Shown one piece after another: positions 1 through 35,952 of a DNA stretch of 35,952 nt. The DNA lies in IMG/VR virus record IMGVR_UViG_3300045282_000077, positions 1 to 35,952 of that record; one strand, written 5' to 3'. The translations under genes and the position numbers were made by a program. The notes under the pieces were generated by a model that was given only the letters and a program-made list of their open reading frames with translations, was not told the DNA's origin and ran no database searches. Source of the stretch: a virus. Position 1 is the stretch's first letter; each line of letters begins with the position of its first letter.

Positions 1-99
1 CTTCGTGATACCCCGAACGGTGCGCGCCTGACGTTCCGCCGCGTCCCAGCGTTCGAGGGCCGTGTAGATCGCGTCCAGCACGGCCTCCGTCCGCGTCAT
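1..99 (-). CDS. Small protein, second copy of the 3059-3286 gene, cut by the window start
   Basis: Only the first 33 codons are present; the reading frame runs off base 1. They are identical to the start of the 75-residue gene at 3059-3286 (begins MTRTEAVLD), because bases 1-127 repeat 3188-3314 exactly. The ATG overlaps the TGA of the upstream gene as ATGA, as in the internal copy. The rest of the gene should lie in sequence missing between the window ends. No function is recognised; the visible part is a charged, probably helical segment. Confidence 0.75.
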   Translation of the reverse strand, partial: MTRTEAVLDAIYTALERWDAAERQARTVRGITK

Positions 100-127
100 T
101 CCGGCTCTCCCGCTGTCGGCGCTTGGA
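1..127. repeat. Direct repeat, left part of the terminal duplicated segment (copy of 3188-3314)
   Basis: The first 127 bases match 3188-3314 without mismatch; identity stops at 128. Together with the repeat at 35852-35952 this places a second copy of the 2856-3314 segment across the window ends. Confidence 0.95.
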
Positions 128-590
128 TGCACCCACAGGTCGGCGTATGACGATCACCGTGCTTACCGTCAGGTCCGGTCGGGCGCTGGCGTTCGCAGTC
201 GTCGATGAGCCTTTGCAGCCGGTCCATGTGCTCACGCCGTCGCCCTGCGTCTAATGGCGAGTTGCCGATGCGGTTCTGCGCCACGGAAAGCGTCTCCCGC
301 AGCATCTTGATCGAGTCGGGCACGGTCAGGGTCGTCGCCCGCAGTCCCGGCGTCTCGGTCGGAGGGGGTGAGAGGCGGACGGAACGCAACCGCGTGGCAA
401 GTTCCCCGATGGCCTCGTCGATCGCGTCGGGCCGGGCCTTCATCAGCCACAGACCGACGAGTGACCGCGCCGCACCGATCGCTTCCTCGATGGGGAGCAG
501 TCCCGGCGTCTCGGTCGGAGACTCGGAGGGGAGGACGGCATCGAGGGGTTCCGCTGTCTCCGGGTTCAGGGGCGTTGTCGGCTCAGACAT
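96..590 (-). CDS. Hypothetical early protein, 164 aa, assembled from repeated modules
   Basis: No family recognised. The ATG at 590 (MSEPTT) overlaps the preceding stop by 8 nt, the second favoured spacing in this genome. The N-terminus carries LNPETAEPLDA, nearly the opening of the genes at 583 and 3283; the C-terminus IQAPTAGEPE is shared with the 3283 gene. PTETPGL occurs twice, encoded by a direct DNA repeat of about 20 bp (near 343 and 499). Between them lies an Ala/Glu/Arg-rich helical region. A role in early host interaction is only a guess. Confidence 0.7.
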   Translation of the reverse strand: MSEPTTPLNPETAEPLDAVLPSESPTETPGLLPIEEAIGAARSLVGLWLMKARPDAIDEAIGELATRLRSVRLSPPPTETPGLRATTLTVPDSIKMLRETLSVAQNRIGNSPLDAGRRREHMDRLQRLIDDCERQRPTGPDGKHGDRHTPTCGCIQAPTAGEPE

Positions 591-1020
591 TGCGGGCCGC
601 CCGAACAGCATCGGTCACCGGCGCGAGCGCCCGGCCAACGACTTCCTCGATGTCGGCCTTCGTGGTGACCAGGCGCATCGTGTACCCGTAGCGATCGCCC
701 GTGCAGGCGCACCGCGGCCAGCCCGACGCAAGGCACCGGGCAAAGCCCACCCGCTCCTCACGGCCACAGTTATCGCATCGAAAAAAGCCCGTCACGTCAT
801 GAACGGCTGCACCGACGGCGTTGAAGGCAGCCCGCAATCCGGGGACTGCGGCACGGTCCCGGTCGAGGCGGAGTCCGGCGTCGTAGAGCGTCGTCGCATC
901 CTCGATGTGGCCCGCGTGGTGGTGAACGTCATCACCGCTGCTACCGATCGCCGTGTTGTGCAGAACCACCGCAATGCGGTCGATCTCCGCGTCTCGGGGT
1001 TCCATTGTCTCCGGGTTCAT
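583..1020 (-). CDS. Chimeric early protein, 145 aa, carrying a tape-measure fragment and a zinc-ribbon-like tail
   Basis: The start (MNPETMEPRDAEIDRI) and the LYDAGLRLDRDRAAVPGL segment match the 181-aa gene at 3283-3828. At residue 64 the homology switches, in frame, to AFNAVGAAVHDVTGF, which is tape-measure sequence: bases 784-831 are identical to 19635-19682 (48 bp). A five-base GCAGC is shared by both parents at the join. After this come cysteines in CDNC and CACTG spacing, suggesting a metal-binding domain. No function can be assigned. The chimera could be real or an assembly artefact, though the open frame argues that it is real. Confidence 0.7.
   Translation of the reverse strand: MNPETMEPRDAEIDRIAVVLHNTAIGSSGDDVHHHAGHIEDATTLYDAGLRLDRDRAAVPGLRAAFNAVGAAVHDVTGFFRCDNCGREERVGFARCLASGWPRCACTGDRYGYTMRLVTTKADIEEVVGRALAPVTDAVRAARNV
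784..831. repeat. 48-bp exact copy of tape-measure gene sequence (19635-19682)
   Basis: Bases 784-831 equal 19635-19682 without mismatch; both flanking bases differ. The same reading frame is used in both places, giving the shared peptide AFNAVGAAVHDVTGF. Confidence 0.95.
827..888. repeat. 62-bp exact repeat of 3632-3693
   Basis: Shared between the early genes at 583-1020 and 3283-3828, in the same frame. It overlaps the tape-measure-derived block by the five bases GCAGC, which marks the recombination join. Confidence 0.93.
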
Positions 1021-1031
1021 GCTGCCTCCGT

Positions 1032-1140
1032 GGGGGGTTCCGGTGATACCGCAGGCATGGCGAGGAACTCATCGAGGTCGATGTCCGGTGCCACGCTGAG
1101 CATGTTCGCCGCGTGCGCCCATCGCCGGTCGAGCCGGTGA
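1032..1140. repeat. 109-bp exact repeat of 3843-3951
   Basis: Identical to the 3' end of the gene at 3825-4139. Here the block is entered in a different reading frame by the gene at 1069-1323, so its encoded tail is not translated as in the parent copy. Confidence 0.95.
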
Positions 1141-1323
1141 GCCGTCCCAGCCACACATCTGCTGGCAGACCGCCTCAGTCCACGGCGAAAACTCCGTCGC
1201 GGTCAGGTCGCTCGGCGCTTGGACTGCGGCGGCGTCGAGAAACCCGCCCATGACTAGCGGGAGCGGCACGACCTTGCCCTCGGGCCGATCGAACTCGTCC
1301 CGGTCGGCTGGGTACTTACGCAT
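1069..1323 (-). CDS. Hypothetical early protein, 84 aa, fused out of frame to a repeat block
   Basis: The ATG at 1323 (MRKYPADRDEF) overlaps the previous TAA by 8 nt. It has the recurrent AAVQAPS module (residues 32-38) and CQQMCGW. From about residue 62 the DNA is the 109-bp block shared with the 3825-4139 gene but read one frame off, giving an Arg/Gly-rich tail and a stop at 1069. In the parental frame the block would end at a TGA (1017-1019) that forms an ATGA overlap with the next gene. The present C-terminus is therefore probably a recombination by-product. Function unknown. Confidence 0.6.
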   Translation of the reverse strand: MRKYPADRDEFDRPEGKVVPLPLVMGGFLDAAAVQAPSDLTATEFSPWTEAVCQQMCGWDGSPARPAMGARGEHAQRGTGHRPR

Positions 1324-1582
1324 TGGTAGCCTCCTTATCAGCCAGCCAGTCGATCAGTCGAAGCGTCACGTCCATCGTGAACGTCTGCCGCCCGCCGAGG
1401 AAGTTGGCGATGCTCGTGCGTTGCGTCCCGATCGCCTCGGCCACGTCGGAGTGCGTGAAGGCCCGGCTCGGGCGAACGATCTTCCCGACCCCACGACACG
1501 TTGGGCACTCGACCTCGGCTTGCACCGCCACGCCGCTCGACAGCACCGCCCGCAACCGTTCTCTGAGGTCGTCGGGTGTCAC
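1316..1582 (-). CDS. HTH (XRE-like) DNA-binding protein with a CxxC knuckle, 88 aa
   Basis: GTG start in a GTGA overlap. Residues 26-29 are CPTC followed by GVGKI, a rubredoxin-like zinc knuckle. Residues 44-75 (SDVAEAIGTQRTSIANFLGG) look like a lambda-repressor-type helix-turn-helix, with VAEAIG as the first helix, a turn and the recognition helix TSIANFLGG. Likely a small regulator of phage or host transcription. The assignment rests on pattern recognition only; no operator is visible beside the gene. Confidence 0.6.
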   Translation of the reverse strand: MTPDDLRERLRAVLSSGVAVQAEVECPTCRGVGKIVRPSRAFTHSDVAEAIGTQRTSIANFLGGRQTFTMDVTLRLIDWLADKEATNA

Positions 1583-1989
1583 CGGCCCTCTCCATTGCGC
1601 TTCATTGCGGCGAACCTCAGAGCGAGCACGCGCCTGTAGAGGTCCATCCGGTAGACGCTGCTCGCATCATCCGGCCCGACGCCCCGAGCCGCGGCCTCCT
1701 CCATGCGGTCGTTGAGCATGTCGAGGAACAACGTCCAGTCGTTCGCGGTCAGCGTGAGCGACCGCGCGATGGTCACCTCCTCGGAGTACGCCTTCGCGAC
1801 TGCCTCGGCGTAGGCGTGATTGCCAGCGAGGGGTTCGGTGTCGGCCGTCGCCATCGCCCGTTCGAGCCGGTCAACGTCGATGTCGATCCGCACGACGGGA
1901 GGAACGTCGGGCTCGTGCAGATACGGGTCCGGGCACGGCGTGACCCATGTCCCCGGTTCGCCCAGCCGCCTTGTCGCGTTCACGATCAT
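1579..1989 (-). CDS. Hypothetical protein, 136 aa
   Basis: ATGA overlap with the upstream membrane-protein gene and GTGA overlap with the downstream HTH gene. The first 35 residues are Pro-rich with one Cys; the rest is predicted helical and rich in Ala, Leu, Asp and Arg (e.g. DWTLFLDMLNDRMEEAAARG). No family recognised. Confidence 0.7.
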   Translation of the reverse strand: MIVNATRRLGEPGTWVTPCPDPYLHEPDVPPVVRIDIDVDRLERAMATADTEPLAGNHAYAEAVAKAYSEEVTIARSLTLTANDWTLFLDMLNDRMEEAAARGVGPDDASSVYRMDLYRRVLALRFAAMKRNGEGR

Positions 1990-2141
1990 CGGTCAACCTC
2001 CGCTGTCGCGGCGAACGCGCCGCTCGCGAACACCATCACGAGGCACAGGCCGCCCAGCGGGGTCCAGCCGTGCGGCATAGCGAGGACGCTGAGGGCGGCG
2101 AACGTCCACATGCCGAGCAGGCCGCCGAGCCGCGCCTTCAC
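1986..2141 (-). CDS. Small membrane protein, 51 aa
   Basis: GTG start overlapping the previous TGA (GTGA). Two hydrophobic stretches (GLLGMWTFAALSVLA and PLGGLCLVMVFASGAFAA) separated by a short HGW turn suggest a two-helix membrane hairpin. Position among early genes, away from the lysis cassette, argues against a holin. Function unknown. Confidence 0.65.
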   Translation of the reverse strand: MKARLGGLLGMWTFAALSVLAMPHGWTPLGGLCLVMVFASGAFAATAEVDR

Positions 2142-2488
2142 GGCGCTACTCGACTGGTGCCGGGGTAGACCTCGGGCTGCCAGATGATGTCGATGCCCGT
2201 CGCAGCGGCCATTCGGTCGAAGCAGGCGAGGCAGAACAGGCCCGACGCGGCCTCCACGCGGCCCGAACCGTCGCTCCAAGGCTTGCCCGAACGTCCAGTG
2301 ACGCGAGCGTAGAGATCATCGCGGGCGTGCCAGAGCAGGTACGGGCGTCCACACTCTTGGCACGTCTCGCCGTCGTGGCCGCGAACGTAGGCGTCCCACA
2401 ACTCGCGCAACCCAGCGACGACCTTCCCTCGACGGAAGAACCAGCCCGACCAGCGCCAGCCGTGCCTCGCTGCGTACAGGCGGCTCAT
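2138..2488 (-). CDS. Zinc-ribbon-like hypothetical protein, 116 aa
   Basis: Two cysteine pairs, CQEC (residues 43-46) and CLAC (about 85-88), spaced as in a treble-clef or zinc-ribbon fold, with aromatic residues around the first. The ATG at 2488 forms an ATGA with the TGA at 2485-2487, which closes the old reading frame of the disrupted upstream gene. Probably nucleic-acid or protein binding; no specific family recognised. Confidence 0.65.
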   Translation of the reverse strand: MSRLYAARHGWRWSGWFFRRGKVVAGLRELWDAYVRGHDGETCQECGRPYLLWHARDDLYARVTGRSGKPWSDGSGRVEAASGLFCLACFDRMAAATGIDIIWQPEVYPGTSRVAP

Positions 2489-2602
2489 TCTGGACTCTCC
2501 CTCTGCGGCTCGGAGGTTCGAGGTTTGTGGGGTCCGGCAGGTTCGGTCGTGTGCATCTCTGAGTCCTCCGGGGTTCGCAGATCAACGTGAACGTGGCCGC
2601 AG
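2485..2602 (-). pseudogene. Displaced C-terminal frame of the 2603-2989 gene
   Basis: This stretch has no start of its own. In the frame closed by TGA 2485-2487 it reads CPDCGHVHVDL, then an acidic and Pro-rich tail, and its stop forms an ATGA with the next gene, exactly as for intact neighbours. It is best explained as the remainder of the upstream gene after a 2-nt deletion, although a programmed frameshift is not excluded. Confidence 0.55.
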
Positions 2603-2989
2603 TCAGGACAGGTGACGTAACCCGTAGCAGGGGCAGGGAGGGACGGCGAGAGCGTCCTCCATCTCGTGAAAGTCCGCGCGGCGCACGAGGTAATAGTCCT
2701 CGTACTCGTCGGGCCGGACGGCGTTCGCGCTCATTCGTTCCAGCACTTCGCGTAGCTCGCTCACATCGAAGCGCGGTTCCGATGCGGGCTCCCCGGACTC
2801 GATCAGCGCCCCGGAGCGGTATGCGTTGACGAGTTCAGCTTCGACCCGCGACACAGCTTTCGGCAGGTCGCATGAGCACGGTGCGTCCGGCGACCCGATC
2901 GCCTTCCAGCGCGGGCACTCCGGGTCATGGAAGTCCCGGTTGTCGAGCAGCCGCTTCCCGGCCTGCGTCGTTGGGGTCCGGTCAGTCAT
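2603..2989 (-). CDS. Frameshifted early gene, 128 aa as read
   Basis: The ATG at 2989 (MTDRTPTTQAG) overlaps the small membrane gene by 8 nt. The N-terminal half is identical over 101 bp to the gene at the window end (35650-35952) and has FHDPECPRWKA and PCSCD. The middle shares VNAYRSG and GEPASEP with the 5043-5603 gene. Near 2646 it lacks two bases present in that paralogue (cggcgagtg side: gggacggcg here, gggaagcggcg there). The frame is thrown off and stops at 2603. The other frame stays open through SLPAPA and a CPDCGH zinc-like motif to a TGA at 2485 that overlaps the next ATG. The intact ancestor thus ended at 2485. Confidence 0.65.
   Translation of the reverse strand: MTDRTPTTQAGKRLLDNRDFHDPECPRWKAIGSPDAPCSCDLPKAVSRVEAELVNAYRSGALIESGEPASEPRFDVSELREVLERMSANAVRPDEYEDYYLVRRADFHEMEDALAVPPCPCYGLRHLS
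2856..2956. repeat. 101-bp exact repeat of the window end (35852-35952)
   Basis: Bases 2856-2956 are identical to the last 101 bases of the window; identity begins at 2856 and is still running when the window stops. Confidence 0.96.
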
Positions 2990-3062
2990 GGAGCACGATC
3001 CAGCCGAGTACAAACCCCACGACCAGTCCGAAGACGTAGCCGATCACCGCGTCAACGCTCAT
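2982..3062 (-). CDS. Single-pass membrane micro-protein, 26 aa
   Basis: ATGA overlap with the upstream gene and 8-nt overlap with the downstream one, so it sits in the translational chain. Sequence is one hydrophobic helix (VIGYVFGLVVGFVLGWIVL) with short ends. It lies inside the duplicated segment, so a second copy is expected in the sequence missing between the window ends. Function unknown. Confidence 0.6.
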   Translation of the reverse strand: MSVDAVIGYVFGLVVGFVLGWIVLHD

Positions 3063-3286
3063 CGGTCCTCCTCGTACTCTCGAATGGCGGTCAGCGCGGC
3101 GTCGGTCAGGTGGCGGGCGAGGGCTGAGCGGCGCGGCGTCACGATCCGATCGCCGTTCGGCAGACGGTCCACGCGGCGCACGTTGGCCTTCGTGATACCC
3201 CGAACGGTGCGCGCCTGACGTTCCGCCGCGTCCCAGCGTTCGAGGGCCGTGTAGATCGCGTCCAGCACGGCCTCCGTCCGCGTCAT
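3059..3286 (-). CDS. Hypothetical early protein, 75 aa (complete copy of the truncated gene at 1-99)
   Basis: ATG at 3286 in ATGA overlap with the 181-aa gene. Highly charged, Ala/Arg-rich and probably all-helical (AIYTALERWDAAERQA, later LARHLTDAALTAIREYEE). No family recognised. Its first 33 codons are repeated exactly at base 99-1. Confidence 0.7.
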   Translation of the reverse strand: MTRTEAVLDAIYTALERWDAAERQARTVRGITKANVRRVDRLPNGDRIVTPRRSALARHLTDAALTAIREYEEDR

Positions 3287-3314
3287 TCCGGCTCTCCCGC
3301 TGTCGGCGCTTGGA
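3188..3314. repeat. 127-bp exact repeat of the window start (1-127)
   Basis: Perfect identity over the full 127 bases, covering the 5' half of the 75-aa gene and the 3' end of the gene before it. Confidence 0.96.
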
Positions 3315-3828
3315 CTGCGGCGGGAACGATGGTTTGTGTTTTGGGGTCCCAATCGCCGGGGCCAACCGTTTCGTCGGGGAAGTGGAACACCGTCTTGGCG
3401 TTGCCGCTCGTGACACCCGTTCCGGCCGCTGCATCGGTCAGGCTCGGTGCTTGGACTGCGGCCTGCTCCGGATGCTGCTCGCCGCAAATCACGCATTGCC
3501 AGTCGTGGATATGGTCGGGGACTGCGGCACGGTCCTCGGATGCGGCGAGAGCGGCCTCCATGTCGCGGATAGCGATGGCGTATTCGCAGGCGTGGTCGTT
3601 CGGGCCGTGCTCGGCCTTCATCCGCTCCAGCGCAGCCCGCAATCCGGGGACTGCGGCACGGTCCCGGTCGAGGCGGAGTCCGGCGTCGTAGAGGATCGGC
3701 GCGTTGTGCTTGATCCCGTATGGCGCAAAGAACGGGCTGTAGATGTCACTGTTCTCGGCCAGCGACCGCAGCACCGCCGCGATCCGTTCGATCTCCGCGT
3801 CTCGGGGTTCCGCTGTCTCCAGGTTCAT
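3283..3828 (-). CDS. Hypothetical early protein, 181 aa, with CxxC motif and AAVQAP modules
   Basis: Begins MNLETAEPRDAEIERIAAVL, homologous to the 583-1020 gene, then LYDAGLRLDRDRAAVPGL, which in this copy continues naturally as RAALERMKAE. A HDWQCVICGEQH stretch (about 107-118) is a plausible zinc knuckle. Two AAVQAP boxes follow, each encoded by CTTGGACTGCGGC on the plus strand (3309-3321 and 3450-3462); another copy of the box is at 1218-1230. Coupled by ATGA on both sides. Function unknown. Confidence 0.7.
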   Translation of the reverse strand: MNLETAEPRDAEIERIAAVLRSLAENSDIYSPFFAPYGIKHNAPILYDAGLRLDRDRAAVPGLRAALERMKAEHGPNDHACEYAIAIRDMEAALAASEDRAAVPDHIHDWQCVICGEQHPEQAAVQAPSLTDAAAGTGVTSGNAKTVFHFPDETVGPGDWDPKTQTIVPAAVQAPTAGEPE

Positions 3829-4139
3829 GCGCTGCCTCCACGGGGGGGTTCCGGTGATACCGCAGGCATGGCGAGGAACTCATCGAGGTCGATGTCCGGT
3901 GCCACGCTGAGCATGTTCGCCGCGTGCGCCCATCGCCGGTCGAGCCGGTGATATGCCGCGTCCATGCCGTCCTTCGCCCGGACGAGCTGGTCGATCGCGT
4001 GCGGCGCGGGTAAGGGTTCCGGTGATACCGACTCCCCGAGAGCGGCGGCCTCAGAGAGCGCGTCGTTGAAGCCCTTGCGATACGCCTCGTCAAGGGCTTC
4101 CTTCGCGGCCTCAGCCAACTCATCACAGCGCGTCGTCAT
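3825..4139 (-). CDS. Hypothetical early protein, 104 aa
   Basis: ATGA overlaps at both ends. N-terminal helix rich in Ala/Glu (CDELAEAAKEALDEAYRKG), then two VSPEP boxes, each encoded around GGTTCCGGTGATA. The C-terminal half (RWAHAANMLSV...IDLDEFLAMP) is the source-type copy of the 109-bp repeat at 1032-1140. No family recognised. Confidence 0.7.
   Translation of the reverse strand: MTTRCDELAEAAKEALDEAYRKGFNDALSEAAALGESVSPEPLPAPHAIDQLVRAKDGMDAAYHRLDRRWAHAANMLSVAPDIDLDEFLAMPAVSPEPPRGGSA
3843..3951. repeat. 109-bp exact repeat of 1032-1140
   Basis: Here the block is read in its natural frame inside the 104-aa gene. Confidence 0.95.
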
Positions 4140-4432
4140 CGGAGCACCGTCTCGGGGTATGCGGCGTCGGGGATGACGAGCTTCACGCCGAGTTCGTCTA
4201 GGACTGCGATGAGACCCTTGGCTGACGCCTTGCGCCAGTTCTTGTGTTCTCGGCGTCCGGCTTCACGAGCGGCGAGCTCCACGAGCAGCATCCCGGACTC
4301 GATCAGCGCCCGAACCACAACGCTCGTCAACTCATCCAGCCCCGCCGGATCGCGGTGTGAGAGCAAGCACGAGTCGTAGTGCTCGTCCAGCGCCGCCCGT
4401 ACCGCCTCACTGAGCGCCCGTACCTCAGACAT
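4136..4432 (-). CDS. Hypothetical early protein, 98 aa, MSEVRALS family
   Basis: Starts MSEVRALSEAVRAALDEHY; the coding DNA 4413-4436 is identical to 5584-5607, where another gene begins with the same peptide. VVRALIESG resembles segments of the genes at 2603 and 5043. The remainder (REHKNWRKASAKG, VLDELGVKLVIPD) is unique. ATG at 4432 overlaps the upstream stop by 8 nt. Function unknown. Confidence 0.7.
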   Translation of the reverse strand: MSEVRALSEAVRAALDEHYDSCLLSHRDPAGLDELTSVVVRALIESGMLLVELAAREAGRREHKNWRKASAKGLIAVLDELGVKLVIPDAAYPETVLR

Positions 4433-4724
4433 GGGTAGTCTCGTGACGAAAGACGTGCTTGCCGTGGCCCATGCGCTCGTCCGGGCCGGGGTGGATCGGG
4501 TTGCTCTCGGGGAGGCCGCACGGCTCGCTGTAGGCATGGGCGAACGTACAGAGCAGCTGGGCCGCCGGAACGTCGTTGCCATAGGCGGCGGCGATGCTCC
4601 GGGCGAGGATCATGTGCGGGCCATCCTCTGGCGAGCAGGACTTCCGGTCGAACCGGCGCGAGTAGTCGCAGTCCACGTTCGCCTCGTGCAGCGCCCGCGC
4701 CAACCGCGCCTCGTCAATGCTCAT
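4425..4724 (-). CDS. Hypothetical protein, 99 aa
   Basis: ATGA overlap with the 29-residue micro-ORF upstream. Helical N-terminus (MSIDEARLARALHEANVDC), several cysteines and histidines (DCDYSRR, LLCTFAHAY, EPCGLPE) and a His-rich C-terminus (HGKHVFRHETTH). The pattern may bind metal, but no standard motif is visible. Confidence 0.65.
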   Translation of the reverse strand: MSIDEARLARALHEANVDCDYSRRFDRKSCSPEDGPHMILARSIAAAYGNDVPAAQLLCTFAHAYSEPCGLPESNPIHPGPDERMGHGKHVFRHETTHV

Positions 4725-4810
4725 CGTCCCTCCTCTGAGCGCCCGTACCGCAGATGGTCATGCGATGAACGGGCTGGAGATGCGTTCACAGGTTCGGCCT
4801 CCTTCGTCAT
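4721..4810 (-). CDS. Micro-ORF, 29 aa, coupled at both ends
   Basis: Starts ATGACGAAGGAG in an ATGA overlap with the 79-aa gene and ends TGA in an ATGA overlap with the 99-aa gene. It contains the recurrent GAGCGCCCGTACC element, but in a frame reading LRYGRSEE rather than VRALS. The two-sided coupling is the evidence that it is translated. It may be a decayed member of the MSEVRALS group, kept for translational relay. Confidence 0.45.
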   Translation of the reverse strand: MTKEAEPVNASPARSSHDHLRYGRSEEGR

Positions 4811-5046
4811 ATGGCCCGGTATTCCGTCTCGGTCCACTCCTCATAGCCCACGATGCCTCGTGAGAGGCGGGGGTGGAGCGTGATCGTCACCGGGCCGTGG
4901 CAGGTCGGGCAAGCGTCCGCGAACTCACGAGCCCCTAGCCAGTCCTTCGCGGCGTCCGCTAGCCGTTCCTCGATGTCCGGCTCGCCGTGCGAGTCAAGCC
5001 ATATGCGGAGTGCCTCGGCAAGAGAGATTGTCGGGTTCGTGCTCAT
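4807..5046 (-). CDS. Hypothetical protein with CPTC knuckle, 79 aa
   Basis: ATGA start (MSTNPTISLAEALRIWL). A helical first half, DIEERLADAAKDWLG, is followed by CPTCHGPV, a one-pair zinc knuckle, and a short beta-like segment. No family recognised. Confidence 0.65.
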   Translation of the reverse strand: MSTNPTISLAEALRIWLDSHGEPDIEERLADAAKDWLGAREFADACPTCHGPVTITLHPRLSRGIVGYEEWTETEYRAI

Positions 5047-5603
5047 CGCGGCTCCTTCTCGGGTTCCGGTGATAGAGCAGGGGCAGGGAGGGAAGCGGCG
5101 AGTGGCGCACGGACCCACGCCTTAGTCGCCGTGTCGTAGACCTCGGAAGGCGGGAGGCTCAGGTACGTCGTCACGATCGCGTCCTGCGCGTGGTACGCGA
5201 TCCGAGCCGCCGCCAGGTCGATGCGCTTCAGCGTTTCCCAGATCGCGGACCCGAGCCTCTGCGCGTCGATCGTCGATCCCGGTTCCGATGCGGGCTCCCC
5301 AGCCTCAACCAGCTCCCCGGAGCGGTATGCGTTGACGAGGGCCACGATGAAGGCGGCGTCGGCGATAGCCCGACCACGATCGAGTCTCCGGTGCGGGAAC
5401 CGTGCGCGCCATTCTCCGGGCGTGTCGTCGTAGTGCGACTCGGCGATCTCCTGGGCGTACCGCGTCCGGTCCTCCTCCGGGTCGCTCGCCCCGCCCACCG
5501 AGAGATTCGCCTGATCGGCCGGTACGATCTTCAGCGGCCAGTACCGCAGGACGGCCCACGGTCCCGGTGTGGCGGCGGACGACAGCGCCCGTACCTCAGA
5601 CAT
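5043..5603 (-). CDS. Hypothetical early protein, 186 aa, ATPGPW type
   Basis: Starts MSEVRALSSAATPGPWAVL. The ATPGPW motif followed by a central DAAFIVALVNAYRSG helix is a combination common in phage early proteins of unknown role (Ea22-like in layout; inference). The module VNAYRSG...GEPASEP is shared with the 2603 gene. The C-terminus SLPAPALSPEPEKE preserves the frame that the 2603 gene lost. ATG overlaps the previous stop by 8 nt. Confidence 0.7.
   Translation of the reverse strand: MSEVRALSSAATPGPWAVLRYWPLKIVPADQANLSVGGASDPEEDRTRYAQEIAESHYDDTPGEWRARFPHRRLDRGRAIADAAFIVALVNAYRSGELVEAGEPASEPGSTIDAQRLGSAIWETLKRIDLAAARIAYHAQDAIVTTYLSLPPSEVYDTATKAWVRAPLAASLPAPALSPEPEKEPR
5280..5339. repeat. 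Imperfect repeat of 2774-2833 (two exact blocks)
   Basis: Bases 5280-5300 equal 2774-2794 (21 bp) and 5315-5339 equal 2809-2833 (25 bp), with a 14-bp divergent segment between. They encode the shared GEPASEP and VNAYRSG modules. Confidence 0.85.
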
Positions 5604-5823
5604 GGGTGAGCCTTCCGTGGACGATGAACCGGCCCGGATGCCGCTGGACCATGACGAACCCGATGGGCGACTGCACGCTCACTCCTGCCCAGCCCTCGGC
5701 ATGGACGGTCGCCATGAACCGGAGCCGACCGATCTTCGCCTTGCAGGACCGCCACTCGGCCCCGGCCTTCGATCGGTGAAACGAAACAGGAGGCTCACTG
5801 AGCGCCCGTACCGACTCACTCAC
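5596..5823 (-). CDS. Hypothetical protein, 75 aa, VRALS-tagged
   Basis: GTG start in GTGA overlap, opening VSESVRALSEPPVSF, a diverged version of the MSEVRALS start of two neighbours. The rest is basic then beta-rich (IGRLRFMATVHAEGW, IGFVMVQRHPGRFIV). No family recognised. Confidence 0.65.
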   Translation of the reverse strand: MSESVRALSEPPVSFHRSKAGAEWRSCKAKIGRLRFMATVHAEGWAGVSVQSPIGFVMVQRHPGRFIVHGRLTHV

Positions 5824-6203
5824 GACTTGCTCCATTCGCCGTGCTCGATGTAGCCGTGCCACGTCTTGCCGAATGCGCCGGAGAGCAGGATCGAGTTGCT
5901 GGACCCGTCGCCGGGGCGGACGCTGATCGTGCCGTCGTCCTCCTCGCGGACGAACACGCGGAGTGCGTCCTCGAAGTCGGCGAGCGCATCGAGTTTGCCG
6001 GGTGCTCGTGCGTAGAGCGAACGGCCGTTGGCGAGCGTGACCATCAGGCCCGCGTCACCATTCGACCAGCCGGACCACGCAATCTCCTTGACGGGCGAAC
6101 CGACGTACCGGGCGAAACGATCTGCGAGGTCACGCTGACTCTGTTCGATGCCAGCGGCTACCGCGTCGCCGAACTCCTGAAACGCCCGGACCACGTCGCT
6201 CAT
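5820..6203 (-). CDS. Hypothetical protein, 127 aa
   Basis: ATG at 6203 is preceded by a strong AGGAGAGAGG ribosome site, one of the few early genes not coupled to its upstream neighbour. The N-terminal helix VVRAFQEFGDAVAAGIEQ precedes alternating beta-like segments ending GKTWHGYIEHGEW. Function not recognised. The 34-nt gap before it holds only the ribosome site. Confidence 0.7.
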   Translation of the reverse strand: MSDVVRAFQEFGDAVAAGIEQSQRDLADRFARYVGSPVKEIAWSGWSNGDAGLMVTLANGRSLYARAPGKLDALADFEDALRVFVREEDDGTISVRPGDGSSNSILLSGAFGKTWHGYIEHGEWSKS

Positions 6204-6237
6204 CCTCTCTCCTCTACCTGTTCGGGGAGCGTCATCA

Positions 6238-6618
6238 CTAACCCCACAGTTCGTAACACTGAACACATCCAGGCGTTGGATCGACGTGAGCGTGTTCGGG
6301 GCCAGTCCGTTCAACCTCCAGCAGGTGTTCCCGCATCGCTCGGCGGTTCTTGGCGTCGGTGCACCAGACGTAGCCGGCGCGCATCCCCGGTTCGGTGTGG
6401 CCTTCGCAAAGCGTCCCCAGGAGCTCGCCACGCTTCCCCATCCGCTGCTCGATCTTCACGTGCTCGATCCGAAGTCGACCCCAGCAGTCAGCAGCGGAGC
6501 CGCCGAGTCGTGGTGCCAAGCAGCCGCCATCTCGAGCGAAAACCCGGATGGCGTCGACTGCCTCTACGCGGTCGGTTCGCGGCTTGCGGCGGATCGGTGC
6601 GCGGCGCGCGAGCGTCAT
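6238..6618 (-). CDS. HNH-like nuclease-fold protein, 126 aa
   Basis: ATGA start (MTLARRAPIRRKPRTD). VFARDGGCLAP, then CWGRLRIEHV and LCEGHTEPG resemble phage HNH-family proteins: a CxxP/CWG cysteine pair, an EH pair in place of the usual DH, and a later H in a C-x2-H setting. A DNA nick or cut during replication or recombination would fit, but the Asp-to-Glu change leaves activity uncertain. The C-terminus has CVQC. Confidence 0.5.
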   Translation of the reverse strand: MTLARRAPIRRKPRTDRVEAVDAIRVFARDGGCLAPRLGGSAADCWGRLRIEHVKIEQRMGKRGELLGTLCEGHTEPGMRAGYVWCTDAKNRRAMREHLLEVERTGPEHAHVDPTPGCVQCYELWG

Positions 6619-6887
6619 GCCTGACCGCCGTGCTGCGCGAGCTTGATCGCGGCGAGTCGCGCCTGTCCGGGCAACGCCCACCAGCGGGACTCCTCGATCG
6701 CCATCGTGTGGCGGGCTTTCAGCATCGCGATCAGATCGAGGGGCGCGTAGTCGCACCAGCCGCACGTCAGCGGGTGGAGCTGGACGACGCTGACTCGGAG
6801 CGAGTGAACCTCGGGCAATCCGGGCTGACGGGCGAGGAAGCATATCCCCATCGCCTGAGCCTCGGCCATCGTCGGCTGGTAGTTCAT
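6615..6887 (-). CDS. Hypothetical protein, 90 aa
   Basis: ATGA overlap with the replication gene upstream. It has CGWCDYAPL, a CxxC knuckle, in the middle and helical flanks (DLIAMLKARHTMAIEESRWW). Being coupled to the replication gene suggests a replication-related accessory role; this is inference. Confidence 0.65.
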   Translation of the reverse strand: MNYQPTMAEAQAMGICFLARQPGLPEVHSLRVSVVQLHPLTCGWCDYAPLDLIAMLKARHTMAIEESRWWALPGQARLAAIKLAQHGGQA

Positions 6888-7690
6888 GACCGCATCGCCT
6901 TCGCTTCTGCCGTGTATTCGCGGGCGATCCGATCGGCTTCCTCTTGCGTGATCTCGACCGGAGTCGGAAGGAACTTCACGGGTCGACGCTTCTCCTCGAT
7001 GCGGCGCTGTTCGTCGGCACGCTCGGCCCTCTCGGCGCGATGCTCCTGGACTGCCAGTTCGGCGGCGATCGCTCGGAGGTAGTCGGGCACGCTCCGATCC
7101 TCCATCGCTACAGCGGCGATCCGCTGCGCCACGTTCGCCTCCCCGAACCGGGCGGTGAGTTCGTTCAGCCACGTCCTGAGCTTCGGCCCCGGCACGTCGC
7201 CCGTTCTGGCGTGGAACGCTTCGAAAGCGTCGGGCGGTCCTACTTCTCCTACCGTTCCTACCTGTCCTAGCGTCCTACCTATCCTAGAACCCTTCTCACT
7301 CTCACTCTGTGAGTCTGACTGAGCCTTACTAGGTGTGACTGCGGGCGACTGACCCCTACTCCGACGTGCGTACTCTGCCTGAGTCGCACGGCCTTGGAGT
7401 GCAGAACCGACCCACTTCTCGAACGTCGCGGCTGGCACCATCCCATCGGCGTCAAGGAGTTCGGCGGTCGTCAGGGCCGCGAGCGCATCCGCCTCGATGC
7501 CCCGGACGATGGAGCTGATCGCGTGCCGTTCGCACGTCCTCCAGGTATCTGCCACGAGCCGGAGGTAGCAGAACCCGGCGTAGCCGAACTCGATCGGATC
7601 AGGGAGAAGATCCCGGAGGTGGAGGAACTTCGGGTCAGCGAGGAACCCGGTATCCCAATCCATTCGGGGGAAGCCTGTGCGGGTGGACAT
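6884..7690 (-). CDS. Replication initiator or helicase-loader-like protein, 268 aa
   Basis: The opening (GFPRMDWDTGFLADPKF) is typical of phage replication proteins with an N-terminal DNA-binding domain (residues 1-100). A low-complexity Ser/Glu/Gly linker (about 120-160) leads to a C-terminal helical domain (AFEAFHARTG...LRTWLNELTARFG...DYLRAIAAEL) like DnaD or lambda O/P-type loaders, and a charged tail. The MST start at 7690 is chosen because GAGG lies 8 nt upstream; an alternative ATG at 7696 is too close. The linker DNA carries six 9-bp direct repeats, as expected of an origin inside an initiator gene. Confidence 0.6.
   Translation of the reverse strand: MSTRTGFPRMDWDTGFLADPKFLHLRDLLPDPIEFGYAGFCYLRLVADTWRTCERHAISSIVRGIEADALAALTTAELLDADGMVPAATFEKWVGSALQGRATQAEYARRSRGQSPAVTPSKAQSDSQSESEKGSRIGRTLGQVGTVGEVGPPDAFEAFHARTGDVPGPKLRTWLNELTARFGEANVAQRIAAVAMEDRSVPDYLRAIAAELAVQEHRAERAERADEQRRIEEKRRPVKFLPTPVEITQEEADRIAREYTAEAKAMRS
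7238..7290. repeat. Six tandem 9-bp iterons (TCCTACCNN): candidate replication origin
   Basis: Units start at 7238, 7247, 7256, 7265, 7273 and 7282. All begin TCCTA, five are 9 bp and the fourth 8 bp. Immediately beyond (7291-7330) the sequence is richer in A/T than its surroundings and has a CTCAC-TCT-GTGAG inverted repeat. The array lies in the linker-coding part of the replication gene, the arrangement of the lambda origin within gene O. Origin function is inference. Confidence 0.55.
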
Positions 7691-7725
7691 GTTCATGGCC
7701 TCTAGTCCGCGATCCCAAGCCGGGA

Positions 7726-8049
7726 TCAGGCTGCGGGGGAGACTTCGGGGACTAGTCCGAAGCCTCCGCACCGCCCGCTTGTCGGGGCGAGCCCGACCGC
7801 ATTCATGGTACGCCTGCGCTCACGGCGGCGTCTACCGGATTCGCGCCATTGCGTGCGCCGAACATCGCTCACCGACGACCGGAGCCGCCCGCCCGGTTCA
7901 CCGTTGCAGCAGCCCTCAGCTCGCATCTGTTCCGCGAAGTAGGCCGGACAATCGACGCACGGTGACGGAGCTCGATGGCCGGTCAGCATGGCGTTCGCCG
8001 CGGCCCACGCCGCGTTCTCCTGGTCGGTCATGCACGGTCGGGGGGTCAT
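7726..8049 (-). CDS. Zinc-binding hypothetical protein, 107 aa
   Basis: ATGA start (MTPRPCMTDQENAAW). CVDCPAYFAEQMRAEGCC is a four-cysteine cluster, and a basic TQWRESGRRRRERRR segment follows. This combination recurs among small phage proteins and suggests nucleic-acid binding. The last 26 residues are Gly/Pro-rich and unstructured. There is a short 35-nt gap to the replication gene. Confidence 0.65.
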   Translation of the reverse strand: MTPRPCMTDQENAAWAAANAMLTGHRAPSPCVDCPAYFAEQMRAEGCCNGEPGGRLRSSVSDVRRTQWRESGRRRRERRRTMNAVGLAPTSGRCGGFGLVPEVSPAA

Positions 8050-8405
8050 CGGTTCGCCAGTTCGAGGAGAACATCGGCGTGGCAGGGCTGGTCGAGCGGG
8101 CACCAACACGCGAGGTCGCGGCCCCGGAGATCAGCCGTAGCGGTATCGGTTCGCCTCGCCGCTCGCTGCATCCAGGTGTGCAGTCGGTGCGCCTCTCCGA
8201 CTAGCTCGTCCGGTTCGAAGGGCGCGAACAGGGTGGGCGTCCAGTACCCGGCCAGGGCGTTGGCGAACAGCGCCACGGCCCGCGCTCGCCCGAACTGCAT
8301 CCAGTCGAAGGGGTTGCCCCACCACGCCGGTCGCCCGACGTACACCGCGCTCTCCGGCATCCGCCAGCCCTTCGTCCGTTTTCGTTGGATGCGTCGGGGG
8401 GTCAT
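8046..8405 (-). CDS. DUF4326 family protein, 119 aa
   Basis: Conserved features of DUF4326 are visible: an N-terminal RIQRKRTKGWRMPE, VYVGRPAWWGNPF, and the C-terminal LACWCPLDQPCHADVLLEL with its CWC...CHAD signature. The start ATG at 8405 has CAGGAG 10 nt upstream. The family is common in phages and often lies near DNA-modification genes, as here next to a methyltransferase. Its biochemical role is not established. Confidence 0.85.
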   Translation of the reverse strand: MTPRRIQRKRTKGWRMPESAVYVGRPAWWGNPFDWMQFGRARAVALFANALAGYWTPTLFAPFEPDELVGEAHRLHTWMQRAARRTDTATADLRGRDLACWCPLDQPCHADVLLELANR

Positions 8406-8425
8406 CTAGCGGTACTCCTGGAGTG

Positions 8426-9085
8426 TCAACCGACTAACCCGAGGACTTCCTGTGAGCAGCGTTGGGCGGCGATCTCGCAGTAGCGTTCTTCGATTTCGAT
8501 ACCGATGGCGCGGCGGCCGGTCTGCTTCGCGGCCACCAGAGTCGTGCCGGAACCCGCGTAGGGGTCGAGCACGACGCCCGGCTTCGAGTAACGCTCGATG
8601 AGGATGCGCATGAGGCCGACCGGCTTCTGGGTCGGGTGCAGGAACGGTTCGCCCTGACGCGATGCACCGTCCCATTCCAGCGCGATCTTCTCGACGTGCC
8701 CGAGCACGTTTGTCCACGCCAGTTCAGCGTGCGAGTAGATGAACCCTTCGCGGATGCCGCGAGGCGTCTTGTCCCAGACGAGCCAGCCGCCGGATGGCGG
8801 GAGTCGGTCGGCGTAGTGGTTCGCCCCGAACAGGATCGTCGGAACTCGCCAGTCGAGCAGGTGGGTCGGGTCGAAAGGCTCCCGATCCCCGGTCACACGA
8901 GACCCGCGCTCCCACCTCGCCGGACCGCTAACCCGGCCATCCCTCGCAGGCTGATAGTCGATGCCGTAGGGCGGGTCGGTCAGCAGCATCCCGATGTCAG
9001 AGACGGCAAGGCCGATCCCCTCCCCCACCTCCCGGCAATCTCCGTGGTAGATCGTCACGAGATCGTCCTGGTAGTAGGGCGTCAC
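8426..9085 (-). CDS. Site-specific DNA methyltransferase (N4/N6, beta-type order), 219 aa
   Basis: Catalytic motif IV DPPY lies at residues 37-40 and the AdoMet-binding motif DPYAGSGTT at 174-182, i.e. the catalytic motif comes first, as in beta-class amino-methyltransferases of the N6_N4_Mtase family. HPTQKP at 150-155 is the usual helix before motif I. GTG start in a GTGA overlap. No restriction gene is nearby, so it probably acts alone to protect phage DNA from host restriction. Target sequence cannot be read from the protein. Confidence 0.88.
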   Translation of the reverse strand: MTPYYQDDLVTIYHGDCREVGEGIGLAVSDIGMLLTDPPYGIDYQPARDGRVSGPARWERGSRVTGDREPFDPTHLLDWRVPTILFGANHYADRLPPSGGWLVWDKTPRGIREGFIYSHAELAWTNVLGHVEKIALEWDGASRQGEPFLHPTQKPVGLMRILIERYSKPGVVLDPYAGSGTTLVAAKQTGRRAIGIEIEERYCEIAAQRCSQEVLGLVG

Positions 9086-9396
9086 GCCACACCAAACAGC
9101 GTCAGGTCCGTCCGCGCCTTCATTCTTCGAAGGGTCTTCCGAAGACTCCGGTTCCCGGCGTAGATCGTGACAAGCCGTCGCCGTCGTGCTTCGAGGTACG
9201 CGGAGAGCTCTTCCGGGTCGTTGGTGAGCCGGACTCCATGAGCGTCTGCGATGACGGGGTTGCCGGCCAGTCTCAGGGACTCGATCGCGGCTTCGACTTC
9301 TCGCCTCGGGACCTGTAAGAGCCGGCGCAACTCCTCGATGGTCCACGTCTGCCCGGAGAGGACCAGAGTGTGGAGGAGGCGGTTGTCGGTGGTCAT
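9082..9396 (-). CDS. Winged-helix DNA-binding protein, 104 aa
   Basis: ATGA start. Residues 17-60 (TWTIEELRRLL, VPRREVEAAIESLR, GNPVIADAHGVRL) fit a helix-turn-helix with a beta-wing. The C-terminal part is basic (EARRRRLVTIYAGNR, SLRKTLRRMKA). It sits between the recombination-like and methyltransferase genes. Probably a transcriptional regulator or replication accessory; family not specified. Confidence 0.6.
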   Translation of the reverse strand: MTTDNRLLHTLVLSGQTWTIEELRRLLQVPRREVEAAIESLRLAGNPVIADAHGVRLTNDPEELSAYLEARRRRLVTIYAGNRSLRKTLRRMKARTDLTLFGVA

Positions 9397-9536
9397 CGAT
9401 AGATCTCGTCGATGACCGCGCTGGCCTCCTCGGAATAGGCGGGGGGGCGTGTCGCGTCGTTGCGCGGGTAGACGAAGTCGAAGATCAGCCCATCGCGGCG
9501 AACCTCGAACCTGTAGCCGCGCTCGTACTCGCTCAC
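9393..9536 (-). CDS. Hypothetical small protein, 47 aa
   Basis: GTGA overlap with the upstream gene, ATGA with the downstream one. Opens VSEYERGYRFEVRRDGL and ends in an acidic helix. No family recognised. Confidence 0.65.
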   Translation of the reverse strand: MSEYERGYRFEVRRDGLIFDFVYPRNDATRPPAYSEEASAVIDEIYR

Positions 9537-10312
9537 GGTACAGCCGCAATGGCGAGGTCGAGCTGCGCCTGGTCCTCAGCACTGACCTCGACCGGCAGGA
9601 CGATGTCCGCGTTCTCGAACCGATCGACGTGGAGCCGGTACCACGAGCCCTGCTTGCCTCGGACGTTGTAGAGGATGCCGCTCACGGTGGCGGCTGTTCC
9701 GAGGAGCTTCAGCGGGTCCGGGTAGGCGAGCAGGAGTGCCGAGCCGATCGGACCTTCGGTGATGACCTGCGGGATCGCCTTGTCGCCGTCGATCTCGAGC
9801 CGGAACCCGATCGCGTGGCCGTCCGGCGTCTCCCGCGCCACGAGCTGGTACGCATCGGGGCCGCCCTTGCGGATGATCCCGCGCCTCGACACGCGCCCGG
9901 TCAGCAGTTCCGTCTCGCCGCTAGCGTCCGGCGCCGGGTCAGGCTGATCGCCCTTCGGCCCGTCCTGCTTGTTGGCGACTTCCTGTGCCGAGGCGATGGA
10001 GCGGTCCACGAGGATGCCCAGCGCGGCGATGGCGCGGCCCCACGCGCTCGTCTCGGCGTTCTCCACTTCGCTGCCCTTAGTGTACGGGGTCGTACCTGGA
10101 AGCTCCATCCATGATGTCCCAACGCCCGGAAGGGTGTCGTCAGGCGTCCGGTATGCGTAGGCGGTGACCATGACCCGTTGCTTGTTGGCTGGATCGGTCA
10201 GCATCTCCACGGCATGGGTGACGAGCCGCCCATTCGCGTACAGCTCGTAGAACAGGTTGATCCGGTCCTTGACCTCGACGTAGTCGCCAAGGTCGAACTT
10301 CTTGTCAGGCAT
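9533..10312 (-). CDS. ssDNA-binding or annealing-like recombination protein, 259 aa
   Basis: The block YVEVKDRINLFYELYANG ... TAYAYRTPDD ... TPYTKGSEVENAETSAWG (residues 11-95) resembles the core of phage Erf/Sak-type single-strand annealing or ssDNA-binding proteins, where an ETSAxGRA-like helix is characteristic. A Pro/Asp/Gln-rich linker (about 112-130) precedes a C-terminal beta-rich domain (LLGTAATVSGILYNV) that could be OB-like. Starts TAATG, overlapping the previous stop by one base. Likely acts in replication-coupled recombination, which would fit the shuffled 0-6 kb region; this link is inference. Confidence 0.5.
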   Translation of the reverse strand: MPDKKFDLGDYVEVKDRINLFYELYANGRLVTHAVEMLTDPANKQRVMVTAYAYRTPDDTLPGVGTSWMELPGTTPYTKGSEVENAETSAWGRAIAALGILVDRSIASAQEVANKQDGPKGDQPDPAPDASGETELLTGRVSRRGIIRKGGPDAYQLVARETPDGHAIGFRLEIDGDKAIPQVITEGPIGSALLLAYPDPLKLLGTAATVSGILYNVRGKQGSWYRLHVDRFENADIVLPVEVSAEDQAQLDLAIAAVP

Positions 10313-10542
10313 TACAGCAGCCCCGACTGGTGCGCGATCATCAGGATGTCCTCCGGTGTCCAGCCGTCTGCGACTTCCCAGGTGGGGTGCCCCTCGTCAT
10401 CTTCGTCGCCGGTCAGGGTCATCGACGCTCCGCACGCCTTGCACGTCCCGACGAACCCCACCGGCCAGGAGTCCCACGGACGCTCCTCGATGAGGCGCTC
10501 GGAGTCGATAACGTCTTCGTGGTCGCAGTCGTTGTCAGGCAC
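10312..10542 (-). CDS. Zinc-binding acidic protein, 76 aa
   Basis: GTG start with 8-nt overlap. CDHED near the N-terminus and CKACGA at 34-39 form a probable zinc site. The rest is acidic (TGDEDDEGHP, PEDILMIAHQSG). The assignment rests on cysteine spacing only. Confidence 0.65.
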   Translation of the reverse strand: MPDNDCDHEDVIDSERLIEERPWDSWPVGFVGTCKACGASMTLTGDEDDEGHPTWEVADGWTPEDILMIAHQSGLL

Positions 10543-10837
10543 TGAACACCACCCTCTTTCCCTCGACGAGATCGCCGTGGATCTGGCAGTACGCCGACCC
10601 CGCAACTGGCGATCGGTCGCACTCCCCCTGCCACCACGCACAAGGCGGATACAGGATGTTCGACAGCCGTGCCTCGACACGAGAGAGAACCTGGAAGGCC
10701 ACGAGCGCCGCGGCTCGTTCCTCTGCCGGTGCGTTGGTTTCCTCGAGCCGGCGCCACGTCGTAGCGGCCTCTGCGCTCTTGTCTCCGATCGCCCCGAGCG
10801 TGAGGATCGCCTCGCCGGGATTCAGTTCTAGGTTCAC
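10535..10837 (-). CDS. Hypothetical protein with C-x6-C-x9-C-x2-H motif, 100 aa
   Basis: GTG at 10837 in a GTGA overlap. An N-terminal helical region (EAATTWRRLEETNAPAEERA, VLSRVEARLSNI) is followed by a zinc-type cluster with cysteines in CAWWQGEC and YCQIH. The overlap with the TGA at 10834 shows that the frame upstream is, or was, translated. Confidence 0.65.
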   Translation of the reverse strand: MNLELNPGEAILTLGAIGDKSAEAATTWRRLEETNAPAEERAAALVAFQVLSRVEARLSNILYPPCAWWQGECDRSPVAGSAYCQIHGDLVEGKRVVFSA

Positions 10838-10980
10838 TTCGCGGCCTCCACCATGATCCGGCAGATGGCTTGGAGGGGAACGTCCGCCGCCGACGCCGCC
10901 GACCACGCCGCCGCCGCCGCCGACTCTGTTCCTTCGGTCTCGCAGCGAAGCGCCGCAGCGATGAGCGCGGGAGCGGAGGC
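10834..10980 (-). pseudogene. 48-codon frame continuing the 117-aa gene after an in-frame TAG
   Basis: Directly after the TAG at 10981-10983 the same frame stays open for 48 codons (ALIAAALRCETEGTES, then an Ala-rich run, ending CRIMVEAAK) to a TGA that forms a GTGA with the next gene. There is no ATG, GTG or TTG until near its end. It may be the C-terminus of a once longer protein cut by a nonsense mutation, an amber codon read through, or a gene with a rare start. Confidence 0.45.
10884..10923. repeat. GCC/GAC trinucleotide tract
   Basis: Thirteen near-tandem GCC or GAC triplets encode an Ala-rich run on the minus strand. Such tracts slip easily and could explain frame or length changes in this locus. 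Confidence 0.8.
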
Positions 10981-11334
10981 CTAGATCAGTTCAGCGATAC
11001 GCCGCAGCGTTGGCGGAAGGATCTGCCGGATCGTCTGTTCGGCGACTTCCTTGGCCCATGCCTGACGCTTCTCGGGAGTCCATTCCTGGAACGCGAGGAT
11101 GACCGGGCCGACCGTGACCATCGAGGCAGTCCGAACTTCGTCAGAGGACCAGCGTGCGTCGTTCAGGGCGCGCAGGTCGAGGTCGAACCCGCCATCGCCC
11201 CACTCGCGCCCGAGGTACACATTCAGCGCCTCGTTGACGCAAGCGTGGCCGTTCGGGTCGTGCGCCCCCTTGTAGAGCTTGCCGCCGAACCGCTGCTCGA
11301 CGAACGTCTCGAAGTCCACCGTCTCAGTTGTCAT
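10981..11334 (-). CDS. Hypothetical protein, 117 aa, ending in an amber codon
   Basis: The MTTETVDFETF start at 11334 is chosen because GAGG lies 8 nt upstream; an in-frame ATG at 11340 is too near it. Residues 10-60 contain FGGKLYKGAHDPNGHACVN; the second half is helical (WTPEKRQAWAKEVAEQ). It stops at TAG, after which the frame is open again (see 10834-10980). No family recognised. Confidence 0.6.
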   Translation of the reverse strand: MTTETVDFETFVEQRFGGKLYKGAHDPNGHACVNEALNVYLGREWGDGGFDLDLRALNDARWSSDEVRTASMVTVGPVILAFQEWTPEKRQAWAKEVAEQTIRQILPPTLRRIAELI

Positions 11335-11361
11335 TCCCATCCCCTCGGTTCCCCTACATGC

Positions 11362-11493
11362 TCATCCAAACGACTTCACTCCGGGTACGTGGGCCTCGAT
11401 GAACGCCAAGGTGTACGTCAGGCCGACCAGGAAGAAGCACAGCGCGCCCACCGCAAACAGCACGAAGGCCGCGCCACCGTCGCCGGGGGTCAC
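11362..11493 (-). CDS. Single-pass membrane protein, 43 aa
   Basis: GTGA start. One hydrophobic helix (AFVLFAVGALCFFLVGLTYT) with a short polar C-terminus. Not near the lysis genes, so more likely an early membrane factor than a holin. Function unknown. Confidence 0.6.
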   Translation of the reverse strand: MTPGDGGAAFVLFAVGALCFFLVGLTYTLAFIEAHVPGVKSFG

Positions 11494-11660
11494 GCCGCGC
11501 TCCGGTCCGTGAAGTCCTTGGCGACCAGTCGGCGCAGCCACTCGGGCCGGTTGTCGACCTGCTCGACGGGTTCGCGGGGCAGCCACCGCATCCGGTGGGC
11601 CTCGCAGCGAGACTGGTCCGGGAGGGCTGCGCGGCGGCAGTCCGGGAAGCGGCAGGTCAC
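11490..11660 (-). CDS. Zinc-finger-like protein, 56 aa
   Basis: GTGA start. The first 22 residues have C-x4-C-x9-C-x3-H spacing (CRFPDC ... RCEAH), typical of very small zinc-finger proteins in phages of high-GC hosts; a basic tail follows (WLRRLVAKD). Cotranscribed with the HTH gene and overlapping its stop. Confidence 0.65.
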   Translation of the reverse strand: MTCRFPDCRRAALPDQSRCEAHRMRWLPREPVEQVDNRPEWLRRLVAKDFTDRSAA

Positions 11661-11821
11661 GGTACGTCCCTCCGGTGTTCCGCCGCGTAGCGGGTCACCT
11701 CATCGTCAGCGACGAACCAGTTGCGGCCCATCTTGTGGGCGCGCAGCTTGCGGTTCTTGATCTGCTGCCGAAGGGTCTTAGGCGAGAGCCCCAGGCTCTT
11801 GGCTGCTTCGCTGATCGTCAT
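11657..11821 (-). CDS. Excisionase/MerR-like helix-turn-helix protein, 54 aa
   Basis: A complete HTH_17-type domain: ISEAAKSLGLSPKTLRQQI, then KNRKLRAHKMGRNWFVADDE, giving helix-turn-helix plus wing. It is the first gene of the leftward early operon. The promoter at 11828-11856 puts the likely transcription start at or within a base of the ATG, so the message should be leaderless. Small proteins of this class act as excisionases or as regulators of nearby promoters; with no integrase here, binding the adjacent switch region is the better guess. Confidence 0.75.
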   Translation of the reverse strand: MTISEAAKSLGLSPKTLRQQIKNRKLRAHKMGRNWFVADDEVTRYAAEHRRDVP

Positions 11822-11827
11822 GGGCCT

Positions 11828-11856
11828 AACCTACGCTATTGACCTAGGCGTGTCAA
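11828..11856 (-). promoter_or_regulatory. Leftward sigma70-type promoter for the early operon
   Basis: On the minus strand, TTGACA (11856-11851), 17-nt spacer, TAGGTT (11833-11828), six bases, then ATG of the HTH gene. The spacer contains CGCCTAGG. It overlaps the rightward promoter by 18 bp. Confidence 0.65.
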
Positions 11857-11867
11857 GAGGGTACCTT
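11839..11867 (+). promoter_or_regulatory. Rightward promoter, overlapping the leftward one
   Basis: TTGACC (11839-11844), 17-nt spacer, TACCTT (11862-11867); start expected near 11875, then a ribosome site and the 82-aa gene. CCTAGG straddles the -35 end. The overlap makes simultaneous use of both promoters unlikely. Confidence 0.5.
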
Positions 11868-11896
11868 TGCCGCCCCACCGATAGGAGAGCGAGGAC

Positions 11897-12145
11897 ATGG
11901 CAACCGGCATCAACGTATCCAGGTGCATCCACGGACTGACGCTGACGATCTTGGCACCTGATCCCACCATCGTCACCGAGCTGGTCGCGGCGCTTCCGTG
12001 CGGCTGCACCATCAACGGGAGCGGCATCATCCGGGCCGAGCCGGAGCGCGCGCCGGTGCCAACCCCCCGTGCGCCCAAGCCGTCCATGTTCAATCGCGGC
12101 ACGAAGCCCGCCGACTTCACGTCAAAGGGCTCGAGGGCGTCCTAG
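11897..12145 (+). CDS. Only rightward gene: hypothetical protein, 82 aa
   Basis: ATG at 11897 follows TAGGAGAGCGAGGAC, a good ribosome site, and the promoter at 11839-11867. The first half has cysteines in SRCIHGL and PCGCTING with beta-like segments; the second half is Pro/Arg/Lys-rich and probably disordered. It ends at TAG just before the hairpin at 12155-12174. Its place opposite the HTH gene suggests a regulator, but the sequence shows no DNA-binding motif. A minus-strand frame overlaps it but would run through the promoters. Confidence 0.55.
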   Translation: MATGINVSRCIHGLTLTILAPDPTIVTELVAALPCGCTINGSGIIRAEPERAPVPTPRAPKPSMFNRGTKPADFTSKGSRAS

Positions 12146-12418
12146 ACACCAAGAAGCCCCGCCGAAGCGGGGCTACAAGGCTGGAGGCAGGATTCCTGTC
12201 TACCTGCACGAGCCCGAGCGTCCTACAGCAAAGGACGAGCCCGATTCACCGTTGCTGGCTAGGCGATCCATTCAGGCTTGCCAGCCTTCCGGCAACTGCC
12301 CAAGGCCGCTCATCGCGTCGCCTCGCTGGTCGCCGTTTACTTGGACCCGGTGCTACGTTGCCCCCGGATTAGAGGGGTATTCCGTCATCTCCATGTTCTC
12401 GCCCGCTAAGGCTCGAAC
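12140..12418 (-). ncRNA. Candidate phage non-coding RNA, about 275 nt
   Basis: Bounded upstream by a good promoter (12425-12454, start near 12418) and downstream by a UUCG-loop terminator on the same strand. Inside there is no gene of useful size, only peptides of 13-23 codons without ribosome sites. Several stems can form, e.g. TTGCC/GGCAA and GGCTGGC/GCCAGC (about 12260-12310), GTCC/GGAC (about 12220-12240), and the CAGGATTCCTG palindrome at 12188-12198. This region accounts for the roughly 375-base stretch without a gene. No known RNA family recognised. Confidence 0.5.
12146..12174 (-). terminator. Intrinsic terminator of the leftward non-coding transcript
   Basis: On the minus strand AGCCCCGC-TTCG-GCGGGGCT (12174-12155), an 8-bp GC stem with a UUCG tetraloop, then TTCTTGGTGT. 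On the plus strand the stem is followed by ACAAGG, so it mainly serves leftward transcripts, though it also lies just after the rightward gene. Confidence 0.7.
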
Positions 12419-12424
12419 TACGGC

Positions 12425-12454
12425 ATCCTAGCCGCGACGCCTAGGCGATGTCAA
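12425..12454 (-). promoter_or_regulatory. Leftward promoter of the candidate RNA
   Basis: Minus strand: TTGACA (12454-12449), 18-nt spacer, TAGGAT (12430-12425). The spacer holds the perfect palindrome CGCCTAGGCG. The block CCTAGGCG(A)TGTCAAGAGG is shared with 11843-11860 apart from one extra base. Confidence 0.65.
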
Positions 12455-12521
12455 GAGGCTACGTCCCGATGAGGTGCATCCAGAACTCCGGGGAGGTAAG
12501 TCGCCGGTGGTTCGCGCGGTT

Positions 12522-13469
12522 CTAGGCCCCGCCGGATACCTTCGTCTGCCGGATGAAGCCCGGCATGTAGGCACCGTTGCCGCCCGCACCAGCTCCCACC
12601 GTCGCGGTGCCACCGCCCGTCAGCGCCCGGATCGAGTAGGTATGCGCCGCCGCCGATGGGGTGAGCCGCCGCGACATTCGCTGCGCCGGGAAGCCGGTAC
12701 CCGTCGCAGATGGTGACGAGAACTCGATCAACCCGATCGACGACCCCCCGTCGTACAGGACGAACTGGAGCGAGTTCGTGCCGGACGGCTGGGTATAGGT
12801 GCATTGGAAGTCGATCATGATGATCGTCGAACCGTCATAGGTGACGGCGTTGCCCGTGACGACCGTATTGGCCGTGGCCTCCGTCGTGGCCGTGATGCTG
12901 ACTCCGCTCGTGAACTCCACGTAATCGAACTCGTAGCCGGGCGGGTACTTGTAGGCGACTGAAGTCGTGACCCCAGCACCCGTGAGCACCTTGCCTGCGA
13001 GCGGGGCGGCGAGGGCTGCTGGAGCGCCCGCGGTCGTGCCCTGGATGATGTCGCCGACCGCGCTCATCGGGTTCGTCAGCGCCGAACCCGCGAGGTCGAC
13101 CGGATAGATGATCCCGTCAGGCGTCGACCCGGATGAGAGGAACCGGATGAATGTCCCCGCTGCTCGAGACGCGCCTACGTCCGCAGCCTGCTTCGCCACC
13201 GTATGCGTCGCGCCGAAGTCCAGTCGCGTCACGGAGCCCGAGGTGTTGACGAGCGAGGTGTAGCCGAGGGTGCGGATACGCCCGATGCCGTTCGAGGCGA
13301 TCGTCTCCTGTGCCACCCCCGCGGCGAGGAGCGAGGCAGCCGAGGTCGTTGTGGTGAACGAATCGTTTGTCGTGCTGTCGTAGATGACGACATCGCCCAG
13401 CGCGACTGACCCACCCGACTTGTTGGTCATCGGGACATCGACCGCGCGGCCGTAGGTGTTTTGGGCCAT
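12522..13469 (-). CDS. Receptor-binding/tail protein with cement-like N-terminus and C1q-like C-terminus, 315 aa
   Basis: Last gene of the late operon, with GGAG 10 nt before the ATG. Residues 1-70 (SGGSVALGDVVIYDSTTND ... GVAQETIASNGIGRI) look like the small beta-barrel of capsid-cement or fibre-base proteins. Residues 180-315 have a jelly-roll pattern (YDYVEFTS, IIMIDFQCTY, LQFVLYDGGSSIGLI, GAYMPGFIRQ) like C1q/TNF-type receptor-binding heads. With the genes before it, it probably forms part of the tail tip; a head decoration role is possible. Confidence 0.55.
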   Translation of the reverse strand: MAQNTYGRAVDVPMTNKSGGSVALGDVVIYDSTTNDSFTTTTSAASLLAAGVAQETIASNGIGRIRTLGYTSLVNTSGSVTRLDFGATHTVAKQAADVGASRAAGTFIRFLSSGSTPDGIIYPVDLAGSALTNPMSAVGDIIQGTTAGAPAALAAPLAGKVLTGAGVTTSVAYKYPPGYEFDYVEFTSGVSITATTEATANTVVTGNAVTYDGSTIIMIDFQCTYTQPSGTNSLQFVLYDGGSSIGLIEFSSPSATGTGFPAQRMSRRLTPSAAAHTYSIRALTGGGTATVGAGAGGNGAYMPGFIRQTKVSGGA

Positions 13470-13478
13470 CGGTGTCTC

Positions 13479-13775
13479 CTAGAGGGCTACGTAGATGTCG
13501 GCCGTTGTCACGCCCGCGGCAGTGAGGTAGCAGTTTGTGCCGTCAGCGGCTTGACTCTCGTACACGAACGACACGCCGCGCGGGACGATGATGACAACGG
13601 TTGGCGTACCGGCCAAACCATGCGCAATCGAGGTCTGGGTGATCTGCACAGCCTGCGCGGTGAGCTTCGTCAACCCCGCTCCGGCGTGGGTATGGGGCAC
13701 CTGCGCGATGGGCGCGGTGTTCGTCCCGGTCAACACCTGCGCGAGGGAGGCGAGGCGTTCGTTTGCCGTTGGCAT
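13479..13775 (-). CDS. Small tail-fibre-associated protein, 98 aa
   Basis: TGATG overlap (1 base) with the tailspike stop. Contains QVPHTHAGAG, a His-rich turn seen in fibre proteins, and beta-rich segments (TPTVVIIVPRGVSFVYES, GTNCYLTAAGVTTADIYV) as in small fibre or trimerisation domains. Likely a fibre accessory or tip domain; assigned mainly from position. Confidence 0.55.
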   Translation of the reverse strand: MPTANERLASLAQVLTGTNTAPIAQVPHTHAGAGLTKLTAQAVQITQTSIAHGLAGTPTVVIIVPRGVSFVYESQAADGTNCYLTAAGVTTADIYVAL

Positions 13776-15562
13776 CAGGCGACCGCCGCGGTGAGGTCCA
13801 CGGTGATATTGCCAGTTCCCGAAGCGGGCGCGGTGTCGAAGGTCAGCACGGTCAGCATCGTCCCCGAAAGGGTAGCGCCGACCCTGACCCCAGCGACATA
13901 GGCCGCGTAGGAGTAGGCATCGAACGGCGCGGCTGGGAGTTCGAATACCGTGGTCGCGCCGTTCCCGTTAAAGGCGAGGTTGTCGATGTGCTCGTGGTCC
14001 GTCGTCCCGACGCCCGATGGCAGGTCCGCGGCGACCAGTGCTCGGAAGGTTGGCTGCGCGGCGCTCCCAGACGTTGGTCCCGCCCACACGGTGTTCGCCG
14101 TTTCGTTGGCCTTGGTGATGGCGAGGGTCCCGGTCGTGGTGATCGGCGAGCCCGAGATGCTGAACTCCGCTGGCACCGACGCCGCGACCGACGTAACCGT
14201 GCCGGACCCGAGCCCCGTGGTCGGATGCACATGATCGCCACGAGCGAAATACTTGGACGTTCCCACTGACGCCGAGCCGCTCAGCGCGACCGGGGTCACG
14301 TCTGTCCCATCGAGGATGCGCGCCGATGTCGGGAGCGTGACCGTGCCGTCCATCTTGGCGTCGATGAGGACGACGTTCGTGGCGCCCGCCGCGTCAATGG
14401 AGGTGCTGCCACCACCGGGCGTCTTGACGTGGCCGCCGATGATCGTGAGCCGATCCGCCGCGTCCACCCGGATGTGCGTCATGCCCGCATTGCCGGGTTC
14501 GATCCAGATGTCTTCGATCGTCACCGACTGGACGGCACTCGTGTCGCCGATCCAGATGTCGGGCGCCGTTCCGGCAACGACATCCATCGTCAGGTTGGAC
14601 AGGCGGACCGAGTTCGTCTGCTGGCCTGACCCCGGCCCCGTGCCGTTGATGTAGAGGCCGGCGGTGGTGTAGCTCTCGATCGCCACATCTTCGAGCGACA
14701 TGGCGAAGATGCCGCCCGACGCCAGTAACCCATACGGCCCGGTCGAGATCGCTCCGCCTTGCATGTGGAAGTTGTTGATCTTGTCGTCGAGGTAGACGTT
14801 CGCCCGGCCGGCGTTGTGGAAGAAGCACTTCTCCAGGAACGTGACGTAACTGCCGCCGCTCTGGCCGTCGATGAACATGTTGTCGTAGAAGTCGCGAATC
14901 AGGATCCGGCGTGCCTCGACAGCACCGAGGGCGAGGACGCCCTTGCCGGAGGCCGCGGTGCCCGAGTTGACGAGGACCAGATTGGCAAGGCCGAGCCGCT
15001 TTGCCGCCGTCTGCTGGATGAGGGTCGTGTTGTTCGAAAGCTGCCTGAGCCCGGCGAACCCATCGGGCGTGGTGTCCGGGTTCGGGTAGGTGTCAGGACC
15101 GAGGAAGGTGATCGCCTTCGACACTGAGAGTGTCCCGCCGAGGGCGGTCATGGACGGCACCCAAATGGCACCGTACTCGTCCTGGTCGTCGATCGCGTCC
15201 TGCACCGCCGCTGCGTCATCGGTGCTGTTGTCGCAAATCGCGCCGTAGTCTCGGAGGTCGGGGTAGAGCTGCCTGCCAGCGCCCGGAATGAGTGACCCAT
15301 CCAGCAGCGTCTCGTCGACGTCGATCTGCGCGACACCGCCACCCAGATCCGTCGTTGCGAGCCCGTGGACCGGGCGGATTTCCGATGTTGGAGAGATGGC
15401 GTCAGGCGTACCCGAGACGAGCAGATCACCGCTCGACCCACTGCCACCCAGCGACCCGCTCCCACCGATCCCCTCGATGATCGCGGGTCCGTGGATCTTC
15501 CCGCCCGAGTTCCGGTCGGAATGATCGTGCAGCGGGATGCGGTGAAACCGCTCGAGCGTCAT
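13775..15562 (-). CDS. Tailspike/tail fibre with pectate-lyase-like beta-helix, 595 aa
   Basis: ATGA start (MTLERFHRIPLHDHSD). Residues 100-130 (LYPDLRDYGAICDNSTDDAA) are the opening of a pectate-lyase-3 type right-handed beta-helix, which continues to about 400 with repeats of the form NVYLDDKINNFHMQGG and LTIIGGHVKTPG. GDHVHPTTG and SGTVTSVAASVP ... RALVAADLPSG (about 430-525) match the common phage fibre repeat domain; the C-terminus is a beta-rich knob. Likely binds and possibly degrades host surface polysaccharide. Catalytic residues cannot be identified with confidence. Confidence 0.75.
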   Translation of the reverse strand: MTLERFHRIPLHDHSDRNSGGKIHGPAIIEGIGGSGSLGGSGSSGDLLVSGTPDAISPTSEIRPVHGLATTDLGGGVAQIDVDETLLDGSLIPGAGRQLYPDLRDYGAICDNSTDDAAAVQDAIDDQDEYGAIWVPSMTALGGTLSVSKAITFLGPDTYPNPDTTPDGFAGLRQLSNNTTLIQQTAAKRLGLANLVLVNSGTAASGKGVLALGAVEARRILIRDFYDNMFIDGQSGGSYVTFLEKCFFHNAGRANVYLDDKINNFHMQGGAISTGPYGLLASGGIFAMSLEDVAIESYTTAGLYINGTGPGSGQQTNSVRLSNLTMDVVAGTAPDIWIGDTSAVQSVTIEDIWIEPGNAGMTHIRVDAADRLTIIGGHVKTPGGGSTSIDAAGATNVVLIDAKMDGTVTLPTSARILDGTDVTPVALSGSASVGTSKYFARGDHVHPTTGLGSGTVTSVAASVPAEFSISGSPITTTGTLAITKANETANTVWAGPTSGSAAQPTFRALVAADLPSGVGTTDHEHIDNLAFNGNGATTVFELPAAPFDAYSYAAYVAGVRVGATLSGTMLTVLTFDTAPASGTGNITVDLTAAVA

Positions 15563-16101
15563 GCCTGCGGGGCGTAGCGGAACACCTTGAGGTTGGTGTT
15601 CGAGATGTTCAGCGTGCCGCCCGAGGACTGGTAGACCTCGAGGGTGATGATGTCCGCCGCGGCGAGGCCGAGCAGGAAGTCCGCGCCGTCGATGGTGGTG
15701 GTGTCACCGGACAGCGAGGGGCCTTTGAACTGCGTCACCGCTGAGCCGTTGACGAGGACCCGCATCGCGCGGAGTCCGGTGGCGTTCGAGGCCCACTCGC
15801 CCTGTAGGGCGAACTGGCAGGCGATCGTCGTGAAGGCACCGGGGAACGCCCCGGCCGGCACCACGACGTTGGTCCCAGACGTGTACCAGCCGCCGAAGTC
15901 CGCGAGTTCCGTGGAGAAGCTGATCGCCGTCCAGGTGGCGTTGGCGATGGACGTGGAGGCATTGCGCTGCACCGCGCAGCCGGACAGGTTGACGCCGTCG
16001 GTAATGGACTTCAGGGCGACGATGTCGTCCCCGAGGATGTTCAGGTCCGAGGCATCGAGCACGTCCCCGCTCGCGAAGGTTGGTGGAGTCGTGTACGCCA
16101 T
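15559..16101 (-). CDS. C1q-like tail protein, 180 aa
   Basis: MAYTTPPTFASGDVLDASDL is the usual attachment segment of baseplate-bound fibre proteins. The rest (ATWTAISFSTELADFGGW, GAFTTIACQFALQGEW, LRAMRVLVNGSAV, IITLEVYQSSGGTL) follows a C1q/TNF jelly-roll pattern. GAGGT precedes the ATG. Probable receptor-binding or adaptor protein joined to the hub encoded just upstream. Confidence 0.6.
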   Translation of the reverse strand: MAYTTPPTFASGDVLDASDLNILGDDIVALKSITDGVNLSGCAVQRNASTSIANATWTAISFSTELADFGGWYTSGTNVVVPAGAFPGAFTTIACQFALQGEWASNATGLRAMRVLVNGSAVTQFKGPSLSGDTTTIDGADFLLGLAAADIITLEVYQSSGGTLNISNTNLKVFRYAPQA

Positions 16102-16110
16102 CGGGGGACC

Positions 16111-18198
16111 TCAGTAGCCGAGGACATCCGTGCCCGCCGCCGCGAGCTCGGAGGTATTGAGCGTGAACCAATGTGGGTCTGACTGGACCCGGCACTCCTG
16201 GAGCTGGTACGTCACGACATGATGTTGGACGGTGTCGGCGGCGATGTTGCCGTCGAGCCGGAGGCCGACGATCTCGAAGATCCGGGCGTCCATCGAGAGG
16301 TGCGTCGAGGTGTCCGCGATGGTGTCGTACAGGTCGAGCTGGAACATCTCGGGAAACCAGTTCTCCACCACCAGCGGGGGCCGGAGTTGCGGGTTGCCGT
16401 ATCTCCAGGTGACGTGATCCGCGATGCCGCGGGCCTCTGCCAGCACGCCCAAGTATTCGTTGCCGATCTCGCCGCCCGCCCGGATGCCGCGAGCGTTGAC
16501 GCCCTGACTCGTGAGGTCGTCCGACGTGTACGTCACCTGTTCCTGCCGCCGCGCCAGCCGGCCCTCGATGGATAGGTGCGCGACGGTCCCGGTCCCCGAT
16601 GCCACGGAGAGTTCGATCTTGCCGCCGGTCGCGAACGGGGTGTAGACCGATACAACCGTCGCCCCGGAATACGAGATGTTGAGGATCGAATCGGACACCA
16701 CGTCATCGAACGACACGATGACCGTGTACGGACGCGCGACGGTCACCTCGATCGGCAGGGTGTCCGCCTCCCAGACGGTGAACGTGGCGGGCGTGAACAG
16801 GATCGGAGTCACGGTCGCCTTCTGCTCGTTGGTGACCGTATCCGCCGAGAGCCGCCAGCCGTCGGAGCCGGTGACGTGGTCCGACCCCGCATCGAGCGCC
16901 GCCGTCGCAGTTCCGGTGAGTCCGTACTGCCGGTTGCGGGTGACGTAGTCGTACCAGTTCGTATAGAGGTCGGCGGGCTTGACGAAGTGACGGGTTCCGG
17001 TGACCGCGTTGATGGAATCCAGCGTCCCTTGGAGCGAGCCTTCCGCGTGGCTGAGCGGCATCGTCTGGATCTCGTGCGCGAGGTCGTAGCGCGTCTCACC
17101 ACCGGCGTCGAGCACCGCCTGACGGAGCGCAGCGTGGCTCCGGCCCTCCGCGTAGTCGATGCGAACCGGGAGACGCTGGTACCACGCCAGCGCGTCCTCG
17201 CAGACGAGTTCGACCGTGGCCGGCTCCGGGGCACCGGGCGAGGGGATGACGATGATGTCCGCGACCCGCCCGCCGAACAGGCCATTGGCGGTGGATCCCG
17301 ACACCTTGCCGTCGTCGGTGACCCCGATCCAGATCGGGATGCCGTCGACCAGCTTGCCGTACAGCGGGCCGTCCGGGTTGTACGGGTTGTAGATGTCGTC
17401 GGGGTTCTTCAGGGTCAGGGTGCAGCCGCCGGGCGTGCTGCCGCCGATGATCTCCGACCCTGCTCCCCGGAAGATCGACCAGGTCATCGCGTCGTCCGTG
17501 ACGTTGTCGTAGTCCCCGATGTCGAAGCCGTCGCCATCGAAGTCGAGGAAGACACCAGGTGTGATCGCGGCGGCAGTGGGGTAGAAGCGAACCGCGACGC
17601 CGCCCCACGAGTTGGGCGCGTCGCCGGTCCCACCAGTGGCGGTGCCCTGTGGATCGAGCGCCACCCCGGTCGGTGAGGCGTGGCCGATCTTGGCGTATGG
17701 GTGGTCGAGCGAGCTGAGCATGTAGGACCCAATGTCGGAGGTCCAGCCTGATGCAAGGGTGATCCCGACCGACCCGTTACTCCCCGTGGACCGGACGAAG
17801 CCAATGAACGCCTGGTCGACGTTGGAGTGAGCCGCGAGGGTCCCGAGGTCCATGTTCGTCGCATATGCCTGCGCCGAAAGCAGGACCGCCGTGACCTTCG
17901 CCATCGACGTGCCGGACAGTTCCGTCGCGGTGAACCAGATCTGCTTGGATACCGAGCGTCCGAACACCGTGGATGCGACGGTGACCGCCTGCGCCCAGAT
18001 CGTGCAGCCTTCCGTGCCCGCTACCGCGTTGCCGAGCGAGGTCCATGCCCCCGAGGCCGAGTTCTGCGGCGTTGGGTTAGTCGTATCCCGCCCGACCATC
18101 ACGAGCACCACGACGTTTCCGACCGTCGTGTTCGCGTCGAACGTGATCATGGAGGTGGAATCGGAACCGACCGTCTTCGACTGGACCCGCGTGACCAC
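16111..18198 (-). CDS. Tail hub/minor tail protein, 695 aa
   Basis: GTG start overlapping the tape-measure stop by one base, the classic place of the distal-tail/hub gene. Residues 1-215 form a lectin-like beta domain (TTVGNVVVLVMVGRD, WGGVAVRFYP). Residues 220-360 (FLDFDGDGFDIGDYDNVTDD, LKNPDDIYNPYNPDGPL, IWIGVTDDG) match the N-terminal hub domain of actinophage minor tail proteins. The remainder is beta-rich and ends in a ring-type domain. It links the tube to the fibres; an enzymatic role is not visible. Confidence 0.65.
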   Translation of the reverse strand: MVTRVQSKTVGSDSTSMITFDANTTVGNVVVLVMVGRDTTNPTPQNSASGAWTSLGNAVAGTEGCTIWAQAVTVASTVFGRSVSKQIWFTATELSGTSMAKVTAVLLSAQAYATNMDLGTLAAHSNVDQAFIGFVRSTGSNGSVGITLASGWTSDIGSYMLSSLDHPYAKIGHASPTGVALDPQGTATGGTGDAPNSWGGVAVRFYPTAAAITPGVFLDFDGDGFDIGDYDNVTDDAMTWSIFRGAGSEIIGGSTPGGCTLTLKNPDDIYNPYNPDGPLYGKLVDGIPIWIGVTDDGKVSGSTANGLFGGRVADIIVIPSPGAPEPATVELVCEDALAWYQRLPVRIDYAEGRSHAALRQAVLDAGGETRYDLAHEIQTMPLSHAEGSLQGTLDSINAVTGTRHFVKPADLYTNWYDYVTRNRQYGLTGTATAALDAGSDHVTGSDGWRLSADTVTNEQKATVTPILFTPATFTVWEADTLPIEVTVARPYTVIVSFDDVVSDSILNISYSGATVVSVYTPFATGGKIELSVASGTGTVAHLSIEGRLARRQEQVTYTSDDLTSQGVNARGIRAGGEIGNEYLGVLAEARGIADHVTWRYGNPQLRPPLVVENWFPEMFQLDLYDTIADTSTHLSMDARIFEIVGLRLDGNIAADTVQHHVVTYQLQECRVQSDPHWFTLNTSELAAAGTDVLGY

Positions 18199-19844
18199 TA
18201 CAGGACCGCCTGGTGGGGGACCACGTTATGCGTCTGGAGGTACTTGGTCAGGTACGGCCCGAGCCGCTGGACGAGGGTGTAGACCTGCGAGCTGGAGAGC
18301 TGCCCGTCGACGTGGACGTAGACATCGACCCGGCCGGGCTTGGTCACCGTGGAGGTTCGCGGCGGGATGCCCGTCGGCGCGGGCGTACCGGGGGCTCGGT
18401 GCGTGCCGCCGGGGTTCGTGCCGGTGAAGACGATCCCGCCTGACGGGTTGGTGATCTGCTGGAGGATGAGTTCCTTCTTCGCGAGCGCGTCGAGCGAGTC
18501 GATATAGTCGCGGGTCTTCTGATCGAGCGTGCCGAACTTGCTGCGCAACTTGTCGATGAACGCCTCAAGCGCCTTGGGTCCGGCGTCCTCCGCCTCCTGG
18601 AGCTGGAGGTCGATGAGCGCGGCGCGGGCTGCGGCCAACTGCCCTTCGAGGCCGAGCCGCTTGTCGCCCTTCGTCCCGATGAGCTGCTTCTTGATGTCCG
18701 CGATCTGTGAGTGGAGATCGGCCTCCTTGCCGCGGTTGATCTTGCCGCCGAACAGGCTATCGGTAAGCGCCGAGGTGGCAGAGCCGATCGAGCCTCCGAG
18801 GTCGCCGAAGTCGCGGGACAGGTCGAGGACCGATCCGGAGAAGGCACCCGCTACCCGCATGGCATCGCGCTCGGCGGCGCTGAAGTCGATCGTCTGCGTC
18901 CGGACTCCGATCAACTCGTCGCTCGCGTGGTTCGCAGACGCAGCCTGGTCGTCCATCGCCTGCGCATGCGCCTCAGCCTGCGCGACCCACGCCGGCCCAA
19001 GGGTCTTGCCGAGCGTCTGGATGTTCTGTTCCCTGACCTGAGCATCGGTCAGCTTCTCAGTCAGGTGCGTCACGCCATAGATGCCGTCAGCGAGACTCGA
19101 CAAAGCATCCGCGGCGGTGGGCAGGACCTGGACCTCCAGCTTCGAGAGCCCCTGCCCGAACTTCTCCTGAGCCTCGCTCACCTTGGCGTATGCGACCGCG
19201 ACCTGTCCCAAGTCCGTCTGCGCGTAGGCGCGGGCCTGACCACCGGCGACCTTCTCGACCGCCGCCAACCGTTCCTCGGTGGTGGCGTAATCCTTCACGT
19301 TGATGCCAAGCTGGGCGAGTCCGCGCGAGCGTCCGGCTTCGATGCTCGTCAACGCGGACGCGGCGTCGGTCAGGCTGATCCCCTTGAACCGGGCAAGATC
19401 CTCGGCCACAGCGAGGATCTTCAGCGCCTCTCCCGCGTCATGCGTCGCGGCAACGAGCGTCGCGAGGCTGTTCTTGGCGTCCTCGTCGCTGAAGCCGAGA
19501 TTGATCGCCGCAGTTGACGCGGCGTCGATCGCCTTGGCGTTGTCACGCCATAGCGGAGCGTTCGCGTTCAGCGAAGTCGTGAGTCGAGTCTGTGCCACCT
19601 CCGCGTCTTCGTAGGCATGGACGCTGTCCTGGAGAAAGCCCGTCACGTCATGAACGGCTGCACCGACGGCGTTGAAGGCAGCGATACCGGCGCCCGCGCC
19701 AAGGCCGGTCAGGAAGCTCTTGGGAGTGGCGGTGGTGAGTGTCTTCTGGAGCTTCGTAAACTTGTCTTTGAGCTGGTCGAGGTCCGACGACGCCTTCGAG
19801 GCGCCAGTGATCCCGAACCCGACGCGGACTTGGTTGCCGGACAC
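18198..19844 (-). CDS. Tape measure protein, 548 aa
   Basis: Starts GTG one base after the previous stop. Long Ala/Lys/Gln-rich helices (SKASSDLDQLKDKFTKLQKT; LHSQIADIKKQLIGTKGD; QLAAARAALIDLQLQEAED) and a hydrophobic glycine-rich segment near residues 48-65 (FLTGLGAGAGIAAFNAVG) are typical. At roughly 0.15 nm per residue the length predicts a tail of about 80 nm. Bases 19635-19682 recur exactly in an early gene (784-831). Confidence 0.85.
   Translation of the reverse strand: MSGNQVRVGFGITGASKASSDLDQLKDKFTKLQKTLTTATPKSFLTGLGAGAGIAAFNAVGAAVHDVTGFLQDSVHAYEDAEVAQTRLTTSLNANAPLWRDNAKAIDAASTAAINLGFSDEDAKNSLATLVAATHDAGEALKILAVAEDLARFKGISLTDAASALTSIEAGRSRGLAQLGINVKDYATTEERLAAVEKVAGGQARAYAQTDLGQVAVAYAKVSEAQEKFGQGLSKLEVQVLPTAADALSSLADGIYGVTHLTEKLTDAQVREQNIQTLGKTLGPAWVAQAEAHAQAMDDQAASANHASDELIGVRTQTIDFSAAERDAMRVAGAFSGSVLDLSRDFGDLGGSIGSATSALTDSLFGGKINRGKEADLHSQIADIKKQLIGTKGDKRLGLEGQLAAARAALIDLQLQEAEDAGPKALEAFIDKLRSKFGTLDQKTRDYIDSLDALAKKELILQQITNPSGGIVFTGTNPGGTHRAPGTPAPTGIPPRTSTVTKPGRVDVYVHVDGQLSSSQVYTLVQRLGPYLTKYLQTHNVVPHQAVL
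19635..19682. repeat. 48-bp block copied into an early gene (784-831)
   Basis: Native location of the block inside the tape-measure gene; encodes AFNAVGAAVHDVTGF within the hydrophobic N-terminal region. Confidence 0.95.
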
Positions 19845-19845
19845 G

Positions 19846-20262
19846 TCAGGCCGCCTTCCGCGCGGCGCGCTTTGCTTTCAGCGTGGCGTTCAACTTGTCC
19901 CTGAGCGGCGAGGGCGGGATCAGCTCATCGACGGCCGACGACTTCTCGGCGTGCGTCCCCAGCCACTCGATCACGATGTTCATGCCGAGCAGGAACGGCA
20001 GTCGCGCTATGCCGGCGAGGGTCGGCGGGATTGCCCCGCGGTGGTCGACGATCGCCCAAGTGGGCTGCGCTTCACCCACGAAGTAGGGGTACAGGTCCGA
20101 CAGCGCGGCGGCACGAGCCTTGTCCGTCGTCGCCTCGAGGCACGCCGAAGTCAGCCCCACCGCGTGCTGGTAGATCAGGTCCGCCTGGACCCTCTCCACC
20201 TCGACGGTGGGGCCATCTTCGATGTTGAGCTCGACCCGCTCAGAGGGCAGCCGATAGGCCAT
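19846..20262 (-). CDS. Putative tail assembly chaperone, 138 aa
   Basis: Lies between the tail-tube gene and the tape measure, the fixed place of assembly chaperones. Residues 10-60 are beta then helical (VELNIEDGPTVEVERVQADL), the centre has LSDLYPYFVGE, and the C-terminus is basic (KLNATLKAKRAARKA). No second, frameshift-expressed chaperone frame was found in the one-base gap before the tape measure. Assignment is positional. Confidence 0.55.
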   Translation of the reverse strand: MAYRLPSERVELNIEDGPTVEVERVQADLIYQHAVGLTSACLEATTDKARAAALSDLYPYFVGEAQPTWAIVDHRGAIPPTLAGIARLPFLLGMNIVIEWLGTHAEKSSAVDELIPPSPLRDKLNATLKAKRAARKAA

Positions 20263-20267
20263 CGGCG

Positions 20268-20660
20268 CTAGGTCAGGGTCGGGAAGACGCCATCCGAGCT
20301 CGACAACGCCGCGGACCAGCCATCGGAACCGTCCGCGCCGATCGCGTCGCCGAACGTCTCGATGATGCACTCGCCGGTGAACGTCCGGCCGGGGTAGGTG
20401 ACGTTGAGCGTTCGGGCTCCGCGGATGTCCCCGAACACGCCGACGACTACGCCGCCGTCTTCCCAGAAGCCGGTCGCCGCCGCCTTCCAGTCGCCACGCA
20501 GCGTGATTCGCTCGGTGCCGTCGACGTCGATGCCCGACACGTCCTGAACGGCCTGGCTGAGGTCGAGGCTGATCGTCCCGACATCGTTGGAGAACGTGAC
20601 CGGCGTGCCGCCGCTGTCGTCGATCGAGAAGCCGGTTGGCAGCCCTGATTGCTTTGCCAC
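20268..20660 (-). CDS. Second tail-tube-like protein, 130 aa
   Basis: Begins MAKQSGLPTGFSIDDSGG and has DVSGIDVDGTERITLRGDW (about 41-58), parallel to TRGTERIGLRRDG in the next gene upstream, followed in both by a FWxxxG turn. A GTG start with AGGAG 6 nt upstream. The fold predicted from the pattern is the tube-protein beta-sandwich. It could be the main tube subunit or a decoration/terminal ring protein. Confidence 0.6.
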   Translation of the reverse strand: MAKQSGLPTGFSIDDSGGTPVTFSNDVGTISLDLSQAVQDVSGIDVDGTERITLRGDWKAAATGFWEDGGVVVGVFGDIRGARTLNVTYPGRTFTGECIIETFGDAIGADGSDGWSAALSSSDGVFPTLT

Positions 20661-20669
20661 GTAGCGCTC

Positions 20670-21587
20670 CTATCTTGTGTACGGGACGAAGTTGATGGCC
20701 GCCACGAGCGTCGTGAACGAGCCGGTCGGGTAGGCGCGGACGTACCGCTTGACGTTCTCCGTGGTCGAGGTCGCGACACGCTGGGTGGTGGCCGCGGTGA
20801 TGGCGGTGAACACGGCCGCGGGCACATCGGCCCATGCGACCCGGTCGGAGCTGTCCTGGATCGTGATCGTCGCGGAGCCCGAGCCGATGGAGAACACGTG
20901 GAGGTAGGCCGCAGCGCCGTGATCCGACGCGGTGCCCGCGCCACGGTCGATGCCGTTCGGGACGAGGCCTTGGTCGGTCCACGTGATGCCGTCGTCAACC
21001 ACCGTCGTGCCGTTCGTCGGCCATGTGGGCTCCGAGCCGGCGGAACTACCGGCGTCCGCTGTGACCTTGTAGAAGTGGCCGTTCGGGACGGTCGGCTGGA
21101 CGAGGTCGTTGAGCGCGTAGTCGTGGGTCGCCTGCCACGCCGCGACGAGCTGGGTAGCGGTGATCGTCTGCTTGTCGGCCGTCAGCATCCGGCCCCATTC
21201 GAGTGGCTGCCCACGGCTGCCCAGGGCCTCGCCCGTGACACCCAGCGTGCCGTCCTGTCCAAGCGCCGCTGAGAACGTCGTTTTGACCGCACGGAGGCTC
21301 GCGGCGTAGGCCCCGAGCCCGCCCGGACCCTTGACGCACGTGACCTGCGCGGCCGTTGGGAGGTCGGCGAGGACCGGCACGGCCTGCCCGCTGGCCGGGT
21401 TCCAGAAGGCGGTGTAGGAGATCGAGCCGTCGCGTCGCAGGCCGATCCGTTCGGTACCGCGGGTCTGGATGGACGAAGTGTTCTGGACTGCCTGCATCGA
21501 GTTGAGCCCGCCGATCGCGCCAGTGTCGCCGGAAAGGTCATAGACCCCGACGTAGAACGACGACCCGAGGGCGCTGCTCTTTGCCAT
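20670..21587 (-). CDS. Major tail (tube) protein with inserted domain, 305 aa
   Basis: The N-terminal half (ALGSSFYVGVYDLSGDTG, GTERIGLRRDGSISYTAF, then WGRMLTADKQ) matches tube proteins. Around residues 150-210 there is an inserted AWQATHDYALNDLVQP ... NGHFYKVTADAG ... EPTWP module, a small carbohydrate-binding-like domain widespread on phage surfaces, followed by a fibronectin-like C-terminal part (TITIQDSSDRVAWADVP). Likely displayed on the tail surface. Confidence 0.65.
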   Translation of the reverse strand: MAKSSALGSSFYVGVYDLSGDTGAIGGLNSMQAVQNTSSIQTRGTERIGLRRDGSISYTAFWNPASGQAVPVLADLPTAAQVTCVKGPGGLGAYAASLRAVKTTFSAALGQDGTLGVTGEALGSRGQPLEWGRMLTADKQTITATQLVAAWQATHDYALNDLVQPTVPNGHFYKVTADAGSSAGSEPTWPTNGTTVVDDGITWTDQGLVPNGIDRGAGTASDHGAAAYLHVFSIGSGSATITIQDSSDRVAWADVPAAVFTAITAATTQRVATSTTENVKRYVRAYPTGSFTTLVAAINFVPYTR

Positions 21588-21590
21588 GCG

Positions 21591-22007
21591 TTACTCCAGT
21601 CCCTTTGCGAGATCAGCAGAGATCAGCGCCCGCGTCCGGTACGCGGCGTCCTTGGCATGTCGGTAGGGGTGGAATCGGTGCTCGATCGTGGCCGCGGCGG
21701 CCTTCGTCCTGCGGGCGTCCTTCGCGGACATGCCCGCGGTCACCGAACCCACCGCGGCCCACGTCGCCCACCGCTTGCCGGTCTTCCCGGAAGTCGTGTA
21801 GCCGATGGCGTGGTCGCGGGACCAGCCGGTCCAGAAGGGCATCGCCGCTTCGTTGCTCTCCATGTCGCGGCGGACGATGCCCTCGAGCTCCGCGGCGACC
21901 TTGTCGAGCATGTCCCGCAGGTTCTCGTACAGGGTGTTGCCGGGGTTCTTCGTAAAGAACGGACCCTCGAGCGTGACCTTCGCAGTAACCGCAACGCCGT
22001 CGGTCAT
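21591..22007 (-). CDS. HK97 gp10-like neck/tail-completion protein, 138 aa
   Basis: ATGA start (MTDGVAVTAKVTLEG). Helix TLYENLRDMLDKVAAELEGIV followed by RRDM and the central TSGKTGKRW ... SVTAG pattern is typical of gp10-like connectors. The C-terminus is rich in His/Arg/Ala (HRFHPYRHAKDAAYRTRAL). It should sit at the head-tail interface. Confidence 0.65.
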   Translation of the reverse strand: MTDGVAVTAKVTLEGPFFTKNPGNTLYENLRDMLDKVAAELEGIVRRDMESNEAAMPFWTGWSRDHAIGYTTSGKTGKRWATWAAVGSVTAGMSAKDARRTKAAAATIEHRFHPYRHAKDAAYRTRALISADLAKGLE

Positions 22008-22462
22008 GGAGCCAAGGCATATTCGACGTAGGACAGGTCCAACATCCACCGCAGCCCGACGTAGCGGGCGGTCGAGATCACGACCAGGTCCACTTCGGCG
22101 TTGCCGAGCGTCAGGTCCGTCACGTTCCCGCCGAGCTGCGAATCGCCGTCGATCCGCGTGCGGATCTGACCCGCGAGCAGTTGCATCTCGACGTCGATGA
22201 TCGTGACCTGCTCGGGTGTCAGGTCCGTGAGCGGCCAGGTGGCGGCAATCTCGAACCGCTGCCCGACGATGTCGCTGTTGAGCGACCGGCGACCCGGCAT
22301 CTTCGGCGGGTCGACCTCGCCGCCCCAGTAGTACCGGATCATCCGGCCGCCGGTCGGCAATCCGCGATCCACGTCCTGGATCGGATCGGGCAACGCCGCG
22401 CCGGCGGCGGTGAGGTGCGTCGCAAGCACGACGAGCGCCGCCGGGATGTCAGGGTTTGCCAT
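22004..22462 (-). CDS. Putative tail terminator or head-closure protein, 152 aa
   Basis: Starts inside the stop of the connector gene (1-base overlap). Beta-rich layout ending RWMLDLSYVEYALAP, common in tail terminator proteins, with an early helix IPAALVVLATHL. Order (connector, this, gp10-like, tube) differs slightly from HK97, so head-closure is the alternative. Confidence 0.5.
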   Translation of the reverse strand: MANPDIPAALVVLATHLTAAGAALPDPIQDVDRGLPTGGRMIRYYWGGEVDPPKMPGRRSLNSDIVGQRFEIAATWPLTDLTPEQVTIIDVEMQLLAGQIRTRIDGDSQLGGNVTDLTLGNAEVDLVVISTARYVGLRWMLDLSYVEYALAP

Positions 22463-23316
22463 CAGACCAGCTCGCGGAGCTGAAGTCCGAACAGGCCGCG
22501 CCGGATGATCGTGTCCTCGCTCTCGTGCGGCGAGGTGGACGGTACGTTCATTCCGCCATCGGAGCCGTCGGCGCCGGCGTCGCGAGCCTTCCAGCGCCGC
22601 TGGTACAGGCGCAGCGTGACCTCGTGGACCCGCGAGTCATAGACGTAGCGGGCGATGGTCGAAGCGTCAGCGTGGACGGCCGCCGTCGTGCCGTTGGCGC
22701 CACGGACGACCGTTGCGGCGGTGCCCGTGAGGCCGGTGAGATAGAGCTGCTCCGTCCCGATCAGGAGCGTCATGCCGGGCGAGAGCGCGGGGTACGGGGA
22801 CGCGGATGTCGTGAACGTGGTCGCCGTGGCGTCGACCGCGAGCCCGGAGGCAACCGTGACACCCGTTGGCACGGTGACGTTAGAGTAGCCCCAGACGCCG
22901 ACGATGTCAGTGACCCGGAAGCCTGCACCGAACATGCCGGTTCCCGAGCCGTTGAGCAGGACGCGGCGATACGGTGGCCCGCTGTAGCCGTCCGCCTCGT
23001 CGAGGGCGTAGTAGTCCGTGTCCGCGGCCAGCACGGTGGTCGTCGCGGAGCCCGTGCTGGGGCGGATCGTGATGCTCGTGATGGTCTGCAGGTCGTCGCC
23101 GAGCCGGAGGTAGGTCCGACCTGAGCCGTTATAGCGGTTCGTCCCGATGCGTGGCCCGAACGACCGGCCCATGTCCGCGTCGATGACGCGGCTGACCGCC
23201 TCGAGGATGCCGAGCTTCAGGGCAACTGTGCTCGCGGGCTGGGTCGCGAACTTCGCGGCCCCGCCGGAGGTCGTGTAGTCGTCTGCTTCCGCCACTGACG
23301 CGTAGACGTGCGCCAC
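22462..23316 (-). CDS. Head-tail connector (gp6-like) with inserted beta domain, 284 aa
   Basis: The N-terminus (VYASVAEADDYTTSGG, then LKLGILEAVSRVIDADMG) matches the helical core of gp6/gp15-type adaptors. Residues 130-210 (VTVASGLAVDATATTFTT, LIGTEQLYLTGLTG) are an extra beta module, and the C-terminal helix VTLRLYQRRWKARDAG restores the adaptor pattern. GTG start. Expected to form a 12-fold ring under the portal. Confidence 0.65.
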   Translation of the reverse strand: MAHVYASVAEADDYTTSGGAAKFATQPASTVALKLGILEAVSRVIDADMGRSFGPRIGTNRYNGSGRTYLRLGDDLQTITSITIRPSTGSATTTVLAADTDYYALDEADGYSGPPYRRVLLNGSGTGMFGAGFRVTDIVGVWGYSNVTVPTGVTVASGLAVDATATTFTTSASPYPALSPGMTLLIGTEQLYLTGLTGTAATVVRGANGTTAAVHADASTIARYVYDSRVHEVTLRLYQRRWKARDAGADGSDGGMNVPSTSPHESEDTIIRRGLFGLQLRELV

Positions 23317-23320
23317 GGTG

Positions 23321-23557
23321 TTAGTCGGCGACCATGAGGCCGGCGGCCTTCAGGGCGAGGAGCAGCGCGTTGTAGGAAGCGGCGAGGTCGACCAGCGCAA
23401 CGTCGGTGGCAACAGCCGGGACGTTGTCAGCGGGCGTGCCGAGCGCAGGAGCGCCCCAATCGGCGTCCTGGTCGTCGTCCGACTGCTTGGTCAGGACGTC
23501 GCCCTGCGAACCGCCAGCCGGCAGCGGCCGCCCGGCCGGGAAGTTCTTGGATGTCAC
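23321..23557 (-). CDS. Head fibre/decoration-like protein, 78 aa
   Basis: Immediately downstream of the capsid gene. LPAGGSQGDVLTKQSDDDQD with ADWGAP is the repeat-type segment of phage head fibre proteins, and the C-terminal helix VDLAASYNALLLALKAAGLM is typical of their small trimerising end. GTG start with AGGAG 7 nt upstream. Confidence 0.65.
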   Translation of the reverse strand: MTSKNFPAGRPLPAGGSQGDVLTKQSDDDQDADWGAPALGTPADNVPAVATDVALVDLAASYNALLLALKAAGLMVAD

Positions 23558-23582
23558 GGGCAGCTCCTATCGAGGGGGGGCA

Positions 23583-23610
23583 GGGGGAGGAGCTGGGCAA
23601 CTCCTCCCCC
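23583..23610 (-). terminator. Ten-bp GC hairpin after the capsid gene
   Basis: GGGGGAGGAG (23583-23592) pairs with CTCCTCCCCC (23601-23610) around an 8-base loop, in the 80-base gap between capsid and head-fibre genes. No U-run follows on the minus strand, so it may protect the capsid mRNA 3' end or only partly reduce transcription rather than stop it. Confidence 0.6.
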
Positions 23611-23637
23611 CGGAAACCGCGTGAGCGGGCAGGGCCG

Positions 23638-25446
23638 CTACGCGGCAGTGACCTTCAGCGAGCCAAGGCGCGTCCCGACCACGAGGTACGCCCAGATGCC
23701 GAGCCGGATGCCGGCCGGACCGGTCACGGCGTCGTAGCTGAAGCGCGCGATCGAGGACTCGAAGATCACGTAGTCCTCGGGCCGGCCGGTCACGACCACG
23801 TTGGTCGTCGAGGCCCAGCTGAGGTACTCCGTGGCGCCGAGGATGTTGCCCGACGCTCCACCGGCATCAATGGTCGCCTGCGCGTTGACCGGGTTGATGT
23901 AGGTGTAGAACGGGCGCCCCGTCGTGTCCGCCTGCGCGAGCGCGACGGTGTACAGGGCCGGCGGCACGAACTGGCCGGTGGCGGGCTTGAACCGCGCCGC
24001 CTGGTAGGCAACGACGTTGCCCTGGAGCCCGGCATACGGCGTGGCCGCCGTGATCGCGGTGCCCGAAGCCGATGCACCAGCCTCGACGGCGGTCTTGATG
24101 ACCGTCTCCGACGCCTGTGCGTATGCCTCGATCATGTCCTGGAGGATCATCGTCTCGGCGGACGGATCGCCGCCGTCCATGACCTGCCGGGACACGACCG
24201 TCTCCGCGCCGTACAGGAGCGGGGTGGCCGTGACCGCCGAGGTGGCGAAGTCCGAGGCCGCCGGGTTCGTGCCTTCGGCCGACTGCACCGCGACGGTCGT
24301 CGAGGTGGTCACCTTGGCGAAGATCTTGGGCCGCGCGTCCGTGATGGCGAGGCGGTTGTAGAAGCCGCCCATCGGCCGACCCTTGAGGATCCGCGGAGTC
24401 AGGAGGCCCGGCAGGTACTCGTTCGGGTAGGCACCCGGAATCTCTGAGCTGAGCACGTCGCCGGCTCGCTCCATCTGCTGGGCGATGTCCGTGAGGTGCC
24501 GATCGTGCTGCGACTGCCGCTCCTGCGCGGCGCTGTCGCCGCGGTGGGCGTTCATGAGGTCGCGGAGGAAGCTGTTGCCGCTGTTGCGGCCGTAGACCGC
24601 CTCCTGGCGGGTCACGATGATCGGCGCGGTGGACCCGAACAGGGCGGCGGCGCTGTTGCGTTCCATCCAGTCGCGGACCTGGGACGGCATCGGGACGACG
24701 GCCTGCGACGCGAGGTCGCGGACGCTCGCCACGGGCTCGGGTGCCGGCACGGACGCCGCGGCGACGGCCGCTGCGACTGCCGGAGGCGCCTGCACCGGCT
24801 CGGCCGCCGGAGGCGTGGGCGCTGCTTCGGAAACGATGGGATCAGGCACGGGGGTTTCCTCTCTGGAATCAGAAGACCCGCCTTGCGGCGGGTCTTGGGT
24901 GGTCGATGGCTCCGGGCGTACCGGAGGCGGATCTGGGTCCTCCTCCATGTCGCGCAGGGCGACACGGGCGCCGTCGTAGGCGGGCATGTCGCTGCCGGCG
25001 ATGGCATGGAGCTTGATGTCGCGGTGGACTACCGTCCCGTCGCGCTTGCGAGTGGGCGGAACCGAACCCGGTCCGAACTCGACCGACACGCCGTTGATCC
25101 CAGCGGCGACCTCGGACAGGTACTCGTCCCCAGCCGGGGACGGCATGATCTGGGCTCGGAAGCGCACGCCGACCGGCGTGTCCTCGAGCACCTGAACGGT
25201 GCCGACTGGCCGCTCACCGTGGCGTGGCCGGAAGGGCATCCGAGCCCCGTCCTGCCGCCCCATCCAGTGTTCGACCGATGATCGGGCTGATTCGGGGTAG
25301 TGGACCTCGCGACCGACCGTTCCGTGACCATCCAGATCGGTCGGCCCGGACATCACGCCATACGGAAGGGCGATGCCCTCGATGGCGCGAGGGTCGTCCG
25401 CGGCCTGTCGGACTGTCGTCAGGGCCTCGGTGCGTCGCCAGGCCAT
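23638..25446 (-). CDS. Prohead protease fused in frame to HK97-fold major capsid protein, 602 aa
   Basis: Residues 1-175 are an S78-type prohead protease: IEGIALPYGVMSGPTD, a central HGERPVGTV, then GVSVEFGPG and the AYDGARVAL end. A Pro/Ser/Glu-rich linker (about 175-235) precedes a full capsid protein: a helical delta-domain region, then IPGAYPNEYLPGLLTPRIL, LAITDARPKIFAKV, TVVSRQVMDGGDPSAE and a C-terminal PEDYVIFESSIARFSYD. An in-frame GTG at 24849, with GAGAGG 8 nt upstream, could yield the 403-aa capsid protein alone. The first ATG lies 3 nt after the previous stop with no clear ribosome site, so capsid from the internal start may dominate. Confidence 0.85.
   Translation of the reverse strand: MAWRRTEALTTVRQAADDPRAIEGIALPYGVMSGPTDLDGHGTVGREVHYPESARSSVEHWMGRQDGARMPFRPRHGERPVGTVQVLEDTPVGVRFRAQIMPSPAGDEYLSEVAAGINGVSVEFGPGSVPPTRKRDGTVVHRDIKLHAIAGSDMPAYDGARVALRDMEEDPDPPPVRPEPSTTQDPPQGGSSDSREETPVPDPIVSEAAPTPPAAEPVQAPPAVAAAVAAASVPAPEPVASVRDLASQAVVPMPSQVRDWMERNSAAALFGSTAPIIVTRQEAVYGRNSGNSFLRDLMNAHRGDSAAQERQSQHDRHLTDIAQQMERAGDVLSSEIPGAYPNEYLPGLLTPRILKGRPMGGFYNRLAITDARPKIFAKVTTSTTVAVQSAEGTNPAASDFATSAVTATPLLYGAETVVSRQVMDGGDPSAETMILQDMIEAYAQASETVIKTAVEAGASASGTAITAATPYAGLQGNVVAYQAARFKPATGQFVPPALYTVALAQADTTGRPFYTYINPVNAQATIDAGGASGNILGATEYLSWASTTNVVVTGRPEDYVIFESSIARFSYDAVTGPAGIRLGIWAYLVVGTRLGSLKVTAA
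24847..24863 (-). promoter_or_regulatory. Internal ribosome site and GTG start for the capsid protein
   Basis: Minus strand GAGAGGAAACCCCCGTG: a strong purine-rich site 8 nt before an in-frame GTG (24849-24847) that opens VPDPIVSEAAP. It lies exactly where a separate capsid gene would begin. Confidence 0.55.
24873..24896 (-). other. Ten-bp hairpin with GNRA loop inside the protease-capsid fusion
   Basis: AAGACCCGCC pairs with GGCGGGTCTT around GCAA (minus strand), a perfect stem placed about 24 nt before the internal GTG. It looks like a former intergenic element; it could stabilise a processed capsid mRNA or attenuate transcription. Confidence 0.6.
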
Positions 25447-25449
25447 CGC

Positions 25450-25881
25450 CTAGCCCCGGTCGATCTTCGGGCTGACCTTGATGCCCGAATCGGCCTTGGC
25501 AGCAGCCGGGGCCTTCACCGTCTCCGTGGTCAGCGGGACGGCCTGTGCGCGGGCCACCGGGGCGGCCTCGGTCACCTTGGCACCCTTGGAGTTGCCGGGC
25601 TCCCAGCCGTCGTCGACAGTGCCGCCGAGCCGCGGCAGCTCCTCGCGGTTGGCTCGGTCGACCTCGGCACGGACGTAGTCGTGCTTGGCGTCTTCCTTGG
25701 ACTGGTTCTTCGAAAGGTTCTCATCGGGGATCGGGGTGCCGAGCAGCTCGCCCGGTCGGTCGGTCCGAGTCGTGCCGTCGGTGCCCTGCTGGTCCCGGCT
25801 GCCGACGATGGTGCCGGGCTCCATCGGGACGACGTCCAGCCCTGCCGGAACGTCCGTCTCGCTTGCCACGCTCTTGGTCAC
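25450..25881 (-). CDS. Hypothetical structural-region protein, 143 aa
   Basis: GTGA start with AAGGAG 7 nt upstream. Low complexity, mostly polar and probably disordered (GTDGTTRTDRPGELLG; ENLSKNQSKEDAKHDYVRAE), with an Ala/Lys-rich end. Its place between portal and protease would fit a scaffold-like or accessory head protein; this is inference. Confidence 0.55.
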   Translation of the reverse strand: MTKSVASETDVPAGLDVVPMEPGTIVGSRDQQGTDGTTRTDRPGELLGTPIPDENLSKNQSKEDAKHDYVRAEVDRANREELPRLGGTVDDGWEPGNSKGAKVTEAAPVARAQAVPLTTETVKAPAAAKADSGIKVSPKIDRG

Positions 25882-26144
25882 TTGGTTCTCCTTCGCTTGA
25901 CGGCGGTTGCCGTCTTCCTGCGCCGCCGGCGGACCGGGGCTTTGGTGATGACTGCGGTCGGCGTAGCCGGCTCGGTGACGAGGGCGCCCAAACGACGGCG
26001 CGGAGAGGTGTCGGGCGGGGCCGGCTCGACCATTCGGTTTGCCACCCACTCGTCGGCCAACGCCTGCGGGATGGCGGCACCAGTTGCCGGGATTCCGTCG
26101 AGGATCAGGCCGGGTCGCGGCCTTACGAGCACGGTTTCACCCAT
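25878..26144 (-). CDS. Small basic protein after the portal, 88 aa
   Basis: ATG at 26144 overlaps the portal stop by 8 nt and has GGAGGATC upstream. MGETVLVRPRPGLILDG and ALADEWVANRMVEPA are followed by a very basic end (RRRRRKTATAVKRRRTK) that could contact DNA or the acidic capsid interior. Similar small proteins often follow portal genes; function unknown. Confidence 0.6.
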   Translation of the reverse strand: MGETVLVRPRPGLILDGIPATGAAIPQALADEWVANRMVEPAPPDTSPRRRLGALVTEPATPTAVITKAPVRRRRRKTATAVKRRRTK

Positions 26145-27336
26145 TCGATCCTCCGCTCTGGGGTGTTCCGGCGACGCCAACGGGCACAGGGCCCGCTACG
26201 TCGGGGATGAGGGCGTCTTCGGGGTCCTCGGTTGGCGGCAGGCCCTCGATATCGCGGACCTCGTCCTTGGACATCCACGGCTTGCCGCCGAGCGCGAGCT
26301 GCCACGCCTGCGCCCGGTTGAGCTGCACGCCGCGGGTCAGCGGCGCCGCGTCCATGACCATCCGCCGGCCACCGGGCAGTTCGTCGGAGATGGCGTCCTG
26401 GATGGCGTCGATGTAGTTCTGGAGCGTGTACCGGACGAGGTCCTGGTTGGATGCCTCGGACGTGTGGTAGGTCTGGCTATCGCCGGTCGGAGCGTTGAGG
26501 ATGCGGGTCGGGACGCCGAAGTAGCGGCCGATGTCCGCCACGAGCTCGCGGCGCGCCTCGACGGCGCTCTCCGAGGTCGGGTCGGCTCCGAACGAGCGCG
26601 CCTTCAGGCCACCGGACAGGACAGGCGCGTAGTCCGGGCCTCGCGCTCGCTTCTCGGCCCACAGTTCCGAGGTCTCGTCGATCTGCGGCTTGGTCAGCCG
26701 CTGCTCGGTCTCGAGGACCGTGGTCGGTGAACCGCCCGCCTGCCAGTAGCGAGAGGCGTACCGCTCAGCGGCGATCGCTGCGGCGAAGGTGGCGCGGGCG
26801 AGGTTGATGATGCCGCCCGCGGTGTCCGAGATCGTCGGCTGCGGCGAGCGGTGCATGATGACGAGCTGCTCCCGCTTGACCATCTGCTGGGCCACGAAGA
26901 AGTCATCAGGCGGGAGCAGGTACAGCGTCGAGAACAGGTTGGTCGTCCCCGGCGCGACGATGCCCGGATCCATGTACCAGAGCCCGATCGGCACGCCTTC
27001 GCTGTCCTCGCCACCGACCTTCAGCGCGTAGGCCACGTCGTACAGCGCGAGGGTCGACACGACGAGCGATGTCCACTCGCGCCGCGTCCGCTGCGCCTGC
27101 GGTCGCGCCACGATCCGCGAGGTCGGGAGGATCAGGTTGCCGCGGGTCTCGCGCCATTCGAGTTGCGAGACGCCGTTGGCGAGGATGTCCAAACAGCGCC
27201 ACACCGCCGAGAGGCCGATGGCCGTGGTCGGGGTCACGCCACCGGCAAGCAGTCCGCCGTCGGACGGGAAGCCGATCATGTTGACAGGGCTGGGCAGCGC
27301 ATCGCGCTTGCCGAAGATCAGGTCCATCAAACCCAT
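26137..27336 (-). CDS. Portal protein, HK97 family, 399 aa
   Basis: MGLMDLIFGKRDALPSP, then TAIGLSAVWRCLDILANGVS and QLEWRETRG are typical of the Phage_portal (PF04860) N-terminus. The conserved GKPWMSKDEVRDIEGLPP segment ends the crown region, and the C-terminus has the usual Gly/Pro tail. The ATG at 27336 is chosen over upstream possibilities because TGGAGGT lies 11 nt before it. Forms the DNA gate with terminase. Confidence 0.85.
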   Translation of the reverse strand: MGLMDLIFGKRDALPSPVNMIGFPSDGGLLAGGVTPTTAIGLSAVWRCLDILANGVSQLEWRETRGNLILPTSRIVARPQAQRTRREWTSLVVSTLALYDVAYALKVGGEDSEGVPIGLWYMDPGIVAPGTTNLFSTLYLLPPDDFFVAQQMVKREQLVIMHRSPQPTISDTAGGIINLARATFAAAIAAERYASRYWQAGGSPTTVLETEQRLTKPQIDETSELWAEKRARGPDYAPVLSGGLKARSFGADPTSESAVEARRELVADIGRYFGVPTRILNAPTGDSQTYHTSEASNQDLVRYTLQNYIDAIQDAISDELPGGRRMVMDAAPLTRGVQLNRAQAWQLALGGKPWMSKDEVRDIEGLPPTEDPEDALIPDVAGPVPVGVAGTPQSGGSNG

Positions 27337-27356
27337 GTGGAACGAGACCTCCAGCG

Positions 27357-28844
27357 TCAGCCGATCAGTGGCCCACCCGCTAGGTAGGCGATGGCGTGGG
27401 CGGCGAGGGTCATCGACATGACCGCGTCGATCGGCCCGGTGGATGCTTGTCGTGAGAAGCGGAACGCGCCGTCCTGCCCGACCGGGCGCTTGGCGACGAA
27501 GGCGATCTGCGCGTCGATGAGTGGATCGTCGACCGCGAGGTTCCCGGCCAGGATCATCTCGGTCACGTCCATGCACGCGGCGACCATCGCCGCAGGCTTG
27601 AGCGGGTCCCACGGGAAGCCTGTTTCCTCGTGGTGGCGAAGGAACCGCGGCGCACCACCCGAGACCTGGTCGTAGGCGATCACCACCACGTCGTCGATGT
27701 CGGGGAACGCCTCGATGGCGGCCACGATCCGATCGCCGGTGACCGGCTCACCTTCGGTCCGCCGCATGTCGCGGTAGACCTCGACGCCGACCTTGCCGTC
27801 CTCGCGGTTGCCGGCGACGGTGATCGTCGCGCGCTCCCAACCCGGTTGGACATCGACGCCCAGGGCATACGGCCCGGTCAGGCCGGCGAGTGGGTTATGG
27901 ATCCGGTTCGTCGCCCACGCACCGGTCGGGAACGCACCATCCGCGACGATGTCGATGAAGTGGTTGAGCCGCTCCCGGAACCACGATTCGCGGGGCAGGA
28001 TCGAGTGGTCGAGGATGATCGCGTCCCGCGTCAGACGGCCATCGCCGAGGCCGGGATTGGCCTTGCGGATCTGGACCCAATCAGCAGGGGTCAGCGGGCG
28101 GCGCTCGCCGTTCGCGTCGTAGCCGACCTCGAGGTGGTCTGATTCCCACCACGCCCCGTAGAACTTCGGATCCGGCTTCTCGTCGCCCGACGCCATCCGG
28201 CGGAGCCGGTCGTAGAAGGCCCGGAGCACCACCGAATCGGCGTGGCCGGCGGTCGAGGTCAGCAGCATGATCGGCGACCGCTGCGCGGACTGCGTCGGGC
28301 CAAGCGCCTCCCACATATCCCAATCGCGCTGAGTGAGCATCTCGTCCCAGGCGATGGCGCCAGCGGTCGAGCCGCGAGCCGAGCCCGGCTGTCCGGTGAC
28401 CGTGTCGAACTCGATCGGCCCAGCCGTGATGCCGGCCCACTGGGTCGTCTTTATGCGGGCAAGCAGCTCGGTCGAGCCTTCGATGTCAGCCCGCACCCGG
28501 TTGTACATCTTGCGGGCCTGCTTCGCGTCGTGCGCCGCGGCGAGCATCTCCGTCCAGCCCGCGAACGGCGCCAGGTTGCGGCCCTCGTCGAGCAGCCATC
28601 CGAACAGGCCCTGGACCTTGATCGTCTTCCCGTTCTGCCGGCCGGTCGAGATGAGCATGATCCGGGCCAGCAGGTCGCCGGCCTTGTCATGGCGGAGCAT
28701 CCGGCGGGTCGAGTACGACTGCCACGGCCCGTACTCGCGTCCGAGCTTGCGCTGCGACCAGTCGATGACCCGGTCGCCGTAGGTCCCGGTTACGCCGGGC
28801 GGATCGGGGGTTTCCCACCGCGGTTTCGGGGCCGTCCGCGTCAT
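27357..28844 (-). CDS. Terminase large subunit, 495 aa
   Basis: ATPase motifs: Walker A-like STGRQNGKT (66-74), Walker B AIAWDEM (163-169, with D167 and E168), coupling motif LLTSTAG (194-200). Nuclease motif LGVDVQPGW with D331 and a later VIAYDQVSGG. An N-terminal WQSYSTRRML is the usual adenine-binding lead-in. Packages DNA through the portal, the next gene. No clear small subunit was recognised; a 156-aa helical protein at 29448 is a positional candidate. Confidence 0.9.
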   Translation of the reverse strand: MTRTAPKPRWETPDPPGVTGTYGDRVIDWSQRKLGREYGPWQSYSTRRMLRHDKAGDLLARIMLISTGRQNGKTIKVQGLFGWLLDEGRNLAPFAGWTEMLAAAHDAKQARKMYNRVRADIEGSTELLARIKTTQWAGITAGPIEFDTVTGQPGSARGSTAGAIAWDEMLTQRDWDMWEALGPTQSAQRSPIMLLTSTAGHADSVVLRAFYDRLRRMASGDEKPDPKFYGAWWESDHLEVGYDANGERRPLTPADWVQIRKANPGLGDGRLTRDAIILDHSILPRESWFRERLNHFIDIVADGAFPTGAWATNRIHNPLAGLTGPYALGVDVQPGWERATITVAGNREDGKVGVEVYRDMRRTEGEPVTGDRIVAAIEAFPDIDDVVVIAYDQVSGGAPRFLRHHEETGFPWDPLKPAAMVAACMDVTEMILAGNLAVDDPLIDAQIAFVAKRPVGQDGAFRFSRQASTGPIDAVMSMTLAAHAIAYLAGGPLIG

Positions 28845-28941
28845 CCGGGGGGATTCACTTTATTTCGGAGTATCACTGGGTACAGCGCCCGTCGTCGCCA
28901 GAAAACATGGCGGGGGGTGCTCGCCGTCGCGATCGGCTCGG
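28845..28941. other. 97-base gap before the terminase, possible packaging site
   Basis: No gene fits here. It holds a C-rich run beside GTTTTC and an AT-richer CCGAAATAAAGTGAATCC just before the terminase start. Its place between HNH endonuclease and terminase genes is where cos sites are often found. No direct evidence of cutting is visible. Confidence 0.3.
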
Positions 28942-29193
28942 CTACTGCCATCGTGATGGCCTCGCTGGCGGTAGCGTCAGCGGTACGCCGCTCCGGTTGC
29001 CCCGACGGCTGTTGCAGATGCGGTGCGCGGCACGGAGATTCTCGTCGTCGTGGCTGCCGCCCTTGGACCGGGGCACGACGTGGTCTGCGGTGTCAGCGCC
29101 GGGCAGCAGGCAGATCCAGCAGATACCACCGTCTCGCTCGATGACCCGGCGGGATGTCCGCTCCCAATCGCGTGGCCGATCCCGGAACGCCAC
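28942..29193 (-). CDS. HNH endonuclease, 83 aa
   Basis: CWIC (25-28), ADHVVPRSKGGSHDDENL with D37-H38 and N52, H57, and HRICNSRRG (57-65): a complete HNH core with zinc cysteines. HNH enzymes next to the terminase commonly help cleave packaged DNA at cos ends in HK97-like phages. ATG has no strong ribosome site; 66 bases separate it from the upstream gene. Confidence 0.85.
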   Translation of the reverse strand: MAFRDRPRDWERTSRRVIERDGGICWICLLPGADTADHVVPRSKGGSHDDENLRAAHRICNSRRGNRSGVPLTLPPARPSRWQ

Positions 29194-29259
29194 GGCTATC
29201 GCTTAGGGTCGGGAGCGGAGCCGATGGGCTCGACGCTGGGGTATGCGGTTCGCTGCATC

Positions 29260-29451
29260 CTACCGTACCGGTGCAAGGTCCTCCGCGTGGTCGTCGATCT
29301 CGATGGTGACGGTGCGGCGTCCGGTCAACTCGCGGATCACCGCGCCCTCCGGCGTCATGCCCACCTCGCGATGCTCCGCCGAGATGTCGATGCGCCTGAC
29401 CGTCTCCGGTTCGATCGGGCCGATGATGTCGGCCCACTCTCGCCGCGTCAT
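29260..29451 (-). CDS. Hypothetical protein, 63 aa
   Basis: ATGA start (MTRREWADIIGPIEPE). A short beta-helix-beta pattern with VRRIDISAEHREVG and a repeated TGRRTVTIEIDDH end. No family recognised. Confidence 0.65.
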   Translation of the reverse strand: MTRREWADIIGPIEPETVRRIDISAEHREVGMTPEGAVIRELTGRRTVTIEIDDHAEDLAPVR

Positions 29452-29918
29452 GCCGCACCCTCCGCGCTCTGCTGCGCCGCCGACTTGTCCACCCACGACC
29501 GCTGCGGTACGGGCGCCGCCTGGTACTCGCGGTACAGGATCTCCAACGCGCCCTGCATGACCCACGCTTCCGCCCATCGTGGCGTGCCGTGCAGCTCTGC
29601 GATGTCGGATGGTCGGAGCATCGCGTTGGGGACGAGGTCATGGAGGAAGCGCCGCATCGCAAGGTTGTTGATCCGCGACATCGCGGCGCGTAGCGGTGTT
29701 CGGTAGAAGCCGTCCTCGTCCACCTTGCGAGCGGTGCGTTCCCACTGGTCGCGCCCATCACCTTGACGGAGCAAGCCGAGATAGCCAGCGGCGGCGGCTT
29801 TCAGCGTTGGCACGCCACCGGCATCGGTCGAACCGAGCGAATGCCCGAGCGTCGGGGTTTCGAGCGCCCACTGGTGGTGTGCCCACTGGAGCAGGAAGCG
29901 CAACCGGTTGTCGCTCAC
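29448..29918 (-). CDS. Hypothetical helical protein, 156 aa
   Basis: GTG at 29918 in a GTGA overlap is preferred over the adjacent TTG. All-helical pattern (LRFLLQWAHHQWALETPTLG, MRRFLHDLVPNAML, WVMQGALEILYREYQ). Lying two genes before the terminase, it is the only positional candidate for a small terminase subunit, but no DNA-binding motif is visible. Confidence 0.65.
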   Translation of the reverse strand: MSDNRLRFLLQWAHHQWALETPTLGHSLGSTDAGGVPTLKAAAAGYLGLLRQGDGRDQWERTARKVDEDGFYRTPLRAAMSRINNLAMRRFLHDLVPNAMLRPSDIAELHGTPRWAEAWVMQGALEILYREYQAAPVPQRSWVDKSAAQQSAEGAA

Positions 29919-30034
29919 CAACGCACCTCGATCACGATCCCATCACGCACGATCAGCTGCCAACCCGAGACGAACACAAGCGGCGGGCTCGCGGCGATCA
30001 CGATGGGGATGTCTCGACCGTTGGTGGAGGTCAT
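29915..30034 (-). CDS. Hypothetical micro-protein, 39 aa
   Basis: ATGA start, GTGA stop. Beta-rich (IPIVIAASPPLVFVSGWQLI). Supported by two-sided coupling only. Confidence 0.5.
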   Translation of the reverse strand: MTSTNGRDIPIVIAASPPLVFVSGWQLIVRDGIVIEVRW

Positions 30035-30210
30035 TCGCCCGCAGCCTGAACGCGGAAGCAGCCCTCGCAGGACTTCCCGGAAGGAAGGCCCGGTGCCTGC
30101 TTCGCGTCTGCGGGTGCCCACTTGCCACAGAGCGTGTGGATCAGCCCGCTACGGGAGACGAGCCCGGAGGTCAGGTGCCAGGAACGGATCTGGACGAACT
30201 TCTCAGGCAT
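30031..30210 (-). CDS. Small zinc-knuckle protein, 59 aa
   Basis: Starts MPEKFVQIRSWHLTSG, has LIHTLCGKW and SCEGCFRV, giving a C...C-x2-C site with a nearby His. Similar short proteins occur in phages of high-GC hosts. ATG lies 8 nt inside the preceding gene. Confidence 0.6.
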   Translation of the reverse strand: MPEKFVQIRSWHLTSGLVSRSGLIHTLCGKWAPADAKQAPGLPSGKSCEGCFRVQAAGE

Positions 30211-30376
30211 GACGGGTCTCCACGATCCAGACGTTCCGCGCGAGTCCGAGGTAGCCAGCTAGGACCAGACCCATTAGTCCGCCGAACACCATACCGTGCC
30301 CGGTCAGCAGCAGCGCGAGCGACCCTCCGGCTCCGCCCATGAACACGAGGAATAGCAGCGCACCGAGGCCGGTCAC
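30203..30376 (-). CDS. Small membrane protein, 57 aa, in the lysis region
   Basis: GTGA start. Two hydrophobic helices (ALLFLVFMGGAGGSLALLL and MVFGGLMGLVLAGYLGLA). With three other small membrane proteins nearby it is one of several possible holins or antiholins. Confidence 0.6.
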   Translation of the reverse strand: MTGLGALLFLVFMGGAGGSLALLLTGHGMVFGGLMGLVLAGYLGLARNVWIVETRHA

Positions 30377-30609
30377 GGCTTGGGCGGAACGACGGGCTGG
30401 ACTTCGGTGGTCGGGACCGGCGTGGTGATCTCGACCTTCTGGGTGGTGCCCGGCGTCGGTAGGAAGCGCGAGAGCGTCGTCAGGCCGATGGACGCGGCGC
30501 CGAGGATCAGGAGCGTCGTCGGCGAGAAGGTGTTGGCGGGTTGGGTCAGCAGGTAGTTCAGGATCGCCGAAGCGACCACGACGATGACCGTGACGGCGTT
30601 GGCGTTCAT
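30373..30609 (-). CDS. Holin-like membrane protein, 78 aa
   Basis: ATGA start. Two helices (AVTVIVVVASAILNYLL and TTLLILGAASIGLTTLSRF) with a Pro/Thr-rich tail (TTPVPTTEVQPVVPP). Layout fits small two-helix holins; it lies two genes downstream of the putative endolysin in the coupled set. Confidence 0.55.
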   Translation of the reverse strand: MNANAVTVIVVVASAILNYLLTQPANTFSPTTLLILGAASIGLTTLSRFLPTPGTTQKVEITTPVPTTEVQPVVPPKP

Positions 30610-30761
30610 GCGTTCTCCTCTATCGGGTCGTCGATGGTTGACGTGTCGTCGGGCTCCGCGAGATAGTCGGGATTTGCCAGCACGTCGGCGGCGGCCTGCT
30701 TCTCCTCCGGGGTCGGCGTCTCGTCGGGCGGGTTGGTCCAGGTGGTTGGATCGTCGGTCAT
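30606..30761 (-). CDS. Acidic small protein, 51 aa
   Basis: ATGA at both ends. Rich in Asp, Glu, Pro and Thr (TWTNPPDETPTPEEKQAA), probably disordered. Function unknown. Confidence 0.6.
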   Translation of the reverse strand: MTDDPTTWTNPPDETPTPEEKQAAADVLANPDYLAEPDDTSTIDDPIEENA

Positions 30762-30997
30762 CGTTGTCCTCCGCGAAGGGCAACCTGAACGGTCCGCGTG
30801 GTCGCGTTGTTCGTGATGACGTAGCCGTTGATGCTGGCCCCGCACTCCGGGCAGACATAGAAATGCGGCTCATCGGGATGGATCAACACCCACGTTGGGG
30901 CCGGATGCGAACATCGAGCGTGATTGCCGTCCTCGCGCCAGTAGCGGTTCGTCCAGCCGCGGAACCGAAGCCAATCCAGCAGGCGGAATATGCTCAT
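30758..30997 (-). CDS. Zinc-ribbon-like protein, 79 aa
   Basis: ATGA start overlapping the peptidase stop. RCSHPAPTWVLIHPDEPH then VCPECGAS form a C-x-H...C-x2-C site; the end is beta-like (YVITNNATTRTVQVAL). Function unknown. Confidence 0.65.
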   Translation of the reverse strand: MSIFRLLDWLRFRGWTNRYWREDGNHARCSHPAPTWVLIHPDEPHFYVCPECGASINGYVITNNATTRTVQVALRGGQR

Positions 30998-31719
30998 CGA
31001 AGCGCGCTCCCAGGCACGTAGACATCGCCCGGCAGCCGGTGCCAGCCGAAGGAAGTCCCGCCGGTCAGGTTCGGCCAGCCGCCGCCGTTGAACGTCGAGG
31101 TGACCGTGTACCGCTTGCCCTTGACGAGCTTGCCCTTCTCCGACGCGCTGCGGAACGGCTTGTCGTAGTACGGCGTCGAGGCGACCGCGGTCCGAGTCAC
31201 GCCTTCGGTGTCCGGCCACACGATGAGGTTCATCCCGCGATTGCCGGAGCGGAGCATCGCGGCCTTGACGAGGAGCACCCACGGCCACGCCTCGAACGGT
31301 GAGGTGGTACGACCGGGGTCCTTCACCACGACGGTCGGGCCGGTCTGCGGGCGGCTCGCGAACACGGAGTGCCCACCGAGGAAGCCGTTGGTCGCGTACT
31401 TCGTCCCCTCAGTGGCGTGCGTGTCGATGCTCACCGTCAGGGAATGGCCGGCGACGAGCAGCGCCCATGCATCGGTTGGCGGGACGAAGAACCGCGCCTC
31501 ACCCTGCACGCCCGTCACGGCCTTGGTTGCCACGACGGCGTCCTGGTAGGACATCCCACCGGGCGTCGGGTGGGCGGCGCGGATCGTCTGGTGCGTGACG
31601 ACCTTCGCCCCGACCGTGGCCTGCGCGGCGCCCATCGCGCAGCACGTCGGAACGCAGTCATCGGGGGAGCGCGAGGTCAGCGGGACGAACTGCGCTTGCG
31701 CCACCGGCTGGTAGGTCAT
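30994..31719 (-). CDS. C39-like cysteine peptidase with SH3-like domain: probable endolysin, 241 aa
   Basis: Residues 9-27 (QFVPLTSRSPDDCVPTC) hold the expected catalytic Cys22 of a C39-like papain fold, with GGHSVFAS (His117) and VVVKDPG (Asp134) completing a Cys-His-Asp triad. The C-terminus (SASEKGKLVKGKRYTV ... SFGWHRL) looks like an SH3-type wall-binding domain. ATGA start. No signal peptide, so release through a holin is expected. It should cut peptidoglycan cross-bridges, but the substrate is inferred. Confidence 0.65.
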   Translation of the reverse strand: MTYQPVAQAQFVPLTSRSPDDCVPTCCAMGAAQATVGAKVVTHQTIRAAHPTPGGMSYQDAVVATKAVTGVQGEARFFVPPTDAWALLVAGHSLTVSIDTHATEGTKYATNGFLGGHSVFASRPQTGPTVVVKDPGRTTSPFEAWPWVLLVKAAMLRSGNRGMNLIVWPDTEGVTRTAVASTPYYDKPFRSASEKGKLVKGKRYTVTSTFNGGGWPNLTGGTSFGWHRLPGDVYVPGSALR

Positions 31720-31982
31720 CCGACGTACCGCCGCAGCCGTTCGCCCGTGTCGTCTTTCGGCATGGCGTGGAGCGTCCCGGCGAGCTTCAGCAGCGCGGCG
31801 GCAGGGCCATCGTTGTCGAACTCCGTGGCAATGTGCTCGCCGTGGAGGTAGACCGTCGCCCAGCCGGTGGCGGTCATCCCGGTTCGTCCGACCCGGATCA
31901 GCGCCTCGGATGGCGCGATCGCCTCCACCTCGCGCCACGCGGCACAGATGCAGTCCCGCCCACCGGCGCAGTGGTCGTTCAC
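31716..31982 (-). CDS. Hypothetical protein, 88 aa
   Basis: GTGA start, ATGA stop, between the GH16 and peptidase genes. CAGGRDCICAAW gives three closely spaced cysteines; then a mixed alpha/beta body (ATVYLHGEHIATEFDND). No family recognised. Confidence 0.6.
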   Translation of the reverse strand: MNDHCAGGRDCICAAWREVEAIAPSEALIRVGRTGMTATGWATVYLHGEHIATEFDNDGPAAALLKLAGTLHAMPKDDTGERLRRYVG

Positions 31983-32794
31983 GCGCTGATCCTCACGAAG
32001 TCGACCAACATCTCGTTGGTGGCCGGGGTCGTCGCGTCCGGCTCTCCGATCGCCGACCACGACGCGTTGCCGACACCGAGGTTGAGGATCAGCGGCATCG
32101 TGGAGCCCTTCGCCAGAGGCGGGGCAAGTGCCCCTCGCTTGACCCCGTCGATCGAGAACTGGATGCCGGTCGCGCGGTACTCGACGCCGTAGACGTGGAA
32201 GTCGTCGCTGAGCGACATCGGCGTGTTGACTGCCGGGTCACGCGGGCTGTTGTCGAAGCGGTGGACGCCCTGCATCGCCAAGGCACCCGCATTGCCGCCT
32301 TCAAGGGCGTCGAGTTCCTCGCCGGTCGTGCTGTTGTAGCCCCAGAAAGCGGGCCACAGGCCCTTGCCGGCCGGGCACTTGATCCGGGCCTCCCAGATGC
32401 CGAACCCGGCGAGGTACTTCGTCTCAGTGTCGATGCAGCCGCGATGCCAGACGCCGTTGACGAGGTTGGCTGCGAGGTGGAGGTAGCCGCCCGAGACTGA
32501 GACAGCGTCGGCGAAGTTCGCGCCCTGGTCGCCGCAGCACGCGCGCCCGCCGCCGTCGACGCCGTGGTTCGACACCCGCCACTTCGTCGTATCGAGACTC
32601 GTGCCGGTGAAGTCGTCAGAGAACAGGTAGGTCGTGGGTGGCGAAACCGGCGCCTCGAGCTTCTTCAGCCGCGCATCGAGCGAAGCCTCCGCAGCCTTCG
32701 CCCGTGTGATCTCAGCCGCGAGGTCGGCGTCGATGGTGCCGGCAGCCTTCGGGGTGCTGGAGTAGCGGGAGCCGTGGGCGTGGGAACTGGTCAC
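31979..32794 (-). CDS. GH16-family glycoside hydrolase, 271 aa
   Basis: FSDDFTGTSLDTTKW opens the domain, FGIWEARIKCPAGKGLWPAF and the catalytic ELDALEG (E160, D162, E165, the ExDxxE form) identify GH16; the end follows the jelly-roll pattern (FHVYGVEYRATGIQFSIDG). GTG at 32794 starts one base after the previous stop. Residues 18-48 are a short coiled coil. The ExDxxE form occurs in laminarinase/agarase-type members, so the likely substrate is a beta-linked polysaccharide, perhaps a host capsule. Whether it is virion-bound or a lysis aid is open. Confidence 0.85.
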   Translation of the reverse strand: MTSSHAHGSRYSSTPKAAGTIDADLAAEITRAKAAEASLDARLKKLEAPVSPPTTYLFSDDFTGTSLDTTKWRVSNHGVDGGGRACCGDQGANFADAVSVSGGYLHLAANLVNGVWHRGCIDTETKYLAGFGIWEARIKCPAGKGLWPAFWGYNSTTGEELDALEGGNAGALAMQGVHRFDNSPRDPAVNTPMSLSDDFHVYGVEYRATGIQFSIDGVKRGALAPPLAKGSTMPLILNLGVGNASWSAIGEPDATTPATNEMLVDFVRISA

Positions 32795-32795
32795 G

Positions 32796-33155
32796 CTACC
32801 GGCCTTCGAACGGCCCGGACCCGCCAACCCGCTGGTGATTCGTCCTGCCAAAGTAGAACCCGATCACCAGGTTCGCCACCGAGGCCAGGAAGACGTAGGC
32901 GCTGTTCCCGCCCGGTTGGATCGCGAGGTACGCCGAGACGAACAGCGATGTCAGGACCACCGAGAGGGCGATGACCTGTTGCGTCCGTTCCCAGATGCCG
33001 GAGATACGCCGCTGGTCCTCGGTTCGCAGCATCTCCGCGTCCACGCCCGCCTTCGCGGCGACCGTGCGAGCGGTTGTCTGCTGCGCGGTATCGGCCATAG
33101 CGACCGGGATCGGTTCGTGGTTCGTGACTTCGACCGGCGCTGGCTCGCTCGTCAT
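32796..33155 (-). CDS. Putative holin, 119 aa, two membrane helices
   Basis: ATG directly follows the previous TGA. A 60-residue polar start, a charged stretch (LRTEDQRRISGIWERTQ), then VIALSVVLTSLFVSAYLAI and YVFLASVANLVIGFYFG with RTNHQR at the end. The FYFGRTNH ending is typical of a common phage holin group. Best holin candidate in the window. Confidence 0.6.
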   Translation of the reverse strand: MTSEPAPVEVTNHEPIPVAMADTAQQTTARTVAAKAGVDAEMLRTEDQRRISGIWERTQQVIALSVVLTSLFVSAYLAIQPGGNSAYVFLASVANLVIGFYFGRTNHQRVGGSGPFEGR

Positions 33156-33551
33156 TCACTGGCCCAGCCCCACGTCGACATGGATGTTGCCGAGCAGGAA
33201 GGCGACGATGCCTCCGGCTGCGGCGATGGCCTTCCAGTTGCGGCCGGCCAGGTCGGCGGCGAAACGGATCACGCCCAACGCCCCATCACGACGTGCGGCA
33301 TCGAGCTCGGCGCGCTGGATGAACGTCTCGTAGCGGTTGTGGGCGAGCTGGCGGCTCTCACCTTCCGCGGCGTGGATGCCGGCGTGCGTCGCGGACGAGA
33401 GCTCGAAGTCGCCGCGCAACTCGAGCAGGTCATCGCGGACCCGACCTTCGGACAATCGGATCTCGTCGCGGAGCTCCTTGCGAACGTCGTTGAGGATCTC
33501 GACGAGAGCGAAATCGCCGCTCCTCCTGTCGTCGGCCACCTCGAACGTCAC
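33156..33551 (-). CDS. Coiled-coil membrane-anchored protein (XhlA-like), 131 aa
   Basis: A long charged helix (LNDVRKELRDEIRLSEGRV; LLELRGDFELSSATHAG; ETFIQRAELDAARRDG) and one C-terminal membrane helix (WKAIAAAGGIVAFLLG), the layout of haemolysin XhlA and similar lysis accessories. GTG start with no strong ribosome site; the 53-base gap before it holds nothing recognisable. Confidence 0.5.
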   Translation of the reverse strand: MTFEVADDRRSGDFALVEILNDVRKELRDEIRLSEGRVRDDLLELRGDFELSSATHAGIHAAEGESRQLAHNRYETFIQRAELDAARRDGALGVIRFAADLAGRNWKAIAAAGGIVAFLLGNIHVDVGLGQ

Positions 33552-33604
33552 CGGACATGCTCAACGACCCAGCTTGCGTCCGCGAGGTTGTGGTCCACGG
33601 GAAG

Positions 33605-34075
33605 TTACGGTAGCACGCGAACCGTGACCCGCAATAGCCCTCTCGATAACGGGGCGAGCTGTGCGAAGCTCCTGGAGTCCAGGTCGATCAGTCGATCGGC
33701 GCGCATGAAGTCCGACAGCCAGACGATGACGCAACGGCTCCCCGCGCAGACCCGCACCGTCGTCCAGCGCCACTTCGGTCCCAGGAACGCCCGGAGCGCC
33801 GGTCCCGCTGCGGCCTGTGCCGGACGCCACGAGTACCACGAAGCTATCCCGGACAGGGATGCGGCGGGAGCTTCAGAACGACCCGGTGCCGTTGCTCCGG
33901 TCGACCCCGGCGTGGCCGGACTCCCGCCGCTTGGGATTGCGATGCTCGGCGCCTCGGTCGTCGCAGGGGTCCGACTCGCCACCGGGGAGTATGCGGTCGG
34001 GATGTCCGACGATCGTGGCAGGGCCAGAAGCACGAACAGCACGAGGGCTAACAGGGGTGCGGCGCGGCGGATCAC
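33605..34075 (-). CDS. Secreted RlpA-like double-psi barrel protein, 156 aa
   Basis: GTGA start. A signal peptide (RRAAPLLALVLFVLLALP) and a Pro/Ser/Thr/Ala linker lead to GIASWYSW (about 77-84), the RlpA/expansin-type opening, VWLSDFMRADRLIDLDSRSF and APLSRGLLRVTVRVL, the conserved end of the barrel. No lipobox Cys. RlpA proteins bind or cleave denuded glycan strands in septal peptidoglycan, so an envelope-attack role at lysis is likely. An unusual item in a phage lysis cassette. Confidence 0.7.
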   Translation of the reverse strand: MIRRAAPLLALVLFVLLALPRSSDIPTAYSPVASRTPATTEAPSIAIPSGGSPATPGSTGATAPGRSEAPAASLSGIASWYSWRPAQAAAGPALRAFLGPKWRWTTVRVCAGSRCVIVWLSDFMRADRLIDLDSRSFAQLAPLSRGLLRVTVRVLP

Positions 34076-34293
34076 GTCAGGACCGGGAAGTCCACGAACT
34101 CCGACGGCGTCGCGATGCTCCGTCCATCGGGTAGGACGGCGCGACCGTCGACGACCGGCGTGGTGAGCGTCGTAAATGTCGGGCCATCACCTAGGAGTAG
34201 GTCAGCCGTGATGCGATCGGGGCGAACGTAGCGACCGAGGCGCTTCGTGGAGAACACGCGAACGCCCACGGCGTATCCCGTGACTCGTACCAC
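34072..34293 (-). CDS. Hypothetical protein, 73 aa, overlapping the membrane protein
   Basis: Starts GTGGTACGAGTC inside the upstream gene and shares 103 bases with it in another frame. The product is beta-rich (FSTKRLGRYVRPDRITADLL, VVDGRAVLPDGRSIATP) and looks more protein-like than the other frame over the shared part. Its stop forms a GTGA with the RlpA-like gene. Alternative starts downstream would reduce the overlap. Confidence 0.55.
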   Translation of the reverse strand: MVRVTGYAVGVRVFSTKRLGRYVRPDRITADLLLGDGPTFTTLTTPVVDGRAVLPDGRSIATPSEFVDFPVLT

Positions 34294-34508
34294 TCAACGG
34301 CCGGTGTCGTCAGCCGGTACAGCCCGCCACGCGGACCAACCGCCGTCACCAGCTCCGCGATCCGCCGCTTGCACGCTTCGATGTACTGCTCGGCGATCGG
34401 AGACAGCACGAGGAACTGCCTGCTCACCTCACGCCATGCCCACCACGCTACCAGGGCGAAGATGAAGCCCGCTGGGAGGAGGACCCAGCCGATGATGTTA
34501 CGGGTCAC
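34191..34508 (-). CDS. Membrane protein, 105 aa
   Basis: GTGA start. IIGWVLLPAGFIFALVAWWAW is a clear membrane helix, followed by a charged helix (QYIEACKRRIAELVTAVG). The last 34 residues overlap another gene in a different frame and have an atypical Ser/Ala-rich sequence, so the original protein may have been shorter or continued in the other frame. Confidence 0.6.
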   Translation of the reverse strand: MTRNIIGWVLLPAGFIFALVAWWAWREVSRQFLVLSPIAEQYIEACKRRIAELVTAVGPRGGLYRLTTPAVEWYESRDTPWAFACSPRSASVATFAPIASRLTYS

Positions 34509-34750
34509 GGGAGGCGGTCCGCGAAGTCGCGCATTGCCTGAGCAGTCCGGTACGTGATGCGCCCGAACCGCGCCATGCTCAGGCCAGCGTTTCGGAACCC
34601 GTGAGTAACACGCTGACAGGCGATGTCGGCGCGGGCCATCGCCCAGTGGAACGAGTCATGCGGCCAGACGAACCCCATGTCCCTATCAATCGGCTCGGCG
34701 TACCGTCGAAGGTACCGATCCGTCACAGCGTCGATGTCGAGCTCGTTCAC
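34505..34750 (-). CDS. Hypothetical protein, 81 aa
   Basis: GTGA start overlapping the Dam-type gene. Charged helical protein (VNELDIDAVTDRYLRRYAEP) with a His/Trp-containing middle (FVWPHDSFHWAMARAD). No family recognised. Confidence 0.65.
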   Translation of the reverse strand: MNELDIDAVTDRYLRRYAEPIDRDMGFVWPHDSFHWAMARADIACQRVTHGFRNAGLSMARFGRITYRTAQAMRDFADRLP

Positions 34751-35238
34751 GGCTCGGAGGCTTCGGTATGTGGTGGGGTGGCGGGGAGGACGAAGCACGC
34801 GATGTGACGTCCGGTTCCAGGCCCCACGGATCCATCCTCGGTTGCGAGCCAGCGCACGTCTCCGAGGTTACGGACGGATGCCCCGAGTTCCGCGAGGAGC
34901 ATGAGCACCCACTTGTCGATCGGGTAGACGAGCACCACCGTCTTGCCTTTCCGGTGCTCGATGATCGCCTTCCGTACCCAAGCGGTCGCGCCCTTCATCT
35001 TGCCGTCGTGGAGGATCGCCCCGAACGGCGGGTTGACGTAGCTCGACTGGCCCCACTCGCACGTCAGACCGTCGAAGCCCTCCGGCAACGGGAACGGGCA
35101 GGGATCGAAGTCGAAGTGGAACTCGGCATCGAGGCGGGCGTACAGGTCGGGCGGCGTGAGCCAGTAGTGCTTGCCATCCGCGCCGTTCCCCTCGTGGAAC
35201 TTGTTGGCCGGTGCGATCTCCGGGAACAACAGGCTCAC
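34747..35238 (-). CDS. Phage-type DNA N6-adenine methyltransferase (Dam family), 163 aa
   Basis: WLTPPDLYARLDAEFHFDFD, DPCP (45-48), LTCEWG and the catalytic NPPF (69-72) define the phage Dam family (PF05869 type); KTVVLVYPIDKW follows. GTGA start at 35238. Second methyltransferase of the phage; with the DPPY enzyme at 8426 it could protect against different restriction systems. Recognition site unknown. Confidence 0.85.
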   Translation of the reverse strand: MSLLFPEIAPANKFHEGNGADGKHYWLTPPDLYARLDAEFHFDFDPCPFPLPEGFDGLTCEWGQSSYVNPPFGAILHDGKMKGATAWVRKAIIEHRKGKTVVLVYPIDKWVLMLLAELGASVRNLGDVRWLATEDGSVGPGTGRHIACFVLPATPPHTEASEP

Positions 35239-35657
35239 GTCGTCTCTCCCGGTTCGGTATGTGGTGGTGGAGTAGTGGCAAGCGCAGCACGGAACGCGGC
35301 GCAGTCGCGGTCGGGGCATTGCTCGATCCGGCCGTTATGGACGTATCCCGCCGTGCCGTTGAGGAGCAGCGGGGCCGCGCCGTGCCAGAACGTCGCCGCT
35401 TTCCGAAGGGCTTCCGTGAGCGCCGCCACCCTTGCCTCGGAGGCGGAGAGAAGTTCAGCCTCGATCGCGGCGACGCCCGCCGCTACCCGACGCTCGATGT
35501 TCTTCCGCCCTGTGTGCCAGTCACACCAACAGCGAGCGTCACCCAACAGCGCACGACCAGCCTCCGTCGCGGCGGAACCGGGCATCGGGTCGCATGGCCG
35601 CAATCCGCGAAGCGGCGGCGGTTTCAGCGTCGGCTCAGGGTTGGTCCGGTCAGCCAC
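35235..35657 (-). CDS. Hypothetical protein, 140 aa
   Basis: GTG at 35657 overlaps the previous stop by 8 nt. RCWCDWHTGRKNIERRV and CPDRDCAAFRAAL supply cysteines; a long Ala/Glu helix lies between (AAGVAAIEAELLSASEARV). Both halves look like early-gene modules. Function unknown. Confidence 0.65.
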   Translation of the reverse strand: MADRTNPEPTLKPPPLRGLRPCDPMPGSAATEAGRALLGDARCWCDWHTGRKNIERRVAAGVAAIEAELLSASEARVAALTEALRKAATFWHGAAPLLLNGTAGYVHNGRIEQCPDRDCAAFRAALATTPPPHTEPGETT

Positions 35658-35952
35658 GATGAGCCTCCGCGTCGAGGGCGAGCGTTTCGGCGCGCCGCAT
35701 TGCTGCTTCGACCGGGGCCGTTGCAACCGGCAACACGCCAGCCCGGTCCAACATCGTCACGGCCAACCGCAGCGCCGCGCCCGCCTCGCGCAGCCCATCC
35801 CGGTACTCTTGGACTGCGGCACGAGCGGCTTCGGCTTCGATCGTCGAGACGGCTTTCGGCAGGTCGCATGAGCACGGTGCGTCCGGCGACCCGATCGCCT
35901 TCCAGCGCGGGCACTCCGGGTCATGGAAGTCCCGGTTGTCGAGCAGCCGCTT
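35650..35952 (-). CDS. Hypothetical early protein, cut by the window end
   Basis: 100 codons are visible; the start is beyond the window. The first 31 codons are the same as in the 2603-2989 gene (RLLDNRDFHDPECPRW, PCSCDLPKAVS) because the last 101 bases repeat 2856-2956. It then diverges to AAVQEYRDGLREAGAALRLA, carrying another CTTGGACTGCGGC box (35808-35820). Its missing start should read MTDRTPTTQAG as in the copy. This version ends in its own frame, without the frameshift of the other. Confidence 0.75.
   Translation of the reverse strand, partial: KRLLDNRDFHDPECPRWKAIGSPDAPCSCDLPKAVSTIEAEAARAAVQEYRDGLREAGAALRLAVTMLDRAGVLPVATAPVEAAMRRAETLALDAEAHRG
35852..35952. repeat. Direct repeat, right part of the terminal duplicated segment (copy of 2856-2956)
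   Basis: The last 101 bases match 2856-2956 exactly; the following 231 bases of the internal copy (2957-3187) would lead straight into base 1. Confidence 0.95.

Follow-up and report, generated by a model that had tools for sequence, protein, structure and literature searches.

The manA RNA, found mainly in marine cyanophages, has reportedly been an orphan since 2010. The family (RF01745) was described from cyanophages and marine metagenomes and termed a riboswitch candidate (Weinberg et al. 2010, PMC2864571), a label given because of its position in cyanophages, and Rfam annotates it as Cis-reg. The adjacency of manA RNAs to tRNAs, as noted by Rfam, and a weak score linking manA to the tRNA cloverleaf have been published (PMC3692125), and a manA RNA is reported in print for the Bifidobacterium megaplasmid pMP7017 (PMC10832533). 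A functional study of manA was not found in the literature that we searched, which covered few subscription papers. Highly expressed ncRNAs encoded by actinophages are described for mycobacteriophage cluster A and Rhodococcus phage WC1 (PMC10986025).

Here we analyzed a viral stretch of 35,952 nucleotides (IMG/VR record IMGVR_UViG_3300045282_000077), called the window in what follows. A preliminary description of its sequence had proposed a phage-encoded non-coding RNA with its own promoter and terminator between the late and the early operon.

Results

Match to the manA family

The preliminary description had recognized no known RNA family and had suggested a search of Rfam, which was silent at the curated gathering cut-off. 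When cmscan was run in E-value mode, however, the minus strand matched the manA RNA from 12409 to 12177 over model positions 1-192 (40.9 bits, E 5.1e-9). This score lies below the gathering cut-off for manA (55.2 bits), which is a curation threshold and not a structural feature, and which had concealed a full-length match to a known family. Full-length cyanophage matches reach 169-196 bits and one divergent contig 149.7 bits, and 36 of the 37 collected manA records tested exceeded the cut-off. Matches to istR, isrB and RsmY were discarded, being weak or confined to the terminator hairpin.

An 18-base pattern of the 3' hairpin served to gather manA loci in viral contigs (119 different loci once five more marine ones had been added), and an independent covariance model (R1) was built from 15 marine viral manA sequences with the window left out. 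The only match of R1 in the window was at 12183-12392 on the minus strand (33.7 bits, E 6.9e-8), aligned with a 55-nt insertion at an extra arm of the window RNA; with filters off, the placement was partial (27.7 bits) and ended at the same 3' module. R1 also matched the pMP7017 manA (E 9.7e-5).

Compensatory change was examined against the Rfam consensus, which represents a mainly marine family. For 41 consensus pairs the window has a letter at either position; 38 of these are standard, 18 of the 38 with both partners changed, and 3 are broken, so that the covariation the preliminary description had proposed to look for is present, and 40 of the 49 aligned conserved consensus letters are identical. 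In an alignment of 27 sequences on the marine-derived structure, to which the alignment was fitted, 98.8% of the pairs were standard and 159 cells held double changes, compared with 37 in shuffles. The several possible stems noted earlier are not evidence on their own, because the folding energy shows no excess stability (z -1.64 for the transcript and 0.0 for the manA part); thermodynamic folding was dropped as a test of the RNA, since energy alone would miss manA. What supports structure is the comparative evidence.

The elements of the RNA are listed in Table 1. P1 reads UGGAG/CUCCA in the window, compared with GGGAG/CUCCC in the consensus and AGGAG/CUCCU in two marine sequences, three versions of one pair, and in all five pairs of the inner helix (CACCG/CGGUG) both bases differ from the consensus. 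In P1 and the two 3' stems all pairs are standard, and each of these elements has both-side changes. The conserved unpaired letters UGACNGAAUA, CUGUAG and GGUA..ACA..AAU are kept. The RNA would fold as a multi-branch structure closed by P1 and displaying the invariant unpaired UGACNGAAUA, CUGUAG and GGUA-NACA-GGAAU. The phage-borne window RNA shares with the cyanophage manA RNAs the full-length match, P1, the inner helix, the CUGUAG-loop stem, the GGUA..AAUCC hairpin and the invariant loop letters, whereas its extra arm of ~46 nt and its GC-rich helices set it apart from them. We conclude that the minus-strand stretch from 12418 to ~12150 is probably a divergent member of the known but orphan manA family.

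Table 1. Features of the RNA unit and its surroundings, in the order of minus-strand transcription
Feature	Position	Strand	Basis or remark
Last late-operon gene	12522..13469	-	stop ~112 nt upstream of manA, same strand
-35 hexamer TTGACA of RNA promoter	12449..12454	-	promoter scan
Palindrome CGCCTAGGCG in RNA-promoter spacer	12438..12447	-	partly common (CGCCTAGG) to early-operon promoter
-10 hexamer TAGGAT of RNA promoter	12425..12430	-	promoter scan
manA RNA (RF01745), divergent, full-length match to 192-position model	12177..12409	-	cmscan and marine-only model
5' hairpin of manA	12396..12409	-	poorly kept: 4/6 pairs standard, 2 broken
P1 closing helix, 5' strand UGGAG	12389..12393	-	pairs with 12182-12186; first pair G-C to U-A, compensatory
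Conserved unpaired motif UGACGGAAUA	12378..12387	-	model alignment
Hairpin CCCCUCUAAUCCGGGGG	12361..12377	-	model alignment
Inner helix, 5' strand CACCG	12348..12352	-	pairs with CGGUG 12247-12251
Extra arm in variable domain	12290..12335	-	absent from marine manA; own stem when folded
Stem with conserved CUGUAG in apical loop	12209..12243	-	model alignment, pair comparison
3' hairpin GCAGGUAGACAGGAAUCCUGC	12187..12207	-	most conserved module
P1 closing helix, 3' strand CUCCA	12182..12186	-	pair comparison
Intrinsic terminator GCCCCGCTTCGGCGGGGC + TTCTTGG, UUCG loop, U-rich tail	12149..12173	-	terminator scan; not overlapping manA domain
Convergent ORF, 82 aa	11897..12145	+	without recognisable relatives
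Early-operon promoter TTGACA-17-TAGGTT, core CCTCTTGACA..CGCCTAGG	11828..11856	-	pattern scan
First early gene, helix-turn-helix excisionase-like, 54 aa	11657..11821	-	PHROG excisionase E 1e-7; Pfam HTH_17 E 1e-10

Promoter, terminator and reading frames

The sigma-70-type promoter of the preliminary description (TTGACA-18-TAGGAT, 12454-12425 on the minus strand) is the sole promoter-like match in 10500-14500 (shuffle mean 0.5). The pattern TTGAC-N(16-20)-TANNNT occurs only 3 times on both strands of the whole 36 kb: at this site, at 11856-11828 on the minus strand, and on the plus strand at 11839, overlapping the second. The likeness to the early-operon promoter was borne out, as the two minus-strand promoters have the common core CCTCTTGACA[T]CGCCTAGG, with CGCCTAGG shifted by one base between them, and CCTAGG has only 3 occurrences in the 36 kb.

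The UUCG-loop terminator was also found on the promoter's strand, at 12173-12149. The scan returned 4 terminator-like sites where 1.5 were expected, so the hairpin by itself is modest evidence. From the promoter spacing, transcription would start at ~12418, about 9 nt ahead of the manA domain; past that domain, 3-4 nt precede the terminator stem. Both signals had been called without knowledge of the RNA family, and both coincide with the boundaries of the RNA. They enclose ~270 nt without a usable gene, as proposed earlier: the minus strand between them has no ORF of at least 24 codons, the longest having 23, and because promoter, manA and terminator fill the whole unit, no room is left for a coding sequence. 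Homology to manA, compensatory changes and matching boundaries support the earlier proposal of a phage-encoded ncRNA forming its own unit.

The unit stands after the late operon and converges on a rightward gene, as the preliminary description had placed it. The 82-aa ORF of that gene had no relatives by protein search and nothing in PHROGs or Pfam. A plus-strand promoter (TTGACC-17-TACCTT, 11839-11867), back to back with the early promoter, could drive it, and a near-palindrome within the overlap of these two promoters, TTGACACGCCTAGGTCAA, may be an operator. Transcription from the early promoter is predicted to start at the ATG (11821) of the excisionase-like gene, and the first early mRNA would then have no leader.

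Layout of manA loci and the readings it bears on

Nine annotated cyanophages were confirmed with the Rfam model, and the genes neighbouring manA differ among them. The preceding gene is gp23 in P-HM1, S-SSM5 and P-RSM4, pstS in P-SSM3 and P-SSM4, regA in P-SSM2 and ferredoxin in P-SSM7, and genes near nrdB precede it in P-RSM6 and P-TIM68. At the marine loci, simple gene calling placed the end of the preceding gene a median of 23 nt upstream and the start of the next a median of 72 nt downstream. At least 6 T within the 8 bases right after manA were present at 67.5% of 114 marine viral loci, compared with 7% of random sites and 10% of sites after ORF stops, a count inflated by kinship among the loci, which are not 114 independent events. 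This excess suggests that manA RNAs tend to carry a terminator-like tail at their 3' end.

One reading of the window manA is a module at the 3' end of the late operon, in which manA and terminator would protect or end the structural-gene mRNA and the promoter would be minor or irrelevant. This would agree with the short distance to the end of the late operon, which has the same strand as manA, and with the cyanophage manA RNAs, which often stand close behind gp23, pstS, regA or ferredoxin genes and end in a T-run. A good promoter whose core is common to the early promoter nevertheless lies between late gene and manA, and the pMP7017 manA comes after a tRNA, not an mRNA; we consider this reading unlikely.

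Similarly unlikely is a cis-acting riboswitch, in which a ligand on manA would decide between a stop at 12155 and read-through into the early operon, antisense to the 82-aa gene. Such a switch would agree with the Cis-reg and riboswitch-candidate labels, with a terminator directly behind manA and with the many cyanophage manA RNAs that stand before genes. The next gene has the same strand as manA at 110 of 113 marine loci, but co-directional phage genomes would give this count anyway, so strand alone cannot separate the readings. On contig L129 (1-500), a marine-type manA 3' half lies at the contig edge and a tRNA-Trp at 429-500; an ORF begins ~23 nt after this manA, behind a likely ribosome-binding site. 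Because of the same-strand genes and this ORF, other members of the family may act in cis. The annotated gene right after manA in P-TIM68 has the opposite orientation, an ill fit for a 5'-UTR role there. In the window, however, manA does not stand ahead of a same-strand gene: the next one lies >300 nt past the terminator, beyond the oppositely directed gene, and has its own promoter. As the next downstream gene is convergent, the window manA is not a 5' UTR. The terminator stem (12173-12156) and manA (12409-12177) have no common base and hence no overlapping expression platform, no mutually exclusive helix was seen, and with a terminator that does not overlap manA no competing-hairpin switch is visible. 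Compared with cyanophage manA, the window RNA differs in having its own promoter, a separate GC hairpin terminator and no gene downstream.

Only a few bases separate the converging ends of the two units, which could point to antisense or interference against the 82-aa gene with manA as an incidental passenger, but the predicted RNA would extend no further than the stop codon of that gene, so that overlap is minimal, and compensatory change keeps a full manA structure that antisense action does not need, which makes this reading very improbable. A decayed coding sequence with chance likeness to manA, for which one might cite the three short minus-strand ORFs (13, 13 and 23 codons; TGAATG joins two of them), is hardly credible against an E-value of 5e-9, the independent model match and 18 compensatory pairs, next to a small ORF that is itself blank in PHROGs and Pfam.

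Relatives, host and actinobacterial manA RNAs

The TerL and portal proteins of the window have their closest matches, at 25-30% identity, mainly in phages infecting Microbacterium, Arthrobacter and other actinobacteria, and the contig has a GC content of 67%; an actinobacterial host is therefore likely, whereas the hosts of cyanophage manA are cyanobacteria. A search with 901 bases found no DNA similarity to phages. Flanking proteins led to one relative, IMGVR_UViG_3300045253_000045, in whose 39.5 kb manA gave no match and the late genes are directly followed by the excisionase gene. Since this sole relative lacks it, manA appears to be a variable cassette in the lineage; no near relative of the window with manA was found. 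The place of manA and the rightward ORF in the window, between tail gene and early operon, is occupied in the relative (L002, 4014-5096) by an ORF of 360 aa; it contains a GDSI-type motif and resembles an SGNH hydrolase by eye only.

No manA match was obtained in D29, Giles, Myrna, BaileyBlu or ReqiDocB7, or in a small sample of 21 genomes from the phylum of a Fictibacillus match, and pattern scans for GC-rich viral manA returned marine members or false matches only, the tightest pattern returning none. Two short-core BLAST matches were rejected: the one in a phage (H31) falls in an apparently coding frame of a record that the manA model does not match, and the Paracoccus plasmid has no manA match either. 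The actinophage ncRNAs resemble the window RNA, whose transcript is predicted, as phage-encoded non-coding transcripts of actinobacterial phages, a likeness of kind; D29 and Giles gave no manA match over their whole genomes.

The pMP7017 manA (122,656-122,830; L139 3157-3331) scores 41.5 bits, also below the Rfam cut-off. It lies 17 nt after a tRNA-Phe and ~135 nt before a tRNA-Arg, inside an array of tRNAs and a tmRNA that has no annotated CDS, and RNAs of this type occur in five other Bifidobacterium plasmid records (95-99% identity). A hairpin, CCTCCATCTGTC/GACGGATGGGGAGG, follows just after this manA (L139 3323-3375), with TTTTT 7 nt later. Like the window RNA, the pMP7017 manA is similarly divergent, belongs to an actinobacterial mobile element and has no ORF behind it. 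Unlike the window RNA, it stands within a tRNA/tmRNA array (no tRNA or tmRNA was found in the window), lacks the extra arm and, in a simple promoter scan, apparently has no promoter of its own next to it.

Discussion

The reading that we favor, with a probability of about two in three, is a free-standing, trans-acting manA RNA expressed with the early genes. The stretch from 12418 to ~12150 on the minus strand would be a minimal unit of promoter, RNA domain and terminator, its RNA being made early in infection, in the lysogen or in both from a promoter that shares the early-operon core. We infer from the sequence that this RNA is transcribed and that, instead of switching a gene from its 5' UTR, it acts in trans; its co-regulation with the early operon, which the preliminary description had thought probable, is suggested solely by the similarity of the two promoters. 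Read-through from the late operon would also end in manA, as in the cyanophages in which another gene closely precedes it, and a 3'-end role would be compatible with a free RNA, the late operon being a second source. Our best guess for the partner of the RNA is the translation or tRNA machinery, a speculation prompted by the manA RNAs that adjoin tRNA genes and by the weak cloverleaf likeness of the model.

Both actinobacterial manA RNAs examined, the host of the window being inferred, fall under the Rfam cut-off (40.9 and 41.5 bits). Because the cut-off hides actinobacterial manA, current records probably understate the breadth of the family. What is new is not the family but this divergent member, its occurrence in an unusual type of phage and its unusual layout as a unit on its own. 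Such a copy suggests that RNAs of this family can function as free RNAs and not solely as switches ahead of genes. More tentatively, and with less confidence than we place in the reading of the window itself, manA RNAs might be autonomous structured RNAs of phages and mobile elements, with their own 3' end and found with or close to tRNA genes, that act in trans on host translation or RNA processing and are not riboswitches, the window holding one of the simplest units. The alternative to a switch can be tested directly on this 36-kb high-GC phage contig, where manA has its own promoter and terminator and there is no gene that it could control.
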